Positions 1 through 64,000 of a DNA stretch of 64,000 nucleotides are shown here, piece after piece. The DNA is from Candidatus Manganitrophaceae bacterium. GTDB lineage: Bacteria > Nitrospirota > Nitrospiria > SBBL01 > Manganitrophaceae. Numbering within the stretch: the first letter of the stretch is position 1; each line of letters begins with the position of its first letter. The stretch lies in NCBI GenBank assembly GCA_016200325.1, contig JACQEZ010000008.1, positions 124,001-188,000 on the forward strand. The letters run 5' to 3'. Made by a program: the position numbers and the translations under genes. The notes below the pieces were generated by a model that did no database searches, was not told the origin of the DNA, and was given only the letters and a program-made list of their open reading frames with translations.

Positions 1-253
1 TTGCAACGCGGAACTTCACCACACGCTTCGCCGGTATCTTAATCGCCTCGCCTGTCTGGGGGTTGCGTCCCATCCTCGCCTTGCGATTCACAAGAACAAG
101 CTTCCCGAGGCCGGGGAGGGTAAAGCTGTTTTTTGCCTCCCGATATGCAAGCGATGCGAGTTCATCCAGAAATTGAACCGCCACTTTTTTGGCAAGACCG
201 GTTTTCTTCGAGAGCTGGTCGGCGATCTGAGACTTGGTCATGGCTTTTGCCAT
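1..253 (-). CDS. HU/IHF-family DNA-binding protein (C-terminus cut by window edge)
   Basis: Histone-like nucleoid protein that bends and compacts DNA. Translating the minus strand from the ATG at 253 gives 84 residues, starting MAKAMTKSQIADQL, with the family's helical N-terminus. These are followed by the beta-arm signature: LPGLGKLVL, then GRNPQTGEAIKIPA, which holds the conserved R-N-P intercalating turn. Only the last few residues lie outside the window. A strong ribosome site (AAGGAGG) sits about seven bases before the ATG. It could be HU or an IHF-like paralogue; the extra residues before the usual start are typical of variants in this group. Confidence 0.93.
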   Translation of the reverse strand, partial: MAKAMTKSQIADQLSKKTGLAKKVAVQFLDELASLAYREAKNSFTLPGLGKLVLVNRKARMGRNPQTGEAIKIPAKRVVKFRVA

Positions 254-490
254 ACGTTCATCCTCCTTATCAGATAGAAGTACGCTTCATCCAACGTTCA
301 CGCCGGGACACGAACTCCTCGGCCGTCACCACGAACGGGCCACACATCTTCTCTCAAGACTGATGCGCTACTCAGTCGGGAGGGGGCCCCGATACCCTCC
401 CACCACATAAGGATCGAGGAAATATATCCTGATTTTAAAGATAGGTCAAGAGAAGAAAATACAGAAAAAGAATTTCTTCACAAATTCCCT

Positions 491-907
491 TTAAAAAAGC
501 CGGCTGATATGCGGCTCATAGAGGACTTGAATCACATTTCCGTCCGGATCGGCCATGTAGAATGAATAACTTCCGTCCCGATGTCGCTTGAGCGGCTTGA
601 TGATCGGAACGCCCGCCGCTTCCATCCGCTGAAACGCCGTATCGACCGCCGCCTCATTCTCGGCGATCAATCCAAAATGATCGAGACGCTGTTCGGCCTC
701 CGGTGCAAACATCCCTTCCGGCGGCGTCTGATGCAGCGCGAGGTTGTCTGCGCCGAAGCTCAGATAAATATTCTCCCGATCAGGCGCCCAGACAACCTCC
801 ATGCCGAGGGTCTCTTGATAAAACCGGCGCGACGTCTCCATGTTGCTCACCCGCAGCGCCAGGTGCCGGAGCCCTCGCACCGGAAGGGGTTCTCTCTTTC
901 CGGACAT
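491..907 (-). CDS. VOC (glyoxalase/bleomycin-resistance) family protein
   Basis: A 138-residue single-module vicinal oxygen chelate protein. The fold is recognised from GLRHLALRVSNMETSRRFY at the N-terminus (HLALRV with a candidate metal His), LDHFGLIAENE in the middle, and DPDGNVIQVLYEP at the end, where the Glu would be a metal ligand. Members are metal-dependent lyases, dioxygenases or resistance proteins; the substrate cannot be told from sequence. An AAGGAG ribosome site precedes the ATG. It lies 46 bp behind the Rieske gene on the same strand, so the two are probably co-transcribed. Confidence 0.85.
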   Translation of the reverse strand: MSGKREPLPVRGLRHLALRVSNMETSRRFYQETLGMEVVWAPDRENIYLSFGADNLALHQTPPEGMFAPEAEQRLDHFGLIAENEAAVDTAFQRMEAAGVPIIKPLKRHRDGSYSFYMADPDGNVIQVLYEPHISRLF

Positions 908-953
908 TCGTTCTCCTTCTTCTTTCTTACACGATTCTTACGCGCTTGCGCGC

Positions 954-1544
954 TCAAAGCAGCTCAATCAATTCGTCGAGCTTCTCCTGCGCTCCATATG
1001 AAATTCCTTCGAGATCACGGTATGGAATCCGAAGCAGGTCTTGGCTGTAAATCGCCCCTTGGCGCATAAAGAGCTCGCCCAGCCAGATCAGCCGCTCGCC
1101 GATCCGGCTCTGCCGTGCGATCCGTTCAATTTCTTCCGGAATCATCGAATACTCGTTGGCCAACGCTTCCGCCGTTTCACCGGCAGCGAGTCGACGAAGG
1201 ATCGTTTGGTTTCGCCGAAGGGGAGAGGTCAGCGAAGAGACGTCGAGATAGACCTCATCCCCTTCGAGCTTCACCGCGAAGCAGTCCACCCTCATCGAAG
1301 GGGCTTCGACCATCGCGCCGGTCCGGACGTCAAACCGCCAGAGATGCCACGGACAGGTGACGATGCCGTCTTTCACCGGCCCATGCCCGAGCGGTCCGCC
1401 TTCATGGAGGCAGAGGTTGTCGATCGCATAAACCTTCCCATCCAATCGAAAGAGGGCGATCTCCTTTCCCTCCACTTGGATCACCTTCCCTCGCTCCGTC
1501 GGGATCTCATCAAGCGTCGCCACTTTGACGAACTCTTCGGACAT
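954..1544 (-). CDS. Rieske [2Fe-2S] protein with an extra C-terminal domain
   Basis: A 196-residue protein. The N-terminal half is a NirD-like/ferredoxin-type Rieske domain with both cluster-binding boxes: C45-L-H47 (in NLCLHEGGPLGHG) and C64-PW-H67 (CPWHLW), the spacing expected for a 2Fe-2S cluster. Residues from about 108 onward form a helical extension (RRNQTILRRLAAGETAEALANEY and what follows) not found in minimal Rieske ferredoxins, perhaps a DUF433-like or winged-helix segment. The start at 1544 is chosen because GAGGG lies seven bases upstream; an upstream ATG would add five residues. Likely an electron carrier, cytoplasmic (no signal peptide). It lies between the acyl-CoA synthetase and VOC genes on the same strand. 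Confidence 0.85.
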   Translation of the reverse strand: MSEEFVKVATLDEIPTERGKVIQVEGKEIALFRLDGKVYAIDNLCLHEGGPLGHGPVKDGIVTCPWHLWRFDVRTGAMVEAPSMRVDCFAVKLEGDEVYLDVSSLTSPLRRNQTILRRLAAGETAEALANEYSMIPEEIERIARQSRIGERLIWLGELFMRQGAIYSQDLLRIPYRDLEGISYGAQEKLDELIELL

Positions 1545-1612
1545 ACAGACCCTCATCACTCAAATCGATGGGTTAGTTTACCTTGCCAGACCTGCTTTTT
1601 CAATAGAAACGA

Positions 1613-3580
1613 TCAGGGTGGGACCGATTCATCGGCGGGAGGCTCTCCCTTTTTTTCCTGGGAGAGAGAGGGAATCTCATCGATTGCGGCGGGATTTTCA
1701 ACGGAGGTCAAATCCCCCAGCGGCGCGCCGAGGAGCTTCGCCCGAATTACCCTTCGGACGATCTTGGCTGACCGGGTCTTGGGGAGATCGGAGACAAACC
1801 GGATCGATCGGGGACGGAGCGTCTTCCCCATCTTCTCGACGATCCGATCCGCGAGCGCCGCCTCATCAACCGAATGGCCCGGTTTCACCACCACGAGGCA
1901 GACGATCGCCTCTCCCTTGACCGAATCGGGGAGGCCGATCGCCGCCGCTTCGGAGACGGAAGGATGGCCGATTAGGACCGATTCGATCTCGGCCGGACCG
2001 ACACGCCGGCCGGCGACCTTCATCGTGTCGTCCGAGCGACCCTGAAGAAACCAATACCCCTCCTCATCGACGCGCGCCCAGTCGCCGTGAAACCAGACGT
2101 TCGGCCACCGCGACCAATAGGTCGCAAGATATCGCTCTTTGTCTTTCCAAAACCCCCGCGTCATCGACGGCGCCGGCTGCTTGCAGACCAGATGCCCCGT
2201 CTTCCCGCGGACTGGATGACCGGCGTCGTCGAACACATCGACATCCATTCCCAACGCCGGGTGGCCGAGCGTGCACACTTTGAGCGACTCGATCGGCAGC
2301 GGAGCGAGGAAGCAGCCGATGATCTCGGTCCCGCCGGAGATGTTCATGATCGGAAGCCCCCCTCGGCCGACCTTTTCGAAAAACCAGCGATAGCTCTCCG
2401 GATCCCACGGCTCACCGGTCGATCCGAGCATCCGAAGAGAGGAGAGGTCGTGCCGGGCCACCGGCGCATCCCCGGTGCGGATCAGAAGACGAATCGCGGT
2501 CGGGGAGAGGCCGAGATGCGTCAGCCGATGGCGATCAACCATCTCCCAAAGGCGATCGGCCGTCGGGTAATCCGGCGCCCCTTCAAAAAGGAAGACGCAT
2601 CCCCCCTGCAGGTGAACGCCGATGATCATCCAGGGACCCATCATCCAGCCGATATCGGTCAGCCAGAAAAAACGATCGTCCGGCTTGACGTCAAAGTGAT
2701 AGGCGAGCTCTTTTCCGATCTGCACCAGAGAGCCGCCGTGGGTGTGGACGGTTCCCTTGGGGGCGCCGGTCGTGCCGGAAGTGTAGAGAATCAGCGCGGG
2801 CGATTCGGCCTCGAGCGGCTCCGTCGGCAGCCTCTCCGACCGGTTCGCCACGAAGTCGTCATACCAGCAATCGCGCGTGGGGTCCCAGTCGATCCGGTTT
2901 CCCAGACGCCGCAGCACGACCCGCCGGCGGAGGGTTGGGATCTGAGGAGAGGCCGCATCGGCCGCGCGCTTGATCTCGACCGTCTTTCCCCGGCGCAATG
3001 TTCCATCGGCGATAAAAAGAATTTTCGCCTCGGCGTGGGCCAAGCGGGCCGCCAGCGGGGTGGCGGCAAACCCGGAGAAGATCGGGATGCAGATCGCTCC
3101 GATTTTAAACGCGGCATAAAGGACCGCCACCATCTCGAGCGACATCGGCATGTAGATCCCGACCGTGTCGCCTAATCCGATCCCCTCCCGACGGAGCGCA
3201 TCGGCCAAGCGGGAGACCTCCCGTTGCAGTCGGTCATAGCTCCAACGTCGGACCTCGCCGTTCTCTCCCTCCCAAACCAGCGCGATTTCGTCGGCGCGGG
3301 CGGGGAGATGTCGATCGATACAGTTCGTCACCAGGTTTGTCCGGCCGTCGATAAACCATCGGCTCCAAGGGAAGCCGTCGGAAGAATCATAGACCTGACG
3401 ATAGGGGCGGGACCAGACCATGTTCAAATCGTCCGAGACCGCGCCCCAAAAGCGGCCGATGTCTTCAATCGACCAGCGGCGTAGCGCCTCCGGATCGGCG
3501 AGATGATGGCGCTGCATCAGCCGCCAGACGTTCGACTGGCGGATCATTGCCTTCGAGGGGGACCAAATGATTTCGCTCAT
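1613..3580 (-). CDS. AMP-forming acyl-CoA synthetase (acetyl-CoA synthetase-like)
   Basis: A 655-residue ANL-superfamily ligase that would activate a carboxylic acid to acyl-AMP and then acyl-CoA. The P-loop signature YTSGTTGAPKG is at about 266-276, an adenine-binding NISGGTEI motif follows, HGDWARVDEEGYW supplies the ribose-binding Asp, and the C-terminal PKTRSAKIVRR contains the catalytic Lys, with Ala replacing the usual Gly before it. The long N-terminus (WSIEDIGRFW, then FIDGRTNLVTNCIDRHL) resembles the acetyl/acetoacetyl/propionyl-CoA synthetase branch rather than fatty-acid ligases. The start at 3580 was chosen from family alignment. A TATAAT sequence ends about nine bases before it, so transcription could begin very near the ATG. 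Exact substrate unknown. Confidence 0.9.
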   Translation of the reverse strand: MSEIIWSPSKAMIRQSNVWRLMQRHHLADPEALRRWSIEDIGRFWGAVSDDLNMVWSRPYRQVYDSSDGFPWSRWFIDGRTNLVTNCIDRHLPARADEIALVWEGENGEVRRWSYDRLQREVSRLADALRREGIGLGDTVGIYMPMSLEMVAVLYAAFKIGAICIPIFSGFAATPLAARLAHAEAKILFIADGTLRRGKTVEIKRAADAASPQIPTLRRRVVLRRLGNRIDWDPTRDCWYDDFVANRSERLPTEPLEAESPALILYTSGTTGAPKGTVHTHGGSLVQIGKELAYHFDVKPDDRFFWLTDIGWMMGPWMIIGVHLQGGCVFLFEGAPDYPTADRLWEMVDRHRLTHLGLSPTAIRLLIRTGDAPVARHDLSSLRMLGSTGEPWDPESYRWFFEKVGRGGLPIMNISGGTEIIGCFLAPLPIESLKVCTLGHPALGMDVDVFDDAGHPVRGKTGHLVCKQPAPSMTRGFWKDKERYLATYWSRWPNVWFHGDWARVDEEGYWFLQGRSDDTMKVAGRRVGPAEIESVLIGHPSVSEAAAIGLPDSVKGEAIVCLVVVKPGHSVDEAALADRIVEKMGKTLRPRSIRFVSDLPKTRSAKIVRRVIRAKLLGAPLGDLTSVENPAAIDEIPSLSQEKKGEPPADESVPP

Positions 3581-3831
3581 CGAGGGATTATAACATTCCG
3601 CATCCTTTATGCCCATGAAGAAGGTTCAGAGTAATCTAGTCCACATAATTGGTAATTTCTTGCACATCTCCAGCTCATCCGTTCATCCTGCATGTAAAAG
3701 TTTTTTGCAATTCTGCAAAATACTGCAACCTCAAATGAGGATAAAGCGGGGCCATACTCATGTAGATCTCTCTTTTACAGGTACAAACGTTGCACTATCT
3801 AAAAGGAGTACTTCAAGGAAGGAGCGTGACA

Positions 3832-5265
3832 ATGAAGACCGATCAACAGCGCACTGTTTTGATGGTGGCTTTTATCCTATTTATTCCTTTTCTCGCGTCA
3901 TGTGGAAGCGGCAGCAGCCCGAAAGATGCAACGGCCCAGGCCGCAGAGACTTCTCAACCGGTCGCTTCTTCCAACGCCTCCGGCTCGACTCGCTCAACAG
4001 ACACCCCCGCCGCGCCGCCTGCGGCGACGACGGTGGCCGATCCCGGTGTTGTCGACGCCGGACCGCCACCCACCTCGACGCCGACGGTCGGCACCGGAAG
4101 CGCAGCCGCGCCTCCTCCTGCACCTGCGCCGACGCATAATCCTCCTCCATCCCCTTCACCTGGACCGGGACCGACGACCGGAGGGGAGAACGGTTCGAGC
4201 GCCGCGAGTCAATGGAAGGCCGTCGGAGGTCATATTAATACCTCTAAAGAAGGTCCCGCCTTCGCGACTATGCTGACCACGGTTCAAGGAGTGCCTTATT
4301 TGGTCTGGAAAGAGGGTCAGCTCGAACAGGGAACCTGGGTCGAAGGAAAAAAGATCTATGTCGCCGGCTGGAACGGAACCGAATGGCGCGTCGAAGGGCC
4401 GCTTAATATAGATCTAAATAATGAAGCCAGCGTCCCCACTTTAACGACCGATGGTCAAGCGCTCTATCTTTCATGGGTGGAGGGGATTGATTCGAATAAA
4501 TCGGCCTATGTTCTGCGAAAAGATCCCGGCAGCTGGGTCACAGTGGCGGTTCAAGAACCTCCCGCGGGTAGCGGTTGCGCCCCGCTGAATGCCAGCCTTG
4601 CAATCTGGCAGGGGCTTCCGACATTGGCTTGGGATCCTGCTTGCTCCGACACCCCTTACACGTCGACCGTGGTTCAACAGTGGAAAGGAAGCTGGCTGAA
4701 TCTGGGTGGGGCCGGAAGCCATTATGCAGACACCCCCGATCCGAGAAAATATCAGATCGCCTCAAACGGGGAGCAGCTCTCCTTGGCGGTGATCTCTCAG
4801 AATGCCGCCTTCGATGGGATTACGCTTGACCTCTATCACCACGAGGGGAGCGGGTGGATTCAAGACGGCGGACCGGCCAATGATCCGCTTTCTTATCTTC
4901 CGTCGGTCTTTTCTCTGGCCTTCGTTCAAAAGCTTCCGACCCTTGCCTTTCGGCAGGATGGCCTTGGCATCCGGGTGCGACAATGGACCGGCAAAGAATG
5001 GACGACCCTCGGCGGAGCCCTCTCGAAAGAGGGAATCGAGCCCGCCTTGGCCGCCGTCGGCGACACCCCGTATGTCGGATTCGGCGGGGCCAAAGCGTCG
5101 GTCTTGAAATGGGATGGAACGACTTGGTCGCCGAAAGGGGAGCCGTTGAATCAGAACCCCGGCGCAACCACATCATCCGTCTCGCTTGCTGCGGCGGGCC
5201 AGCAGCTTTTTGCCGCATGGATCGAGAACGGATCGATCTTCGTGAAGAGCATCTCCGCCCAGTAG
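3832..5265 (+). CDS. Secreted lipoprotein with Pro-rich linker and propeller-like repeats
   Basis: A 477-residue predicted lipoprotein. Residues 1-24 are a signal peptide ending in a lipobox (FLASC, Cys lipidated). A low-complexity Ala/Pro/Thr/Ser linker of about 90 residues follows, then a C-terminal part built of recurring units of about 50 residues with the pattern 'P-L/W-x-W ... W-x-G-x-x-W' (for example YLVWKEG, VAGWNGTEW, YLSWVEG, VRQWTGKEW, VLKWDGTTW). This resembles beta-propeller or sialidase/Kelch-like blades. Function unknown; the layout suggests a surface-exposed ligand- or sugar-binding protein on a flexible stalk. AAGGAGCG lies eight bases before the ATG. The gene stands alone on its strand. 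Confidence 0.8.
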   Translation: MKTDQQRTVLMVAFILFIPFLASCGSGSSPKDATAQAAETSQPVASSNASGSTRSTDTPAAPPAATTVADPGVVDAGPPPTSTPTVGTGSAAAPPPAPAPTHNPPPSPSPGPGPTTGGENGSSAASQWKAVGGHINTSKEGPAFATMLTTVQGVPYLVWKEGQLEQGTWVEGKKIYVAGWNGTEWRVEGPLNIDLNNEASVPTLTTDGQALYLSWVEGIDSNKSAYVLRKDPGSWVTVAVQEPPAGSGCAPLNASLAIWQGLPTLAWDPACSDTPYTSTVVQQWKGSWLNLGGAGSHYADTPDPRKYQIASNGEQLSLAVISQNAAFDGITLDLYHHEGSGWIQDGGPANDPLSYLPSVFSLAFVQKLPTLAFRQDGLGIRVRQWTGKEWTTLGGALSKEGIEPALAAVGDTPYVGFGGAKASVLKWDGTTWSPKGEPLNQNPGATTSSVSLAAAGQQLFAAWIENGSIFVKSISAQ

Positions 5266-5317
5266 GGGGCAGCGGGGTTGACGCTCCTTCTTAAAACCAT
5301 TATCCTTTGAAACGTTT

Positions 5318-6202
5318 TTGCTTTCAAACGGGAATCAGGTTCAGGAGGGGGCGATCGGATCGGTTCTGCTGATTGGTTGTGGCTATGTCGGAATCGCGCT
5401 GGCCCGGGGGTGGATTGAGAAAGGGCTGACCGTCTACGGCACGACCCGTCGCGCCGAAAAACTTCCTTTCCTGAGAGAAGAAGGAATCCGACCGCTCCTG
5501 GTCGATCTGCTGAAACCACCCTTTGTGCTGCCCCGAACCGACTGGACTTACTTCATGGTCGCCGGGTCGCACGATGAAACCTTGCCGCGCGCCATGGCAA
5601 ATGTCCTCGCCGCTTTTCGTGAGTCCGTTCCAACCCGGTTTATCTACACCAGCAGCACCGGGGTTTATGGCGATTACGGCGGCGCCTGGGTCGACGAATC
5701 TTCTCCGCGGCAGGCGGCACATCCCTCCGGAATCCGTCTGATCGAAACCGAAGATCTCCTCTTTTCGGCCATTGAAGAGCGGCAGTTCCCGGCGATCCTG
5801 ACCCGCCTCTCCGGGATCTACGGTCCGGACCGGCTCCCGGGGCGCGATCGCCTCCTGAACAAAAGTGTCCTCCGGGGAGATCCCAACGGCTATTTGAATT
5901 TGATCCACCTCGAAGACCTGATTCCCCACCTGATGGCGGCCCCTCTCTTCGGAAAAATCGGCGACTGTTATCTTCTTACCGACGATCAGCCGGTCCTTCG
6001 AAAAGAGTATTACGAGGCCCTTGCCTCGCGGCTGGGGATCTCCGACTTTGAACCGACCTGGGCGGCGCTGGACAGCGCCGCCACAAGCCGCCGTTGCCGG
6101 AACCAGAAGATGAAAGCGCAATTCAAACTCGATCTCGCCTACCCCTCCTATCGCGAAGGGCTCGCCGCGCTCCTTCCCGGCGAACCAGAGCCGACCCGCT
6201 AG
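5318..6202 (+). CDS. NAD-dependent epimerase/dehydratase (extended SDR family, YeeZ-like)
   Basis: About 280-294 residues. The N-terminal Rossmann motif is VLLIGCGYVGIALARG (G-x-G-x-x-G), followed by an NADP-type arginine pair (GTTRRAEK), YTSSTGVYGDYGG (active-site-like Ser/Tyr) and LTRLSGIYGPDR, the usual substrate-side strand of extended SDRs. Atypical SDRs of this type act on nucleotide sugars or are uncharacterised. The start is uncertain: TTG at 5318 has no ribosome site, while a strong AGGAGGGG (5343-5350) lies just before an in-frame ATC at 5354, close to the natural start of the fold. The stop overlaps the stop of the opposing Yip1 gene through a shared CTAG. Confidence 0.82.
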   Translation: MLSNGNQVQEGAIGSVLLIGCGYVGIALARGWIEKGLTVYGTTRRAEKLPFLREEGIRPLLVDLLKPPFVLPRTDWTYFMVAGSHDETLPRAMANVLAAFRESVPTRFIYTSSTGVYGDYGGAWVDESSPRQAAHPSGIRLIETEDLLFSAIEERQFPAILTRLSGIYGPDRLPGRDRLLNKSVLRGDPNGYLNLIHLEDLIPHLMAAPLFGKIGDCYLLTDDQPVLRKEYYEALASRLGISDFEPTWAALDSAATSRRCRNQKMKAQFKLDLAYPSYREGLAALLPGEPEPTR

Positions 6203-6732
6203 GGCGACCCGGCAACACCCCCGCCAAAAGCGAGGACGACAATCAAAATTAATATTTGGATCAGCCAGCCGATGACGCAAACGCCGACCGCGCGCAGGGT
6301 GCTCTGATAATCGAGCGCCTGCCGTACCGCCACGATCATGGCGATGAGCATCCAGATCGAGGCGCCCAGAAAAATGAGACCGGTCACAGGGGGGAAAAAG
6401 CCCAAGATCCGGATCATTCCCGGCGCGCTGGCGAAGCCGATCGTCCGGAGCAGCTCCCCGTGGCTCGATTTCGTCTGCGGCTCCGGAAGAATTTTCGTCC
6501 CGATCATATAGGTCAGAAAGGCCCAAACATACCAGCCGACGAGCGCCGCAACCGTTCCCGTCAGCAGCCGGGCCATCCCCCCTTCGCCGAGGCTTCCGAT
6601 TCCGGCCGCCAGGCTGGAGAGAACGACCACCGACAACGCCTGCCCCATCGCCTTTTCATCGGCCTCGACTTCTTCGTAAAGATTGACGTCGAGTCGCGCC
6701 GCCCGAATGATCCGATCCAGAAATTGTCCCAT
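6199..6732 (-). CDS. Yip1-domain integral membrane protein
   Basis: A 177-residue protein with an N-terminal amphipathic stretch (FLDRIIRAARLDVNLYEEVEAD) and about five hydrophobic segments: roughly 33-50, 57-78, 99-112, 115-137 and 150-172. Gly-rich membrane helices and the ATGQALSVVVLSSL-like first helix match bacterial Yip1-family proteins, whose role is not established. AGGAGAG lies upstream of the ATG. The gene runs tail-to-tail with the SDR gene, sharing four bases at the stops, so the two cannot be co-transcribed. Confidence 0.78.
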   Translation of the reverse strand: MGQFLDRIIRAARLDVNLYEEVEADEKAMGQALSVVVLSSLAAGIGSLGEGGMARLLTGTVAALVGWYVWAFLTYMIGTKILPEPQTKSSHGELLRTIGFASAPGMIRILGFFPPVTGLIFLGASIWMLIAMIVAVRQALDYQSTLRAVGVCVIGWLIQILILIVVLAFGGGVAGSP

Positions 6733-6891
6733 GATCTTCTCTCTCCTGACCCTCTGATTTTCGAAGTGATTGCCAGCGGTGACCTGTAAGATCCCAGAAC
6801 GATATCAAAACGGTAAGGCGGAGTCTAGCAGATTTGTCGCTACGCTCCGCCGCAGCTTGCAGATCGGCCGCTTCCACGATAAGATGATCTC

Positions 6892-7566
6892 ATGCGCATC
6901 CTGGTGGTGGAAGATGATCCGAAGATCGCTTCATTTATCGAGAAGGGGCTTCGCGAGGCCGGCTTCGCCGTCGACCCTGCGGCCGACGGGGAGGAGGGGC
7001 TTCAGCTCGGAGCGAGCGCGCCGTATGATGCGGCGATCGTCGACGTCATGCTTCCGAAACGAGACGGCCTCTCGTTGATCGAAGCGCTTCGGAAAGAGAA
7101 GATCACGACGCCGATTTTGGTGCTCAGCGCCAAGCGCTCGGTCGATGACCGGATCAAGGGGCTCCAGATCGGCGGGGATGACTACCTCATCAAACCGTTT
7201 GCCTTCTCGGAGCTGTTGGCGCGGGTCCAGGCGCTGATCCGCCGTGCGAGCGGCGCCGCCGAGCCGACCCGTCTCAGCGTGGGCGATCTCACGTTCGACC
7301 TCCTCACGCGCGACGTTACGCGGGGCGGCCGGAAGATCGCGCTTCAGGCGAAGGAGCTCTCCCTCCTTGAATATCTCATGCGGAATCCCGGTCGGATCGT
7401 CTCAAAAACGATGATCTTAGAACATGTCTGGAACTACAGCTTCGATCCTCAAACGAACGTCGTCGATGTACTGGTCCACCGCCTCCGGAGCAAGATCGAC
7501 CGTGATTTTCCAGCCAAGATGCTCCACACCCTCCGAGGGGTCGGCTATGTCCTTAAGTCGCCTTAA
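6892..7566 (+). CDS. OmpR/PhoB-type response regulator
   Basis: A 224-residue two-domain regulator. The receiver has the acidic pair E7-D8-D9, phosphoacceptor D51 (AIVDVMLP), a Ser switch in LVLSAKR and the Lys of DDYLIKPF (about 102). The C-terminal winged helix shows KELSLLEYLMRNPGRIVSK, the recognition region VDVLVHRLRSKI and the final wing hairpin LRGVGYVL. It is closest to the CusR/MprA/QseB group. The following kinase begins 20 bp before this gene's stop, so translation is coupled and the two form a cognate pair. Likely targets include the PepSY gene downstream. Confidence 0.95.
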   Translation: MRILVVEDDPKIASFIEKGLREAGFAVDPAADGEEGLQLGASAPYDAAIVDVMLPKRDGLSLIEALRKEKITTPILVLSAKRSVDDRIKGLQIGGDDYLIKPFAFSELLARVQALIRRASGAAEPTRLSVGDLTFDLLTRDVTRGGRKIALQAKELSLLEYLMRNPGRIVSKTMILEHVWNYSFDPQTNVVDVLVHRLRSKIDRDFPAKMLHTLRGVGYVLKSP

Positions 7567-8983
7567 TCGTTTTCGAAAAAAAATCGGAGTCCGCCTCTCA
7601 TTTTGGTATGCGATCCTCTTCACCCTCAGCGCCTTAATTCTCTTCGGCCTCGCTTACTTATTGGTCTCAAAGTCGATCAAACAGAGAGATCACGATGAAA
7701 TCCGACTGACGCTTCAGACGCTTGCGAAGGAATACCACTCCGGCGAGGTGGAATCGCTGGAAGAAGGGGCCGGGCTTGAAGAGGCGGCTCGGCAAATGGG
7801 ACCGCTCTTCATCCGGATCGCCGGGCCCGACCGCAAAACGCTCTTTCTGAATCATCCCCGCGAGTGGGCCCGCTTCGACCTCTCGTCGCTCGAAACCGGC
7901 TCGGCGGCCCCACAGGGGGAGTGGATCCTCCTTCGGGAAAAGGACGACCATCACCGATTGGAGATCGCGTCGGTTCAGCTGCCCGACGGGGTCGTCCTCC
8001 AGGTTGGGAAAAATACCAAGGAGCGGGAGGAACTCCTGGAGCGATTCCGGAGGATCTTTCTTGCGGTCGCTTTCCCGATTGTTGCGCTCGGCGCCGTCGG
8101 CGGGAGCCTCTTTGCCCTCCGCGCGCTCCGGCCGATCCGCGATATCATCGCCACCGTTCAATCGATTGAAGAAGGACGGATGGAGGGGCGCGTCCCGGTC
8201 ACCTCGACCGGCGACGAGCTCGACGAATTGGGCCGACTCTTTAATCAGATGCTCGGTAAAATCGAGGCGTTGATCAATGGAATGAAGGGGTCGCTCGATA
8301 ATGTCGCCCACGATCTCCGAACGCCGATGACCCGATTGCGCGCCGTCGCCGAGATGGCGCTTCGCAATGATCTCGATCGAGAAGCCTACCGGGAGGCGTT
8401 GATCGCCTGCCTGGAAGAATCGGAGCAGATCCTCATGATGCTCAACACCTTGATGGACATCTCCGAGGCCGAGACCGGAACGATGCCGCTTCAACGGGCG
8501 CCGGTAAATCTCGCTTCTTTAATGGAAGATGCGGTGGATCTCTATCGTCCCGTTGCGGAGGAGAAGGGGATCGTCATCGAAATGAAATCGCCTTCAACAT
8601 TAATCTCGATCGTCGATCCGACCCGGATGCGGCAGGTCCTCGCCAATTTGATCGACAACGCCGTCAAATATACCGCTCGCGGTGGACGGGTTGATTTGGA
8701 AGCAACACAGGAAGGAGAAGAGATCGTCATCCAGGTAAAAGACACCGGCATCGGCATCCCGCCGGAAGAGATCGACCGGATCTGGGACCGCCTCTATCGC
8801 GGGGATCGAAGCCGCTCCGAGCGGGGGCTCGGCCTCGGACTCAGTCTGGTGAAAGCGATCGTCACAGCGCATGAAGGAAAGATCACCGCTTCAAGCGGCC
8901 CCGGCGCCGGCTCACGATTCACCCTCTCCCTGCCGGCCGCACCCCGCTCCGCTGCTTTATTCCCCCCTTCTTCCATTACATAA
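7547..8983 (+). CDS. Membrane sensor histidine kinase (HAMP-HisKA-HATPase)
   Basis: A 478-residue EnvZ/CusS-type kinase. Transmembrane helix 1 is at about 19-40, a periplasmic sensor loop at about 41-165, helix 2 at about 170-191, then HAMP (LRPIRDIIATV to the DELGRLFN region), the HisKA box with phospho-His H255 (DNVAHDLRTP), and an ATPase domain with the N box (LANLIDNAVKYT), G1 (DTGIGIP) and G2 (GLGLGLSL). The ATG at 7547 is used because it gives the standard short cytoplasmic N-terminus and lies inside the end of the regulator gene. The periplasmic loop is acidic and shows no recognised ligand domain. Confidence 0.95.
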   Translation: MSLSRLNRFRKKIGVRLSFWYAILFTLSALILFGLAYLLVSKSIKQRDHDEIRLTLQTLAKEYHSGEVESLEEGAGLEEAARQMGPLFIRIAGPDRKTLFLNHPREWARFDLSSLETGSAAPQGEWILLREKDDHHRLEIASVQLPDGVVLQVGKNTKEREELLERFRRIFLAVAFPIVALGAVGGSLFALRALRPIRDIIATVQSIEEGRMEGRVPVTSTGDELDELGRLFNQMLGKIEALINGMKGSLDNVAHDLRTPMTRLRAVAEMALRNDLDREAYREALIACLEESEQILMMLNTLMDISEAETGTMPLQRAPVNLASLMEDAVDLYRPVAEEKGIVIEMKSPSTLISIVDPTRMRQVLANLIDNAVKYTARGGRVDLEATQEGEEIVIQVKDTGIGIPPEEIDRIWDRLYRGDRSRSERGLGLGLSLVKAIVTAHEGKITASSGPGAGSRFTLSLPAAPRSAALFPPSSIT

Positions 8984-9033
8984 ATGTCATTTTCCAGCAA
9001 GGTTGCTGTAAGGTTCCCTTGATAGAGTGAAGT

Positions 9034-9051
9034 TGTCACGAGAGCGTGTGA
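9034..9051 (+). promoter_or_regulatory. Small inverted repeat in the PepSY leader
   Basis: GTCAC, AGAG-centred loop, then GTGTGAC, just upstream of the PepSY ribosome site (AAGGAGG near 9064). It could be an operator half-site pair or an mRNA hairpin; the sequence alone does not decide. Confidence 0.3.
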
Positions 9052-9076
9052 CCTAACCCAGTCAAGGAGGAACGCC

Positions 9077-9487
9077 ATGAAATATCTTTTGTCAGTTCTA
9101 ACCGTTCTGCTGGTCGGCGGATTGGCGGTGGGGGCATTCGCCCGTGCCGAGCCGCAGACCAAAGAAAAAAATAAAAAAGAAATCACTACAGCCAAAGAAA
9201 AAGGAGAAGACGAGGGGAAAGAATCGGCCGAATCGGGTGAAGCAATTCCGTCCGGAGCGGCCAAGGTCACCCTTCAAGAGGCGATTCAAACGGCGCTCGG
9301 CCGGGTTCCCGGATCAGTCCAAGAAGCGCAGCTCGAAGAAGACGACGGCCCGCTCCACTATGAGGTCGCCATCGTCGGGCCCGATCACGCTCGGACTGAA
9401 GTGAGGGTCGATGCGCAATCGGGCCAGATTCTCAAGGTCGGAAAAGGAGAGATCGAAGAGGAGCACGAGGAAGAGAACGAAGGTTAA
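9077..9487 (+). CDS. Secreted PepSY-domain protein
   Basis: A 136-residue exported protein. The signal peptide covers about residues 1-23 (AFARA cleavage region), followed by a highly charged Lys/Glu linker (about 25-55) and a single PepSY domain (about 62-126) with the family's tail pattern: YEVAIVG, then VRVDAQSGQILKV. A Glu-rich tail ends the protein. PepSY modules are linked to inhibition of peptidases and are frequent neighbours of OmpR-type two-component systems that sense envelope stress or metals. It follows the two-component pair by 93 bp with a strong AAGGAGG. It could be the output or the accessory sensor of that pair; this is inference. Confidence 0.85.
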   Translation: MKYLLSVLTVLLVGGLAVGAFARAEPQTKEKNKKEITTAKEKGEDEGKESAESGEAIPSGAAKVTLQEAIQTALGRVPGSVQEAQLEEDDGPLHYEVAIVGPDHARTEVRVDAQSGQILKVGKGEIEEEHEEENEG

Positions 9488-9499
9488 TCGATCGGCGTT

Positions 9500-9524
9500 C
9501 CGGGGGCGGCGGTTCCGCCCCCGG
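9500..9524 (+). terminator. GC-rich hairpin after the PepSY gene
   Basis: A perfect 10-bp stem (CCGGGGGCGG / CCGCCCCCGG) with a 5-base loop, 13 bases after the PepSY stop. No U-run follows, so it may attenuate or stabilise mRNA between PepSY and the DUF2231 gene rather than act as a classic intrinsic terminator. Confidence 0.45.
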
Positions 9525-9557
9525 ATCACCCGGTCAGCCTATAGAGGAGGAGATCCC

Positions 9558-10029
9558 ATGAATCATCCCATTCATCCCATCTTGGTCCACTTTCCGATTG
9601 CGCTTTTATTTACTTCGGTCTTTTTTCGACCTGATCGCCCTAGTCACAAAGCGGGCATCGTTCCGGCAAACCGGGCTCTGGCTCCTGATTTTGGGGTGGC
9701 TTGGCGGGCTGGCGGCAACCCTCTCCGGCTTTTTGGGAGAAGACGCAGCCAAAAAAATCGGCGTCCCGGAAATGACCATCGACCGACACGAATCTTTCGC
9801 GATCGCAACCCTGATCGTCTTCGCTGCCCTGATGCTCATTCGGTGGTGGAGAGCGTTCCGTCCTTCAGATCGAAAAAACATCGCCTATTTAATCGTCGCA
9901 GTGATCGGACTGGGACTGCTCGCGACCACCGGGTTCCTGGGAGGGGATCTCGTTTATCGCTATGGCGCGGGCGTTCAGCCGAACCCATCGGCAGTTCGCA
10001 TCCTTCCACCTGTGGCACCCGGCGGGTAG
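9558..10029 (+). pseudogene. DUF2231 membrane protein, split by a +1 frameshift in a T6 run
   Basis: The start at 9558 (ribosome site GAGGAGGAGAT) gives MNHPIHPILVHFPIALLFTS, the classic N-terminus of DUF2231 multi-helix membrane proteins. The reading frame then runs off into nonsense after a run of six Ts (9621-9626). With one T removed the frame continues as VFFDLIALVTKRASFRQTGL through GWLGGLAATLSGFLGEDAAKKIG and two more membrane helices to the stop at 10029, giving a complete protein of about 157 residues with four helices. Both halves are well conserved, so this is either a recent mutation, slippage during expression, or a homopolymer error in the assembly. Function of the family unknown; a haem or redox role has been suggested only from fusions. 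Confidence 0.8.
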
Positions 10030-10127
10030 GGCCAATTTGACGGAGACGATTCCCGCGTTTTTCATCTCGGTTTTCATCTATAGAGGGAGGGTTTGTCCGA
10101 AGGAAGAGCTCAATCACGTGGATCGCG

Positions 10128-10166
10128 TGCCTCAGTTCGTGGGTAAAACCCCACGAACTTGAGGCA
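10128..10166. repeat. Strong imperfect inverted repeat in the DUF2231-folC gap
   Basis: Arms TGCCTCAGTTCGTGGG (10128-10143) and CCCACGAACTTGAGGCA (10150-10166) around a short A-rich loop; one unpaired base. A smaller GGGGCAATGCCCC stem follows at about 10177-10189. The 274-bp gap contains no convincing gene. Paired stems like this are seen at ends of IS200/IS605-type or REP-like elements, but no transposase is present. Confidence 0.5.
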
Positions 10167-10303
10167 GCAAGTGGGCGTAGGGGCAATGCCCCATGCCATC
10201 GTTCTTGACCTTTATAAATGACGACGCGTGCTCCCCCTCCATCTCTCCTTGAATTCTCCGTCCTGAGTATGATAAATAAAGAGGCCGAATCTGCCGGGGA
10301 ATT

Positions 10304-11602
10304 ATGCCTTACGCCGACGCAATTGATTATCTCTACCGCCTTCAATGGCACGGAATTCAGCCGGGCCTCGAGAGGATGGAACGCCTTCTCTCCTTGCTCA
10401 GTCACCCGGAGAAACAGTATCGTTCCGTCCATATCGGCGGGACAAACGGCAAGGGCTCGACGGCGGCGACCGTGGCCGAAGTCCTGAAGCGGGGAGGATA
10501 CCGTGTCGGGCTCTACACCTCTCCCCACTTGATTGACTTTTCGGAGCGGATTCGTCTCTCGGGCAAGCCGATTCCGGCAGGGGAGATCGTCCGCTTGACC
10601 GGCCTGATCCGGGCGCGGATTGCCCAGGAAGCGCCGGAGCTGCAAGCATCCCTCACCTTTTTTGAATTCACCACCGTGATCGCCTTTCTCTACTTCGCCG
10701 AGCAGAAGATCGACCTGGCGGTCGTTGAGGTCGGTTTGGGCGGCCGGTTCGATGCCACGAACCTGCTTGCACCGATGGTCAGCGCCATCACCCAGATCGA
10801 TCTCGATCACGAGCGTTATTTGGGAACGACCGTGCTCCAGATCGCCGCGGAGAAGGCAGGCATCATCAAACTGCGCACCCCGCTGGTGACGGGCGCCGTT
10901 CAACCCGAGGTCCTCTCCCTCTTCGAAGAAGAAGCGCGATCGAAAGAGGCGCCGCTGATTCGGGTCGACCGTGAGATCACGGTGGAAGGGGAGCGTCCGA
11001 GCCGATTTATTTATCGCGGCGTTCGAGAACGGGTTGTCTCTTCGCCCCTGTTGGGACGGCACCAGATCCGGAACGCCGCCATCTCGATTGGGGTGATTGA
11101 GCAGCTCCAGAAGCAGGGGATCGCCGTCCCGGAAGAGGCGATTCTGGAAGGAGTGCGGCGGGTCCGATGGTCGGGGCGATTGGAGATGATTCGGAAGGAG
11201 CCGCTGATTCTTCTCGACGGCGCCCATAATCCCGCCGGCGCGCGGGCGTTGGCCGACTTTCTGAGCGGGGTCGATCCGGAGCGCCGCGGAAGACATTGGC
11301 TGATCGTCGGAATTATGCGCGACAAAAATATCTCCGAAATTCTCTCCCCCTTGCTTCCGTGGGCCGACGAAATTGTCTTGACCCGTCCCGAGATCGAACG
11401 GGCCGCCGAACCCGACCTGCTGATCGCCTCCCTTCCTCCGTCACTGCACGCGACGATTCGAGAACAGATTCCCGATGCGATCGCCCATGTCGAGTCGCTC
11501 TTGACCCCTTCGGACACCCTTGTGATCACCGGCTCCCTTTATACGGTCGGAGAAGCCAAAGCGGTCTATGCCGGGACCGCCCCTTCCCTCTTGCGAGGAT
11601 GA
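10304..11602 (+). CDS. folC: Bifunctional dihydrofolate/folylpolyglutamate synthase
   Basis: A 432-residue Mur-ligase-family enzyme that adds glutamate to dihydropteroate and folates using ATP, in the cytoplasm. The P-loop GGTNGKGST (about 45-53) and the following TSPHLIDFSERIRL (folate-binding loop, about 75-88) are diagnostic. EVGLGGRFDATN and ITQIDLDHERYLG match the Mg-binding central region, and LDGAHNPAGARAL marks the C-terminal glutamate domain. GGGGA precedes the ATG. Its stop overlaps the lptD start (ATGA), so the two genes are translationally coupled. Confidence 0.96.
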   Translation: MPYADAIDYLYRLQWHGIQPGLERMERLLSLLSHPEKQYRSVHIGGTNGKGSTAATVAEVLKRGGYRVGLYTSPHLIDFSERIRLSGKPIPAGEIVRLTGLIRARIAQEAPELQASLTFFEFTTVIAFLYFAEQKIDLAVVEVGLGGRFDATNLLAPMVSAITQIDLDHERYLGTTVLQIAAEKAGIIKLRTPLVTGAVQPEVLSLFEEEARSKEAPLIRVDREITVEGERPSRFIYRGVRERVVSSPLLGRHQIRNAAISIGVIEQLQKQGIAVPEEAILEGVRRVRWSGRLEMIRKEPLILLDGAHNPAGARALADFLSGVDPERRGRHWLIVGIMRDKNISEILSPLLPWADEIVLTRPEIERAAEPDLLIASLPPSLHATIREQIPDAIAHVESLLTPSDTLVITGSLYTVGEAKAVYAGTAPSLLRG

Positions 11603-13809
11603 CCCCCTCCGGTCCCTCAACGCCATCTCCTTCTTGTTCTATCCATCCCGGACGCATTCTTTTTGTTCTTATATTAAAAACCGTCCCGGCCGGGCTGCTC
11701 CTCGTCACCCTGCTCCTTTTCGGATATCTGCTCTTCGCTCTTCCGCTCCCGGCCTCTGCGGCCTCGAAGAAAATGACGATCCCGACCCTCAAACGGCCGG
11801 AGGCCCAGACACCGGTCCAGCTGACCGCCGACCGGATTGAGTATGATAAAGCGAGCAATTTCTTCTTTGCCGAAGGGTCGGTGGTTGTCACGCAGGGTCC
11901 CACTCAGGTCGAATCCGATTACCTAAGCCTCAACAATGCAACCGGAACCCTGATCGCCACCGGCAACGTCCATTTCTCGGACGGGGAGAATACCGTCACC
12001 GCCGAGCAGATTGAGACCGACGTCAACACCCAGCTTGGCATCCTCTATGGCGCGCGGCTCTTTATTAAAAGCGAAAATTATACGATCGACGGAGAGGTGA
12101 TGGAGCGGACGGCGCCGGACCGCTACGTGTTAGAAGACGCGTCGTTCACCGCCTGCGATTGCCCCGATGATCCGGAGTGGCGGGTCCGAGCGAGCCGGAT
12201 CCGGGTCCACCTCGATAATTTTCTGGTATTGCAACACTTCGTCTTCTATTTCGACGAAATCCCGATCTTCTATCTCCCTTATTTCATCTACCCGGCCAAA
12301 ACGCAGCGGCAGACCGGATTGCTGGTGCCGCGGGTCGGGTACAGCACCCGCTGGGGGCTTCGTTATTATCAAGATTTTTTCTGGGCCATTTCCAAAAGCC
12401 AAGACATGACCTTCACCCTCGATCATCGGGGAAACAAAGGGGACGGCGGGGTCTTTCAGTACCGTTATGCGCTCGCCAAAGAGACCGACGGCCGGTTGGA
12501 CGTCCACTACTTCCATGACGTCGTGAGCCAGGTCGACCGCTACGAAGTCCAATATACCCACCAGGAGCGATTTACCGATCGAATCAGTGGGAAGATCGAT
12601 ATCCATTATGTGAACGAGCAGAACAATTTTCTGGTCCTCTCCGAATCGACCGCGGAGAGAGCACAGCAAAACGTCGAGTCGAATGTTTTTCTCACCTACC
12701 GCGGCGACGAGTCGTTTGCCTATCTGCTCGGCCGGTATGTCCAGAGCTTGACGGGACAGAGCAGCGGCACCATCGCCCAGCGCCTCCCTGAAGTCGGCTA
12801 TTCGATCGCCCAGCACCGCTTTGGAGAGAGCCCGATTTATTTTAACTGGCAGAGCACGGCGACCAATTTCTGGCAGCAGAGCGGACCCGACATCCAACGG
12901 GTCGATCTCTTTCCGAAGCTCTCGATGCCGCTTGATCTCTCTTCCGCCGGGACGTTGACCCCTTGGACCGGATTCCGCGAGACCTGGTACAGTCGGGGGG
13001 TGATGGAAGATGCCGCGATCAGCCGCCCGATCTTTCCGGTCGGGATCGATTGGGAGGCGCCGGTCGAGCGGGACTGGGGAAGCGTGACCCACGTCGTTAT
13101 CCCCTCATTGATGTATGACTATATCTCGGGGAATGATCTGACAGACATCCCGCAGTTTGACGAGATCGATCGGCTCCACAAGCGCAACAGCTTCACCGCC
13201 TCCTTAGCGCAACGGTTCTTCACCCGGAACGATAAAGGGGAGCGGCTGGAGAGGGCTTTTTTTCGGGTCACCGAAAGCTACAGCCTCCAGGTTCCGCAAC
13301 CGAGCCTGGTCGATTCTCACCTCTTCTCCGACGTTCGCGGTGAGGGGAGCGTTCGCGTCAGCGAATACCTGACCTTTGGGGTCGATACTTTCTATGATCC
13401 GTATCGTCACCTCTTTTCTTCCTGGAATACGGATGTCTCGGTCGCCCTCGCACCGCGCGTGACCGCCACGTTCGGCCAGCGCACCACCCGGGAGGGGAGC
13501 GTGCCGCAAAAAGGAGATCTCTTCAACCCGCTTTACATCGGCGATCGGGAGACCACGCCACGGATAAACTTCCTCACCGACAAAGTGGTGGTCCGAACCC
13601 CCTGGGGAATCAATCTGGCGACCCGCGCTTATTATGATGTCAGCCAAAGCAAGTTCGTTGAAATCGCCTACGGCCTCCAGTACGAGCGGCAGTGTTGGAG
13701 CTTTACCCTCGACTATCTCGATCTGCGGACCCGCAACGAGCTGGTCTTTCTGGTCAACCTGAAGGGCCTCGGCGCCACCGACTCCCGCAAATCGATTAAT
13801 CTCTTTTAA
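11599..13809 (+). CDS. lptD: LPS-assembly outer-membrane protein LptD
   Basis: A 736-residue outer-membrane beta-barrel that inserts LPS into the outer leaflet together with LptE. The N-terminus carries a hydrophobic export segment (about residues 30-55, ending PASAASKK). An OstA/LptA-like jellyroll follows (VQLTADRIEYDKASNFFFAEGSV, LIATGNVHFSDGENTVTAEQ). From about 180 onward comes the LptD barrel with IFYLPYFIYPAKTQRQTGLLVPRVGYS, the family's most conserved segment, and many alternating aromatic strands. The last residues (DSRKSINLF) end in Phe as expected of an outer-membrane protein. It is somewhat shorter than the Escherichia protein (about 784). Start at the ATG overlapping the folC stop. 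Confidence 0.94.
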   Translation: MTPSGPSTPSPSCSIHPGRILFVLILKTVPAGLLLVTLLLFGYLLFALPLPASAASKKMTIPTLKRPEAQTPVQLTADRIEYDKASNFFFAEGSVVVTQGPTQVESDYLSLNNATGTLIATGNVHFSDGENTVTAEQIETDVNTQLGILYGARLFIKSENYTIDGEVMERTAPDRYVLEDASFTACDCPDDPEWRVRASRIRVHLDNFLVLQHFVFYFDEIPIFYLPYFIYPAKTQRQTGLLVPRVGYSTRWGLRYYQDFFWAISKSQDMTFTLDHRGNKGDGGVFQYRYALAKETDGRLDVHYFHDVVSQVDRYEVQYTHQERFTDRISGKIDIHYVNEQNNFLVLSESTAERAQQNVESNVFLTYRGDESFAYLLGRYVQSLTGQSSGTIAQRLPEVGYSIAQHRFGESPIYFNWQSTATNFWQQSGPDIQRVDLFPKLSMPLDLSSAGTLTPWTGFRETWYSRGVMEDAAISRPIFPVGIDWEAPVERDWGSVTHVVIPSLMYDYISGNDLTDIPQFDEIDRLHKRNSFTASLAQRFFTRNDKGERLERAFFRVTESYSLQVPQPSLVDSHLFSDVRGEGSVRVSEYLTFGVDTFYDPYRHLFSSWNTDVSVALAPRVTATFGQRTTREGSVPQKGDLFNPLYIGDRETTPRINFLTDKVVVRTPWGINLATRAYYDVSQSKFVEIAYGLQYERQCWSFTLDYLDLRTRNELVFLVNLKGLGATDSRKSINLF

Positions 13810-13833
13810 GGTCCTTGCCCGGACCCCCTTTTT
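13810..13833 (+). terminator. Weak terminator-like hairpin after lptD
   Basis: GGTCC / GGACC five-base stem with a six-base loop, followed by CCCTTTTT, starting at the last base of the lptD stop codon. Short stem, but position and T-run fit an intrinsic terminator. Confidence 0.45.
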
Positions 13834-14012
13834 AACAAGCGGACTCTCTTAAGGCCGTACTGCGCCGCTGCCGATCAGGGCCCTGACCGCTCCAGGCGGA
13901 TTGATTTAATAGAATCTAAGCGAACCTGACGAGATGAGCAGCGTGGGATCGGACTCGGTCTCGGAGGATGTTCCGGTTTTTTTCCCCGTACACAATCACG
14001 ATGATCGATTGC

Positions 14013-14828
14013 CTAAGAGAGCAGCCGTTCCATCGCAGTTTTTAAAGCAATGAGGTGAATTTCGACCCGCTGCTGCATCTCAAGATGCACCGGGGTCTCC
14101 GAGGTAAGGACATGGGGGGTTCCATTTTTGTAGAAATAGACCGCCTGAGGCCAGAGCCGCCGCCGGGCCATCCGCTGCTTGAAGAAATCCGACGCGGCAT
14201 CCGGGCTGATTAAACCGCCGCTTGCCGGCGCCCCTTCAATCGATGATTCCAAGTTGATCGGATATTTTCGGGCGACCCGTTGAATCACTCTCCGCCCGAC
14301 CGTTTGAGACGGATCATGACAGAGCTCATACATATAAAAGCCCGGCGTATCGATGTCTTCGTGAAACTCGATGTCGAGGTCAAACCACTTCCCCTCGATC
14401 GCCTTTTTCACCAAGCGCACCTCCGCCTGCGGCCGCTTGCGATAGTACTGGCGGTTGAGATCGACCCGGGAGCGGTTCTGCCGGGTGTTGTGCTCGTAAC
14501 CGAACGGGTTGATACAGGGGAAGAGGGTGAAGTGAAACCGTTGGAGGAGGCTCGGCTTCTTCTTGATCATCTCGATGACGGCGAGAATCGTTTCGACCCC
14601 GGCCGGTTCATCGCCATGGATTCCGCCGGAGAGACAGATCCGCTTTTGACCGGGTCGATCGGAGGTAGAGAGCATCCAAAAGGGATACTGCGTCGGGTAA
14701 GCCCGCACCCGCCCGAGAAGGTGGGCCTCGATCCCTTTCGCCTCTTTAGCCGTCTGGAGAATCCGCTCGATCACGTCAGGGTAGGAACGGCTTTTCTTCG
14801 GCACCGGAAAGGCCTTTACCGAAACCAC
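14013..14828 (-). CDS. M14-family zinc carboxypeptidase-like protein
   Basis: A 271-residue metallopeptidase domain of the M14 / succinylglutamate desuccinylase type. Zinc ligands are visible as H71-GD-E74 (GGIHGDEPAG) and H156 (LDIEFHED). The substrate carboxylate site is RSRVDLNRQY, and LTSETP near the C-terminus holds the likely catalytic Glu. No signal peptide, so it probably acts in the cytoplasm on a small peptide or amide; the substrate is unknown. Start is GTG, immediately after the TAA stop of the gene upstream, with GGGAG as ribosome site; the two form a tight operon. Confidence 0.85.
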   Translation of the reverse strand: MVSVKAFPVPKKSRSYPDVIERILQTAKEAKGIEAHLLGRVRAYPTQYPFWMLSTSDRPGQKRICLSGGIHGDEPAGVETILAVIEMIKKKPSLLQRFHFTLFPCINPFGYEHNTRQNRSRVDLNRQYYRKRPQAEVRLVKKAIEGKWFDLDIEFHEDIDTPGFYMYELCHDPSQTVGRRVIQRVARKYPINLESSIEGAPASGGLISPDAASDFFKQRMARRRLWPQAVYFYKNGTPHVLTSETPVHLEMQQRVEIHLIALKTAMERLLS

Positions 14829-17800
14829 TTACGAAGCTCCCTTCGTTCTCTGTTTTAACCGGTCGAGGAAACGGCGGGCCGATGCAACCCGCAGGTCCTT
14901 CGGCGAGAGCTCCGTATTTTTGACGAACGTCTCCAGCGCCAACCGGGCCGGTCCATTCTGCCCGAGTTCTTGATAGGCCATCCCGAGATAGTACTGAACA
15001 ATGCTCGCCGAGGCCTGGCTGCCCAGCTCTTTCTTTGCTTCTTCCAATTCGGCCGCAGCCGGTTTAAACATCCCAAGGATAAATAATCCGGTGCCGCTGT
15101 AGAGGCGGCTCAACGGCGCGGAGACAATCCGATCGAAGAGAAGCGCCATCCGCTCCTCCTCCGGAATTTGGATCCCCGCCTTTCGACGCCACTCCACCTG
15201 CTTGAGATAGGGGAGGGTGGAGAATCGCTTCGGATCGGTCTCCAGCTCCTTCCGCCACTCGTTGAGGCTCCCGAGGAATCGATTCAGGGCCTCTTTGGCC
15301 TCCGCTTCTTTTCCCAATTTGGTAAACACCAAGTTTTGATAGTAGTAGCCGAACGGCTCGGAGAAGACGAGCCCCTGCGCCAACTCCTCCAGCGCCTTTT
15401 GATATTGTCCGAGGTAATATAAATTGATCCCGTGGTAGAACGCCCCTTGCAGCTTCTCAGGATAGGCCGTCCTCAGGCGGGTGAAGAGCGGCTCCGCCTC
15501 CTTAAACGCCGCCTGTACTTGGTAGTGCTGGGCCAGGCTCAGGAGCGCCTCCATGTTCGACGGCTCTTTTTGAAGGGCCGCTCGCCAGGCGCGGGCGGCC
15601 CCCTCCCGGTCGCCCAGTTTTTGGAACACCCGCCCCATCAGCCAATCTCCTTCGGCGGCCGGGTCGAGAAGCAGTCCCTTTTGAATCATCTCGCGGGCTT
15701 CGTTCTCTTTTCCGTTTCGGAGCAGCCCCTTGGCGATGGCAAAATAAGCCGACCCCTTGGTCCGGTTCGACTCGGTCGGCTTCACCAGATAGAGCGGGCC
15801 GGTCCGGGCCGCCCCTTTCATCTCGGCGAGATGGATCGAGAGGGTGTCCTCAAAGAGCGATTTCGGCGTCTGGAACTCAACCACAGTGTAATCGTCGGTG
15901 TTGAAGATCCCATTGCCGGTGTAGCGATCGATCTCATTCGGTCCCAACATGAAATAGGCCCAGAGATCGAATGGGGAATAGACCTCGACATGGGCGAGGT
16001 CTGCGGCGACGGAGGGAACGGCGATCCGTCGGGCGATCTCCTGGCTGTCGATTGCGATCTCCCGGTCCGAACCGACGAGAATCAGGTCTCCCGCATCGGT
16101 ATAAAATATAAAGACCTGGGGGAAAACGGCATGAAAGGTCCGGACGACCGCTTTCAACTCCGGGGCGCGGATGCCGTAGAAGTGAATCCACTGCGTGAAG
16201 ATTCCCCCCGGCTTGAGGTGGGCCCGGCCCAATCGGAAGAACTCTTCGGTAAAAAGCTTCGAAGAGCCGTTCCGCCACGGATGCGACGGCTCGGAAACGA
16301 TGATGTCGAATTGATCCTTGGAAAGAATCAGATAGTTCCGGGCGTCGTCGATCACCATCTGAACGCGGGGATCGCCGAGGACGTTCCCATTGAACGAATC
16401 AAAGAGGTGCGCCCCCTCGACCACGGCCGGCTCGATTTCGAGCGTGACCAGCTTGGAGAGGGGATGGGTGGCAATGGCGCCGGCGGTGATACCGCTCCCC
16501 AATCCGACCAGCATCACCTCCTTCGCCTGTGGGGCGAGAAGCATCGGAAGATGCCCGACCAACAGCTGCGTCTTCATGTCGCCGGTCGTCGATGCGTTCG
16601 CTTTGCCGTCGATGGCGAGGGTGAGATGGGCGCTCTTCGCCAGCGTCGGATGCTGGACCACCGTCACCGTGGAGGAGACCCCCTCTTTATAAAAAAGCAG
16701 GTCGAGGCTGGAAAGCTTGCCGAACAGCTCGCTCGACATCTGCAGCGGATTCCAAGCAGGCGTCGAAAGGGAGACGACGAGGAGGAAGGCGCCGACGCCG
16801 CCGACCGCCCAGAGACGCGCTTCGCCGATCTCCCGCATCCGGATCCACAACGCCAAGCTCAGAATCGCGTTGGTCAAGATGGCAATATGGAGGCTCCGTT
16901 GAATCCCGAGTGAGGGAAGAAAGATAAAACCGATTGCGAAGGAGCCGACAATCGTTCCGATCGTGTTGATGGCGTAGGCGCGTCCGACAATCGAGCCGAG
17001 GCCGGCATCGGCTGGCGGCGTACTTGAACCTTTCTTCTGAGGGGCGGTCCCCCCAGAAGTGAGAAGGTGGATCACCAACGGGAAGACCCCTCCCATGAGG
17101 ATCGTGGGGATGAGCATCGCCGCCCCGGCAATGAAGAATTTGGAGGCGGAGAGAATCCCCCCTTCAGAGTGAAAGATCTCCAGGAGCTTGAAGAAGAGGA
17201 CGGGGAGAAGCGGAAAGAGATACTCTCCGGCAAAGGCGAAGAGGGCAATCCCCCCTTGGACCACGGCCAACAGGAGAAACGGCCTGGAAAAACGCTTGAG
17301 CAAGAAGGAGAAGAGGAAGCTTCCGATCGCAAGCCCCAGGAGGAAGGTGGCGAGCATCGTTGCGAACGAATAGAGGGTCGAGCCGAGAATCAAGGTCAAA
17401 ATCCGCGTCCAGACGACCTCGTAGATCATCGCGGCAAAACCGGAGAGGGCGAACACAACGTATAAAATACGCCGCCGCCCGCTGTCAGAGCCTTCTGGAG
17501 GGAGGGTCTTCCCCTCCCGTACCGGATCGGGAGCAACCGTTGTCTTCCGGCCGAGGGAGATCGCAATTAATCCGACGGTCCCGTTCAGGAGCGCCGCCAG
17601 GAGAATTGTTTTCTGGTGTCCGAACGTCGGCAACACGAGAAATCCAGCCCCCAAGACGCCGGCCATCGCCCCCATGGTATTAAAGGCATAGAGAAGACCG
17701 ACCCCCTTTCCGACCTCTTTCTTGTTTTTATAGAGGCGGGCCAACACCGGGAGGGTTCCCCCCATCAAGGCGGTCGGGAGGAGCAGAATCAAGACCGCCA

Positions 17801-18137
17801 TGACGAACCGGACCAGGCTGAAAGCATAAAACGAAAAATGAAAGAGACGATGAAGGAATTGATAAATCGGAATCAGCGATGAAAAGAGGAGCGGGACCAA
17901 AAAGGCATATCCGCCGATTCCCAGCTCCAGTAAACCATAAACACGAAGTGGGTTGGCATAGTGATCGGCGCGTTTCCCAAAAATTTCACTGCCGAGCGCC
18001 AAGCCCCCCATAAATGCGGTCAGGAGGGTAGAGATAGCAAACATCGACGCGCCGAAGATGAGCACCAGTTCCCGCATCCAGACCATCTGGTAGATTAAGG
18101 CGGTCACGCCGGAGAAAAAGAAAAGAATCGGAATCAA
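14829..18137 (-). CDS. Large fused membrane / spermidine-synthase-like / TPR protein
   Basis: An 1102-residue protein in three parts. Residues 1 to about 480 form two sets of six to seven membrane helices with duplicated MFS-like motifs (GGTLPVLARLY in the first set, GGVFPLVIHLL in the second). About 500-760 is a spermidine-synthase-type Rossmann domain with VMLVGLGSGITAGAIA, VTLEIEPAVVEGAHLF, VVDDARNYL-like IDDARNYLILS and DIIVSEPSHPWRNGSSKLFT, where the aminopropyltransferase Asp is partly replaced (SEP). About 800-1100 are tetratricopeptide repeats. Such 'fused MFS/spermidine synthase' proteins are widespread and mostly uncharacterised; true polyamine synthesis is doubtful. Ends directly against the M14 peptidase gene. 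Confidence 0.88.
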   Translation of the reverse strand: MIPILFFFSGVTALIYQMVWMRELVLIFGASMFAISTLLTAFMGGLALGSEIFGKRADHYANPLRVYGLLELGIGGYAFLVPLLFSSLIPIYQFLHRLFHFSFYAFSLVRFVMAVLILLLPTALMGGTLPVLARLYKNKKEVGKGVGLLYAFNTMGAMAGVLGAGFLVLPTFGHQKTILLAALLNGTVGLIAISLGRKTTVAPDPVREGKTLPPEGSDSGRRRILYVVFALSGFAAMIYEVVWTRILTLILGSTLYSFATMLATFLLGLAIGSFLFSFLLKRFSRPFLLLAVVQGGIALFAFAGEYLFPLLPVLFFKLLEIFHSEGGILSASKFFIAGAAMLIPTILMGGVFPLVIHLLTSGGTAPQKKGSSTPPADAGLGSIVGRAYAINTIGTIVGSFAIGFIFLPSLGIQRSLHIAILTNAILSLALWIRMREIGEARLWAVGGVGAFLLVVSLSTPAWNPLQMSSELFGKLSSLDLLFYKEGVSSTVTVVQHPTLAKSAHLTLAIDGKANASTTGDMKTQLLVGHLPMLLAPQAKEVMLVGLGSGITAGAIATHPLSKLVTLEIEPAVVEGAHLFDSFNGNVLGDPRVQMVIDDARNYLILSKDQFDIIVSEPSHPWRNGSSKLFTEEFFRLGRAHLKPGGIFTQWIHFYGIRAPELKAVVRTFHAVFPQVFIFYTDAGDLILVGSDREIAIDSQEIARRIAVPSVAADLAHVEVYSPFDLWAYFMLGPNEIDRYTGNGIFNTDDYTVVEFQTPKSLFEDTLSIHLAEMKGAARTGPLYLVKPTESNRTKGSAYFAIAKGLLRNGKENEAREMIQKGLLLDPAAEGDWLMGRVFQKLGDREGAARAWRAALQKEPSNMEALLSLAQHYQVQAAFKEAEPLFTRLRTAYPEKLQGAFYHGINLYYLGQYQKALEELAQGLVFSEPFGYYYQNLVFTKLGKEAEAKEALNRFLGSLNEWRKELETDPKRFSTLPYLKQVEWRRKAGIQIPEEERMALLFDRIVSAPLSRLYSGTGLFILGMFKPAAAELEEAKKELGSQASASIVQYYLGMAYQELGQNGPARLALETFVKNTELSPKDLRVASARRFLDRLKQRTKGAS

Positions 18138-18278
18138 ATGAGCCGAGCTCCATAGAATTAAAACCCCTTATCATAGATCATCTTCGTTTAAATTTCAAAT
18201 CCCTCGGAAAGACGGTTGACAGTCGTTTCAAGAAAATGTTACAAACATCCTTCATATTCTGATATCCCCTGTAGTCAA

Positions 18279-18354
18279 GAGCCGCTAGCTCAGTTGGTAG
18301 AGCACCGCCCTTTTAAGGCGGGTGTCCTGGGTTCGAATCCCAGGCGGCTCACCA
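18279..18354 (+). tRNA. tRNA-Lys (anticodon TTT)
   Basis: Complete cloverleaf of 76 bases including encoded CCA. Acceptor GAGCCGC pairs with GCGGCTC; D-arm GCTC/GAGC; anticodon stem CCGCC/GGCGG with loop CTTTTAA (anticodon TTT); T-arm CTGGG-TTCGAAT-CCCAG; discriminator A. Confidence 0.97.
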
Positions 18355-18722
18355 ATCCTTTCAATCCCTTCTGAACACCCTCTTAAGCAGAATTCAGGAT
18401 ATTCCTCTATAGAATGTATGCATTCTCTTGACAGGGAGGGGGAACGCCTCCCCCGATCGTCTTTAAAATACAATGAATTTGCTCTAACGCGCGACATGGG
18501 ATCGATAAAAACGCTCTTCGGCAAGAGGGATCCCAGGCTTCCAGGGTTGGTATTTTTGTAACGAGAACGGGTATGGGAAGGACAGGTTGAGCAAGTTTAG
18601 AATGCGGAGAAGTGCAAACAGATGGATCAACATCACCGGGAACGTATCGGAATGTTCCCAACTACGATTGGGATGAAAAAGGGGACCGATCCTTTTTTAT
18701 CTTGGACGACAATGATCATTTG
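18355..18722. other. Intergenic region after tRNA-Lys, no gene seen
   Basis: 368 bp between tRNA-Lys and the orphan receiver gene. Short open frames on both strands show no ribosome sites, no domain-like sequence and no codon bias matching neighbours. Nothing else supported. Confidence 0.6.
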
Positions 18723-19127
18723 TTAATTGAATGGTCTATCGAGCCGATCAGACTTTCTTTTCTTCTTAATAGCGAGCGTCACCTCGGCGAGGACTCTTGG
18801 AATTTCGAACGGCTTCATTAAATAACCACAGGCTCCCAGTCGAACCAACTCAATTGCACTGGTCACCGTCCCATATCCGGTGATGATCAGAACTTGTATT
18901 TTTGGATGATATTTCTTAATGGCTGTTAAGACCGCCACCCCCTCCATCCCGGGCATTCTCAAATCAAGCGTTACCAGATCTACCGTCTGTTGACGGATGA
19001 ATTCTAACGCCTGCAAACCGTCGCTGACTTCTTCCACCTGACAAAATGGCGCCAGCACCATTTTTAGAGACTCTCTCGGTCCACTTTCATCGTCGACGAT
19101 TAAGACTTTACTTCTGAAATTCATCAT
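18723..19127 (-). CDS. Single-domain response regulator (receiver only)
   Basis: A 134-residue CheY-like receiver without output domain. Acidic pair D12-D13 (LIVDDE), phosphoacceptor in VTLDLRMPGMEG, Thr switch in IITGYGTV, and Lys in GYLMKPFEIP. The GYGTV...A sequence and TSAIELVRLGA resemble the receivers of NtrC-type regulators, so it may be a detached NtrC-like receiver. It ends in a basic tail. It has no adjacent kinase on its own strand; the hybrid kinases about 2.4 kb away on the other strand are candidate partners. Confidence 0.88.
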   Translation of the reverse strand: MMNFRSKVLIVDDESGPRESLKMVLAPFCQVEEVSDGLQALEFIRQQTVDLVTLDLRMPGMEGVAVLTAIKKYHPKIQVLIITGYGTVTSAIELVRLGACGYLMKPFEIPRVLAEVTLAIKKKRKSDRLDRPFN

Positions 19128-19835
19128 TCACCCCTCCCAGAGTATACCTTACAAGTATTAAACGATCTACCTTGAAGAATCTATCGGCGAGGCGAAACAT
19201 TTTAATAGGATAGAAAACACTTATGCGGAAAGTGAATGGGCTTCTTTCCTCGAGCAGGAGAGGAGACCCCGTAAACCGCCTACCCATTTCTGTTTGGGAA
19301 GATCGAGAGGGTCTCCGAAACGCCATACCACAAGGGTAGAAATGCCTCACCTTAAACATAAAAATGATAGAAACCCTGTATTCACTTGGTTCGATGAGTA
19401 TGTTATTGTTTGTTTGGTGAGTATGAACGCCTTTTTTTGAAGGTGTCGGCGGTTAAACTCCAGACGGCTCATCCAATTAACGGCTTTGCCCCCGCAGTTA
19501 AAGTATCCGATTATAATTCCCGGATTTTAATCCTTTTTTAATCTACTTTTAATTTTAAAAATTTATGATAGAGTATATTCCTAATGTCTATTATTCCGTC
19601 ATCTCGTCTCGTCCGCTTCTGATGGGGGTCTCGTTGGACCGTGATGCCGTCTCGAGAAAAACAGATCCGACCCACCGGGTAGGCCTTCCCATCGGTTATC
19701 GTCGCCCCCCTCATTTCAATTCCGCTTCTGATTATATCGATCCATCTTTATTCCATCATCGAGGCTTTACTCGGACCTATATCGGCCTGTTCCACAGGTC
19801 CGCCGACAACCATCATTTTACTTAGAAGGCATCAT
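19128..19835. other. Long intergenic region upstream of the PilZ-HMGR operon
   Basis: About 700 bp, relatively AT-rich in its second half. It contains a decayed tRNA-Lys 3' end (listed separately). An open frame at 19565-19825 has no ribosome site and no recognisable sequence, so it is not called. The region presumably carries divergent promoters for the receiver gene and the PilZ-HMGR operon, but no consensus pair could be assigned with confidence. Confidence 0.5.
19441..19478 (+). repeat. Eroded copy of the tRNA-Lys 3' end
   Basis: The stretch resembles the tRNA-Lys variable loop, T-arm, acceptor and flank (18320-18358). Shared blocks in order are GGTGTC, GGTT, a CC-AG core, CGGCTCA and CCAAT, with scattered changes and two gaps. 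The T-stem no longer pairs, so it is not a functional tRNA. It lies about 1.1 kb downstream of the intact gene in the same orientation. Confidence 0.4.
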
Positions 19836-21506
19836 ATGAGCCAGCATGACCGTCGATCTTATTTTCGGGTGAGAGAGACACTCAGTCTCCGCCTGCTCCT
19901 GAGGGATCCTTATACTAAAAAGCAAAAAATATATCATAGCAGCGCCATCGACATCGGCCTAAAAGGCCTTTCCATCTCAACGGAGAAAGCGCTTCCGCGG
20001 ATTGATAAAGGGATCGTTGAAGTCGCGCTCCCCCTGCCTCTGCAGCGGCTAAAAGCGCGGGTGCGGGTAAAGTGGAGGAATGAAGAGAAATACTTATATG
20101 GAATCGAATTCGTTCAGGCGCCCGACAATCAGGTGGGCGACTGGGAGACGTTCATCAAGACCTCTCGGGCTTCCGTTCCCGACCGGCGGGAGAAAGACTC
20201 CGGCCGGAGAACCACCCCCCTCCCGTCGGACGATGATTTATCGAACAAAGAAAAGAGAAAGATCATCCGGCGCATTTCCGATTTATTAAGCACCGATTTT
20301 GAGCCGGAAGACCGCGCCTCTCTATCGAGGGCCGATTTGGTGCCGAAGCAGAAAGAGATCGACTACACCCTGGCCGCGGCGAAGACGCGAAGAGAATGGC
20401 TGAGCGCGAAGACCGGGGCCACGCTCAATCACATCGCCGTCTTCAGCGAAGATCCAAAAAACATGCAGGGGAACATTGAAAATTTTATCGGGGTGACGCA
20501 GGTCCCCATCGGGGTGGCCGGACCGTTAAAAGTAAACGGACAATATGCGAAAGGAGATTTCTACGTTCCTCTCGCAACGACGGAAGGGGCGCTGATCTAC
20601 ACCTACACATTGGGGATGCAGGTGCTCCATCTCTCGGGGGGGGTTACCACCCGGATCATCCGGGATGAAACACACATTTCTCCGCTCTTTACTTTTGAGA
20701 GCTTAAGCCAAACCACTCAATTTTGCTACTGGCTTGAGGCGAACTTCTCCCAGATTAAAAAACATGCGGAGGCGACCACCCGGCACGGAAAGCTCTTGCG
20801 GGTTGAACCGATCCCCTATGATCGAAATGTCATCGTCAAGTTCTGCTATTCCACCGGCGATGCAATGGGTCTCAACATGATCAATTTTGCAACCGAGGCG
20901 GCCTGTCACTTCATCGTGCCGATCGTGAAACCGAAGCGGTTTTATTTGCGCTCCAATTTTTCAGCCATCAAAAAGGTCTCCGCGCACAATTATGCCGCCG
21001 GCATGGGGAAAACCGTGATCTGCGAATCGGTGATTCCAAGCAAAGTGATAAAAAGAATTTTTGACATCACGCCTGTAGAGGTTGCGGCCTATTTTCAGGC
21101 GGCCATGCTATCGGGTATTCATTCGGGAATGATCGGAATGAACGGGCATGTGGCAAACGGACTCACCGCCCTTTTTATTGCCTGCGGACAGGATGTCGCG
21201 AGCATTGTCGACTCTCACATCGGGATCAGCAATTTTGAGATAACAGAGGAAGAAGACCTTTATATCAGTCTTAAATTGCCAAACCTGGTGGTCGGAACGG
21301 CGGGAGGAGGTGTGGCGCTGGCAAGCCAAAGAGAATGCCTCGAACTAATCGGTTGCTATGGAACGGGTAAAGCAGAAAAGTTTTCAGAAATTGCAGCAGC
21401 CACCTGCCTTGCGGGAGAAATCGCTATCTGCGCGAACGTCGCTAACGGGAAGTTTGTCAATGCCCATAAGATGTACGGCCGAAAACAACCCGAGACACCT
21501 AAATGA
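19836..21506 (+). CDS. PilZ domain fused to class I HMG-CoA reductase-like domain
   Basis: A 556-residue fusion. Residues 1 to about 110 are a PilZ (cyclic di-GMP-binding) domain: RxxxR as R7-SYF-R11, then D39-IG-LKG, where the usual DxSxxG has Gly for Ser. About 130-180 is a charged linker. About 190-550 matches HMG-CoA reductase, which makes mevalonate with NADPH: ENFIGVTQVPIGVAGPL, ATTEGAL (catalytic-type E250), TGDAMGLNM (cofactor-binding motif), a lysine pair K379-K380, IACGQD (D453), VGTAGGG and C-terminal H544. The Asp that normally precedes the Lys pair is Ile378, and the GRGK that follows is GMGK, so the HMG-binding loop is altered. The next gene overlaps by ATGA. It may be a mevalonate enzyme under c-di-GMP control or a repurposed fold. 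Confidence 0.88.
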   Translation: MSQHDRRSYFRVRETLSLRLLLRDPYTKKQKIYHSSAIDIGLKGLSISTEKALPRIDKGIVEVALPLPLQRLKARVRVKWRNEEKYLYGIEFVQAPDNQVGDWETFIKTSRASVPDRREKDSGRRTTPLPSDDDLSNKEKRKIIRRISDLLSTDFEPEDRASLSRADLVPKQKEIDYTLAAAKTRREWLSAKTGATLNHIAVFSEDPKNMQGNIENFIGVTQVPIGVAGPLKVNGQYAKGDFYVPLATTEGALIYTYTLGMQVLHLSGGVTTRIIRDETHISPLFTFESLSQTTQFCYWLEANFSQIKKHAEATTRHGKLLRVEPIPYDRNVIVKFCYSTGDAMGLNMINFATEAACHFIVPIVKPKRFYLRSNFSAIKKVSAHNYAAGMGKTVICESVIPSKVIKRIFDITPVEVAAYFQAAMLSGIHSGMIGMNGHVANGLTALFIACGQDVASIVDSHIGISNFEITEEEDLYISLKLPNLVVGTAGGGVALASQRECLELIGCYGTGKAEKFSEIAAATCLAGEIAICANVANGKFVNAHKMYGRKQPETPK

Positions 21507-24500
21507 CCTCTTTTAACATCTCCTGTACAGGAACCGCGATTGTCAGCCTCCTTATCGGTCTGTTCGTTTTTATCAAAAATTGGCAAGGCTCGATCAATCG
21601 AAAGTGGGCGCTCTTTTGTCTGAGTGTCGCCATATGGAGTTATGGTCTTGGAATGATGACCTCCGCGACCGATATCGAGTCTGCCGAATTTTGGATCCGT
21701 ATTCATTACCTCGGCGCAATCATGATCGGCCCTCTTTTTATGGACTTTGTTCTCAGGCTCTTGAATCAGAGTAGGCGGACTGCTTTGATTGTTTCCTACT
21801 TCTCCGCCGGTCTTTTAGAAGTAATGAACTTAAGCCATCTGCTCGCTTACCCGGCACCGCTCCCACCCTTTAATTACTATACGAAACCTGAAAAGCCTTA
21901 CTTCCTTTTCGTGGCATTTTTCGCCACGGTCGTTACCTATTCGTTGAAACTTCTCTTTGAAGCCTATAAAAGTGCGACCGGTCAAACTCGGAATCAACTT
22001 AAACTGCTTTTTATTGGTCTGGCCGTCGGATTCTGCGGCGGCTCAACCGCCTTTTTTCCCGTCTTTAATCTTCCTCTTTTTCCCTATGGTATTTATTTTG
22101 TAGCAGTATATACCATAATTGTTACTTATACTATTATTCAATACCGCTTCTTCGACATCCAGACAGTACTTCACAAGACGCTGACCTGGCTGACCATTTC
22201 TTCTATCGTTCTTGTACCTTTGATTGGTGGTCTTTACTTTACAAAAAATTTCTTTGTATCGCTATCTCCAATTCGATTTGCAACATACATTTCGGCGGTG
22301 GTTGCTCTTCTCATCCCCTATACTAAATTCATTCAACCCCACATTGATCATCTTTTTCAACGTCGCCGTTATGACATGCAGAAAATATTGCAGGGGATGG
22401 TAAAAGAGCTTGTGGCATTAAAAAGTGTAGCTGGTCTTATCGGAAAAATTGCAGGAACCATTGAGGAGGCGCTCTATGTTTCGAGAGTAACCTTGATTTT
22501 ATGGAGCGATAAGGAGCAGCGATTCAATGTCGTGAAAGGAGAAGCCCCGTCCGAGGAGGCCCCGATTACGGGAGATTATCTTTTTCTAACATGGATGAGA
22601 GAAAAAGATAGAGTTATTGAATGGGAAGAGCTCTCTTATAATCCCGAATATGAGTTTATTCGTCCGTTGGCTCACGCTTACTTTAAAAAATTTAATGCAA
22701 AAGTGGCACTGCCCCTTATCCATGATGGAAAACTTATTGGCTTAGTTAATCTGGGCGAGAAGGAAAATCTCAAGCCTTTTTCAAGTATGGATCTCGATTT
22801 CCTCTCAAACCTGCGCGCGGAAGCCTCGATCGCGCTGAGCAATTCGCTCCTTTACGATGATGTCGCCAAGATGTCGGAAGAGTTACGCCGATGGGCCAGC
22901 GAACTGGAGCGCAAAGTAGAGGACCGGACCTCCGAGTTGGCCGAAAGCAAGCGTCAGCTCGAGGAATCGTACCAGAAGCTTCAAGAGCTCGATCAGCTGA
23001 AATCGAAATTCTTCGCCAACATCAGCCATGAACTACGGACCCCGATCACGCTCATCCTCGCCCCCACGGAGATGATGCTCAATCGGGACCTCGGGGAGTT
23101 AAACCCGGACCAGGAAAAGTATCTCTCCATCATGCAGACCAACTCCCTTCGCCTCCTAAAATTGATCAACAATTTATTGGATTTGGCAAAGGTCGACGCC
23201 GGAAAGATGGAGCTTTATTACAACCGGGCCGATTTCTCAAAGTTCGTGAGCGGGGTGGTCGCCTCCGTCAGTCCGATGGCGGAGAAGAAATCGTTGGCGC
23301 TGCGGTTCGAAAGCGACCCTTCCATTCCGGAGATTTTCTTCGATGCCGACAAAATCGAGAAGGTTCTGCTGAACTTGATCTTCAACGCTTTAAAATTTAC
23401 GGAAAAAGGGGAGATCAAGGTCGCCTGCATAAGAGAGGACAATCAGGTGGCCGTGCGCATCACCGATACCGGGATCGGAATCCCAAAAGGGCATATGTCC
23501 AAGCTCTTTAGCCGTTTTTCCCAGGCCGACAGCTCCGCGAGCCGAAAATTTGAAGGAACCGGGATCGGCCTCGCCCTTGCCAAAGAGTTGGTCGAGCTCC
23601 ATCAGGGAAAGATCTGGGCAGAGAGCGAAGAGGGGAGAGGGAGCACCTTTCATTTCGTCCTTCCAATCTATGTCCGGCTGGAAGAGGTGCCCGGGGCGCT
23701 CGATCGGCGGAGCGAGGCGCTCCCCGTCTCCGAAAAAAGGCGCGAGGAAGATTGGACTCGGTCCTTGCAAACGAAGGCCGATTATGCAACCGATGAACTC
23801 GTCCGGGAAACGGCCTCCCTCCCGGAAGAGAGCCCACACAGCGGCGTTGAATATCGCATTCTCCTGGTCGATGACAACCCCGACATGTTGAGTTATATCG
23901 CCTCCCAGCTCAAGGCCGATTACCGACTCCTCTTTTCAAAAGACGGAAAAGAGGGGGTGGAACGGGCGAAATTGGAACTTCCCGACCTGATCATTTCGGA
24001 TGTGATGATGCCGTATAAAGACGGCTATCAACTCTGCCACGAAATAAAAGAAGAACCGCGCACCTGCCATATTCCCATTATCCTCCTGACAGCCAAAACG
24101 GATCTCTCAACGAAGATCGAGGGGCTGGAGCATGGCGCAGACGACTACCTCACCAAACCGTTTAACGCTCAGGAACTACGAGCCCGCGTCCGCTCTCTCA
24201 TCAATCTCAGGAAGCTGGAGCGGGAGATTCAGCAGCGGAGCAATCAGCTGGAAGAGACCCTCAATACGTTAAAAGAGACGCAGGGGCAGCTGGTTCAATC
24301 CGAAAAGATGGCCGCGCTCGGCCTCCTCATCGCCGGGGTGGCGCATGAGATCAACAATCCGGTCAGCTTTGCAAAGGGAAGTCTTGCGATTGTCCGGCGC
24401 GTCCTGGACGAGATGAAAAATGCAGAACGTTTAAGCCCGGCGGAGCTCGCCGAGCTTTCGGAAGATTTAGAGACCTCCATTCAGGTGATTAAAAACGGCC

Positions 24501-25060
24501 TGGACCGGACGGAAAACATCATCAGAAATCTCAAGAGTTTCGTTCGAAAAGATGAAGAGATCCTCAAAGCCTATCATCTCGAAGAGGGGATTGAGTCGAC
24601 CCTTCAACTTTTCCGGCATGAGACGACCCACCGAATCACCCTCCTCCCCGATTACGGGAGAACCCCTTCGATCGAGGCGATTCCGGGACAGATCAACCAA
24701 GCGATCATGAACATTCTTCAAAACGCGGTTCAATCGATTTCGGATCGCGGAGAGATCGTGATCAAAACCGAGCAGATCGGAAACCAGGTCCGAATTTCTA
24801 TTCGGGATACCGGCTGCGGCATTCCCGAGAAAGATCTCCCCCGAATTTTTGATCCCTTCTTCACCACCAAGGAAGTCGGCAAAGGAACCGGCTTGGGAAT
24901 GACCATCACTTATAAAATCATCGAAAATCATCACGGTCGCATTGAGGTGACAAGTACCGTCGGACGTGGAACGGAAGTTGTTCTCCATCTCCCCATCTCT
25001 CAACCGGGTGGTTCCAGTCTGATCGGAAGGGGACTCTATGCCGGAAGCACTCCCATATAA
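21503..25060 (+). CDS. Hybrid sensor kinase: 7TM-GAF-HK-REC-HK
   Basis: An 1185-residue signalling protein. Seven to eight membrane helices (about 10-275) form a HisK-7TM-type sensor. A GAF-like domain (about 295-450) and coiled coil (450-500) lead to the first kinase, with phospho-His H509 (NISHELRTP), an N box (LLNLIFNALKFT), DTGIGIP and GTGIGLAL. A receiver (about 815-930) follows, with LVDDNPD, phosphoacceptor in LIISDVMMP and DDYLTKPF. A coiled coil then joins a second, NtrB-like kinase (VAHEINNPVS; DTGCGIP; GTGLGMTI). Two complete kinase cores in one chain are unusual. It overlaps the PilZ-HMGR stop by 4 bp and the next gene by 23 bp, so all three are co-translated. Confidence 0.93.
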   Translation: MTSFNISCTGTAIVSLLIGLFVFIKNWQGSINRKWALFCLSVAIWSYGLGMMTSATDIESAEFWIRIHYLGAIMIGPLFMDFVLRLLNQSRRTALIVSYFSAGLLEVMNLSHLLAYPAPLPPFNYYTKPEKPYFLFVAFFATVVTYSLKLLFEAYKSATGQTRNQLKLLFIGLAVGFCGGSTAFFPVFNLPLFPYGIYFVAVYTIIVTYTIIQYRFFDIQTVLHKTLTWLTISSIVLVPLIGGLYFTKNFFVSLSPIRFATYISAVVALLIPYTKFIQPHIDHLFQRRRYDMQKILQGMVKELVALKSVAGLIGKIAGTIEEALYVSRVTLILWSDKEQRFNVVKGEAPSEEAPITGDYLFLTWMREKDRVIEWEELSYNPEYEFIRPLAHAYFKKFNAKVALPLIHDGKLIGLVNLGEKENLKPFSSMDLDFLSNLRAEASIALSNSLLYDDVAKMSEELRRWASELERKVEDRTSELAESKRQLEESYQKLQELDQLKSKFFANISHELRTPITLILAPTEMMLNRDLGELNPDQEKYLSIMQTNSLRLLKLINNLLDLAKVDAGKMELYYNRADFSKFVSGVVASVSPMAEKKSLALRFESDPSIPEIFFDADKIEKVLLNLIFNALKFTEKGEIKVACIREDNQVAVRITDTGIGIPKGHMSKLFSRFSQADSSASRKFEGTGIGLALAKELVELHQGKIWAESEEGRGSTFHFVLPIYVRLEEVPGALDRRSEALPVSEKRREEDWTRSLQTKADYATDELVRETASLPEESPHSGVEYRILLVDDNPDMLSYIASQLKADYRLLFSKDGKEGVERAKLELPDLIISDVMMPYKDGYQLCHEIKEEPRTCHIPIILLTAKTDLSTKIEGLEHGADDYLTKPFNAQELRARVRSLINLRKLEREIQQRSNQLEETLNTLKETQGQLVQSEKMAALGLLIAGVAHEINNPVSFAKGSLAIVRRVLDEMKNAERLSPAELAELSEDLETSIQVIKNGLDRTENIIRNLKSFVRKDEEILKAYHLEEGIESTLQLFRHETTHRITLLPDYGRTPSIEAIPGQINQAIMNILQNAVQSISDRGEIVIKTEQIGNQVRISIRDTGCGIPEKDLPRIFDPFFTTKEVGKGTGLGMTITYKIIENHHGRIEVTSTVGRGTEVVLHLPISQPGGSSLIGRGLYAGSTPI

Positions 25061-26267
25061 GGAGTATCCCATTCTCTTTGTCGACGACGAAGAGATGGCT
25101 CTCATTACCTTCAAGAATCTCTTTAAAAAAGAATTCAAAATCTATACGGCAAGGAATGGGGAGGAGGCGCTCGACCTGGTCGATTCACATCCGGACCTGG
25201 CGATGATCGTCTCGGACCAGCGTATGCCGCGGATGAGCGGGGTCGATCTGCTCCATGCCTGCTCGAAAAAAAGGCCCGATTTAATCCGGATGCTGATGAC
25301 CGCCTATACCGAAATTGATCTGGTGATCGAAGCAATCAACCAGGGAAATATCTACCGGTACATTACAAAACCGTACCACGAAGAAGAGTTGAAGCAGACG
25401 CTCAAGCAGGGGATTGAACGCTATTTCCTGGGGAAAGAACGCGACCGCCTTCATGCAGAGAAGATCGAAACCTTAAAACGGATGGCCCAGGCAAATCGAC
25501 TCACCGCCATCGGCGTCCTGGCGGCCGGCATGGCACATGAGATCAACAATCCGCTCGTTGCAATCAACACCTTTCTCCAGATGATCCCGAGGAAGTTCGA
25601 TGAAGAAGTGAAGGATGAGGAGTTCTGGGACAAGTTTTATAAGGTGGCGCTGGACGAGACCCATCGGATTCAGATGCTCGTCAGCGATCTCCTTCACTAT
25701 TCGAAAACCCCGGAAGACAGTCAGATGAAATGGACGCAGGTCAATATCAATGACCTTCTCCATGAGACAATGACCTTTCTGGAAAATGAGGCGAGAAAAA
25801 AGGGGCTGACCATTCGGAATGAGTTCGATCACAACCTTCCGCCCTGCTTGGTCGACCGGGAAAAGATGCGTCAGGTCTTTTTGAATCTCTTCTTAAATGC
25901 AATTCAAGCGACATCTGAAGGTCACATTTTGGTAAAAACCTCTTTCGATTCGGAATCGCAACATCCTTTTTTTCACGTCGTCCTTCAAGACACCGGTATC
26001 GGCATTCCGGAAGAAAACTTGCAGCGGCTCTTTGACCCGTTTTTTACCACGAAAAAAAATGAAGGAACGGGACTGGGGTTGATGATGTGCAACCACATCA
26101 TCGACGAGCATCGCGGCAGCATTGAGGTCAAATCGGAGGTCGGAAAGGGGACGACCATGACGCTCCATCTGCCGGTCAACCCATCGCACTTCAATCGCAG
26201 AAGGTCGGAACGACGGGGAAGCGCACCTCCTTCGGGGGCCAAGCCCCACGCTTCTTCCGGCAGGTAG
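25038..26267 (+). CDS. REC-histidine kinase (soluble)
   Basis: A 409-residue cytoplasmic protein. The N-terminal receiver (about 10-125) has FVDDEE, phosphoacceptor D60 (IVSDQRMPRMSG) and K111 (YITKPYHEEEL). A coiled coil leads to an NtrB/HupT-like HisKA with H167 (GMAHEINNP) and a HATPase domain (FLNLFLNAIQAT, DTGIGIP, GTGLGLMM). The receiver resembles RpfG/HupR receivers. It overlaps the preceding hybrid kinase by 23 bp. Together they could form a phosphorelay in which the large kinase feeds this receiver. Ends just before a strong bidirectional terminator. Confidence 0.93.
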   Translation: MPEALPYKEYPILFVDDEEMALITFKNLFKKEFKIYTARNGEEALDLVDSHPDLAMIVSDQRMPRMSGVDLLHACSKKRPDLIRMLMTAYTEIDLVIEAINQGNIYRYITKPYHEEELKQTLKQGIERYFLGKERDRLHAEKIETLKRMAQANRLTAIGVLAAGMAHEINNPLVAINTFLQMIPRKFDEEVKDEEFWDKFYKVALDETHRIQMLVSDLLHYSKTPEDSQMKWTQVNINDLLHETMTFLENEARKKGLTIRNEFDHNLPPCLVDREKMRQVFLNLFLNAIQATSEGHILVKTSFDSESQHPFFHVVLQDTGIGIPEENLQRLFDPFFTTKKNEGTGLGLMMCNHIIDEHRGSIEVKSEVGKGTTMTLHLPVNPSHFNRRRSERRGSAPPSGAKPHASSGR

Positions 26268-26301
26268 ATTATCTCCCGCAATGATCATTCTATGAAAACA
26301 A

Positions 26302-26335
26302 AAACGGCCCCTGTCTATTGAGACAGGGGCCGTTT
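26302..26335. terminator. Bidirectional intrinsic terminator
   Basis: Perfect 14-bp stem (AAACGGCCCCTGTC, loop TATTGA, GACAGGGGCCGTTT) with A and T runs at its feet, between the convergent REC-kinase and htrA genes. It would stop transcription from both sides. Confidence 0.9.
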
Positions 26336-26351
26336 GGTAACAGATCGACGC

Positions 26352-27743
26352 TTATTTTTCTCTCGGCTTTAGGACGATAAAGAAGGCGCGATTCTCCCGG
26401 CTGATCCGGAGAAGTACCGCCTCGCTTTTCTTGGTCTTTTCCATCATCTTCTTGAACTCTTCCGAGTTGTTGACCTTCTCACGGTTGACCTCTTTGATGA
26501 GATCTCCCTCTTTCAAGCCTTCCGCTTCCGCGGCGCTTCCCGGTTCGACCTTGGTGACGATGATTCCCTTTTCGTCCTTGATCTTAAAGCGCTCCGCAAT
26601 CTCCGGCGTTAAGTCTTGGATGCTCAACCCGAGAAAGCTCTCTTGGCGCTTCGGAATCGCCGCCTGAACCGCCTCTTCTTTTCGCTCAATCAGTTCAATT
26701 GTCTTAATGACCCTCTTTCCATCCCGGAGGACTTCCAGGTTGGCTTTCTTACCGGGGATCAAGCTGGCGATCACCCGTGCCAACGAGTTCGGCGTATCGA
26801 CCGGTTGATCCTCGACCTTGAGGATGACATCTCCCGGCTGAATGCCCGCTTTGCTGGCGGGATCTCCGTCGAAAACCTCGTTCACCAGAACCCCTTCTCC
26901 CTCTTTGACCCCAAACTTGCCGGCGAGTTCCGGCGTCAGCGGTTGAATGCCGACCCCGAGCCATCCGCGGGTCACCTTTCCTTTTGCCATCAACTGGGTG
27001 GAGATCGATTGAACCATGTTCGACGGAATGGCAAATCCAATTCCCTGTGCGAAGTTGATAATCGCCGTGTTGATTCCGACCACCTCGCCCCGAATATTGA
27101 ACAGCGGTCCCCCGGAGTTACCGGGATTAATCGACGCATCGGTCTGGATGAAATCCTCATAACGGGAGAGGTTTACATTCTCTCTGCCGAGCGCGCTGAC
27201 GACACCGACCGTCACCGTCCGATCGAGACCGAAAGGGTTCCCGACCGCAATCACCCATTGTCCGACTTTGATCTTTGAAGAATCCCCCAAGGCGACAAAC
27301 GGGAGATCCTTCGTCGCTTCGATCTTGACCAATGCCAGATCGGTATCCGGATCTTTACCGATAACCTTTCCGGTAAATTTCGTCTTATCCGAGAGCCGAA
27401 CCTCAACCTCTTCGGCATCGCCGACGACGTGATTGTTGGTCACGATGAATCCTCGCTTGTCGATGATCACCCCTGAGCCGGAGCCGGGAGGCGCTTCCGG
27501 CGCCCGTTCACGCGGCGCTTCGCGCGGACCTTCATCCGGACGGCTGACATGGGGAGTCGCACTCAGAGGAGCGATGTTTACGACCGTCGGCTTGACGCGA
27601 TCCGCAAGATTAACGAAGGTATTCTGAAAGTCTTCCAACATCTTTAAGCCGGCATCCGGATTGTCTTTTGCGTCCGCCAGCACCAGGGTACCGGGAAGCA
27701 GCAAAATCATCATCAGAGCGAAAGTGGTCACTCTTCTGAACAT
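26352..27743 (-). CDS. DegP/HtrA-type periplasmic serine protease
   Basis: A 463-residue Do-like protease-chaperone. Signal peptide 1-23 (ending VLADAKD), a Pro/Arg/Glu-rich insert (about 65-90), a trypsin-like domain with the triad His (TNNHVVG), Asp (DTDLALVKI) and Ser (NPGNSGGPL), and two PDZ domains (about 270-365 and 375-460) containing GWLGVGIQ and FLGLSIQDLTPE. It degrades or refolds misfolded envelope proteins. AAGGAGA lies just before the ATG. Monocistronic, ending at the bidirectional terminator. Confidence 0.95.
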   Translation of the reverse strand: MFRRVTTFALMMILLLPGTLVLADAKDNPDAGLKMLEDFQNTFVNLADRVKPTVVNIAPLSATPHVSRPDEGPREAPRERAPEAPPGSGSGVIIDKRGFIVTNNHVVGDAEEVEVRLSDKTKFTGKVIGKDPDTDLALVKIEATKDLPFVALGDSSKIKVGQWVIAVGNPFGLDRTVTVGVVSALGRENVNLSRYEDFIQTDASINPGNSGGPLFNIRGEVVGINTAIINFAQGIGFAIPSNMVQSISTQLMAKGKVTRGWLGVGIQPLTPELAGKFGVKEGEGVLVNEVFDGDPASKAGIQPGDVILKVEDQPVDTPNSLARVIASLIPGKKANLEVLRDGKRVIKTIELIERKEEAVQAAIPKRQESFLGLSIQDLTPEIAERFKIKDEKGIIVTKVEPGSAAEAEGLKEGDLIKEVNREKVNNSEEFKKMMEKTKKSEAVLLRISRENRAFFIVLKPREK

Positions 27744-27955
27744 ACATTCTCCTTATCAAGGGTCATTAAAGTTGGGTGGGAAAGCATCGTTACTGATAGA
27801 AAATTATTGTATAATAAAAGAAATCCTATTACAAGGGGACCTCCCTACACCGCTTAAACCCCACATTTCACTTGATCCGCTCCCCCGGTCGGGCTATTCT
27901 GACACCAGACCATTCAAAAAAGCGGACTCAAACGGACTCAATCGGTGGGATAACG

Positions 27956-28039
27956 ATGGGAAATTTGGTTTTGGTGGCTGCGTGCATCTTTCTAATCTTT
28001 ATGGCGGCGATTGTGGTGAAGCCTCCTAAGGGACCTTAA
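27956..28039 (+). CDS. Possible 27-residue single-helix membrane protein
   Basis: Reading from the ATG at 27956 gives MGNLVLVAACIFLIFMAAIV followed by VKPPKGP: one hydrophobic helix and a short basic/Pro tail. The ribosome site is weak (GGTGGGAT). It lies in an otherwise empty gap of almost 600 bp between htrA and the next gene. Composition alone supports it; no family recognised. Confidence 0.35.
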   Translation: MGNLVLVAACIFLIFMAAIVVKPPKGP

Positions 28040-28320
28040 ACATCCGACGGTTTCGGCGGTCCGGCTCGCCGTCCCATGGTCTTTCCTACGTGCAATTCGG
28101 AAACGTCCTCTCGTTCTACCGGGTCCTGATCACCTGATCGGTCGAAATAAATAAATCCTTCCTTCACCCGGCTTTGTTCTCTTTATCCGAATTACTTTCT
28201 TTTAAATCGAAAACGAAACAGCGCGAGAACAGATCGGTCATGGGTCGACCATTGCGCATGGCAAAACGTCGGCAAAGCGCGGCGAAACGGGGGATAGGAC
28301 GGGGGATAGGATAAGACCGG
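28040..28320. other. Intergenic region, no gene seen
   Basis: Together with 27744-27955 this makes a gap broken only by the possible 27-residue protein. No promoter pair or stable hairpin stood out beyond short GC-rich repeats near 28270-28315 (a repeated GGGGGATAGGA-type motif). Confidence 0.5.
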
Positions 28321-28794
28321 TCAGTAACGGATGGTAACCATAAAAGCGAGGGGGGCGGACGTCACGGCGGCTTCTCGATTGAAGAGGCGTTCATTTTCAA
28401 AAACGACGATCTCTTCCTGATATCGGATGGTGTCTAGAATCGAAGAGGAGAATGGCTCGGGGAGATAAAATGCAGCCAAGATGGACAGGGTGTAAATGAA
28501 GAAGTAGCGGTTGATCCGGGCCGCGGTCGGCTGCCGGCCCAGCAGGGGGTTGTTTTCCTCAAACCCACGATGACCCAATTGAAGGGTCTGCGTCCAATCT
28601 TTCATAAGCGAGGGAAGGAGGGAAACATATTTCGCGAGCTTGACCTCCTCGCCGGGAGGGAGGAGATATTTCTCCGACAGCGTATAACCGATGGGGGAGG
28701 AGACCGGCGCTTCAAATGCCCCCGCAGCCGCCGCCTCGGCCGGACCCGCCATCACTCGGACAATCAGTGCGATTAGAACGATTAGAATATTCAT
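28321..28794 (-). CDS. Hypothetical exported or membrane-bound protein
   Basis: A 157-residue protein with an N-terminal hydrophobic signal (about 1-22, ending in an Ala-rich stretch) and a second hydrophobic segment (YFFIYTLSILAAFYL, about 97-112). The centre carries the pattern DWTQTLQL ... GFEENNPLLGRQPTAARIN, which recurs in small uncharacterised envelope proteins. No enzymatic motif. Single gene; function unknown. Confidence 0.65.
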   Translation of the reverse strand: MNILIVLIALIVRVMAGPAEAAAAGAFEAPVSSPIGYTLSEKYLLPPGEEVKLAKYVSLLPSLMKDWTQTLQLGHRGFEENNPLLGRQPTAARINRYFFIYTLSILAAFYLPEPFSSSILDTIRYQEEIVVFENERLFNREAAVTSAPLAFMVTIRY

Positions 28795-29040
28795 ACCGCA
28801 GATAAGTATACCAATAAATTAAATTTTTGGAGGGAGGATCCGGATGGAAGGATCGGCGGCCTGACAAAAGGTCGGGGGGGCTCATCCGCAGGTCATCGGC
28901 CAGAGGCGCCGGCGCGGCGTCGGATTCGAATAAGGGACAGAGGGGCTGGAGGGCCCCTCATCCGGGCAAGACCGGGCGGTTTAAAAGGAAGGTCGGCGAA
29001 TCAAAACGGAGGGGAAGAGCGGACGGATCCCGCTGAACGT
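28795..29040. other. Intergenic region, no gene seen
   Basis: Between the hypothetical envelope protein and the 47-residue protein. An open frame at 28827-29036 is Arg/Gly-rich with no ribosome site and is not called. Ends at a terminator. Confidence 0.5.
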
Positions 29041-29075
29041 AAAAAAACGGGGCGGATCAGATCCGCCCCGTTTTT
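29041..29075. terminator. Bidirectional intrinsic terminator
   Basis: Perfect 11-bp stem ACGGGGCGGAT / ATCCGCCCCGT (29047-29057 and 29061-29071), 3-base loop, A7 on one side and T5 on the other. It lies 20 bp downstream of the small minus-strand gene. Confidence 0.88.
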
Positions 29076-29095
29076 CGTCCTTCCTTCGGACGGCT

Positions 29096-29239
29096 TTAAG
29101 CATCTTTCACCGCCTGAAGAATCGTCTGATAGGCTTCACCGATCTTCTCAGGCGTCAGGGTATCCTGCATTTTCTCCATGAACTTCAACGTGAGTTCCAT
29201 GGCAATTTCTTCGTCACTTGGTCTTTCAGCCTCCATCAT
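29096..29239 (-). CDS. Small acidic helical protein (47 residues), unknown
   Basis: Reading from the ATG at 29239 gives an all-helical, acidic protein: MMEAERPSDEEIAMELTL, then KFMEKMQDTLTPEKIGEAYQ and TILQAVKDA. GGAG lies six bases before the start and a strong terminator lies just after the stop, so it looks like a complete small transcription unit. No family recognised. A regulator or adaptor is possible but not supported. Confidence 0.6.
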   Translation of the reverse strand: MMEAERPSDEEIAMELTLKFMEKMQDTLTPEKIGEAYQTILQAVKDA

Positions 29240-29636
29240 TCGCTCCAGGTTTAGTCACGGTTCACAACTATATTAGACAGGACGATTCGCAAAGTGCAAG
29301 GGCGGCAGAGACGCCCGACCCTTGCTCTGGGTCATAGACGTTTTTCGGAATCAGTTTCAAAACGATAGCAATGGCAATAGTAAAGAAGGGAAGACGATTA
29401 TCAAATATTTGAGATAAGTGATGCCGAGACGCAGAATTGAACTGCGGACATAAGGCTTTTCAGGCATAACCGAGATTAATCTATCATGACCCACCCTGAG
29501 AGATCAAGAGATTAGGCGCCCTGGTTCTTGTAATGGGTCACGATAGATCATGGTGAATTGGGATGGATCGGTACTAAAGTGCGGATTTAATCTTCTAAGA
29601 GGATGGCGCTATGCCGAGATTTAAAAAAGAAGCTCT
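29240..29636. other. Intergenic region containing the partial tRNA-Phe copy
   Basis: About 400 bp, AT-richer than the flanks. Its main content is the tRNA-Phe 3' duplication at 29415-29465 (separate entry). A conceptual 17-codon frame begins at 29611 just before the small membrane protein; no support for expression. Confidence 0.5.
29415..29465 (-). repeat. Partial copy of tRNA-Phe 3' half (candidate att site)
   Basis: These 51 bases match 30754-30804 (the 3' half and flank of the intact tRNA-Phe) at all but about four positions, in the same orientation. The match covers the 3' flank, acceptor 3' strand, T-arm, variable loop and anticodon stem-loop, then stops abruptly. This is the arrangement left when an element integrates at the 3' end of a tRNA gene. 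Confidence 0.85.
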
Positions 29637-29738
29637 ATGGATGATGATCAGCCCTTCATCCTAACCGTGCTCGCTGTCCTCATTTTAATATTCACACCGA
29701 TTTTCATTAATTGGCTGAGACGGTTATCGGGCCGATGA
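29637..29738 (+). CDS. Possible 33-residue single-helix membrane protein
   Basis: MDDDQPFILTVLAVLILIFT, then PIFINWLRRLSGR: an acidic N-terminus, one long hydrophobic helix and a basic C-terminus, a typical small-membrane-protein layout. The ribosome site is weak (AAGAAG). It lies inside the tRNA-Phe-flanked segment and overlaps the end of the opposing methyltransferase by 15 bp. Confidence 0.4.
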   Translation: MDDDQPFILTVLAVLILIFTPIFINWLRRLSGR

Positions 29739-30437
29739 TTTTGTTCCTTCCAATGTCATCGTTTCTAACTGCAAGAACCCTTTTGGCAAGCGGTCCTCGT
29801 TTTCTAAATTCCTGAATGCCTCATCCTCGCTCTCTTTGAGATTGCATCTCGTAATTTTTCTGAAACCTGTTCTTTCCATGGACGAGCGGAGTGTCTTCTC
29901 GTCATAAATGAAGAGGTGCCCCCAATCTCGTACGAAGTTGTTAATAACGAATGTGTCATCAGGATAGGGGGCCTCATTGATGAAATTCTCTGTGGCCCAT
30001 TTGATATATTCTTTCTGCAGATCTGATTTTTCCTTTTTGTAGAGGTTCATTAAGAACAACAAATCAGGCGTCGATATTCGAACCTTTCCCCCTTTTTTAA
30101 GGACACGCGCACATTCAGTCAGCATCAGTGAGCCTTGCGAATAGGTGACATGTTCGATCATGTGCTCACTGAAGATGTAATCAAATACGTCATCATCAAA
30201 CGGAAACGGTCGAATTGCATCTAAGTGCAAAACAGTCGGCGACTTCGGATTGTAGTCTGAATTAAGCCACCCTTGAAGAATGTTAACGCCGCATCCGAGA
30301 TGTAATTTTCGTATGTTGTTCCGGCTTAAATATTCCTCAATCATTCTGGTCCCCGAGTTCCTTTTATCCATTCGTTTGGTTCTGATGATATGATCCAGCT
30401 TTTCCGAATGGGCGGGCAATCCTGAGAACCACAGCAA
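29724..30437 (-). CDS. SAM-dependent methyltransferase (class I)
   Basis: Up to 237 residues. The SAM-binding motif I is KLHLGCGVN, followed by an acidic motif II (VLHLDA), FDYIFSEHMIEHV (motif IV, typical of small-molecule methyltransferases) and ECARVLKKGGKVRISTPD. This family often sits in sugar or O-antigen clusters. The start is uncertain: the longest frame begins with TTG at 30437, while ATG codons at 30371 and 30344 are alternatives. The sequence is AT-richer than surrounding genes and lies inside the tRNA-Phe-flanked segment, suggesting transfer. Substrate unknown. Confidence 0.8.
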   Translation of the reverse strand: MLWFSGLPAHSEKLDHIIRTKRMDKRNSGTRMIEEYLSRNNIRKLHLGCGVNILQGWLNSDYNPKSPTVLHLDAIRPFPFDDDVFDYIFSEHMIEHVTYSQGSLMLTECARVLKKGGKVRISTPDLLFLMNLYKKEKSDLQKEYIKWATENFINEAPYPDDTFVINNFVRDWGHLFIYDEKTLRSSMERTGFRKITRCNLKESEDEAFRNLENEDRLPKGFLQLETMTLEGTKSSAR

Positions 30438-30757
30438 CCTTCTCCGGAGGAGATTCTATCCGGCGCTCCGTCGGGCGGGTTTCAGATAGATCCGCTTTCC
30501 ATGACCTCGCCATCCGTTCGCATGCCTCATTGATCATGAACAATAAACAGCGAAATATATTTAGGATCAACTCGGTCATTCTTCGATCAAAGTCACGATG
30601 GATCTCTATGGGCATCTGATGCGACCGACGACAGCCGGGCGGCAGAGAAACTCGCCGCCCCGGCTTTGGGAGATCAAAAAGAAGCTGAAACAAGTAGCAA
30701 AATGGTAGCAATTGGAAGGGCTGGAGGAGGTGAGCTAATGCAAATCCTTGATCTAAG
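30438..30757. other. Region between methyltransferase and tRNA-Phe, no supported gene
   Basis: An open minus-strand frame reaches from 30711 into the methyltransferase (to 30364), but it lacks a ribosome site and recognisable sequence and overlaps the methyltransferase by up to 74 bp. It may be a remnant of a lost gene of the mini-island. Confidence 0.45.
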
Positions 30758-30833
30758 TGGTGCCGAGACGCAGAATCGAACTGCGGACACGAGGCTTTTC
30801 AGGCCTCTGCTCTACCGACTGAGCTATCTCGGC
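30758..30833 (-). tRNA. tRNA-Phe (anticodon GAA)
   Basis: Complete 76-base cloverleaf on the minus strand with encoded CCA. Acceptor GCCGAGA/TCTCGGC, D-arm GCTC/GAGC, anticodon loop CTGAAAA (anticodon GAA), T-arm CGCAG-TTCGATT-CTGCG. Its 3' end faces the partial copy at 29415-29465. Confidence 0.97.
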
Positions 30834-30897
30834 AATGAGGCAGAACTTAACAAAGGATCGGGAGATTGTCAACAGGTTTTTTGACCAAAGGAGAGAG

Positions 30898-31212
30898 TTA
30901 CGGCTTTACCTTAATTGCTTGAAGGAAGGCATAATCGAAGGGATTTAACTCGTACGTGGCCTCATCCAGTTCTTCTATCTCTTCTCCGTCTTCCTCTTCC
31001 ATTTCCACTTCAAGATCGTCTTGATTCGGAAGCAGGCGGCTGAGGGAGGCGACGACGAGGTCGACCTGGTATCCCTCCTTCTCAATGCTTTCGAGAATTT
31101 TTTTAATCTGATCATTGTCCGCGAAGAGTTGACCGATTTTTTCCGTCAATTCTTTCACCAAAGCCTGTAGATGCTCGTTCTCCAAAGGCTCTTCACTCGA
31201 ATTTGGATCCAT
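30898..31212 (-). CDS. Small acidic coiled-coil protein, unknown
   Basis: A 104-residue, strongly acidic protein (a run of Glu/Asp near 68-84). Residues 10-50 are predicted helical with heptads (LQALVKELTEKIGQLF ... KKILESIEKEG). No family recognised. AAGGAGGACG lies upstream of the ATG. It is 52 bp behind the TPR lipoprotein gene on the same strand, with the cyclase gene further upstream, so the three may form one operon. Confidence 0.65.
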   Translation of the reverse strand: MDPNSSEEPLENEHLQALVKELTEKIGQLFADNDQIKKILESIEKEGYQVDLVVASLSRLLPNQDDLEVEMEEEDGEEIEELDEATYELNPFDYAFLQAIKVKP

Positions 31213-31264
31213 AGAATCCGACGTCCTCCTTGACTCCTACTATACAGAAGTCGTTGAAAGTGTG

Positions 31265-31957
31265 TCAAGGCGGGTTTGGAGAAGAAGAGAGTTTATCGAG
31301 TGTCTCCATTTTAACCTGAGCTTTGCGGATATAATCTTTGGCTTCAGTATACTCAGGCTGGATAAGAAGGACATCTTGCCAGGCATAAATCGCGTTCTGG
31401 AGCTCTCCCCGGCGATATAACAGAACTCCCTTGTCCATAAAAAGGCGAATCAGTTGCTCCAGCCGCGTCCCAATCTCTTCGATCGGAAAGGGGAGCTCCT
31501 GCGCCAAGGTTGGATCGTTCTGTAACGCATAAAAGTTGAGCGCCTCTTTCCAGGTCTGTCCCGCTTTGAGAAACTCATTCTGATGATAAAACTCCATTCC
31601 TCTTTCATTCAGCTGAATCAAACTTTGGACGCTTTTATCCCGCTCTTCTTTTATCTTTTGCTCGGCCAGATGAAAACCGTTCGTGGCGGCGAGATGGCCC
31701 GGGTCGACCTTCAGGATTGATTCAAATTCCACAATCGCTTCTTTGTACCGGCCCTGCTTGAGCAGCCGTTGACCGATTTCGAGATGGGGATTTTCTTTCG
31801 GGATCGAGAGAGGAGGGGTCGGGATCGGAGCCGGGGCCGCCGGGGGGGGTGGAGCCGGGGGCGAGGCCGCGGGGGGAGGAAGGGTATTACAACCGTTCAG
31901 AATGAAACCTCCCACCAAGATGATCAGGAGGCCGATCCTCAAGGAGAACATCAACAT
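31265..31957 (-). CDS. TPR-containing lipoprotein
   Basis: A 230-residue lipoprotein. Signal peptide 1-22 with lipobox ILNGC, a Pro/Ala linker (about 25-52), then tetratricopeptide-like helical repeats (HLEIGQRLLKQGRYKEAIVEFESIL; GVLLYRRGELQNAIYAWQDVL). Proteins of this type act as scaffolds for envelope complexes. It starts 3 bp after the cyclase stop on the same strand, so the two are almost certainly co-transcribed and may work together. Confidence 0.8.
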   Translation of the reverse strand: MLMFSLRIGLLIILVGGFILNGCNTLPPPAASPPAPPPPAAPAPIPTPPLSIPKENPHLEIGQRLLKQGRYKEAIVEFESILKVDPGHLAATNGFHLAEQKIKEERDKSVQSLIQLNERGMEFYHQNEFLKAGQTWKEALNFYALQNDPTLAQELPFPIEEIGTRLEQLIRLFMDKGVLLYRRGELQNAIYAWQDVLLIQPEYTEAKDYIRKAQVKMETLDKLSSSPNPP

Positions 31958-31960
31958 CGA

Positions 31961-33427
31961 TTAAATAAGTTTATATTGTTCAGAATCAAGATCCACCTTT
32001 TTATCAAAACGGGCGTCGGTCATAAAACCGACCACCACAAAAACTTGGATCTCTTCTGATTTTCCCCGCACCCGGGTCGGGGGGAGAGGGATCGCTTCGA
32101 GAATTCCTTCCAGACGCTTATACGTATCGGACGAGATCAAGATCTGTGTATGATACCGTTTGTTCAACTTCTCAATCCTCGCCGCCATGTTCACGCTGTT
32201 TCCGATGACGGTATAGGCGAGCCGCTTTAAGGAACCCACATTGCCGGCAACGACTTCACCGGTATTGATCCCGATGCCGATCTCAATTTCGGGATACCCT
32301 TCGCGAACCCATTTTTGCTTGAGCAGCTGGAACCGCTCATTCATCTCCAACGCCGCACGGACGGCCCGCTCCTCGTCGTTGTCGTGACGAATCGGGGTTC
32401 CGAAGACCGCCATCGCCGCATCGCCGATAAATTTATCGAGCGTTCCCTCATACTTTTGAACAATCTCAACGACGGCGGCGAAATAATCATTTAAGATATG
32501 AACGACCTCCGGCGGATCGAGGCGCTCCGCCAGCGAGGTGAATCCTCGAATGTCGGTGAAAAGAATCGTCGCCTCGGTCCGGGTTCCGCCGAGCTGCAGG
32601 CTCCTTGGGTTTTGTAAAAAGGTCTCGAGGATATTCTCGGAGATATATTGGGAGAACGCCCGCTTGATCAGCTCCTTCTCCCGAAGGTTTCGCGACATCT
32701 CGTTGAAGGTCGACACCAGAAGACCGATCTCATCATTCGACTTCATCTCAATCTGCGGATAGGTCCCCTCGGTAATGGACTTCACCCCGTCGACCAGTCG
32801 GCGGATCGGCTTGACAATATAGTAGGCGAGCAGCCAGGCGCCGAGCAGGCCGACGCAAAGGGCGAGAAAGATAAAGATGCCGATCTTTTTTTGGGACTGG
32901 GCGACGGTCTCATAGATCGGCCGCTTGGAAAAACCGACATGGACCGATCCGATCCGCTTCTGCCCGGTAAAAAGGATCGGCGCAATCAGATCGAGCCGCT
33001 CCTTCCCATCCGCCTCGTGCGACGTCAATAGTTCGACCCCCCCCTTAAACTCCTTCTGTCCGCTGTAGTTATCGGGGGGGAAATAAGGCTTCCCTTGCTG
33101 CGTCAGATCGGTATGGGCGAGGATGTTCTGTTTGACGTCAACGAGGAAAATATAGAGGATCGCCGGATCTTTCGACGCCTCGCTGATCATCGTCTCAAGG
33201 GCCAGGCGGTCCCGAGTCAAAATCGCTTCCTGGCTATATTGAGCGATCCCTTGGGTAATGGAGATCGCCCGAAGCATCGCCTCCTCGGTCAATGATTCGG
33301 TCATCAGCCCGGACGTAATAAAATAGGAGAGAGAAAGGGTTAACCCCAGGAGGGTACTGATCAGGATCGAAAACTTAATCTTGAGGTTAAATTTCCTAAT
33401 TTTGAGATTAAACTTTCGAAGGGACAT
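31961..33427 (-). CDS. Class III adenylate/guanylate cyclase with extracytoplasmic sensor and HAMP
   Basis: A 488-residue membrane protein. Transmembrane helix 1 (about 19-40), a PAS/Cache-like periplasmic sensor (41-180; YIFLVDVKQNILAHTD), helix 2 (182-203), HAMP (204-258) and a class III cyclase domain (about 283-475). Metal-binding aspartates D292 (FTDIRGFT) and D336 (GDAAMA) are present, as is the purine-selecting K332. The usual Asp of the GDxVN motif is Asn (IGNSVNMAAR), so nucleotide preference is unsure. It would make cAMP or cGMP in response to an external signal. Confidence 0.92.
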   Translation of the reverse strand: MSLRKFNLKIRKFNLKIKFSILISTLLGLTLSLSYFITSGLMTESLTEEAMLRAISITQGIAQYSQEAILTRDRLALETMISEASKDPAILYIFLVDVKQNILAHTDLTQQGKPYFPPDNYSGQKEFKGGVELLTSHEADGKERLDLIAPILFTGQKRIGSVHVGFSKRPIYETVAQSQKKIGIFIFLALCVGLLGAWLLAYYIVKPIRRLVDGVKSITEGTYPQIEMKSNDEIGLLVSTFNEMSRNLREKELIKRAFSQYISENILETFLQNPRSLQLGGTRTEATILFTDIRGFTSLAERLDPPEVVHILNDYFAAVVEIVQKYEGTLDKFIGDAAMAVFGTPIRHDNDEERAVRAALEMNERFQLLKQKWVREGYPEIEIGIGINTGEVVAGNVGSLKRLAYTVIGNSVNMAARIEKLNKRYHTQILISSDTYKRLEGILEAIPLPPTRVRGKSEEIQVFVVVGFMTDARFDKKVDLDSEQYKLI

Positions 33428-33801
33428 TGATCGATATCCATTGACGACAGAGCAGTCCTAACCTAAATGTAGCTTATGAGATCGATATTAACAAAAAATG
33501 AGAACTTAATTAAAATGGTATTAAATTAATCCCCTTTTTGCAAGCGAAATGAAACCGCGAAAAGAGCCGACCGATCCGACGCTCTCTCTATCCGTCTATC
33601 CGCCTGCGTCTCTCCTTTTCTCTATAAAGTCGGGCTGAATAGGATGCACGATTGCCTCATGGCGTTCCTCGCCGCCGGGAGAGAGGCCGTTTCTACCTGA
33701 AACCGATCCCGCTTCAGCCATGGCTGCAACGGGATTCAGGGCCAGTGGCCCGGATCTCAGTTCATCTCAGAAATAAGATTACACCGTGGCTGTTTTCCTT
33801 T
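33428..33801. other. Divergent intergenic region upstream of lepA
   Basis: Between the cyclase and lepA starts. It contains an imperfect palindrome (33696-33740) with paired CCTGAA/TTCAGG and ATCCCG/CGGGAT around AGCCATGGCT, and just before lepA a consensus promoter (separate entry). No gene seen. Confidence 0.5.
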
Positions 33802-33830
33802 TTGACAAAGGGGTTTAAAATCAATATAAT
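33802..33830 (+). promoter_or_regulatory. Consensus sigma-70 promoter for lepA
   Basis: TTGACA (33802-33807), exactly 17 bases, TATAAT (33825-33830): a perfect match to both consensus hexamers with the ideal spacing. It ends 29 bases before the lepA start. Expected to be strong and constitutive for lepA-lepB. Confidence 0.85.
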
Positions 33831-33859
33831 TCTAAAGTTTATAGACCTAGGAAGGGCCC

Positions 33860-35656
33860 TTGCAAGAATATATCAGAAATTTCTCGATTATCGCCCATAT
33901 TGACCATGGAAAATCAACGCTGGCCGATCGGATTCTGGAGCTGACGGGGGCGGTCACCGCACGGGAGTTTAAAGATCAGCTCCTGGACGACATGGATCTG
34001 GAGCGGGAGCGGGGGATCACCATCAAAGCCCATGCCGTGCGGCTAAAGTACCGCGCGGACGATGGGCATGATTATGCCTTCCACCTGATCGACACGCCGG
34101 GCCACGTCGATTTCACCTATGAAGTCTCTCGGAGCCTCGCCGCCTGCGAAGGGGCCCTTTTGGTCGTCGACGCGACACAGGGGGTGGAAGCGCAGACGAT
34201 CGCCAACGCCTACCTCGCCATTGAAAACAACCTGGAGATCATCCCGGTGATCAACAAGATCGATCTCCCCAGCGCCGATGTCGAGAAGACCAAACAGCAG
34301 ATCGAGGACATCCTCGGGATCGACTCCTCGGAGGCGATCCTTGCCAGCGCGAAAGAGGGAAAGGGGATCAAGGAGGTCCTGGAGGCGGTCATCCGCAGGA
34401 TTCCGGCGCCCAAAGGAAAGGTCGAGGCTCCTCTGCGGGGGCTGATCTTTGACTCCTGGTTTGATAATTACCAAGGCGCGGTCGTTCTCGTTAAGATTAT
34501 CGACGGCACCGTTCGGAAAGGCTCCCGCATCCGGCTGATGTCGAACGGCATCGAGCATGAAGTGCTCTCCCTCCATGCCTATACGCCCAAATCGGAAGAG
34601 ATCCCCTCACTCTCGGTCGGAGAGGTCGGCGGTTTGGTCTCCGGCATCCGGACGGTCAGCGAGACGAAGATCGGCGACACCGTCACCGACGCGAAAAATC
34701 CGGCGACGGAAGCGATCCCAGGCTATAAAGAAGTGAAGCCGATGGTCTTCTGCGGCCTCTACACCATCGACACCGATCGCTATGCAGATCTTCGCGATGC
34801 GCTCGAGAAGCTGCGGCTCAACGACTCTTCATTCCAATACGAGCCGGAGACCTCCTTGGCGCTCGGCTTCGGATTCCGATGCGGCTTTCTCGGCCTCCTT
34901 CATATGGAGATCATCAAGGAGCGCCTTGAGAGAGAGTATCGCCTCTCTTTGATCAGCACGGCGCCGACGGTGGTCTACCGGGTGACCACGCAAAAGGGAG
35001 AGGTCCTCCATATCGACAACCCGGCGAAGCTTCCGGCACCGAACTATATCGCCGGTTTTGAGGAACCGTTCATCGAGGGGGTCATCATTACCAAGGATGA
35101 GTTCTTGGGCTCCGTGATCAAGCTGTGCCAAGACCGCCGGGGGATACAAAAGGATTTAAAGTATCTCGATGTGGGGCGGGTCATGGTCACCTATGAGCTT
35201 CCTTTAAATGAAGTGATCCTCGACTTCTACGATCGCCTCAAATCGCTCTCGAAAGGCTACGCGTCGCTGGACTATGAGTTCATCGGCTATCGAGAAGCCG
35301 ACCTGGTCAAGGTCGATATCATGCTCAACGGGGAGACCGTCGACGCCCTCTCCTTTATCGCCGCGAAAGACAAATCGCAGATACGAGCCCGCCAGCTGGC
35401 TGAAAAGATGAAAGAGCTCATTCCAAAACAGATGTTCGAAGTGGCCATTCAAGCGGCCATCGGGAGCAAAATCATCGCGCGCGAAACCGTCAGCGCGATG
35501 AAAAAGAATGTCACCGCCAAATGCTACGGCGGGGACATCACGAGAAAGAGGAAATTATGGGAGAAACAGAAAGAGGGGAAGAAAAGAATGAAGCAGGTCG
35601 GCCGGGTGGAGATCCCTCAGGAAGCCTTTCTTGCAGTCCTGAAAGTGCAGGATTAG
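33860..35656 (+). CDS. lepA: Elongation factor 4 (LepA) GTPase
   Basis: A 598-residue translational GTPase that back-translocates or remodels ribosomes. G1 [10 protein letters not shown] (about 11-20), the switch I RGITIK, DTPGH (G3), NKIDLP (G4), EF-G-like domains II, III and V, and the LepA-specific C-terminal domain ending [17 protein letters not shown]. The length is standard (about 599). It starts with TTG at 33860, giving [19 protein letters not shown] as in most homologues. Confidence 0.97.
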
Positions 35657-35658
35657 CT

Positions 35659-36276
35659 TTGTCGGAAGAGCCCAAGCTCAAATCAACCATTCGGGAGTAC
35701 GCCGAGACCCTCGTCATCGCCATCGTCCTGGCGCTGGTGATTCGCACCTTCGTCGTCCAGGCCTTTAAGATCCCCTCCGGATCGATGATCCCGACGCTCG
35801 ACATCGGCGATCATATCTTGGTGAACAAATTTATTTACGGTGTCCGTCTCCCCTTTACCGATGTGACGCTGATTCCGATTCGCCTGCCGCACCGGGGGGA
35901 CGTCATCGTATTCCGTTTTCCGAAAGATGAGTCGAAAGATTTCATCAAAAGGGTGATCGGCGTGCCGGGGGATACGATCGAGGTCAAAAACAAAGACCTC
36001 TACCTCAACGGCCAGAAACAGGATGAGCCGTATGCAATCCATGAGGATAAGAATCCCGACCACACCATCCCCGAGCGCGACAACTTCGGGCCGGTCTCCG
36101 TTCCGAAAGATGCCTTCTTCGTGATGGGAGACAACCGAGACCATAGCCTCGACTCCCGCTTCTGGGGATTCGTCGACTTCACAAAGATCAAAGGACAAGC
36201 CTTCATCATCTACTGGTCGTGGGACAGCGAGAGCAGCTGGGTTCGCTGGAATCGAATCGGAAAGTTAATCCACTAG
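35659..36276 (+). CDS. lepB: Signal peptidase I
   Basis: A 205-residue membrane serine protease that removes signal peptides from exported proteins. One membrane helix (about 15-35), catalytic Ser in FKIPSGSMIPTL (S42) and general-base Lys in FIKRVIGVPGD (K97), then GDNRDHSLDSRFWG (box E). The TTG at 35659, two bases after the lepA stop, gives the usual short N-terminus. An ATG at 35557 with a better ribosome site (AAGAGGA) would add 34 residues read inside lepA, so the true start is open. lepA-lepB is a conserved pair in many bacteria. Confidence 0.93.
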   Translation: MSEEPKLKSTIREYAETLVIAIVLALVIRTFVVQAFKIPSGSMIPTLDIGDHILVNKFIYGVRLPFTDVTLIPIRLPHRGDVIVFRFPKDESKDFIKRVIGVPGDTIEVKNKDLYLNGQKQDEPYAIHEDKNPDHTIPERDNFGPVSVPKDAFFVMGDNRDHSLDSRFWGFVDFTKIKGQAFIIYWSWDSESSWVRWNRIGKLIH

Positions 36277-36283
36277 GTCGGAG

Positions 36284-37336
36284 ATGCGCACCCCTCGAAA
36301 AAAAAGCACCGCGCGTCCGCGCAGCGGCAGAACGGTGAAAAAAGAGAGAGGACCCGAAGCCGCCTCCAAAACGAGCCTTCGGCAGCTCCTCGACCGGTTT
36401 GAAGGACATCGGGTTTTGGTCGTCGGCGATCTGATGCTCGACCATTATATCTGGGGAAGCGTCCAGCGGATCTCGCCGGAAGCGCCCGTTCCGGTCGTGA
36501 ATGTCTTGCGGGAGTCGGTCCTGTTGGGCGGCGCCGGAAACGTCCTCCATAATATCCTGACGTTGGGCGGACGGGGACTGCTCTGCGGTTTGGTCGGAAA
36601 CGATGAGGCCGGCCGGTGGTTGTCGGAAGAATTAAAGGCAAAAGGGGTCGGCGTCGAGGGAATCGTTGCGGAAGAGGAGCGTCCGACGACGAAAAAGACC
36701 CGGATCATCGCCCATCAACAACAGGTGGTCCGTTATGACCATGAAAAGAAGGGCGAAGTTTCACAAAAGACGGAGAAAAAATTTATCCAATATATTAATG
36801 ATCAGATCGATCAGATCGACTGCATGGTTCTCTCCGACTATGCCAAGGGGGTGATCACCCCAGGGCTGTTGGAGGCGATCTTGCCCCGGGCGCTGCAGCG
36901 GGGAATCCCGGTGGTGGTCGACCCGAAAGTCAGCCACTTTCCGCTCTACAAAGGGGTCACAGTCGTTACGCCGAATCATCTGGAAGCGTCCCAAGCGGCC
37001 GGCATCGAGATCGAGAATGAATCGACCCTCCATCGGTCGGGTGAGATCCTCCTCGAGAGGCTCGGCTGTCAGGCGGTCTTGATCACCCGGGGAGAGCAGG
37101 GGATGAGCCTCTTCGAGAGAGAAGGGAGGCGGACCGACATTCCGACCGAGGCGCGGCAGGTCTTTGACGTCACCGGCGCCGGCGACACCGTCGTCGGCAC
37201 GCTCGCGCTTGCGATCTCGGCGGGGGCCTCGCTCCCTGCGGCGGCGAAGCTGGCCAACCATGCCGCCGGCATTGTCGTCGGGATGGTCGGGACGACGGCC
37301 GTCGACAAGTCGATGTTGCGGAAGGCGCTCTCATGA
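36284..37336 (+). CDS. rfaE1: D-glycero-beta-D-manno-heptose-7-phosphate kinase
   Basis: A 350-residue PfkB/ribokinase-family enzyme that phosphorylates heptose-7-P at C1 for LPS inner core synthesis. The signatures are VVGDLMLDHYIWG, RISPEAPVPV, LGGAGNV (sugar site), DPKVSHFPLYKG, VVTPNHLEA and VTGAGDTVVG, with the catalytic Asp. It corresponds to the kinase half of HldE; the nucleotidyltransferase half is absent, as in split-gene genomes. It has a basic N-terminal tail of about 25 residues. Overlaps kdsB by four bases (ATGA). Confidence 0.92.
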   Translation: MRTPRKKSTARPRSGRTVKKERGPEAASKTSLRQLLDRFEGHRVLVVGDLMLDHYIWGSVQRISPEAPVPVVNVLRESVLLGGAGNVLHNILTLGGRGLLCGLVGNDEAGRWLSEELKAKGVGVEGIVAEEERPTTKKTRIIAHQQQVVRYDHEKKGEVSQKTEKKFIQYINDQIDQIDCMVLSDYAKGVITPGLLEAILPRALQRGIPVVVDPKVSHFPLYKGVTVVTPNHLEASQAAGIEIENESTLHRSGEILLERLGCQAVLITRGEQGMSLFEREGRRTDIPTEARQVFDVTGAGDTVVGTLALAISAGASLPAAAKLANHAAGIVVGMVGTTAVDKSMLRKALS

Positions 37337-38127
37337 CGATGTCGGCCGATTCCGTCCTCGTTGTCATTCCGGCGAGGTATCCTTCGACCCGTTTTCCGGG
37401 CAAGCCGCTCGCCGATTTGAACGGAAAGCCGATGGTCCAGCATGTCTGGGAGCGGGCGGTGGCGGCGAAGCGGCCGAGCCGCGTCCTGGTCGCCACCGAC
37501 GACACGCGGATCGCCGAGGTGGTCCGGCGGTTCGGGGGAGAGGTGATGATGACCGCATCGACCCATCGGACCGGCACCGAGCGGGTCGCCGAGGTCGCCG
37601 AGCAATTTCCGGCCGAGCTGGTCGTCAACCTGCAAGGCGATCTCCCTCTCTTTCGGCCTGAAACGCTCGATCGGCTGATCGAGATCGGCGGCGAGTCCAT
37701 TCGACGCCGGGAAGCCGATCTGATCACCGCCAAATCGGCGATGATGAACGAGGAGGAGATCTTTTCACCTCATACCGTCAAGGTGGTCACCGACCATCGG
37801 GATCATGCCCTTTATTTTTCCAGATCTCCGATTCCATATGCGGAGCGGGGCCAGCTCGGTGCATCGGGCCAATCGGGATCGTTCCTTTTTTATAAACATT
37901 ACGGCATCTATCTCTATCACAAAACATTTCTCATCCAGGTGGCCAGGTCACCGGAAGGGAAGCTGGAAAGAAAAGAGCGGCTGGAGCAGCTCCGTGTTTT
38001 GGAGCAGGGAGGCCGGGTCCGGGTGATCGAGATCGGGGAGGGAGAAGCCCGGTTTTTCTGGGAGGTGAACACGCCCGAAGATATGCTCCGGGCCCGGGAG
38101 ATTCTGGCCAATGAAGGAAAAGCGTGA
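37333..38127 (+). CDS. kdsB: CMP-Kdo synthetase (3-deoxy-manno-octulosonate cytidylyltransferase)
   Basis: A 264-residue cytidylyltransferase that activates Kdo with CTP. N-terminal VVIPARYPSTRFPGKPLADL (nucleotide loop), ATDDTRI, HRTGTERVAEVA, NLQGDLPL and YFSRSPIPYAERG are all family signatures. Expected soluble dimer. It overlaps the heptose kinase by 4 bp and precedes pyrG, whose product makes the CTP it uses. Confidence 0.96.
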   Translation: MTMSADSVLVVIPARYPSTRFPGKPLADLNGKPMVQHVWERAVAAKRPSRVLVATDDTRIAEVVRRFGGEVMMTASTHRTGTERVAEVAEQFPAELVVNLQGDLPLFRPETLDRLIEIGGESIRRREADLITAKSAMMNEEEIFSPHTVKVVTDHRDHALYFSRSPIPYAERGQLGASGQSGSFLFYKHYGIYLYHKTFLIQVARSPEGKLERKERLEQLRVLEQGGRVRVIEIGEGEARFFWEVNTPEDMLRAREILANEGKA

Positions 38128-38172
38128 CGCGTAAGGGTTCGCCTCTTTGGCAGAAAGACCCCTTACACCTGA

Positions 38173-39828
<1,656 letters not shown>

Positions 39829-39857
39829 TCAAACCACATTCAGAGAAGGGGAATAGG

Positions 39858-40703
39858 TTGGCCCAATCGGTTCAAATCGGGAAGATGACCCTCGGCGACG
39901 GACACTTTTTCCTGATCGCCGGTCCCTGCGTGATTGAAAGCGAAGATCTGGTTCTCAAGACCGGCGAGCAGATCGCCCGGATCGCCGCAGCGCACCAGGT
40001 CCCGTTCATCTTCAAGTCTTCGTACGACAAGGCCAATCGAAGCGCGGTCGACTCGTTTCGGGGGATGGGGATGGAGGAGGGGCTTCGCATTCTTCAGAAG
40101 GTGAAACAGGAGATCGGCGCCCCGGTCCTCTCCGACGTGCACGGCCCGGAGGAGGCAACCGCCGCCGCGGAGGTGTTGGATGTGCTGCAGATCCCGGCCT
40201 TTCTCTGCCGGCAGACCGATTTGCTCTTGGCCGCCGGGAAGACCGGCAAGGTGGTGAACGTGAAAAAGGGACAGTTTCTCGCGCCGTGGGAGATGGCCAA
40301 CGTCGTCGAAAAGGTCGAATCGACCGGGAGCCGAAAGATTCTATTAACCGAGCGGGGAGCGAGCTTCGGCTACAACAACCTGGTGAGCGACATGCGCTCG
40401 CTCGTCATCATGCGCCGGACCGGTTATCCGGTGATCTTTGACGGCACCCACAGCGTGCAGCTTCCGGGAGGGGGGGGGAAGGTCTCCTCCGGCCAGCGGG
40501 AGTTCGTCCTGCCGCTCACCCGCGCCGCGGTCGCCACCGGCTGCGACGGCCTCTTTCTTGAGGTCCATCCCTCGCCCGATCAAGCGCTGTCGGACGGTCC
40601 GAACCAGATCGACTTGTCGCAGCTCGACCAGCTCCTCTCACAGGTGAAGCGGATCTTGGAAGCATTAAAGGAGACAGAAATCAGGAGTCGGAAGTCAGAA
40701 TAA
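39858..40703 (+). CDS. kdsA: Kdo-8-phosphate synthase
   Basis: A 281-residue aldolase-like enzyme condensing arabinose-5-P and PEP. Signatures are [85 protein letters not shown] and [17 protein letters not shown]. The N-K-A-N and C-containing segments suggest a choice between metal-dependent and -independent types cannot be settled here. Starts with TTG. The last dozen residues (TEIRSRKSE) fall inside an inverted repeat and are probably not part of the ancestral protein. Confidence 0.96.
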
Positions 40704-40765
40704 AATCGAGAAGGAATAGCTTCCTGATCCTTCTTCTGTATTCTGACTCCTGGCTTCTGACTTCT
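40682..40765. repeat. Imperfect inverted repeat at the kdsA-kdsD junction
   Basis: AGTCAGAATA (40693-40702) pairs with TATTCTGACT (40739-40748), with further pairing of GGAG/CTCC-type flanks and an inner AGGAA-TAGC-TTCCT hairpin. Related short words (AGGAGTC, AGTCAGAA, TTCTGACT) recur across it. It begins inside the kdsA coding end. It resembles the short 'GTCAGAAGCCAGGAGTC'-type repeats scattered in some genomes. Confidence 0.6.
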
Positions 40766-40782
40766 TCATTAAGGATGTTGGT

Positions 40783-41754
40783 GTGATCTTAGAAGAAGGA
40801 AAGCGGGTTCTTAAAATTGAAGCGCAGGCGATCTTAGACCTGATCGAGCGGATGGACGGCCGGTTCGTCGAGGCGGTCGAGCTTTGCTACAACAGCAAAG
40901 GGCGGATGGTCGTGGTCGGGATGGGCAAATCGGGGCTGATCGGGAAAAAGATCGCCGCAACGCTGGCGAGCACCGGCACCCCCGCCTTCTTCCTCCATCC
41001 CGCAGAGGGAATCCACGGCGATCTCGGCATGGTCTCTAAAGACGACCTCGCGCTGTTGATCTCCAACAGCGGCGAGACCGAGGAGATCCTTCGGATTCTG
41101 CCGTCGCTCAAGCGGCTGAACCTGAAAATCATCACGATGACAGGCAGCATTAAGTCGACCCTCGCAAAGCTCAGCGACGTCATCCTCGATATTTCGATTA
41201 AAGAGGAGGCTTGCCCGCTCGGTTTGGCGCCGACCGCCAGCACCACGGCGACCCTCGCGATGGGAGATGCGTTGGCGGTCGCACTGCTTCAAAAGCGGGG
41301 ATTCAAGCAGGAAGATTTCGCCTCGTTCCATCCCGGCGGGTCGCTCGGCCGACGGCTGCTCTTCAAGGTCGAAGATGCGATGCAGACCGGAAATGACATT
41401 CCGAAAGTCTCCGAGGAGACGCCGATGAGAGAGGTGGTGCTCGAGATGAGCGCCAAGAAACTGGGGATGACGACGGTCTTGGATGACGCCGGGAAGCTGG
41501 TCGGGGTGATCACCGACGGCGACCTCCGGCGTCTGATCCGTAAGATCGATCACGAAGGGCGCGAGATTTTTTCTCTGCCGGCGAAAGAGGTGATGAGCCG
41601 AAATCCGAAAACGATTTTGCGCGGGTCGCTGACGGCCCAGGCGATCCATTTGATGGAGTCGCACTCGATCACGGCGCTGATCGTGGCGGGCGCCGACGGA
41701 CAGGTCGACGGCATCCTCCACCTGCACGATCTGTTGAGACGGGGAGCGGTTTAG
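40783..41754 (+). CDS. kdsD: Arabinose-5-phosphate isomerase (SIS + CBS pair)
   Basis: A 323-residue isomerase making arabinose-5-P from ribulose-5-P, the first committed step to Kdo. The SIS domain (about 30-190) shows VVVGMGKSGLIGKKIA, TPAFFLHPAEGIHGDLGM (catalytic His region), ISNSGETEEI and CPLGLAPTAST. Two CBS repeats follow (about 205-320). Starts with GTG; the next gene begins directly after its stop. Confidence 0.95.
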   Translation: MILEEGKRVLKIEAQAILDLIERMDGRFVEAVELCYNSKGRMVVVGMGKSGLIGKKIAATLASTGTPAFFLHPAEGIHGDLGMVSKDDLALLISNSGETEEILRILPSLKRLNLKIITMTGSIKSTLAKLSDVILDISIKEEACPLGLAPTASTTATLAMGDALAVALLQKRGFKQEDFASFHPGGSLGRRLLFKVEDAMQTGNDIPKVSEETPMREVVLEMSAKKLGMTTVLDDAGKLVGVITDGDLRRLIRKIDHEGREIFSLPAKEVMSRNPKTILRGSLTAQAIHLMESHSITALIVAGADGQVDGILHLHDLLRRGAV

Positions 41755-42291
41755 GTGGGTCGCCGAAGCGCCCCGCTTCCGCAGCGGCGGCAAAAAGCGA
41801 AACGGATCCGCTACCTTCTTCTCGACGTCGATGGGGTCATGACCGACGGGACCCTTTATTTCGACGCCGCAGGAAATGAGATCAAAGGGTTTTCGATTTA
41901 CGACGGCCATGGGATCCGGCTTCTCCAAAAGGCCGAGATCGGCGTCGGGATCATCTCGGGCCGGACCTCCGCCGTGGTGACATGGCGGGCGAAAGAGCTC
42001 GGGATCGAAGAGGTGCATCAGGGCCGCCGCGACAAGGTGGCGGCGTATGAAATGATCCGGGAGAAAAATCATCTCGCCGATGAGGCGTTCGCCTATATCG
42101 GCGACGACGTGATCGATATTCCTCTCCTTCGGCGGGTCGGCCTCTCGATTGCGGTGGCCAATGCGGTCGATGCGGTCAAGCGGGAGGTCGATTGGATTAC
42201 CCAGAAAAAGGGGGGGGAAGGGGCCGTCCGGGAGGTGATCGATTTTATCCTCTCGGTTCAACGGCCGAAACAGAAAACAGGTGGAGCGTAG
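41755..42291 (+). CDS. kdsC: Kdo-8-phosphate phosphatase
   Basis: A 178-residue HAD phosphatase of the tetrameric KdsC type. The nucleophile motif is LLLDVDGVMTDGTLYF (D-x-D), motif II ISGRTS, motif III K in QGRRDKVAAY, and motif IV GDDVIDIP. It has the short KdsC length without cap. Start is GTG, immediately after the kdsD stop. It completes the route arabinose-5-P to Kdo coded in this block. Confidence 0.95.
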   Translation: MGRRSAPLPQRRQKAKRIRYLLLDVDGVMTDGTLYFDAAGNEIKGFSIYDGHGIRLLQKAEIGVGIISGRTSAVVTWRAKELGIEEVHQGRRDKVAAYEMIREKNHLADEAFAYIGDDVIDIPLLRRVGLSIAVANAVDAVKREVDWITQKKGGEGAVREVIDFILSVQRPKQKTGGA

Positions 42292-42368
42292 AAAATGACT
42301 TTGAAGCGGGACGATTCGGTTCCGCTCAATTTTCACCCTCCCCTTCATGTATTTGAAAGAGACGCGCT

Positions 42369-43283
42369 ATGAAAGTGTGGAAAAAAATTCTTCGTTCTCT
42401 GATCTTCTTCTCGCTCACCTCGATCGCCTTCCTGACCCGTCGTCTCTCCTGGAAATGGGGGGTCCGCTTGGGGGGGGCGATCGGAACCGTTCTCTTCTAT
42501 TCTCTCCGGAGGGAACGGGCCCGGTCGCTTGAGGGCCTCCGGATCGCCTTCGGCACCGGCAAAAGCGATGCAGAGCTCTATCACATCATGCGGCGCAGCT
42601 TCCAGAACCTCGGCAAAGGCTTGATTGAAATCCTCAACTTCGATCATCTGAAACCGGAGGAGATCGGCTCGTTGATCGCCGTTGAAGGGGAGGAGTATCT
42701 CGATCAGGCGGAACAAGAGGGGAATGGAACGATTCTGATCACCGGGCATATCGGCAACTGGGAGCTGATGGCGGCGGTGTTGGCGCTTCGCGGCTATCCG
42801 CTCCATGTGATCGCCGCGCCGTTGTACGACCCCCGGATCGATGAATGGATCGTTCGCCTTCGCGCCCGCTTCGGGGTGGAGACGATCAGCCGGGGAAGTC
42901 CTTCTTCTTCTAAAAAGATTTTGGGGGTCCTGCGGAAAAAAGAAATTTTGGGACTGCTGATCGACCAAGACACCAAGGTCAACGGGGTCTTCGTCAACTT
43001 CTTCAACAAAAAGGCATACACCCCGGCCGGCGCCGCGGAGCTTGCCCTCCGGAGCGGCGCGGCGACGATGATGTGCTTCGTCACCCGGCTTCCAAACGGC
43101 CGGCACCGGATCACCATCGAGAAGCCGATGACGCTTGTCCAAAGCGCCGACCATGCGAAAGATGTAGAGATCAACACCGCACGCTTTACCTCCCGGATCG
43201 AGGAGCATGTGAAGCAATATCCCGATCAATGGATCTGGATGCATCGGCGGTGGAAGACCAAGCCGGAAAAGGTGGGATCTTGA
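42369..43283 (+). CDS. LpxL/HtrB-type lipid A acyltransferase
   Basis: A 304-residue inner-membrane acyltransferase. Membrane anchor about 8-28, then the catalytic H-x4-E box HIGNWE (about 131-136), LLIDQDTKVNGVFVNFF and GAAELALRSGAA, and a C-terminal QWIWMHRRWKTKP, the LpxL/LpxM/PatA ending. Probably adds a secondary acyl chain to Kdo-lipid A, which fits its place right after the Kdo genes; alternatively a phosphatidylinositol-mannoside-type acyltransferase. Confidence 0.9.
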   Translation: MKVWKKILRSLIFFSLTSIAFLTRRLSWKWGVRLGGAIGTVLFYSLRRERARSLEGLRIAFGTGKSDAELYHIMRRSFQNLGKGLIEILNFDHLKPEEIGSLIAVEGEEYLDQAEQEGNGTILITGHIGNWELMAAVLALRGYPLHVIAAPLYDPRIDEWIVRLRARFGVETISRGSPSSSKKILGVLRKKEILGLLIDQDTKVNGVFVNFFNKKAYTPAGAAELALRSGAATMMCFVTRLPNGRHRITIEKPMTLVQSADHAKDVEINTARFTSRIEEHVKQYPDQWIWMHRRWKTKPEKVGS

Positions 43284-43336
43284 TCGATGGGAAACACTCT
43301 CTCGCGCGTCGCCCTGTAACGTCTGGATAAGATCTC

Positions 43337-43879
43337 ATGAATCTCCCGAACATTCTCACCATCATCCGGGTGCTGTTGATCCCGTTCTTTATCTTTTTCT
43401 TTTCTCAGGCGTCGTTGCGCTCGGAGATCATCGCCGGGATTATTTTCCTGGTGGCGTCGCTGACCGACCTGCTCGACGGCTATCTCGCCCGCCGGACGTC
43501 GCAGGTCACCCAGTTCGGAAAATTCCTCGATCCGGTCGCCGACAAGCTCCTCATCGTCTCGGCCTTGGTTCTTCTGGTCGGAAACGGCCGGGTGCCGGCG
43601 TGGGTGGCGATCGTCATCATCGGCCGGGAATTCGCCGTCACCGCCTTCCGCGCCATTGCGTCTTCCGAAGGGATCATCATCGCCGCGGAGGGGACCGGGA
43701 AATACAAGATGTTCCTTCAGACGGTCGCCATCATTTTCCTGATCACCGACCTTCCCTCCCCCCATTTTCATCAAATCGGCCTCGTTTTCCTCTTCGCCGC
43801 AATGCTGCTGGCGATCTATTCCGCGGGACAATATTTCATTAAATTCGGCCGGCAAGTCAACCTTCTTAAAGTCAAATAG
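43337..43879 (+). CDS. pgsA: CDP-diacylglycerol-glycerol-3-phosphate 3-phosphatidyltransferase
   Basis: A 180-residue CDP-alcohol phosphotransferase for phosphatidylglycerol synthesis. N-terminal MNLPNILTIIRVLLIP, the catalytic motif DLLDGYLARRTSQVTQFG then KFLDPVADK (D-G-x2-A-R-x8-G-x3-D-x3-D) and IIIGREFAVTAFR. About four membrane helices. Tight spacing to plsY, five bases after. Confidence 0.95.
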   Translation: MNLPNILTIIRVLLIPFFIFFFSQASLRSEIIAGIIFLVASLTDLLDGYLARRTSQVTQFGKFLDPVADKLLIVSALVLLVGNGRVPAWVAIVIIGREFAVTAFRAIASSEGIIIAAEGTGKYKMFLQTVAIIFLITDLPSPHFHQIGLVFLFAAMLLAIYSAGQYFIKFGRQVNLLKVK

Positions 43880-43883
43880 ACGC

Positions 43884-44471
43884 ATGCTCGCCCTCGGATC
43901 GATCATCGCCGCGTATCTCCTCGGGTCGGTCCCGGTCGGGCTGATCGTCTCCAGATCGACCGAAGGAATCGACCCCCGAAAGGGGGGGAGCAAGAACATC
44001 GGGGCGACCAACGTCATGCGGGTGGCGGGGAAAAAAGCCGCCGCCCTCACCTTACTCGGCGACCTTCTCAAAGGGCTTCTGCCGGTCGTCGGCGCCCGGC
44101 TTCTCGGCCTGCCGGAAGAGGCGCTCCTCTTCGTCGGCTTTGCGGCGATCGTCGGCCATATTTTTCCCCTCTTTCTCAAGTTCAAAGGGGGAAAGGGGGT
44201 TGCGACGAGCTTCGGCGTTTTTTTAGGGCTCTCTCCCATCATCGCATTGAGCGCGCTCGTCATCTGGATCGCCGCGGCATGGCTGACCCGGTATTCTTCC
44301 GTGGGGGCTTTGTCGGCCTTCGGCGCCCTTCCTCTCTTGGCCTACCTCTTTAAACCCGATACAAAATTCATCCTCTTCTCCTCCATAATTTCAATTTTGG
44401 TGTATATTCGTCATAAGGAGAACATTCAGCGGCTCCTTTCCGGACAGGAAAAACAGGCCCATCGTCGATGA
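43884..44471 (+). CDS. plsY: Acyl-phosphate:glycerol-3-phosphate acyltransferase
   Basis: A 195-residue membrane acyltransferase (five helices) that starts phospholipid synthesis from acyl-phosphate. YLLGSVPVGLIVSR (motif 1), DPRKGGSKNIGATNVMRVAG (motif 2), and GHIFPLFLKFKGGKGVATSFG (motif 3) are complete. Overlaps the following gene by 4 bp (ATGA). Confidence 0.96.
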   Translation: MLALGSIIAAYLLGSVPVGLIVSRSTEGIDPRKGGSKNIGATNVMRVAGKKAAALTLLGDLLKGLLPVVGARLLGLPEEALLFVGFAAIVGHIFPLFLKFKGGKGVATSFGVFLGLSPIIALSALVIWIAAAWLTRYSSVGALSAFGALPLLAYLFKPDTKFILFSSIISILVYIRHKENIQRLLSGQEKQAHRR

Positions 44472-46339
44472 AAAATAAAATTCAGTTTCTTCTCGTCCTC
44501 GTGACGACCCTCTGGGTCGCGCTCGGGCACCCGGCGTTTGCGGAAGAGCCGACCCCGGCCGCACCGGCCGCTTCATCGGAGGCGCCCGCTCCGGCGCCGC
44601 CCGCGCCGGAGGCCGAAGCAACGGTCGCGCCGAAGGCGGCGCCGGCGGTTTCATTCGAATCGTTGCTGGAGGCCCGGCAGCTCCCTGCGTTTAAGACCGA
44701 TCACGGCATTGAGCGCTCCGACCTGGCCGCAGGCTACCTTCTGCTCAAAGCGGAGGAGGCGATGGGGGAGGGACGCCTCTCCGACGCCGAGCGCCTGGGG
44801 GAAATGGCGGTGGAGTTCTCGCCCGACTCCCCCCTCCCGCAGTTCTTTTTGTCGCGCCTCGCTTGGGATAAAAACAAGACCGACCTGCCGGGCGTGGTGA
44901 AACACTACCTCGCGGCGTTGAGGCTGGGGGCGCTTGATTTCTGGTTTGCGCATGCCGTCGTCGGGACGGCGCTGGTTTTGGTCCTCTCGGCGCTCTTGCT
45001 CAATCTGCTCACCTTTATTTTGTACTCTCTTTTTACCTACAGTCCCCTTTGGATCCATCGCATTTGTGAGGGATCGCGCGGCTATTTTCATCCCCTTTTC
45101 GCCTGGTTTATTTTCGTCGCGATTCTGGTCGTCCCTTTTCTTTTGGGGCTGTCGATCTTCTGGTTTGTCTTGTTCTCTTTCCTTCTCTTCTGGGGCTTCT
45201 ACAGCCGCTCCGAAAAGGTGGCGGCGCTGGCGCTGCTCGCCGTCCTCGGAACGCTCACCTGGAGTCTTCCCTTTCTCTTTACTTTTTTTACGGCGAAGAG
45301 CGACCTGCCGTTCAACGAATTGATTCGATACCAACAGCGGGATTTTTTCTGGTCTCCCCCCCGGCTCGACGTGGCGCGGACGGACGGGCGCGGCACCGTG
45401 GTCGACGCCGCCTATCACACCCAGGAAGGGGATTACGGCCCGGCGGAATTGCTCTATCAGAAAATTCTCGTCGAGCGTCCCGGCTCGGTCCTCGCGTTGA
45501 ACAATCTCGGCAACCTCGCCTTCTACCGGAAAGAATATCCGAAGGCGGTTTCCTATTATAAACAGGCGATCGCCGCATCGCCGGGGCTCGTCTCTGCCCA
45601 CTACAACATGAGCCTCGCTTATCGCGAGATGCTCTCCTTTGAGGAGGGGACGAAGGAATACAACGTTGCAAAAGGACTCGATGCCGGCAAGGTGGAGGAA
45701 TATACGCGGAAGAGCGTCCTCTTTCCGACCCTCCCCTTGATCGACGAGCGATTCGACCCGCGGGCGCTCTGGCGGGAGACGGTGATTCCGAATGCGGCCC
45801 ATCTCTCCGCGGCCGAGAAAATCTGGCAGGGGATGGCGGGCGACCTTCCGCTCAAGAGATCGCCGCTGATCGCCCTCTGCTGGCTGTTGATCCTCGCCCT
45901 TTCTCCCTTCTTGCTCGGCGGTCTTTACAACGCCTCCTTCTGCGTCATCTGCCGGAAGGCGCTCTGCAGCCGCTGTCAGAGAACCGTCCTGAGTTATCGG
46001 GTCTGCGGACAGTGCGGGACACAATTCAAATCGATTAAGAAGAGCGACCTCGCCCTCTTGGAAGGGGAAGAGAAGAAGGTTCAGCGCCGGCTCTTTCCGT
46101 TTTTTCTCCTTCCGGGGGGCGGCCATCTGGTGATGAAAAAAGCGGGGACCGGTTTTATTTTCCTCCTCCTTTTCTATTTTGTCGTCAGCTACCTTTGGCT
46201 CGGTGAAATCCTCTTCTCATCGACGCAGTGGCATCTGGACGGGGCGAGATCGATCGGCGTTCCCCTCGCGCTCTTTATCCTCTATGCCCTCTCGACCCTC
46301 GATCTTCTCCGTATCTGGAGCAAACAGACATGGCTTTAG
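44468..46339 (+). CDS. TPR membrane protein with zinc-ribbon-like Cys motifs
   Basis: A 623-residue protein. Signal peptide about 1-25, an Ala/Pro/Glu linker (26-65), a helical repeat region (75-150), a block of five to six membrane helices (about 160-280), tetratricopeptide repeats (about 310-400; LALNNLGNLAFYRKEYPKAV), a further helix, and a Cys cluster (CVICRKALCSRC, then CGQCG) resembling a zinc ribbon near 490-520, followed by two more helices. Function unknown; it looks like a membrane scaffold. Last gene but one of the phospholipid operon, overlapping both neighbours. Confidence 0.75.
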   Translation: MKNKIQFLLVLVTTLWVALGHPAFAEEPTPAAPAASSEAPAPAPPAPEAEATVAPKAAPAVSFESLLEARQLPAFKTDHGIERSDLAAGYLLLKAEEAMGEGRLSDAERLGEMAVEFSPDSPLPQFFLSRLAWDKNKTDLPGVVKHYLAALRLGALDFWFAHAVVGTALVLVLSALLLNLLTFILYSLFTYSPLWIHRICEGSRGYFHPLFAWFIFVAILVVPFLLGLSIFWFVLFSFLLFWGFYSRSEKVAALALLAVLGTLTWSLPFLFTFFTAKSDLPFNELIRYQQRDFFWSPPRLDVARTDGRGTVVDAAYHTQEGDYGPAELLYQKILVERPGSVLALNNLGNLAFYRKEYPKAVSYYKQAIAASPGLVSAHYNMSLAYREMLSFEEGTKEYNVAKGLDAGKVEEYTRKSVLFPTLPLIDERFDPRALWRETVIPNAAHLSAAEKIWQGMAGDLPLKRSPLIALCWLLILALSPFLLGGLYNASFCVICRKALCSRCQRTVLSYRVCGQCGTQFKSIKKSDLALLEGEEKKVQRRLFPFFLLPGGGHLVMKKAGTGFIFLLLFYFVVSYLWLGEILFSSTQWHLDGARSIGVPLALFILYALSTLDLLRIWSKQTWL

Positions 46340-47484
46340 AAGGATCGATCGAAGAGTTTGGACTCCCTGAGATCTTTCAGATGATCGTCCTCCAGAAGAA
46401 AGAGGGGATTCTGATGCTGACGCATGAGAAAACCTCCCTCTCCATCGAATTTAAGCAAGGAGAAATCATCGCCGCGGGAAACGGGGACAATGATGCCCGT
46501 CTCGCCGACCTGCTGATCAAGGCGGAAAAAATCGGCGCCGAAAAGCTAAAAACCGTTTTGAAGGAGCAGAAAAAAACCAAGCGGCCGTTCATCCAAATTC
46601 TCTCCGAGGTCGGAAAGATCGCCCCGGACGACCTCAAGAAATTAAACCGAACCCTCATGGAAGAGTCGGTCTTCGAGCTCTTCGAGTGGAAGACCGGCAG
46701 CTATAAATTTGAACCGGAGAAGACCGCTTTCGACGCGAAATTCGTTGCGCCGCTCGGCACCGAATTCGTCTTGATGGAAGGGGTGCGCCGCATCGACGAA
46801 TGGCCGATGCTGAAAAGGAAAATCTCCTCCCGAGAGATGGTCTTCGAAAAAATCGAGACCGCTCCGGTCGAAGCGGCTCCGGTCGACACCGTCGAAGAGA
46901 AAAATGAAGACTCGTTCGAATCGATGGGAGAGCTCTCCAGCTCAAGTGAAGAGGAATCCGAAGGGGCCTGGCTGCTTCCCTGGATTGATGGGAAACGGAC
47001 CGTTCAACAAGTTATCGATCATTCACAAGCGGGCGCGTTTCCGGTTTATAAAGGGCTCTGCGACCTCCTCGCCGAAGGAAAAGTCACCCTCAAAGAGGCG
47101 CCGCAAAAAGGGCAAACAAGGAAAGGAAAATCGCTTTCGTTCAAAGAGCTCTCCCGGCAGCAGCAAGCGATCCGCATTTTTTCAAACACGATCGCCGGCG
47201 CCGCCCTGATCGCCGCATCGATCTTCTTTTCACGCTCCGTCTACCTTTCGGTCTCAAGCGCGCTGCGGCCGCTCGCGGAGATCTACGCCCTTCGCACCGG
47301 ATTAGAACGTGACACCCTTTTCTTCGCGGTCGATCTCTACTACTTGAAACACCACCGATATCCCGATTCCCTTCAGCAACTCGTCGCGGAAAACTTCCTG
47401 AAATCGGACCGGGAAAGAAAGATCGACCTGACCAAATGGAACTACACCCCCAACGGATCTTCTTTCACATTGATTCATCGGTGA
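46330..47484 (+). CDS. DUF4388 / PatA-like N-terminal domain protein
   Basis: A 384-residue protein. The N-terminal DUF4388 (MALEGSIEEFGLPEIFQMIV, about 1-110) is common in signalling and gliding proteins. The second part (about 110-170) has LMEESVFELFEWKTGSYKF, the usual partner module. An acidic linker (180-225), a winged-helix-like stretch (about 228-275; GKRTVQQVIDHSQ), one membrane helix (about 300-320) and a GspG/pseudopilin-like tail complete it. The ATG at 46330 overlaps the previous stop by 10 bp. Probably a membrane-attached signalling adaptor; function unknown. Confidence 0.75.
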   Translation: MALEGSIEEFGLPEIFQMIVLQKKEGILMLTHEKTSLSIEFKQGEIIAAGNGDNDARLADLLIKAEKIGAEKLKTVLKEQKKTKRPFIQILSEVGKIAPDDLKKLNRTLMEESVFELFEWKTGSYKFEPEKTAFDAKFVAPLGTEFVLMEGVRRIDEWPMLKRKISSREMVFEKIETAPVEAAPVDTVEEKNEDSFESMGELSSSSEEESEGAWLLPWIDGKRTVQQVIDHSQAGAFPVYKGLCDLLAEGKVTLKEAPQKGQTRKGKSLSFKELSRQQQAIRIFSNTIAGAALIAASIFFSRSVYLSVSSALRPLAEIYALRTGLERDTLFFAVDLYYLKHHRYPDSLQQLVAENFLKSDRERKIDLTKWNYTPNGSSFTLIHR

Positions 47485-47555
47485 CTTGATTTAGATATTT
47501 CATTGTGAGATATTCCCTAGTAGTCATGTAAGGCTCTGAACGGAGGAGACAACGA

Positions 47556-47984
47556 ATGGGAAAAAAGAAGGCGACCGAAGCAGCGGAACCGTGGAAAGAA
47601 CGGGGCATCCCGAGAACCTTTGGAGAGAAGGCTTATCGGCTCCAACAGCTCTTTACCGACTGGCTGGATGGAAACATGGACCGTCTCAAATTTCGGGATG
47701 ACGGCGACTGGATTACCACCCGAATGGTTGAGTTGCTGCTGCTGGAAAAGGCGGCCGAGTGCAGCAGCCGCACGCGGGTCGACTCGATGCGGCTGGTCGC
47801 CACCGACATGATGTCGAAGATCGTAAAAGATCCTACCACGCTCAAGGAGATCGAGGCCAAGATCGACGAGCTGTTCAGAGATCTCGAAGCCTATGACGAG
47901 ATGGGCCTAAATGACCCACGCTACCACGCCAAGGTCCGCGAGCTAACAGACAAGTTGTCCGGAAAAAACAAACCGACAGAATAA
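47556..47984 (+). CDS. Hypothetical helical protein
   Basis: A 142-residue, mostly helical, charged protein with no signal peptide. GGAGG precedes the ATG. Core features are WKERGIPRTFGEKAYRLQQLF at the N-terminus and an amphipathic C-terminal half (KDPTTLKEIEAKIDELFRDLEAYDEMG). No family recognised. Codon use matches the core genome rather than the AT-rich genes that follow. Confidence 0.6.
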   Translation: MGKKKATEAAEPWKERGIPRTFGEKAYRLQQLFTDWLDGNMDRLKFRDDGDWITTRMVELLLLEKAAECSSRTRVDSMRLVATDMMSKIVKDPTTLKEIEAKIDELFRDLEAYDEMGLNDPRYHAKVRELTDKLSGKNKPTE

Positions 47985-48143
47985 AACCATCCGCTATTAA
48001 AGCTGATCCGCATCGCTCTCTTCTATTTGGCTTATCGTACTTAACATAATATGTATTATCAGACGTTACTTGTCACAGTCCGCCGTGGATTCGTCATCTA
48101 ATAAAACGCTTAGGAATCGACCCTCGCTGATATACTTTTCAAC

Positions 48144-48416
48144 ATGTTAGAACTCTTAGGTGTTGAAGATCACGGAGCAACTATTACTGTGACACTCCGC
48201 CTGAATAAGCGTCTCGCGGGGTACTTTATGGGAATATTGGACCACGTGACAGGAATCGCCCGGCAGCTCCACTGGAAAGCGAAATGCGGCAATGCTGAGC
48301 GCCGGGCAATCCTTAAAAGCCTTCCCAAATGGCTATACCAGAAGAAATTAACTAAAGTCCGAGATGAGATTTACAATCTTACCCCACGAATTTATGAAAG
48401 ATTCTCTCCAGATTAG
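48144..48416 (+). CDS. Hypothetical small protein in the accessory region
   Basis: A 90-residue basic protein (GILDHVTGIARQLHWKAKCG; WLYQKKLTKVRDEIYNL). No clear ribosome site before the ATG and no recognised family. It is convergent with the HEPN-like gene, 13 bp between stops. Called at moderate confidence on open frame and composition only. Confidence 0.42.
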   Translation: MLELLGVEDHGATITVTLRLNKRLAGYFMGILDHVTGIARQLHWKAKCGNAERRAILKSLPKWLYQKKLTKVRDEIYNLTPRIYERFSPD

Positions 48417-48429
48417 TCAAATTGAACCC

Positions 48430-49188
48430 CTATAATTCAGTATGAGCCCTCCACGCAAAACCGCGACTTGCCGGAAAAGCAACCACCAAATCATAAAGAG
48501 CCTGAATTACATCATCAAGTAAACTCGGCCGTCCAGAAAAAAAGTCTTCGACTATTGGCTCACTGTCCGTAATCTCTTTTATATACTTTTGTGCGGCAGC
48601 ATCTGCAAAGTAAAATCTAAACTGCCTAAGCAATTTACCACCAGCACTAACCCGGGATATATAAGGTTCTTTGCCTGAAACAAAAAACTTGCTATAACCA
48701 ATAAATAATTCACCTGCATCGTAATGAAAGGCCAGCTTATTACGTATCGTCCAAAGAGCTTTCACAAGAGGATCACTGGAATTTTTACCGTGAGCAGACT
48801 CATAAGCAGCCTTTTTTAACGAATTCCAGGAAGCCCTTCCTTTCGAGCTAATTTTATTTACCAGCTTCGCAAACGCAGGGTGATTTATTATGTTTTTATT
48901 CTTCCTTATCAACCTAAGAAGTTCATCGATGACCCCCGCCAAAATTCGCGTAATAACCGTGTCCAATCCACAAAGCTGTCCCCTTTTTTGTGAGACTGCA
49001 GTAAGATCCTTTAAACGATCATCTAAAAAAGCCTGCACATAAATTGTATCGCGAAGATCATTTAAAACAAGCGCCAGAGCCAATATTAAATTACAGACGT
49101 ATTGTGGTGTCTCATTATCACCGATAAAAACCGCCGGATCGAAAGTTTCGAGTGAGCTCAGATCCGACCATATCTCATCGAACTCCAT
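48430..49188 (-). CDS. Hypothetical protein with HEPN-like R-N-x4-H motif
   Basis: A 252-residue, all-helical protein, AT-rich compared with the core genome. Near residue 168 it carries TIRNKLAFHYD, matching the R-N-x4-H motif of HEPN-superfamily ribonucleases found in toxins and phage-defence systems. No signal peptide. AGAGGGGG lies six bases before the ATG at 49188; an upstream ATG at 49236 has none. No obvious antitoxin partner is adjacent. Whether it is an RNase or merely resembles one cannot be decided from one motif. The composition fits horizontal transfer. Confidence 0.6.
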   Translation of the reverse strand: MEFDEIWSDLSSLETFDPAVFIGDNETPQYVCNLILALALVLNDLRDTIYVQAFLDDRLKDLTAVSQKRGQLCGLDTVITRILAGVIDELLRLIRKNKNIINHPAFAKLVNKISSKGRASWNSLKKAAYESAHGKNSSDPLVKALWTIRNKLAFHYDAGELFIGYSKFFVSGKEPYISRVSAGGKLLRQFRFYFADAAAQKYIKEITDSEPIVEDFFSGRPSLLDDVIQALYDLVVAFPASRGFAWRAHTEL

Positions 49189-49360
49189 CAAAACCCCCTC
49201 TTCCCAATAATTTATTAAATTTTCCCAAATTAACATTTTCTATTTTAAAAGAAAAGAATAAAGCCAATGAAACTAAGGTATCCGAGAGAGCTGACAGCGC
49301 GCCCCGAAAAGCGGTCACGCCGCCAGCATTCCCGATCTATCAGTATGCCAGCTTTCCCCT

Positions 49361-49422
49361 TTTATTCATCCAATCCACCCCCCGACCTCGAAGCGAGGGG
49401 GGCGGTTGGATGAATTTTAAAA
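49361..49422 (+). repeat. Hairpin element, copy A
   Basis: ATTCATCCAA ... TTGGATGAAT arms (outer stem 10 bp) with an inner CCCCCC/GGGGGG-type stem around ACCTCGAAGCGA. It lies just upstream of the small gene at 49434; a near-identical copy is at 51643-51704. Confidence 0.75.
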
Positions 49423-49433
49423 GGGAGGAAACC

Positions 49434-49595
49434 ATGACATACACGATCACCGGGACCATCGCAGGCAAACAGTACTCTTTCGCGTCACCGTGTCTCAGTA
49501 AAGCGGTGGCCCGTTGGGCCGAACTGAAAGATGTTGCAAGGAATAATTTTGAGTTTAGAAGCAGCACAAATCTCCGCTCAATTTTGAGCTTCTGA
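49434..49595 (+). CDS. Small hypothetical protein (53 residues)
   Basis: MTYTITGTIAGKQYSF, then ASPCLSKAVARWAELKDVA, with an excellent ribosome site (GGGAGG, seven bases before). The alternation of Thr/Ile at the start suggests a small beta-hairpin followed by a helix. No family recognised. It follows directly on hairpin copy A, which may regulate it. Confidence 0.55.
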   Translation: MTYTITGTIAGKQYSFASPCLSKAVARWAELKDVARNNFEFRSSTNLRSILSF

Positions 49596-49662
49596 AGTAA
49601 CTCTGCTAGCATACCAACTGGTTATTTATGTATAATACGACTAGATCCCCCTGAGCTTAGAG

Positions 49663-50067
49663 ATGAGAGAGACGGCGCGCAGTATTTTAATCGTCGATGA
49701 CCATGAAGATACCCTGAAGCTTTACTCACAGGTTCTCTTGAGAAACGGTTATGAAGTCGCGATCGCGAGAGATGGGGAAGAGGCGCTGGAGTGGATCGAC
49801 AAATACCCGCCCAACCTCGTTGTCCTGGACATCATGATGCCAAGCCTCAATGGGTGGGAGGTCTGTCGGAGGATTAAAAATACCCCTGCCTTGAGTTCCG
49901 TGATCGTCCTGATTGTCAGCTCAGGCATTCGCCGCGACGGGGCCTTACAGCAACTCGCTTCCGAGTGCGGCGCGGTGGAAGTGGTGCCGAAGCCACTTTC
50001 CCCACCGGAGCTTCTTACCAAAATTAAGACTTATCTTAAAAACCCTCCCTCCAGATCAGCCGCTTAG
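49663..50067 (+). CDS. Single-domain response regulator
   Basis: A 134-residue receiver-only protein. LIVDDHED (acidic pair), phosphoacceptor in VVLDIMMPSLNGWE, switch Ser in IVSSGIR, and the Lys in VVPKPLSPPEL. Tail ends in Pro/Ser/Ala. Orphan: no kinase directly next to it; it belongs to the cluster of receivers at 49.6-52.6 kb. Confidence 0.9.
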   Translation: MRETARSILIVDDHEDTLKLYSQVLLRNGYEVAIARDGEEALEWIDKYPPNLVVLDIMMPSLNGWEVCRRIKNTPALSSVIVLIVSSGIRRDGALQQLASECGAVEVVPKPLSPPELLTKIKTYLKNPPSRSAA

Positions 50068-50352
50068 TTGTGTTCGCTTCTCGTAGGCTTCCTATTACGT
50101 CTCGTCGGCCCTTTTGAAAGGCACCCTACCCTCCTTGCCGGGACTCTTTTTAATTCCGCTCACTCCCTTCCTTGGAAGGATAGTCCGGCGCAGGGGATGC
50201 CTGCGCTTTCGATTCTCTCAATGTCAAAAAAGAAAGGCGTCAGCGACAACCGGCCGGGCGATGTGGTCAGATATATCGGTGATTTGAAATAGAGCGGATG
50301 ATGGATAAATGAATATACTTTATCGCATTAGAACGGGTTTCTGAAAGAACAA

Positions 50353-50817
50353 TCAGACGATACGAAGGGAGGGCGCCTTACTGGACCTTGAAAGATGTTT
50401 TCTCACATGCTCTAATATTTCTAATGGGTATACAGGTTTAATCAGATATTGGCAAACACCCAAAGCATAGGACCGCTCGATCAAAAGTTTGTCCGGCATG
50501 GCGCTGACGATTAAAACCGGGACGTTCTTCATGCTTGCGAGGTTTTTGAGCGTTTCGAGAACGTTTAGGCCATTTCTGTCCGGAAGGATTAAATCGAGGA
50601 TCACCAGCGCAGGCGCCTCTCGCTTTGCGCGCTCAATCGCCTCCGCGCCGCTTCTTGCCGGAACAACAAGATACCCCCCTTCTTCCAAAACGGCCGAAAG
50701 GATCGTAATGGTATCTGCATCGTCATCGACTGCGAGGATCTTGGGGACGGCCACCGGTATTGACCTCAATGAATGCTTATCATAGCAATCATATACCGGA
50801 AGCCTTTCCGTTCGCAA
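50353..50817 (-). CDS. Single-domain response regulator (paralogue of 50971-51426)
   Basis: Up to 154 residues. Receiver with KILAVDDDADT, phosphoacceptor in LVILDLILPDRNGL, a switch Ser in LIVSAMPDK and Lys in CQYLIKPVYP. It has an N-terminal extension of about 24 residues before the fold. Roughly two thirds identical to the next gene, including RSGAEAIE and LILPDRNGL. A start nearer the fold is possible. Confidence 0.9.
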   Translation of the reverse strand: MRTERLPVYDCYDKHSLRSIPVAVPKILAVDDDADTITILSAVLEEGGYLVVPARSGAEAIERAKREAPALVILDLILPDRNGLNVLETLKNLASMKNVPVLIVSAMPDKLLIERSYALGVCQYLIKPVYPLEILEHVRKHLSRSSKAPSLRIV

Positions 50818-50970
50818 TCATAATTGGCGCTTCATACAAGAGCCTGAGTCGGCACGGGAGGAGGTTGTCAAACGAACAGGGTAACGCTTCAGAATAAACA
50901 ATATAGGAATCCGGCGCCTTCTTTACAGAAAAAGAAGCCGATCGGCCCCTTGCGATAAAGTTCGGTTGTC

Positions 50971-51426
50971 TTAACAGGCCGCTTTATTCCCCCTGGGAAG
51001 ATGCTCCCTCACCCGATTCAAGAGATCTGAAGGGTAGATCGGTTTCGTCAAATATTCGCGGACGCCGAGGGAATACGATCGTTCCTTGGAATATTTATCC
51101 GACATCGCGCTCACGACTAAAATGGGGACATTCTTTAAAGGGGCGATCTTTTTAATCGCCTCGAGAATGTCTAGACCATTTCTATCTGGAAGGATTAAAT
51201 CGAGTAAAACCAGCGCAGGCAACTCTCGCTCAGCAAGCTCAATCGCCTCTGCGCCGCTCCTTGCGGAGATAACCGCATACCCCGCCCTTTCCAGGATGCT
51301 GGAAAGGATCGTAACGGTATCTGCATTGTCATCGACCGCCAATATCTTGGGGATCGCGGAGCCGATATCGGCCTCCATATGAGGGTTATAAAGCGTCATA
51401 TCACACCGAAGCCTTTCTACTTGCAA
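50971..51426 (-). CDS. Single-domain response regulator (paralogue of 50353-50817)
   Basis: 151 residues, receiver with ILAVDDNADT, LVLLDLILPDRNGL, VVSAMSDKYSKERSY and REYLTKPIYP. The similarity to the neighbouring paralogue extends into the 5' region (CATAATTxG-type sequence before each start), so the two arose by tandem duplication. No output domain. Confidence 0.9.
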   Translation of the reverse strand: MQVERLRCDMTLYNPHMEADIGSAIPKILAVDDNADTVTILSSILERAGYAVISARSGAEAIELAERELPALVLLDLILPDRNGLDILEAIKKIAPLKNVPILVVSAMSDKYSKERSYSLGVREYLTKPIYPSDLLNRVREHLPRGNKAAC

Positions 51427-51813
51427 CCATAATTAGAGTTAAATAAACGCTTTAGATGTTTAGATATACGAAGCGGCGTCCGCCATAAAGGTTGCCTCAA
51501 AAAAGGAGGTCGATACGCAACCAGACGGAATGCTAACACAATGAAGATCGGCTATCTGTCATTCAACGTACACGGGTAACGCAATGATAACCGAATCCTC
51601 GTCGGGCGCGGTTCACTGACCGTCGGAGATCGGCTTTCTCTCTTTATTCATCCAATCCATCCCCGACCTCGAAGCGAAGGGGGAGGTTGGATGAATTTTA
51701 AAAAGAGGCGCTGATGATACAAGATTTTTACAGATGAGACAGGCTGGATTTATCGGGATCCGAGCGCGGAAATTCTTTTCTTTGTCGAGAGGCGAATGGC
51801 GGTGAGACGACGA
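51427..51813. other. Intergenic region with hairpin copy B
   Basis: About 390 bp. Main content is hairpin copy B at 51643-51704 (separate entry). After it, an ATG at about 51713 opens a frame that stops after a few codons, while another frame remains open toward 51800, so a decayed small gene is possible. No intact gene is called. Confidence 0.5.
51643..51704 (+). repeat. Hairpin element, copy B
   Basis: Near-identical to 49361-49422: the ATTCATCCAATCC and GTTGGATGAAT arms and the CCCCGACCTCGAAGCGA core are kept, with a few substitutions. Downstream there is no intact small gene. Confidence 0.75.
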
Positions 51814-52041
51814 TTAACTGAACGTTCCTTCAAAATTCAGATAGCCCTTTTGAACGGCATAGTGGACCAGCTGTCCGCTATGCCGCAGGGCGAGCTTGTT
51901 CATGATCTCGACACGGTGCATTTGGACCGCATCGATCGACAGACAAAACTTCTCGGCCAGCTGCTGATCGGTTAAGCCCTCTGCCACGAGTTGAAGCACT
52001 TCCTTCTCTCTCTTCGTCAGTCCACCAGACACAGATTCCAT
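51814..52041 (-). CDS. LuxR-type DNA-binding domain alone
   Basis: A 75-residue protein that is only a GerE/LuxR helix-turn-helix: LTKREKEVLQLVAEGLTDQQ, LAEKFCLSIDAVQMHRVEIM, NKLALRHSGQLVHYAV. The typical KTV of the recognition helix is DAVQMH, a variant seen in NarL-type regulators. There is no receiver in the same chain. It may dimerise freely or be regulated by one of the surrounding separate receivers. Confidence 0.9.
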   Translation of the reverse strand: MESVSGGLTKREKEVLQLVAEGLTDQQLAEKFCLSIDAVQMHRVEIMNKLALRHSGQLVHYAVQKGYLNFEGTFS

Positions 52042-52182
52042 CGATGTATCTCCATTGGGTTAAGTGGGGGCGGCAGAGTCATTTATACCAGAGTTTTTTG
52101 AATCGGCAAGTTCAGGCGGATAAAATCGGCGGACCGACCGACGCAGGAGCAAAGGGAATACGAAAGGAGGAAAGGTCAAAGA

Positions 52183-52560
52183 CTACATTTCAATGGCAGG
52201 AAGGTGCGTTTTGATTTTTTGAAGGAGCCCCTCCGGGCTGAGCGGTTTCGTTAAATAATCACTCGCGGAGAGGGGAAAGCCTTGCTCAGGCTGAAAAGAG
52301 CCGACCTTTTCGGTCAGTATTAAAATAGGAATGTCTTTGGTGATTGGATTTTTGCCGAGCGCCTCGAAGACGGCACTCCAATCTCTTCTCGAATGAAAGA
52401 CATCCACCACGATCAAGGAGGGGATATCTCGCTCGGCATTCCGAAGGACTTCCGAGCCCTCTTTCGCCGTGATGACGGTATATCCGGCGCTCTGAACGAT
52501 CGCCGCGATAATTTCGAGCATGTCGACCATCTCATCGACCACTAAGATTTTATGAGGCAA
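52183..52560 (-). CDS. Single-domain response regulator (divergent)
   Basis: A 125-residue receiver-only protein. ILVVDEMVDML has one Asp and one Glu at the acidic pair position, the phosphoacceptor is in IVVDVFHSRRDW, where the usual MP is replaced, a Thr switch is in LILTEKV and Lys in DYLTKPLSPEG. The altered active-site loop suggests slower or no phosphorylation. Orphan, in the receiver cluster. Confidence 0.85.
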   Translation of the reverse strand: MPHKILVVDEMVDMLEIIAAIVQSAGYTVITAKEGSEVLRNAERDIPSLIVVDVFHSRRDWSAVFEALGKNPITKDIPILILTEKVGSFQPEQGFPLSASDYLTKPLSPEGLLQKIKTHLPAIEM

Positions 52561-52921
52561 CGTCCACCCTTCACCTCTTATTCAGTTCAATCCTGAAGAG
52601 AGCCGCCTTGGATTTTATAGAAAGCGCTTCCCTATTACAATCGATGAAATACTCTGCGGAGTTCAACGCAACGCCGGCAAAAGCGGCGTTCCGGCCGGAT
52701 CGTGCCCCGGATCATGTCGATCATGCGGAGAAGCGTACCCAAGGAGAGATCGGGCTGCGATTGAAACAGAGGGTGGGCCTCCCCTCTTCTTGAAGCCCTC
52801 CCCTTTTTGTCGGGATACGCTGAATAGAAATAATGCAATTAAGTATTTACAGCTCCTGCCTTTCATGATAAATTCACCAGACGGGCATACGACGGCCGAT
52901 GGCCGCCAAGGAGGGAGGCGA
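52561..52921. other. Intergenic region, no gene seen
   Basis: About 360 bp. Short overlapping frames have no ribosome site or recognisable sequence. The last 30 bp contain the ribosome site (AAGGAGGGA) of the next small gene. Confidence 0.5.
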
Positions 52922-53113
52922 ATGAAGACACGCATCGTGATGGAATTGGGATTCGTGAGGGTCGAAACATCCAAGATGGTTCTTTTCGTCAGCACGCAAG
53001 GGAAGCACCGGAGAAAGATCGAGGCGATCAAAAAAGCGCTGGTCGAACATCCCGACGCGGAAATCTTCGGCCTGACCGCGCTGGAACTCAATGAGCTCCA
53101 GATTGAAAGATAA
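52922..53113 (+). CDS. Small hypothetical protein (63 residues)
   Basis: MKTRIVMELGFVRVETSKMV, then LFVSTQGKHRRKIEAIKKAL and VEHPDAEIFGLTALELNELQ: a predicted beta-beta-alpha-beta layout, with a strong AAGGAGGGAGG ribosome site. No family recognised. An upstream ATG at 52790 is in frame but has no ribosome site. Confidence 0.55.
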   Translation: MKTRIVMELGFVRVETSKMVLFVSTQGKHRRKIEAIKKALVEHPDAEIFGLTALELNELQIER

Positions 53114-53258
53114 CGAAGACCGGCCCGCGTCCCGTTCCCGAAATAACCCTCTACTGTATCGCCTCGGTATCGCCTCAAACGCGCCCGAATCCGATTTGTC
53201 CATTCCGCGCCATCCGTGCTAGAATAAACCGTTTTTTCAAATAGGGGAGAGAACCGGG

Positions 53259-53834
53259 ATGGGAAGTTGGCGGCGGATCAAGCGCGATCTTGCGTTGGCA
53301 GCGATGGGGGTTCAGGAGGCGACGGTCGCCATCGCCGAGCGGGTTCACCAACGGGTGGAGACGGTCAAAACGTCCTTGGCGATGGCCGACCTGGAACAGC
53401 AGATCCGGCAGAGCCAGGCGACGCTCGGTGAGAAGATTTATCGAAAGCTAGAGGCCGGCGTGACCGATCTCGATCTTCTGTCGAAGGAGACCGAGCTCGC
53501 CCTTCTCGGGAAAGAGATCGAAGCGCTTCAAGCGGAGCTGACGATTCTCGAAGCGCACACCGCCGTCGATGAGCCGGTCCATCTCTTCGAGCAGCTGCTC
53601 GCCCAATCCGACCTCGTTTTCCAACAGGTGACCGTCTCGGAGCAATTTCCTTGGATCGGAAAACCGCTTCGGGAGTGGGCGTTGCCGGAGGACATGCGGA
53701 TTCTCTTCGTTCAGAAAAACAGCCAGGTCGAAATCGCTTACGGCGGGACGATCATCGGGATGCACGACCAGGTCGCCTTCATCGGCCCCAAAAGTAAAAC
53801 CTACCTCTACAAACACTTCTGGATCACCCGTTAG
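53259..53834 (+). CDS. Coiled-coil protein with TrkA-C (RCK-C)-like domain
   Basis: A 191-residue soluble protein. Residues about 25-105 are a long coiled coil (VHQRVETVKTSL ... ETELALLGKEIEALQAEL). Residues about 125-188 match the TrkA-C fold (VSEQFPWIGKPLREWALPED, MRILFVQKNSQVEIAY, MHDQVAFIGP), the ligand-binding module of potassium-channel and transporter regulators. GGGGAGAG precedes the ATG. No transporter is adjacent, so it may regulate one elsewhere. Function not known. Confidence 0.7.
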   Translation: MGSWRRIKRDLALAAMGVQEATVAIAERVHQRVETVKTSLAMADLEQQIRQSQATLGEKIYRKLEAGVTDLDLLSKETELALLGKEIEALQAELTILEAHTAVDEPVHLFEQLLAQSDLVFQQVTVSEQFPWIGKPLREWALPEDMRILFVQKNSQVEIAYGGTIIGMHDQVAFIGPKSKTYLYKHFWITR

Positions 53835-53854
53835 CGCCGTCTTTATCCGTTTGA

Positions 53855-55072
53855 TCAGCTGCTCACCTCCGCCTGTGAGATCCGGTGCGGGAGCAAAACG
53901 ATAAAGGTCGTCCCCTTTCCGAAGACACTCTCGACGGCAATCTCTCCCTTCAACAAGGAGACGAGCTCCTTCACGATCGCCAGCCCCAGCCCCACCCCGC
54001 CGAACTCCCGCGTCGTCGTTCGATCGACCTGATGAAACGCGTCGAAGATTCTTGAAAATTGATTCGGAGGAATGCCGATGCCGGTGTCTTGGACGACGAT
54101 TTCAATCCCTTCATTCCGCAGCCGCCTCCGGATGGAGATCGTCACCCCACCGCTCTCCGTAAACTTCAGGGCGTTGGAGAGAAGATTCGTGATGATCTGC
54201 CGGATTTTGTAAGGGTCCGATTCTATCATCGGAAGGCCCTCTTCAATTTCCCACGCAACCGAGAGCGACTTCTTCTCGAACAGCGGCCGTATCCCGATAT
54301 GAACATCTTCCAGCAGCTCCGGAAGATCGACGACTTCAATGTTGACCGGCATTTTTCGAGATTCGATTTTGGTGAGATCGAGCAGGTCGTCGACCAGCTT
54401 CAACTGATCTCTCGCATTTTTGAAAACCCCTTCCAGCGGCTCCTTCTGCGTGTCGGCCACCGGACCGTACACCCCGTCAAGCAACAGCTGGGTGTAGCCG
54501 ATAATGGCATTGAGCGGGGTCCGCAGCTCATGCGAGACGGCGGAGAGAAAATACGACTTCGTTTGATTCGCCTCCTCCGCCTCGATCGTTTTTTGTTTCA
54601 GCTGCTGATTGGCCCCGAGGAGTTCGGCGGTTCGCGCTTCCACCCGGCTTTCCAATTGGGAATGCGCCTCCCACAGCGCGCGCTGGGCGGCCTCGTATTC
54701 CGTCCGCAACCGCTCCTTCTCCAGCGTCTCCTTCACCGACAAAGAGAGCTGGAAGAGATATTTCTTCAGGACATAATCGCTGAGCCCCGCCTTCATCCCC
54801 TTCACGGCGATCTCTTCATTCCCGGTGTCGGTCACCATGATGACGGGGAGGTGAGGATGACGCTCCTTGAATTGGGAGAGGACCCAGAGCCCGTCGGTCC
54901 AGTTGAGCCGATAGTCGGTGAAAACCAGGTCGAAGCCGCCCCGGGCGATCGCATCGTCAAAATCTTTTTTTCGAAAGGCTTCGGTATAAATCGATGCGGG
55001 ATACTCTTTCTTCAATTCCTGAATAATCAGCTCGCGATCATCCGGATTGTCGTCGACGATCAGAAACTTCAA
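53855..55072 (-). CDS. REC-histidine kinase (soluble hybrid)
   Basis: A 405-residue protein: receiver (about 1-125; LIVDDNPDD, phosphoacceptor in LVFTDYRLNWTDG, Lys in YVLKKYLF), coiled coil (130-175), HisKA with YFLSAVSHELRTPLNAIIGY (phospho-His), and HATPase (NLLSNALKFTES, DTGIGIP, GVGLGLAI). The missing Pro after the receiver's Lys and the YRLNW loop are typical of receivers that sense kinase partners. It overlaps the following kinase gene by 4 bp (its start is within that gene's stop), so they are co-expressed. Confidence 0.92.
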   Translation of the reverse strand: MKFLIVDDNPDDRELIIQELKKEYPASIYTEAFRKKDFDDAIARGGFDLVFTDYRLNWTDGLWVLSQFKERHPHLPVIMVTDTGNEEIAVKGMKAGLSDYVLKKYLFQLSLSVKETLEKERLRTEYEAAQRALWEAHSQLESRVEARTAELLGANQQLKQKTIEAEEANQTKSYFLSAVSHELRTPLNAIIGYTQLLLDGVYGPVADTQKEPLEGVFKNARDQLKLVDDLLDLTKIESRKMPVNIEVVDLPELLEDVHIGIRPLFEKKSLSVAWEIEEGLPMIESDPYKIRQIITNLLSNALKFTESGGVTISIRRRLRNEGIEIVVQDTGIGIPPNQFSRIFDAFHQVDRTTTREFGGVGLGLAIVKELVSLLKGEIAVESVFGKGTTFIVLLPHRISQAEVSS

Positions 55073-56142
55073 CGCGCCTCCCGCCGCTCCTGCGGCTCGG
55101 CCACTTCAAGCTCAATCCAAAACCGGCTTCCGATCCCCTCGGACGAATCGGCCCCCACCCGACCGCCCATGATTTCAATCACCTTTTGAACCGTCGACAG
55201 GCCCAGACCAAATCCGGGATATTCCTCGATGCTATGCAGACGGACGAAAGGAGAAAAAATCCGACCCAGATTTTCGGATGAAATCCCGATGCCATTGTCC
55301 TGAATTTCGATCCGGCAAATTCCGACGCGCACGGAGGCGGAGAGGGTCACCCGGGGCCGGGTTCCGGGGGCGACATATTTAACGGCATTCGAGAGGAGGT
55401 TGGTCAACGCCGCTTTCAGCAGGGTCGGGTCGGCCTGGACGGCGGGAAGATCTCCCTCGACGCGGACCTCCCCCTTCGCCGCTTCGACCTCCTCCTCCAC
55501 GTTCCTCAAACAGCTTTCCACCAAAGAGGCGAGGCGGACGCTGCGGAGGGCGATTTTCTTCTGTCCCAGCCGGGAAAATGCCAGGAGTGAATCGATTAAC
55601 TCCCATGCCTGCTCGGCAACGGAGTAAATGCGCTCGAGCTGATGCTGTCCGCGCGCATTGAGCTTCTCCGGCTGTTCATTGATTAATAATTTTGCAAAGC
55701 TCGAGATTACACGCACCGGCGCCCGCAGGTCGTGCGTCAGCGCTTGAGCGTAGGTCTCCAGCTCATCGTTGCGAACCTTCAGCTCGGAGGAGAACTGTCG
55801 CGAACGGAGCAATACATCGACCCGCACCTGCAGTTCCACCTTGTCCACCGGATTGATAATCAACTCGTCTATACTTTCCCAGAGGTGCTGTTTGAAGAGG
55901 CCGACATCGTGTCTCGGAACGATCAGGAGGAACGGAAGAAATCGGGGACGATCGGCCTCTCTCCTCGATTGGATTTCTTTGACCCAGCGATGGAGGGCCG
56001 GGCCGTCGACGATGCCGAGGTCAAAGGGTTGGCCGAGCGCCGCTTCGGAATCAGCGACAACCACCGGGTGGCGCGGCTCCAGCCATTCCGCCAACAGCCG
56101 GCGATTTTCCTTATGGTCGATCAGAAGCAAGATACGGTTCAT
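55069..56142 (-). CDS. Histidine kinase with degenerate receiver
   Basis: A 357-residue kinase. Residues 1-118 look like a receiver that has lost its acidic pocket (LLIDHKENRRLL; VDGPAL instead of the phosphoacceptor motif), then HisKA with LTHDLRAPVRVISSFAKL (phospho-His) and HATPase (LTNLLSNAVKYV, DNGIGIS, GFGLGLSTV). The kinase core resembles bacteriophytochrome/Cph1-type kinases. It overlaps the REC-kinase gene by 4 bp and follows the KaiC-like gene by 27 bp. Probably part of a KaiC-linked signalling unit. Confidence 0.9.
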   Translation of the reverse strand: MNRILLLIDHKENRRLLAEWLEPRHPVVVADSEAALGQPFDLGIVDGPALHRWVKEIQSRREADRPRFLPFLLIVPRHDVGLFKQHLWESIDELIINPVDKVELQVRVDVLLRSRQFSSELKVRNDELETYAQALTHDLRAPVRVISSFAKLLINEQPEKLNARGQHQLERIYSVAEQAWELIDSLLAFSRLGQKKIALRSVRLASLVESCLRNVEEEVEAAKGEVRVEGDLPAVQADPTLLKAALTNLLSNAVKYVAPGTRPRVTLSASVRVGICRIEIQDNGIGISSENLGRIFSPFVRLHSIEEYPGFGLGLSTVQKVIEIMGGRVGADSSEGIGSRFWIELEVAEPQERREAR

Positions 56143-56169
56143 ATCACTACGTTTAGGGTCCGACGCGGT

Positions 56170-57624
56170 TCACTGGGTTTTAGGCGGGGAGACCCATTCG
56201 GGGATCCCTCTGAGGATGCCCCGCAGCTCGGTCAACGGCCGGCCGACCTTCACCCCGTCGCCGGTAATTTCAATCTCCCGAAGGGTCTTCTCGAAATCGG
56301 TCAGCCGCTTCTTCAACACGCCGATCGTCTTCCGCAGCTCCCCGTGCAGCTCCAGGTAGCGGAGGAAAACCAAATTATCGGCCAGGTAGCTGATGCCGAC
56401 CTCGGTCGCTTTAAAGTCCCCGGTAATCTCTTCGGTTTCATTGATCAGAATGACCGTCACCCCCATGTTCTTCAGATACCGGCAAAGAGAATGGAGATGC
56501 CGGATGAGGTCTCCGCCCCGGACCGAAAGCTGATAGCCGGTCACCCCGTCGATCATGACGATCCGGGTATTTTGCGCTTCGACCTCCGCGCGAACCATCG
56601 AGGCGAATTCATCCGGGGCAAACTGAAGCGGCTCGACCTGAACGACCGAAAGGGTTCCCCGCTGGATCATCTCTTGGATCGGCACCTTGATCAACGCGGA
56701 GCGATGGAGCAGGGTCTCCATCCCTTCCTCGAATAGATAGATCACGGAGCGCTCACCCCGGGCCGCCGCCGCCTTCATGAACTGAACGCCGAGGGTCGTT
56801 TTGCCGACCCCGCTCGGGCCGGTGAAAACGCTGATCGTCCCTCGCTCCAGGCCGCCATGAAGAAGGGTGTCGAGCTGGGGCACGCCCGAGGAGATCGATT
56901 CGGCGACAAATTCTTTCTGGTGAGATTCGGGAATCAGGCGCGGCGAGATGGCCATTCCATGATCGGTCAGCCGCATCGTGTGATCGCCTCCCAAGAAATC
57001 CGATCCGCGAAACTTGGTAATGCGGACGATCCGCTGTGAATCGGAGAGTACAAGGTGGATGGCGCCATCGCACATGAATTCCAGATCGTCATCCGGCGCA
57101 GACGCCGTCCCTTCGGAGGTGAAGAGAACCGTCCCTTTTCGGGAGGTCAGAAACTGAAGAAAGGAGAGGACCTGCTTTCGGAACTGAAAGGGATCGGGGG
57201 AGAGGTAGCGGAATTGGGTCATCGAGTCGATCAAAATCCGCTGCGGATTGAGTTCCTCCATCTTCTCAATAATCTTCCGGGTCGTCGGCTCTCGCTCGAC
57301 GTCGGCCGCGGAGAAGATGTCATAGGTTTTTACTTCAGAGAAAAACGCCATCGACGGGCTCAAATCGAGAAAGGAAATCCCGGTCAGATCGAGCCCCAGC
57401 GTCTCCGCATTTTTACGGATCTGCGCCTCCGCTTCCCCCAGGGTGATCAGCAACGCTTTTTCCCCATTGACGGCGCCGGCGCCGAGGAAATGGAGGCCGA
57501 GGATTGTTTTGCCGGTGCCCGGCTGACCGCTCACCAGGTAGGTTCGGGCCGGGGTCAGCCCGCCAAAGAGGATCTCATCCAGGCCGGCGATGCCGGTCGA
57601 CAAACGGCGGGAGGGCTCTCTCAT
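56170..57624 (-). CDS. KaiC-like ATPase with two RecA domains
   Basis: A 484-residue protein with two KaiC-type P-loop domains: Walker A GQPGTGKT at about 33-40 and GPSGVGKT at about 269-276, with Walker B LIDSM and VMIDGVTG. The second domain has the paired catalytic glutamates (LFEEG), the first only a single Glu (TLGEAE). The signature IDSM...QFRYL is common to KaiC relatives outside cyanobacteria. The ATG at 57624 was chosen over 57630 because GGAG is six bases before it. Such proteins serve as signalling ATPases; the two histidine kinases behind it are probable partners. Confidence 0.9.
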   Translation of the reverse strand: MREPSRRLSTGIAGLDEILFGGLTPARTYLVSGQPGTGKTILGLHFLGAGAVNGEKALLITLGEAEAQIRKNAETLGLDLTGISFLDLSPSMAFFSEVKTYDIFSAADVEREPTTRKIIEKMEELNPQRILIDSMTQFRYLSPDPFQFRKQVLSFLQFLTSRKGTVLFTSEGTASAPDDDLEFMCDGAIHLVLSDSQRIVRITKFRGSDFLGGDHTMRLTDHGMAISPRLIPESHQKEFVAESISSGVPQLDTLLHGGLERGTISVFTGPSGVGKTTLGVQFMKAAAARGERSVIYLFEEGMETLLHRSALIKVPIQEMIQRGTLSVVQVEPLQFAPDEFASMVRAEVEAQNTRIVMIDGVTGYQLSVRGGDLIRHLHSLCRYLKNMGVTVILINETEEITGDFKATEVGISYLADNLVFLRYLELHGELRKTIGVLKKRLTDFEKTLREIEITGDGVKVGRPLTELRGILRGIPEWVSPPKTQ

Positions 57625-57786
57625 TAACATCTCCAGGTTAGAAGGATCGACGGGTCTAGTCCCTGTGGGTCTATTCTACTACAAATAGATGACCTTCTAA
57701 AACCACGGATCACCACTGCAAGAAAATTGGGAGACAATCGGGAGACAATTTCCGGATACAACGGCCCTCCTCTTCCCGGAGGAAGA

Positions 57787-58056
57787 CTACGGCAATTCCT
57801 CCTCTTTCCGAAGCATCTCGACCTCCGCCAGCAGCTCCGCTTCGGTGATTATCTCCTTTTTGAGGAGGAGCGAGATCAGCGCCTCTTGGAACTGTCTGGC
57901 CCGCTCGTCCTGCCCTTTTCCACGGTCATACCCCGACCGCTCCTTTCCATTCTGCGGAGGCATCGCCGTCTGGCCCCGGCGGCTCGCCTTGGAGCCAAAC
58001 CGCGCCAGCAGAATGATGGCCGAAATCCCCAACAAAAATAAAAAAAGAAATCCCAT
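57787..58056 (-). CDS. Small membrane protein with SHOCT-like tail
   Basis: An 89-residue protein. One membrane helix (MGFLFLFLLGISAIILLARF), a basic/Gly/Gln linker, and a C-terminal short helix pair (FQEALISLLLKKEIITEAEL) in the pattern of SHOCT or 'short C-terminal' domains. Function unknown. Lies between the KaiC-like gene and the SAM hydrolase on the same strand. Confidence 0.6.
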   Translation of the reverse strand: MGFLFLFLLGISAIILLARFGSKASRRGQTAMPPQNGKERSGYDRGKGQDERARQFQEALISLLLKKEIITEAELLAEVEMLRKEEELP

Positions 58057-58085
58057 GGCTTATTCCCCGCTTATTCCCAGTTATT

Positions 58086-58116
58086 CCAGCCGATTCAGCC
58101 GATTCAGCCGATTCAA
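58086..58116. repeat. Short tandem repeat (GATTCAGCC x3)
   Basis: Three near-perfect copies of the 9-base unit GATTCAGCC, running up to and into the stop of the SAM-hydrolase gene. Recent slippage expansion; no function indicated. Confidence 0.7.
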
Positions 58117-58973
58117 TGGACCGGTTTTTGCGCTTCAACAAAAACCTCATCCAATAGATGAAGTTTAAGGAGGTCTCGCGCACTCCCTCCCGGAACGAAG
58201 AGCTCCAGGTGACCCGAGCTGTTGATAATCAGATTGCCGGCCCCCCGCTTCCCCTCCGCATAATGGCGTTTCAATCCGGCAAGCCGCTTCCCTTTGAGAC
58301 GGAGAAGAAGCGCGTCCGGATCGGCGGTGCGGTCAAGATGGTCGGCGGTGAGATTGGTGATGGCGTTCCCGAACCGGTCGAAGTAGACAATTTTTCCGAC
58401 GACCTGCGTCCCCTCCCGCCGGGGGGAGAGCCCGTTCATTAATACCGGATCGTCGATCTTCCGTCCGAGCCGCTCCTGGGAGACACCGGCCGCCAACCGG
58501 GCCGCGATCGGGGCAAATTGGTCGCGGCCTGCGAAGGTCGGACTCTTCTTGAGCGGAAGATGCGCCTCCTCGACCGAAAAGACCCGGCACCCCACCCGCT
58601 GGAGAATATAGGTGAGGAGGCCGTTGTCGGGGGCGACGTAGAGCTGATCCCGCTCGGCGGCGATCAGCCGCCGCCGGTCGGTGCCGACCCCGGGATCGAC
58701 CACGGCGAGGTGGACCGTTTTTGCGGGAAAATAGAGCGAGATCTCTTTCAGAATGAACGCGGCGCTGATCAGATCTTGAGGGGCAATCTCATGGGTGATG
58801 TCGACGAGCCGGAGGGAGGGATCGTGCCGCAGCAAGACCCCTTTGACGCTTCCGACGAAATAATCGCTTGAGCCAAAATCGGTGGTGAGGGTGATGGTGG
58901 GAGCGGCGCTCGAAATTTCGGAGTTCGGATTGCGGATTGCGGAATGAGGAGCGCGTTTTTTTTTATCCGGCAT
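58113..58973 (-). CDS. SAM hydrolase / chlorinase-fluorinase family (DUF62)
   Basis: A 286-residue DUF62 enzyme. Family motifs are TLTTDFGSSDYFVGSVKG, HEIAPQD, VVDPGVGTDRRR, VAPDNGLL, TFAGRDQFAPIAA and YFDRFGNAITN, the DUF62 set including the Asp and Arg used to bind SAM and water. Most relatives hydrolyse SAM to adenosine and methionine rather than halogenate. Residues 8-20 (PHSAIRNPNSEIS) are coded by a short CGGATTG tandem repeat, so the natural start may differ. Downstream of greA on the same strand. Confidence 0.88.
   Translation of the reverse strand: MPDKKKRAPHSAIRNPNSEISSAAPTITLTTDFGSSDYFVGSVKGVLLRHDPSLRLVDITHEIAPQDLISAAFILKEISLYFPAKTVHLAVVDPGVGTDRRRLIAAERDQLYVAPDNGLLTYILQRVGCRVFSVEEAHLPLKKSPTFAGRDQFAPIAARLAAGVSQERLGRKIDDPVLMNGLSPRREGTQVVGKIVYFDRFGNAITNLTADHLDRTADPDALLLRLKGKRLAGLKRHYAEGKRGAGNLIINSSGHLELFVPGGSARDLLKLHLLDEVFVEAQKPVH
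58926..58947. repeat. Tandem CGGATTG repeat inside the DUF62 N-terminus
   Basis: Repeated CGGATTG/CGGAATG units between the start codon and the conserved DUF62 fold. The same kind of unit is common in intergenic spacers, so it may mark an insertion or an alternative start. Confidence 0.6.
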
Positions 58974-59008
58974 CCCTCACCCCGCACGCCCGCATTCCTC
59001 GCCTCGCG

Positions 59009-59475
59009 TCATTCAAATGTAATTTTGAGAATTTCGTATTCGACCGTCTTGGAAGGGGTCACGATCGAGACCGAATCGCCGACCCGCTTTCCGATCAGCG
59101 CTTTTCCGACCGGCGATTGAACCGAGATCTTTCCCTCTTTCAGATCGGCCTCGTCTTGGCCGACGATCGTATACTTCTTCTCTTCGTCGTTCTGAAGGTC
59201 CATGATCGTCACGGTCACCCCGAAGACGACTTTTTCGGTCGAGAGGCCCGTCGTGTCGATCACCTCCGCATTGGCCAGCTTGTCTTCCAGCTCCCGGATC
59301 CGTCCCTCGACAAAACTCTGCTTCTCCTTGGCCGCCGCGTACTCCGCGTTTTCGGAAAGATCGCCGTGCGCCCGCGCCTCTGCAATCAAGGAGATGACAT
59401 GGGGGCGCTCCACGCGCTTGAGCCGGTCGAGCTCTTCTCGAATCAGCTCATACCCTCTTTGGGTCATCGGTACTT

Positions 59476-59479
<4 letters not shown>
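59009..59479 (-). CDS. greA: Transcription elongation factor GreA
   Basis: A 156-residue RNA polymerase-associated factor that rescues backtracked complexes. N-terminal coiled coil with [20 protein letters not shown] (the acidic D-L-S-E-N-A-E-Y tip that enters the secondary channel), then the FKBP-like domain ([14 protein letters not shown]). Starts with GTG overlapping the carB stop by 4 bases (GTGA), with GGGAGG as ribosome site. carB-greA is a known gene order. Confidence 0.97.
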
Positions 59480-62703
<3,224 letters not shown>

Positions 62704-62737
62704 TGCTCCCTTTAGCTCTTTTTGTTTTTTGACTGTT

Positions 62738-62896
62738 TCAATTTCTCTTCCAAAAGACTCGTTCGTGATGTGCGATGGCAAACCCGCCGATGAGCACATA
62801 CCGAACACTTATCTCATTCAACGATTTACAAAGTTGCTTCCAATCCTCTATCGTTGGGTTTCTACTGAAGCCTTCGCGATCATCCGGACCATCCAT
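62738..62896 (-). pseudogene. Truncated nucleotidyltransferase (MNT/AbiEii-like) fragment
   Basis: An ATG at 62896 within the end of the 73-residue gene opens a 52-residue frame whose core reads TIEDWKQLCKSLNEI and [14 protein letters not shown]. That is the N-terminal strand-helix of minimal nucleotidyltransferases, with the G-G nucleotide-binding turn. The usual downstream catalytic D-x-D segment is missing; the frame ends in ERVFWKRN and a stop. A ribosome site (GAGGAA) precedes it. Interpreted as the remains of a toxin-like or defence-like nucleotidyltransferase gene. Confidence 0.6.
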
Positions 62897-63069
62897 TGAT
62901 CTGCTTCCTCATGCGTTCTGAAACGATAGACTCCTTTTGGACAGATGCGGTTCCCACTCAGCGCCGCCAGGGTCTTCAACAAGACGTTATAATCCTGCTC
63001 CGTTTGGGTCTCTCGCGGCTGTCGTTTTCCGACGATTTTGATTTTGTCCGGTTTTATTTTGTCCGCCAT
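62848..63069 (-). CDS. Small protein, likely partner of the nucleotidyltransferase
   Basis: A 73-residue protein: basic N-terminus (MADKIKPDKIKIVGKRQPR), then a helix-rich core (YNVLLKTLAALSGNRICPKGV, RFRTHEEADQWMVRMIAK). Small proteins of this style commonly precede minimal nucleotidyltransferases, as it does here with overlap of 49 bp. The function is unknown. It lies seven bases behind sppA. Because its partner is truncated, this gene may be relict. Confidence 0.6.
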   Translation of the reverse strand: MADKIKPDKIKIVGKRQPRETQTEQDYNVLLKTLAALSGNRICPKGVYRFRTHEEADQWMVRMIAKASVETQR

Positions 63070-63076
63070 CCGTCGC

Positions 63077-64000
63077 TTAAGGCATCCAGAGATATAAAAA
63101 CTTCGCCGAGTTTCCTTGTCCTTGGAGCAGCCGTTTGGGATCGACCCCCCAGGCGGAGAGAGGATTCGCCTCTCCCTGCATCGCCTGCGAGTAGATGTTA
63201 TTGGTATGCTCGTTCGGCCGGCTGTAGAGGATCACCTTGGCCTGCTGAATCCCCGCCTCCGACTTCGCCAGGTCGATCGCCTGATCGAGATAGCCGATCT
63301 GGTCAACCAGGCCCGCCTCTTTGGCCTGGGTCGCGGTGTAGATCCGGCCGTCGGCGAGCGTTTTAATCCGGTCGGCCGCGAGCCCCTTCCGTCCCTGGCC
63401 GACCACTTCCAAGAACCGACTGTACATGTCGTTGATCATCGCCTGCAAGATCTCGCGGTCTTCCGGCGCGAGCGGCTTGGTCGGGATCCCCATATCTTTG
63501 TGCGCGCCCGACTTGATTGAATCGGCCTCGACGCCGACCTTCTCCATCAGCCCCTGAAGATTCACATGAAGCATGATTACGCCGATGCTTCCGGTGACCG
63601 CCGTCGGATGGGCGACCACCTGGTCGGCCGACATGGCGATGTAATATCCGCCGGAGGCGCCGATATCGACGATCGAGGCGACGACCTTCCGGCCGGTCCG
63701 CTCTTTGAACCGCTGGATCTCGTGATAGATGATGTCGGATGCAGTCACCGTTCCCCCCGGGCTGTTGATCCGGAGGACGACCGCCTTCACCGATTTGTCC
63801 GACTCCGCCTTCTTCAGCTCCTCTTTAATTCGGGAGACCATATCGGGCTTCTCCACCAGGCCGTCGACCTTTTCCTCGGAGATCATTCCGGTGATATCGA
63901 GGAGAAGGACTTTGTTCTCGCCGCTCCCCTCGACCACCTTCTCCTCCAGCGGCCCCGTCTGCGGAAGGAGAGAAATATTATAGATACAACCCGACATCAT
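63077..64000 (-). CDS. sppA: Signal peptide peptidase SppA-type protease (N-terminus cut by window edge)
   Basis: At least 307 residues of a membrane-linked serine protease that cleaves leftover signal peptides. S49 family motifs: LRINSPGGTVTASD, the catalytic Ser in DIGASGGYYIA, GSIGVI, and the Lys of SIKSGAHKDMG. The first visible residues (MMSGCIYNIS) contain a lipobox-like Cys, so the true start and the signal peptide probably lie beyond the window. It resembles the single-domain SppA of Bacillus-type length. Confidence 0.92.
   Translation of the reverse strand: MMSGCIYNISLLPQTGPLEEKVVEGSGENKVLLLDITGMISEEKVDGLVEKPDMVSRIKEELKKAESDKSVKAVVLRINSPGGTVTASDIIYHEIQRFKERTGRKVVASIVDIGASGGYYIAMSADQVVAHPTAVTGSIGVIMLHVNLQGLMEKVGVEADSIKSGAHKDMGIPTKPLAPEDREILQAMINDMYSRFLEVVGQGRKGLAADRIKTLADGRIYTATQAKEAGLVDQIGYLDQAIDLAKSEAGIQQAKVILYSRPNEHTNNIYSQAMQGEANPLSAWGVDPKRLLQGQGNSAKFLYLWMP

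Follow-up and report, generated by a model that had tools for sequence, protein, structure and literature searches.

The stretch of DNA analysed here (the window, 64,000 nucleotides) carries an intact open reading frame, unbroken from ATG to TGA, that encodes a protein in which a PilZ domain precedes a domain of the HMG-CoA reductase (HMGR) family. Both domains score above their Pfam cut-offs, PilZ (PF07238) with 30.4 bits against 22.5 at residues 5–99 and HMG-CoA_red (PF00368) with 366.9 bits against 27 at residues 182–549, which confirms the observation, made in a preliminary description of the locus, that the two are joined on one chain. The stop codon of this gene overlaps the start codon of a hybrid histidine kinase gene by 4 bp (ATGA, 21503–21506), and a gene for a receiver-histidine kinase follows, in what appears from the layout to be a three-gene operon (PilZ–HMGR, hybrid kinase, receiver-kinase). 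The features of the locus are:

18723..19127, minus strand: divergent single-domain response regulator, 134 aa (sequence)
19580..22690, plus strand: stretch homologous to the exchange cassette (promoter region, PilZ–HMGR, 7TM, part of GAF; limits inferred from the G005 breakpoints)
19836..21506, plus strand: PilZ–HMGR-like fusion gene, 556 aa, proposed c-di-GMP-gated signal synthase (ORF and profile search)
19848..20132, plus strand: PilZ domain, residues 5–99 (Pfam match and motif reading)
20379..21482, plus strand: HMG-CoA reductase-like domain, residues 182–549 (Pfam match and residue alignment)
21503..25060, plus strand: hybrid histidine kinase, 1185 aa (ORF and Pfam)
21533..22159, plus strand: 7TM receptor domain PF16927, kinase residues 11–219 (Pfam)
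25038..26267, plus strand: receiver-histidine kinase, 409 aa, third gene of the apparent operon (ORF)
26302..26335, no strand assigned: stem-loop with T tail, probable terminator (consensus match alone)

As judged by Pfam, the hybrid kinase has the domain order HisKA_7TM – GAF – HisKA/HATPase – receiver – second kinase; HisKA_7TM scores 61.2 bits against a cut-off of 28.6, and HisKA, HATPase_c and Response_reg are also matched. HisKA_7TM, which two open-access papers list among sensor domains with no ligand assigned, is the kinase region whose variation follows that of the putative synthase (see below). The receiver-histidine kinase is collinear in three related genomes (G005, G002 and G003), and the strong stem-loop lies between the end of the operon and a convergent DegP-like gene. 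On the other side of the fusion gene, the response regulator is a possible phosphorelay partner. Beyond it, positions 14829–18137 of the minus strand encode a 1102-aa spermidine-synthase-like (SpeE-like) membrane protein with a TPR-like C-terminus, located beside an AstE-like gene and forming a conserved collinear flank in the genus.

The fusion is the sole PF00368 protein of its own genome (4.2 Mb, 99% complete). Four genomes of the genus contain it, with identities to the window protein of 70% (G005), 57% (G002) and 54% (G004), and it is also found outside the family, in G325 (another family of the same class) and in G543 (Omnitrophota). Since it recurs in several genomes, including the complete single-contig G005, a sequencing join of two separate genes is ruled out. 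Genes in relatives were taken from simple ORF calls; the G004 gene (L062:8414-10072) has a frameshift near the C-terminus, perhaps a sequencing error. Plain HMGRs in close relatives had been named as a finding that would speak against the fusion: none occurs within the genus, but PilZ-less members of the same clade exist in f20 genomes (same phylum) and in Omnitrophota, and these are equally associated with a 7TM kinase. Structure models built from two-sequence alignments (window and L001) were of low confidence, with pLDDT values of 37 for the fusion and 56 for the 7TM part.

The PilZ domain has an intact R7xxxR11 motif (RSYFR at residues 7–11). Residues 39–44 read DIGLKG (D39-I-G41-x-x-G44), with Gly replacing the Ser of (D/N)xSxxG, as in all three genus members checked; the motif is canonical in G325, G543 and G003. 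The window protein resembles PilZ-domain proteins (PF07238) in its above-cut-off score and in RxxxR, and differs from them in the DxGxxG reading of the genus and in having an acyl enzyme as output. We infer that c-di-GMP may gate the HMGR-like domain through PilZ.

The HMGR-like domain and its relatives

The best annotated relatives of the HMGR-like domain are class I HMGRs, and it has in common with these (PF00368; human 1dq8, Methanothermococcus 6hr7) the fold, the length, the catalytic Glu/Lys/Asp/His and the DAMG-x-N cofactor motif. E250, K379, D453 and H544 correspond to catalytic residues E559, K691, D767 and H866 (human numbering), and N755 is likewise kept. Every residue listed in the preliminary description was found (E250, I378, K379-K380, G389-M390-G391-K392, D453, H544 and DAMGLN), and the alteration of the HMG-binding site extends beyond the changes given there (D690→I378 and R702→M390, human to window): R590 is replaced by I281, S684 by R372, and K735 by a non-Lys residue in an alignment column that is uncertain by one residue. 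R590, S684, D690, K691, K692 and N755 make polar contacts to an HMG-like ligand near the cis loop, and K735 pairs with the HMG carboxylate in a salt bridge (PMC9500038). Across the clade described below, the catalytic residues are nearly invariant (in L073, the catalytic Glu is Gln), and the HMG-binding residues are lost clade-wide.

With the reductase centre intact and the HMG anchor gone, the domain may be a thioester reductase acting on a non-HMG, probably more hydrophobic acyl group. The proposal that the fold binds another CoA ester is the one we favour among those put forward earlier, given the retained catalytic set and the two relatives that adjoin a beta-ketoacyl synthase or ACP gene; in these (L072 and L073), an ACP gene precedes the HMGR-like gene and a ketosynthase gene lies nearby. 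A degenerate pseudo-enzyme is disfavoured because the catalytic residues are kept.

Direct control of mevalonate synthesis by the second messenger had been offered as another interpretation, and both the PF00368 score and the class I relatives speak for it. Against it, the window protein scores 323.3 bits with TIGR00533, the mevalonate-enzyme equivalog, for which the cut-off is 441.8, and HMG-CoA synthase (PF08540) was found in 0 of 23 genomes with HMGR-like genes. All matches to the archaeal-type HMG-CoA synthase model TIGR00748 fall far below its cut-off, and the one examined is KASIII/FabH-like, so that these were rejected as HMG-CoA synthases. The own genome has three GHMP kinases, namely IspE, a homoserine kinase and a heptose-kinase-like (HddA-like) protein, and no mevalonate kinase; the sole GHMP kinase of an Omnitrophota relative is IspE. 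With neither HMG-CoA synthase nor mevalonate kinase, and with the HMG-binding residues gone, the window protein almost certainly has a role other than mevalonate synthesis, and the interpretation is largely refuted. Unlike class I HMGRs, it is an orphan in a genome that has IspE, with its HMG-anchoring residues replaced, is fused to PilZ (REC in relatives) and is paired with a 7TM kinase. An annotation as HMG-CoA reductase in such genomes need not imply a mevalonate pathway.

Relatives were sought in reference genomes and then among 396 genomes from the own phylum and roughly 385 from Omnitrophota. The reference-genome scan gave L001 (Omnitrophota), a homologue without PilZ in which the Ile-Lys-Lys loop is kept and a 7TM kinase is next; a wider profile in a further Omnitrophota sample found no additional genomes with a match, and a search of the f20 family no additional clade members. 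In a maximum-likelihood tree, the 7TM-associated members form one clade across two phyla (support 100/98). Canonical HMGRs fall outside it, as does a further set, Vibrio among them, whose genes are found in lipid-like clusters or solitary. Clade members are plain, PilZ-fused (the genus, G325 and G543) or receiver-fused (L079-L082).

In 15 of 18 clade members, the next gene downstream, in the same orientation, is a HisKA_7TM gene, with gaps mostly of −7 to +212 bp. In the remaining three, the 7TM gene is one gene off (L073), 7 kb off (L079) or missing from a short contig. At loci outside the clade the count is 0 of 9, several of these contigs being short. Adjacency by chance is expected at about 1e-4 per genome, and the cases of pairing are partly dependent because ancestry is shared. 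The genomes carry 1 to 10 HisKA_7TM genes; in G410, G543 and G087 there is just one, and it adjoins the HMGR-like gene. When 53 7TM domains were placed in a tree, whose backbone is weak, the HMGR-paired domains clustered (5 changes; shuffling gave 14, and as few as 5 in 0 of 500 cases). The receptor of G543 (Omnitrophota) falls with those of f20 (L064/L065), a grouping repeated by the matching HMGR domains.

Other arrangements were noted among the HMGR-like proteins. At L073 (11875-16155; G649), two successive 7TM proteins have an HD-GYP-type output and no kinase, and adjoin KS-ACP-HMGR-GMC oxidoreductase genes; a loop from signal to c-di-GMP breakdown is possible there. L068:1361-4063 and L069:1163-4144 (G101, same phylum) encode HMGR-like proteins of about 900 aa with a C-terminal EcKL/APH-type small-molecule kinase, in which R590, D690 and R702 are kept and the Lys of GRGK is lost; this may be a reductase-kinase making a phosphorylated alcohol. 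In another HMGR-like clade (L066, L067, L074-L077 and L083; also in Vibrio, L089/L091), gene clusters recur around several members and include acyl-CoA ligase, a DUF3419-looking protein, prenyltransferase-like genes and a CTP-transferase/phytol-kinase-looking membrane protein. HMG-CoA synthase was found in none of the tested genomes with this clade, and we therefore read the clusters as a putative uncharacterised lipid or natural-product pathway.

Cassette exchange and acyl enzymes beside 7TM kinases

Within the genus, the flanks of the locus are collinear (the 1102-aa SpeE-like protein, the receiver-kinase and DegP). G004 and G005 are mostly 96–99% identical in flank DNA and 46–66% identical across the PilZ–HMGR and 7TM segment. 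This low-identity stretch starts some 250 bp ahead of the fusion gene and extends into the kinase gene, where identity returns to 97% at approximately kinase residue 395, inside GAF. The DNA of G004 and G002 is mostly 95–98% identical within the cassette and about 92% in the flanks. At the protein level, G005 and G002 are 97.5% identical in the kinase core, 32% in the 7TM domain and 57% in PilZ–HMGR. The most economical reading of these alignments is that recombination moved the putative synthase, its promoter and the receptor domain as one unit.

A third allele is found at the same locus in G003, where the kinase core is 91% and the 7TM domain 31% identical to G005. Its synthase slot holds a 549-aa protein consisting of PilZ and a PLP-dependent acyltransferase of the BioF/Kbl (BioF/CqsA) family, which scores 415 bits with TIGR01825, below the cut-off, and 243 bits with the CqsA-type autoinducer-synthase model NF005526 (cut-off 428). 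An enzyme of a known autoinducer-synthase family can thus replace the HMGR-like enzyme at this locus. Synthase and receptor domain co-vary between similar strains on a conserved kinase core with conserved flanks, a pattern of the pherotype type. Co-exchange of this kind indicates functional coupling, and direct protein contact could yield the same pattern as a diffusible molecule.

Other HisKA_7TM loci also contain acyl enzymes. PilZ-KASIII lies beside a HisKA_7TM kinase in G000 and G004; the PilZ-KASIII/7TM locus of the own genome was reached via the sub-cut-off TIGR00748 match. In G002, PilZ-acyl-CoA dehydrogenase, PilZ-like-aldehyde dehydrogenase and PilZ-TENA/haem-oxygenase-like proteins are encoded beside 7TM kinases, and further 7TM kinases of the genus adjoin acyl-ACP-reductase-like proteins and a YbgC-type thioesterase. 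The neighbours in Omnitrophota include a PilZ-methyltransferase, a KASIII protein, a receiver-ketosynthase next to ACP, KS-ACP-thioesterase, ACP-enoyl-CoA hydratase-GDSL, and an AMP ligase with a thioester reductase; several of the names given here reflect our reading of the sequence, and the loci are given as individual cases. 7TM genes with no obvious enzyme neighbour also occur (L178, L179, L193 and L203).

Three of these arrangements may be described further. At L172:9562-18590 (G002), four genes stand in a row, for PilZ-TENA/haem-oxygenase-like, PilZ-acyl-CoA dehydrogenase, PilZ-like-aldehyde dehydrogenase and 7TM kinase proteins, so that several enzymes each carry their own PilZ domain. 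L204:1334-3025 (G430) encodes a receiver fused to a beta-ketoacyl synthase, with ACP before it and a 7TM protein one gene later. A methyltransferase-like protein of about 340 aa recurs beside 7TM kinases or the receiver-HMGR gene (L196, L199, L202 and L079:7846-8868); its PhcB-like identity is a by-eye likeness to autoinducer methyltransferases and found no confirmation in the profile library.

Proposed function and comparison with known systems

We favour, with moderate confidence, the reading in which the window protein synthesises a small acyl-derived signal and the downstream 7TM hybrid kinase is the receptor of that signal. Binding of c-di-GMP to PilZ would switch the HMGR-like domain, which would use NAD(P)H to reduce an acyl-CoA or acyl-ACP thioester other than that of HMG, yielding an aldehyde or alcohol; the residue pattern is consistent with an acyl pocket that has been reshaped around an intact Glu/Lys/Asp/His set. 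The product would then bind the 7TM domain of the overlapping kinase, a step to which the strict gene pairing, the translational coupling and the exchange of synthase and 7TM as one cassette all point. From there, the domain order suggests a route through GAF, kinase and receiver to the downstream receiver-kinase. The working mode would be that of CqsA/CqsS, RpfF/RpfC and ComQXP. Several observations argue against a signal pair: many kinases adjoin unrelated enzymes, some 7TM genes have no enzyme neighbour, the PilZ domain of the genus lacks the motif Ser, the pairing is looser at L079 and L073, and L073 has the Glu→Gln change.

The likeliest of the alternatives, although we regard it as unlikely, is that the HMGR-like enzyme supplies the cell's own envelope or physiology with a lipid or metabolite; the 7TM kinase would monitor this product or its pathway internally, and no message would pass between cells. 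Identical gene pairing and co-exchange would be expected in that case, and the KS/ACP neighbours and the sister HMGR-like clade in lipid-like clusters without 7TM are in keeping with it; however, allelic replacement of one enzyme family by another on a conserved kinase core is typical of a switch in signal specificity and less expected for housekeeping lipid synthesis. It is improbable that the domain forms no product and acts as a sensor, as had also been suggested, detecting a CoA ester or NAD(P)H and contacting the kinase under the control of c-di-GMP or phosphorylation. The PilZ or receiver fusions, the altered substrate loop and the overlap with the kinase gene would suit such a role, but the catalytic residues are nearly invariant in the clade, and the variable part of the kinase is the membrane 7TM domain and not a cytosolic contact domain. 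A sensor is also less likely because G003 fills the slot with an unrelated acyltransferase fold; together with the unrelated enzymes at the paralogous loci, this makes the acyl enzyme, and not the fold, the common trait.

The probability is very low that the arrangement reflects plain conservation of neighbourhood, that is, an operon inherited or transferred as a block in which enzyme and receptor have no functional link. Related genomes do share the locus, and some 7TM kinases stand without an enzyme, but the pairing spans two phyla and several architectures, and the right edge of the cassette falls inside the kinase gene. Lowest of all we rate direct control of mevalonate synthesis by c-di-GMP, to which we assign almost no weight.

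More tentatively than the signal pair itself, and at somewhat less than an even chance, we propose that the locus represents a modular signalling class, in which a PilZ (c-di-GMP) or phosphorylatable receiver input is fused to acyl-thioester enzymes that can stand in for one another (HMGR-like, KASIII, BioF/CqsA-like, acyl-CoA dehydrogenase, methyltransferase and others). These would make signals for cognate HisKA_7TM kinases, with synthase and receptor domain swapped as one cassette, even across enzyme families. Such a class would give the orphan HisKA_7TM domain a class of ligands and would add the HMG-CoA reductase fold to the autoinducer synthases as a new type. If the signal-pair reading is true, (i) the window enzyme is a new kind of bacterial cell-signalling enzyme and its family joins the autoinducer synthases, (ii) the ligand class of the HisKA_7TM receptors becomes directly testable, and (iii) intracellular c-di-GMP gates the production of an extracellular signal within one polypeptide. 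The natural exchange of alleles provides a ready genetic assay with matched and mismatched synthase/receptor pairs. To our knowledge, hardly any cell–cell signalling has been described in these organisms.

No earlier report of the HMGR-like family as a signal synthase was found in the searchable open-access literature, which likewise returned no report joining HMG-CoA reductase with a histidine kinase and an autoinducer or receiver domain, and nothing beyond a general review for PilZ together with CqsA. We know of no PilZ–synthase fusion. The layout resembles that of alpha-hydroxyketone quorum sensing (CqsA/CqsS and LqsA/LqsS), where the synthase gene adjoins that of a membrane histidine kinase, and the G003 allele has a BioF/CqsA-family enzyme in the equivalent slot. 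The window synthase, in contrast, belongs to the HMGR family with an added PilZ domain and not to the alpha-oxoamine synthase family of CqsA; the receptor here is HisKA_7TM, likened to CqsS in gene layout.

In RpfF/RpfC (DSF) and PhcB/PhcS (3-OH-PAME), the synthase of an acyl-derived signal is encoded beside a membrane hybrid kinase, and DSF signalling is linked to c-di-GMP; the enzyme folds of these systems differ from that of the window synthase. In the agr system of Staphylococcus, which has a peptide signal, the synthase and the membrane kinase N-terminus vary jointly and the core and flanks are conserved. The exchange described here has a parallel in pattern in the pherotype polymorphism of ComQXPA in Bacillus, where the synthase and the N-terminal part of the kinase vary, the kinase core and the flanks are conserved, and the variation marks communication groups (PMC4008528). 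Whereas ComQXPA and agr use peptide signals, the gene that varies at the present locus encodes an acyl-thioester enzyme whose very family can change.

Follow-up and report, generated by a model that had tools for sequence, protein, structure and literature searches.

Synthase-kinase pairs such as CqsA/CqsS, LqsA/LqsS and RpfF/RpfC are already known. The agr system is a pherotype locus in which the synthase and the receptor N-terminus are exchanged in place. The N-terminus of ComP is variable among ComQXPA pherotypes (PMC4008528). In Cqs/Lqs alpha-hydroxyketone quorum sensing (CqsA/CqsS, LqsA/LqsS/LqsR; PMC3376566) the gene of an acyl-CoA-using synthase adjoins that of a polytopic sensor kinase. 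The DSF/Rpf system (RpfF-RpfC-RpfG), with a fatty-acyl signal synthase, a hybrid kinase and a REC-HD-GYP c-di-GMP phosphodiesterase, is present in Leptospirillum (PMC8357829). AHL quorum sensing is described for Nitrospirales, probably the same class as the bacterium studied here; the paper discusses LuxI/LuxR, its quorum-sensing section covers AHL only, and PilZ and histidine kinases are not mentioned in the survey text (PMC12342949). The Manganitrophaceae genome paper makes no mention of genes of the kind described below.

We analyzed a 64,000-nt stretch of Candidatus Manganitrophaceae DNA (contig JACQEZ010000008.1, positions 124,001 to 188,000; hereafter the window, whose own numbering is used). 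It carries a three-gene operon in which an enzyme related to HMG-CoA reductase (HMGR) is followed by two kinases.

The PilZ-HMGR and kinase operon

The operon and its domains are as follows.

19836-21506, + strand: PilZ-HMGR fusion gene, 556 aa, proposed signal synthase (ORF, translation, Pfam)
19848-20132, + strand: PilZ domain, residues 5-99; RxxxR present, second motif DIGLKG in place of (D/N)xSxxG
20379-21482, + strand: class I HMGR domain, residues 182-549 (Pfam, residue alignment)
21503-25060, + strand: hybrid kinase gene, 7TM-GAF-HisKA-HATPase-REC-HisKA-HATPase, 1185 aa (ORF, translation, Pfam)
21533-22159, + strand: 7TM sensor domain and proposed cognate receptor; related loci exchange it jointly with the synthase (Pfam, alignment, AlphaFold)
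22373-22837, + strand: GAF domain, residues 291-445 (Pfam)
23000-23668, + strand: first kinase core, HisKA 500-567 and HATPase 614-722 (Pfam, alignment)
23858-24193, + strand: internal receiver, residues 786-897, phospho-acceptor Asp present (Pfam, alignment)
24275-25006, + strand: second kinase core, about residues 925-1168 (Pfam, alignment)
25038-26267, + strand: REC-HisKA-HATPase gene, 409 aa, third kinase core, overlapping the hybrid kinase gene by 23 bp (Pfam)

All three ORFs are uninterrupted and give clean translations. An earlier note on this DNA had described overlapping PilZ-HMGR, HK-REC-HK and REC-HK genes; the ORFs and Pfam matches confirmed this, and reading of the junctions gave overlaps of 4 bp (ATGA) and 23 bp. 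The gene starts are credible because related genomes have the same overlaps (4 bp in genome G005; 23 bp between the two kinase genes in G005 and G002). The overlaps suggest that the three genes are translated together. The phospho-acceptor His (3/3) and receiver Asp (2/2) residues are present in the operon kinases. No transcriptional output is encoded within the operon, and Pfam found no REC-HD-GYP regulator in it.

The 7TM and GAF domains of the hybrid kinase, both central to the present reading, were overlooked by the earlier note. The N-terminal domain matches HisKA_7TM (PF16927) with 61.2 bits. Its AlphaFold model has seven long helices at a confident pLDDT of 84.7, and the fold match is GPCR-like (Z 17.0, 3.8 Å, 218 residues aligned), a score only moderately above the helical-bundle level and thus not proof of homology.

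The first gene product scores 30.4 bits for PilZ (above cut-off) and 366.9 bits for HMG-CoA_red. The RxxxR motif of PilZ is intact, and DIGLKG departs from (D/N)xSxxG at the Ser. The catalytic quartet of HMGR (E250, K379, D453, H544) is intact. Residues S684, D690, K691 and K692 of human HMGR have roles in HMG binding (PMC12902076); the S684 position is R372 in the window protein and the D690 position, in the HMG-binding loop, is I378. Ile is found at the D690 position in all class members, and Asp is retained there by a mevalonate-operon HMGR (G263) and by the compared Alteromonas and Vibrio enzymes. In a set of 12 HMGRs linked to kinases, every one has Arg or Gln at the S684 position; the D690 position is Ile/Val in eight, Glu in two and Asp in two, which weakens the idea that every kinase-linked HMGR has lost the HMG-binding Asp. 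The AlphaFold prediction for PilZ-HMGR (five sequences) had a pLDDT of 43.8, too low for use, and was set aside. An annotated HMGR on a Sinorhizobium meliloti plasmid (L122 2995-4239) is an unusual homolog that lacks both loop lysines (GG); its operon neighbors encode acyl-CoA carboxylase subunits and an MmgE/PrpD protein.

Compared with Cqs/Lqs, the locus shares the adjacency of synthase and kinase genes, and two related loci (G003, G028) even have an enzyme from the CqsA/LqsA superfamily, a PLP oxoamine synthase. It differs in that the window enzyme is an HMGR and no alpha-oxoamine synthase, the synthases carry PilZ, the enzyme family is exchangeable, and the receptor is of the HisKA_7TM-GAF type, not the six-helix CqsS type. 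The likeness to DSF/Rpf lies in the hybrid kinase, the acyl-type synthase and the REC-HD-GYP proteins of related loci. Unlike DSF/Rpf, the synthase itself bears PilZ or REC; Pfam found no crotonase-type RpfF/enoyl-CoA hydratase among the three operon proteins, and no Hpt domain was found. As in comQXPA and agr, the synthase and the N-terminal membrane domain of the receptor are hypervariable and the kinase half is conserved, but the cassette has no peptide precursor and what is exchanged are unrelated small-molecule enzyme families.

Exchange of the enzyme in related loci

The earlier note had proposed that its reading be judged by whether HMGR is kept beside the kinases in relatives. The answer was mixed. 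Of five genomes from the same genus, three keep the PilZ-HMGR and kinase triad (G005, G002 and G004, the last with frameshifts that look like sequencing errors), and HMGR was not found in G001, a genome 72% complete. In G003 the same slot, with the same flanks (SpeE-MFS protein, kinases, HtrA), holds a PilZ-alpha-oxoamine synthase (AONS) in place of HMGR. Paralogous kinase loci of the genus carry PilZ-KASIII, PilZ-methyltransferase-like, PilZ-acyl-CoA dehydrogenase, PilZ-aldehyde dehydrogenase or PilZ-TENA-like proteins. Among open frames longer than 400 aa, every PilZ match of the genus sits in such a kinase locus, except for a PilZ-glycosyltransferase in G003. Upstream of the window operon lies a single-domain receiver (18723-19127, - strand); its homologs (53%) adjoin paralogous cassettes in L027, L028 and L029, which makes a role as a common phosphate carrier possible. 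A class III nucleotide cyclase gene with sCache_3_2 and HAMP domains (31961-33427, - strand) also keeps its syntenic place close to the operon across the genus.

We took the sensor half of the kinase as query for a search of the class and read the gene neighborhoods. Kinases of the 7TM-GAF type, often with two 7TM modules, are found beside PilZ-KASIII (G021, G020, G067), PilZ-AONS (G028), PilZ-FabF together with ACP-PilZ-thioesterase (G036), fusions of PilZ, a LuxD-like enzyme and a methyltransferase (G039, G066 and G107; G110 by similarity), PilZ-HMGR (G136) and acyl-ACP-reductase/PigE-like enzymes whose N-terminal PilZ is weak or undetected (G112, G094, G111). In G130 the PilZ-LuxD-methyltransferase and the 7TM-GAF kinase form one ORF of 1641 aa. 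In three kinase loci of family f6 (L097, L111, L112) the genes that follow encode an NtrC-type sigma-54 regulator and a REC-HD-GYP protein. The G023 locus has an NtrC-type regulator without REC-HD-GYP, and its hybrid kinase is preceded by an O-methyltransferase without PilZ. Some kinases have no synthase beside them: in G006 the kinase follows a beta-propeller gene, and in G000 (L098) a 7TM kinase of roughly 880 aa has a glucanotransferase as neighbor. PilZ-KASIII is rare: of 395 genomes sampled from the phylum, 3 have it at a strict threshold.

The KASIII Cys-His-Asn residues are conserved in five members. The PLP lysine is kept by the G003 AONS and replaced in that of G028 (L093 7245-8870; TLSGVL versus SFGKAF), which is likely an inactive or altered enzyme; conserved PLP chemistry in all AONS members therefore does not hold.

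HMGR itself is uncommon in the class. PF00368 matches occur in 6 of 269 genomes, five of them PilZ-fused with a kinase, and the window HMGR is the only one of its genome. The sixth, in G263, has neither PilZ nor kinase and lies in a mevalonate operon (L107 5683-10851) with HMG-CoA synthase, two GHMP kinases and a decarboxylase; IspG is also encoded in that genome.

Relatives of the HMGR at L002 were found in 20 of 285 Omnitrophota genomes. One is fused to PilZ, four (L131-L134) have an N-terminal receiver and would thus be two-component-controlled HMGRs, and HMGR also occurs on its own. Ten loci examined (L002, L127-L129, L132-L134, L138, L141, L143), including three of the four REC-HMGRs, have a 7TM kinase gene immediately downstream of the HMGR gene. 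Within the stretches examined no kinase was seen beside the HMGR in L135-L137, L139 and L140, and the L144 HMGR has mevalonate-kinase-like neighbors.

Recurrence in two phyla and fusion into one ORF led us to reject chance adjacency of enzyme and kinase. The coupling of an enzyme-like protein to kinases, as the earlier note saw it, is thereby strongly supported, with further support from the REC-HMGR fusions and from the way the 7TM follows the enzyme. Its idea of a metabolite-sensing system came close to the evidence, which favors a kinase that senses something made by the enzyme, but HMGR is dispensable, one of at least seven interchangeable enzymes. The phosphorelay over three kinase cores that it suggested may exist. 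As an account of the triad it was partly right and too narrow, since the enzyme slot is variable.

Covariation of the 7TM sensor with the enzyme

The 7TM domain tracks the enzyme and not the kinase. In alignments of the window kinase with those of G002, G003 and G004 (60-residue steps), the 7TM domains are about 17-40% identical and the kinase half (position 361 on) mostly 65-90%. Against G005, which has the closest HMGR (78%), the 7TM is 76% identical. Mosaic kinases are seen as well: those of G004 (KASIII) and G002 (aldehyde dehydrogenase) share 97% identity in the core and 98% in GAF versus 27% in the 7TM. The KASIII-linked kinases of G000 and G021 are 60% identical in the 7TM and 53% in the core. 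All KASIII-linked 7TMs form one clade (support 0.99) that spans four families and both one-7TM and two-7TM kinases. In the two-7TM kinases the first module, beside the enzyme gene, tracks the enzyme; the second does not.

After kinase identity was regressed out, same-enzyme 7TM pairs exceeded different-enzyme pairs by 18.9 points, and none of 20,000 label shuffles reached the observed value (23 or 20 non-redundant loci); these shuffles overstate certainty, because the loci are non-independent and adjacent DNA can travel as a unit. Over 12 HMGR loci the HMGR and 7TM identities are correlated (Mantel r 0.52, 11/20,000). The 3' end of the synthase gene adjoins the part of the kinase gene that encodes the 7TM, its 5' end, and linkage alone would therefore aid joint movement. 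Functional pairing is nevertheless favored, because the breakpoint falls past the sensor but within the kinase gene, and because the pattern recurs across architectures and phyla. As an exception, G002 and G004 carry HMGR, but their 7TM groups apart from other HMGR-type 7TMs. The kinase beside the PilZ-methyltransferase of G005 has no alignable 7TM. An orphan hybrid kinase with a KASIII-type 7TM occurs in G002 (L028 3558-7478), a genome in which PilZ-KASIII was not found; it may be an eavesdropping receptor or a relic.

A proposed synthase-receptor cassette

We read the operon, with moderate confidence, as a synthase-receptor cassette made up of a PilZ-gated signal synthase and its cognate receptor kinase. 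PilZ-HMGR would be an active class I HMGR-type thioester reductase whose product is a small alcohol, probably derived from an acyl thioester, and the PilZ domain would set production according to c-di-GMP or a related intracellular cue. The GPCR-like 7TM domain would bind the product, presumably exported, or a derivative of it, and so change the state of the kinase. Phosphate may then pass from the internal receiver to the second kinase core, to REC-HK and on to regulators encoded elsewhere. Class relatives have two regulators beside the cassette: a sigma-54 activator of the NtrC type, and an RpfG-like REC-HD-GYP protein that would lower c-di-GMP and could feed back on PilZ. The cassettes diversify in blocks: the synthase gene is replaced jointly with the 5' end of the kinase gene, which encodes the 7TM, and the rest of the kinase is retained. 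Such block replacement resembles the agr and comQXP pherotypes, and cell-cell communication is for this reason the most likely role.

The cassette reading is drawn from the different enzyme in the same slot and flanks of G003, the class-wide PilZ-enzyme fusions and the single polypeptide of G130. It draws as well on the tracking of synthase by 7TM, the mosaic kinases, the HMGR-7TM adjacency in Omnitrophota, the intact catalytic quartet, the absence of HMG-CoA synthase described below and the REC-HD-GYP and NtrC-type genes beside three f6 kinases. Counting against it are the missing Ser of the window PilZ motif, the deviating 7TM of G002/G004, the unalignable one of G005 and the G028 AONS, which makes it probable that one or more of the cassette enzymes lack activity. 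In addition, acyl thioesters need not be the substrates of the TENA-like and methyltransferase members.

Private membrane-lipid homeostasis is unlikely, yet it is the rival that we take most seriously. Here the enzyme would act on the cell's own lipids or fatty acids, and the 7TM would detect the resulting molecules within the membrane to control that pathway, with no cell-cell signal. Many of the enzymes use acyl-CoA or ACP substrates, a 7TM bundle within the bilayer could sense lipids, and the REC-HMGR fusions resemble controlled enzyme output. Homeostasis does not explain why, within one genus, unrelated enzymes replace the enzyme and its sensor in place while the kinase is conserved, nor the orphan kinase of G002. 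It is improbable that the enzyme is instead the output, with the kinase sensing an unrelated cue and acting on the enzyme through REC or c-di-GMP/PilZ. The Omnitrophota REC-HMGRs, the usual role of PilZ as an effector domain and the REC-HD-GYP regulators adjacent in three relatives would fit such a scheme, but it is the sensor domain, and not the receiver or kinase, that follows the enzyme type, which an unrelated cue would not cause. That an ordinary mevalonate-pathway HMGR stands beside a kinase operon by happenstance is hardly credible despite its conserved catalytic residues and high class I family score: the PilZ-HMGR genomes tested yielded no HMG-CoA synthase and do have the MEP enzyme IspG, which argues against mevalonate biosynthesis, diphosphomevalonate decarboxylase was not found in G000, the S684 position is altered in all kinase-linked HMGRs (even if two keep the Asp at D690), and other enzymes replace HMGR in relatives. 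This explanation is already contradicted.

To return to the cassette, the sequence comparisons suggest an undescribed family of signaling systems in two bacterial phyla that both produce a small molecule and detect it. Synthases fused to PilZ or REC, exchange over at least seven enzyme families with matching 7TM, and HMGR as a signal synthase were not found described in the literature, in which subscription papers were incompletely covered. We also propose, tentatively, a large class of bacterial cell-cell signaling in which unrelated PilZ- or REC-regulated acyl-thioester enzymes (HMGR, ketosynthases, oxoamine synthases, acyl reductases, LuxD-like acyltransferases) and GPCR-like 7TM kinases are exchanged as cassettes, HMGR being a signal synthase with altered substrate specificity. 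If true, several chemically different candidate autoinducers would be gained at once in Nitrospiria, which probably include nitrite- and manganese-oxidizers, and in Omnitrophota; what is known of signaling in these groups is limited to AHL and DSF systems in the literature surveyed. Signal synthesis would be tied directly to an intracellular regulator through the synthase-fused domain, and HMG-CoA reductase, a heavily studied drug target, would acquire a signaling role. The enzyme-7TM covariation may offer a route to matching synthases with receptors by sequence alone.

Elsewhere in the window (53855-57630, - strand), a gene for a KaiC-like double ATPase is followed by closely packed genes for a HisKA-HATPase kinase and a REC-HisKA-HATPase protein, an apparent KaiC/two-component operon.

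What the first reader, a model, noticed from the sequence alone, without database searches (positions are those of the whole stretch)
29415..30833. Mini-island bounded by tRNA-Phe and a copy of its 3' half
51 bases of the tRNA-Phe 3' half and flank recur 1.3 kb away in the same orientation with only about four changes. Between them lie an AT-rich methyltransferase and a possible 33-residue membrane protein, but no integrase. This looks like a deletion-reduced integrative element or a satellite that depends on an integrase elsewhere.
Basis: partly seen in the sequence, partly recalled or inferred. Interest (0 to 1): 0.7.

Follow-up and report, generated by a model that had tools for sequence, protein, structure and literature searches.

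The report
Worn-out mobile-DNA remnant at tRNA-Phe
A small, decayed mobile DNA element sits in the tail of a phenylalanine tRNA gene; its integration enzyme is present but broken and its methyltransferase gene is still intact, so it is an ordinary leftover of an old insertion, at a tRNA that was invaded at least once before.

Summary
47 of 51 bases of the tRNA-Phe 3' half recur 1,339 bp away in the same orientation. Homology actually spans about 170 bp (29296-29465 against 30632-30804). It has at least two nonsense mutations and three frameshifts. Relatives of this integrase across the class sit beside tRNA-His, -Arg, -Ser or -Thr, and the nearest sits beside tRNA-Phe. Four congeners have the tRNA without the second copy or the methyltransferase, and order-level relatives have plain sites. 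Every congener with the locus carries an older integrase-tail scar there, so the site was used at least twice. No intact integrase of this subfamily was found in the genome. Verdict: a deletion-reduced remnant of a classic tRNA-targeted integrative element, apparently immobile, with a retained horizontally acquired methyltransferase. It is a known kind of thing; interest is low. The satellite reading has no support.

The parts
30758..30833 (-). tRNA-Phe (GAA), intact, the only copy found in the genome; integration target, regenerated on the integrase side (attL-like)
   Evidence: ARAGORN; Rfam 70.6 bits; no second copy in own genome
30754..30804 (+). right copy of the att-like core (tRNA positions 30-76 plus 4 bp)
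29415..29465 (+). left, displaced copy of the tRNA-Phe 3' half (attR-like), 47/51 identical; not a functional tRNA (18 bits against a 29-bit cut-off)
30394..30757 (+). pseudogene: C-terminal part of a tyrosine integrase reading toward the tRNA, His and Tyr boxes readable, Arg box broken, at least 2 nonsense and 3 frameshift lesions; its last open frame runs on across the tRNA to 30884
   Evidence: Pfam PF00589 only E 0.049 for the unmended reading but tblastn E 5e-9 to 2e-31 with related integrases
30694..30711 (+). GTAGCAAAATGGTAGCAA double repeat inside the integrase 3' end, shared with related integrases; candidate integrase arm site (inference)
29296..29414 (+). older scar: integrase-tail-like sequence left of the displaced tRNA fragment, homologous to the tRNA-Phe 3' flank of congeners (clearest with G003)
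29724..30371 (-). intact class I SAM-dependent methyltransferase (ATG start; TTG start possible at 30437), horizontally acquired cargo
   Evidence: Pfam PF08241 E 1.5e-9; absent from congeners; nearest relatives in other phyla
29637..29738 (+). 33-codon ORF with a hydrophobic stretch; no family match, may be chance
27956..28039 (+). 27-residue conserved small gene (MGNLVL...) that marks the ancestral neighbour of tRNA-Phe in relatives

Best explanation
An integrative element (temperate phage or genomic island; which cannot be told) encoding a tyrosine integrase inserted into the single tRNA-Phe gene by recombination in the anticodon stem-loop region. Its attP carried the tRNA 3' half, so the gene was regenerated next to the integrase end, and the host's original 3' half was displaced to the other end (29415-29465). 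The host tRNA flank already carried the integrase-tail scar of an earlier element. The newer element then lost nearly everything by deletion, including the N-terminal part of the integrase. What remains is a dead integrase 3' end, the two att-like copies and one intact methyltransferase, which is probably kept by selection or arrived later. It is most likely immobile today. Shown: repeats, tRNA integrity, integrase homology and lesions, absence from relatives, scar distribution. Inferred: the crossover, the order of events, selection on the methyltransferase.
For: Repeat and orientation. Integrase remnant found with related class integrases at E 5e-9 to 2e-31 at exactly this place and nowhere else in the window. 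The nearest relative is also beside tRNA-Phe and reads open across the tRNA; other family members lie beside tRNA-His, -Arg, -Ser and -Thr. Lesions. Four congeners with the same tRNA-Phe locus lack a second core copy and the methyltransferase. Order relatives have plain sites: G008 with the small gene about 10 bp from the tRNA, G014 about 220 bp. No integrase-tail flank outside the genus. No close integrase elsewhere in the genome.
Against: No relative is close enough to show an exact base-level empty site: congeners are about 72-75% identical in DNA and their sequence left of the scar differs. The 120-bp flank alignment does not resolve which of the two integrase tails is the older (19 columns join the left copy with G003, 21 the right copy). 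The left copy has drifted, so attR is inferred from one member.
Confidence: 0.9

Rival explanations
1. A satellite or cis-mobilisable element that is moved by an integrase encoded elsewhere (in trans).
For: Two att-like cores 92% alike remain, so a matching integrase could in principle excise it.
Against: The five PF00589 genes found in the genome are not of this subfamily (best blastp E 0.036). The element carries its own dead integrase. Its cargo and 33-codon ORF show no satellite hallmarks.
Confidence: 0.04
2. Tandem duplication of the tRNA region followed by decay, with no integrase involved.
For: Homology between the two sides extends beyond the tRNA into the flank.
Against: A tandem duplication predicts two copies of the 1.34 kb unit; only 170 bp match. 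The two copies are less alike in the flank (59%) than each is to the congener G003 (66% and 69%). An integrase remnant ends at the tRNA.
Confidence: 0.02
3. Same two-insertion history but in the other order: the body now seen here dates from the genus ancestor and was reduced to the integrase tail in congeners, while the left tail comes from a still older element.
For: The flank tree slightly groups the right copy with three congeners.
Against: The left copy shares AAAACGATAGCAATGG and GTCAT with G003; column counts are tied.
Confidence: 0.3

Closest known systems
tRNA-borne genomic islands as catalogued in Islander (PMC4383910)
   Same: tRNA plus displaced same-orientation 3' fragment marking the ends; anticodon-centred core (their class A); tyrosine integrase; tandem use of one tRNA; integrases that extend across attP are known (Mx8, SSV)
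   Different: 1.3 kb between the copies (Islander requires at least 2 kb) and no intact integrase ORF, so that pipeline would reject it
tRNA gene fragments left by element integration (PMC9897764)
   Same: partial tRNA copy generated by integration of a mobile element, described there as pervasive
   Different: here the element itself is reduced to one intact gene and an integrase stub
Integrases with a C-terminal GSKMVA tail encoded by TAGCAAAATGGTAGCAA beside a tRNA (viral contigs L111 and L116; G023 L073)
   Same: G023 copy about 56% identical to the raw reading of the window over the C-terminal domain; same tail repeat; tRNA-convergent position in G023 and L116
   Different: those keep the C-terminal domain in an open frame; the window copy is frameshifted and lacks the N-terminal part

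Membership tests
tRNA-integrated genomic island (intact) | complete tRNA plus a same-orientation 3' fragment at the other end | tested here: met
tRNA-integrated genomic island (intact) | intact tyrosine integrase ORF within the interval | tested here: not met
   only a C-terminal pseudogene
tRNA-integrated genomic island (intact) | length of at least 2 kb (Islander filter) | tested here: not met
   1,339 bp between the copies
decayed tRNA-integrated element (remnant) | integrase relic adjacent to and converging on the tRNA | tested here: met
decayed tRNA-integrated element (remnant) | insert absent from the same locus in relatives | tested here: met
   at genus and order level, not strain level
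tyrosine recombinase (PF00589) | R-H-R-Y catalytic residues in an intact frame | tested here: not met
   LGHSS and DLYGHL boxes readable, HxLRH box frameshifted, N-terminal part gone
satellite dependent on a helper integrase | same-subfamily integrase available in trans | tested here: not met
   none found in own genome
satellite dependent on a helper integrase | excised circle detectable | not testable with these tools
   no reads available
class I SAM-dependent methyltransferase | Methyltransf_11 domain with the glycine-rich SAM motif | tested here: met
   PF08241 38.8 bits over a 21.2 cut-off; LHLGCG motif conserved

The most novel reading that the evidence does not exclude
The two cores are still recognised by an integrase that visits the host from time to time, so that the 1.3 kb segment behaves as a methyltransferase cassette mobilisable in trans.
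Probability: 0.04. Interest if true: 0.45.

Novelty: new member of a known kind. Interest (0 to 1): 0.15.

Why it matters
It is a clean example of how a tRNA insertion site accumulates scars: each round can leave an integrase 3' tail, because that end is joined to an essential tRNA gene, while the rest is deleted. Integrase stubs beside tRNA-His in other genomes of the class look similar. It also shows one foreign gene surviving after its vehicle has died. None of this is new in kind.

Tried and rejected
Tandem duplication: rejected (only 170 bp match). Satellite with helper integrase: no helper found. Left copy as a functional tRNA: rejected (18.2 bits, below the 29-bit cut-off). A structured RNA in the flank: no Rfam match. 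A GC-rich dyad about 100 bp from the tRNA first looked like a conserved functional hairpin; it coincides with integrase C-terminal coding sequence (AAEKLAAPA) and occurs once in each of five congener genomes, only beside tRNA-Phe; a structural role is not excluded. A pattern search for the tail repeat next to tRNA-Phe across the phylum used too short a spacer and missed even the window itself, so its zero is uninformative. The query had its broken Arg box partly read as the family consensus, so its 86% self-identity must not be used; the unmended reading or raw window DNA was used. DNA similarity of the interior in plasmids: none. Methyltransferase in phages: one distant hit and one viral contig at 48%.

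Full report
OBSERVATION. ARAGORN places an intact tRNA-Phe (GAA) at 30758-30833 on the minus strand. Its 3' half plus 4 flanking bases (30754-30804) recurs at 29415-29465 with 4 changes in 51; the next best 51-mer in the window matches 29 of 51. The repeat finder gives 64 bp at 88%, spacing 1,339 bp. The shared part starts at tRNA position 30, at the 5' side of the anticodon stem-loop, and ends at the 3' end, which fits the anticodon-centred class of tRNA attachment cores described by Islander (PMC4383910). The tRNA is the only tRNA-Phe found in the genome, so it had to be regenerated.

THE MISSING INTEGRASE IS THERE, BROKEN. On the + strand, ending at the tRNA, one frame reads RRRFYPALRRAGFR*IRF...DQLGHSSIKVTMDLYGHLM, and the next frame continues AAEKLAAPALG...SSKMVA... 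and on across the tRNA to 30884. Related integrases taken from genomes of the class match the raw window DNA here at E 5e-9 to 2e-31 and nowhere else in the window. Compared with the closest relative (G023, locus L073), the window copy has at least two nonsense changes and three frameshifts in about 95 codons and lacks everything upstream. Pfam PF00589 recognises the relative (E 2.2e-9) and only faintly the broken copy (E 0.049).

THE INTEGRASE FAMILY. The relatives stand next to tRNA genes: mostly tRNA-His, also tRNA-Ser, tRNA-Arg and tRNA-Thr, and for the closest one tRNA-Phe. In several of them the integrase frame runs into the tRNA gene antisense; integrases extending across attP are already known (Mx8 and SSV, as noted by Islander). 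The 3' end carries TAGCAAAATGGTAGCAA, also present in related integrases of viral contigs, so the source element may have been a temperate phage; this is not decided. C-terminal integrase stubs beside tRNAs recur in other genomes of the class.

RELATIVES. In order-level relative G008 a 27-residue gene lies about 10 bp from tRNA-Phe; in G014 about 220 bp, with no integrase sequence. In the 11 order relatives outside the genus with a tRNA-Phe match, homology starts at the tRNA itself, so none has the integrase-tail flank; all four congeners with the locus do. Those congeners have one core copy, no methyltransferase and no integrase body there. In the window the left tRNA fragment is followed outward by the same kind of tail (29296-29414). 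So the genus ancestor's tRNA-Phe already bore a scar, and a second element inserted later or, less likely, the order was reversed; the 120-bp flank cannot settle which (19 against 21 columns). Either way at least two insertions used this tRNA.

CARGO. The methyltransferase is a class I SAM enzyme (PF08241), uninterrupted, and aligns along its length with relatives. It is absent from congeners; nearest relatives are 47-67% identical, in MAGs of several phyla, and it is more AT-rich than most of the flanks (43-45% against 47-59% GC). At the integrase's lesion density about 11 lesions would be expected in it and none is seen (Poisson chance about 2e-5, assuming equal age). It has therefore either been selected or arrived later. 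The 33-codon ORF has no support beyond being open.

MECHANISM. Shown: repeats, intact tRNA, integrase homology and lesions, absence in relatives, older scar. Inferred: integrase-mediated crossover in the anticodon region, deletion of the interior, present immobility. The satellite idea lacks a helper: the five PF00589 genes of the genome are of other kinds (best blastp E 0.036). Tandem duplication is excluded by the short extent of homology.

VERDICT. A decayed tRNA-targeted integrative element, a well-known kind. tRNA fragments left by integration are described as pervasive (PMC9897764). Interest is low.

Noticed in passing
window 28040-29290: 1.25 kb between the conserved 27-residue gene and the left tail is not at this place in congeners; its 157-residue gene (28321-28794) is a genus gene found elsewhere in their genomes, so a rearrangement also hit this site.
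   Followed up: partly
G000:C19:388000-400000 (L070 5938-7149): A 373-residue integrase converges on tRNA-Met with a 748-residue protein (primase/helicase-like by eye) beside it: a separate, apparently intact integrative element in the same genome, integrase of another subfamily.
   Followed up: partly
L075, L079, L080, L089: C-terminal integrase stubs beside tRNA-His or tRNA-Arg in several genomes of the class (some cut by contig ends); the tRNA-joined end of the integrase seems to be the part that survives.
   Followed up: partly
window 29483-29552: Inverted pair ATCTATCATGACCCA / TGGGTCACGATAGAT about 40 bp apart just inside the left core; possibly an attachment-site arm, possibly chance.
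   Followed up: no
window 29043-29075: Perfect 16-bp GC-rich inverted repeat flanked by A and T runs, a strong terminator-like hairpin.
   Followed up: no
L073 / L102 (G023): The closest integrase relative, also at tRNA-Phe, is itself cut, apparently by an IS630-type transposase near the contig end.
   Followed up: partly
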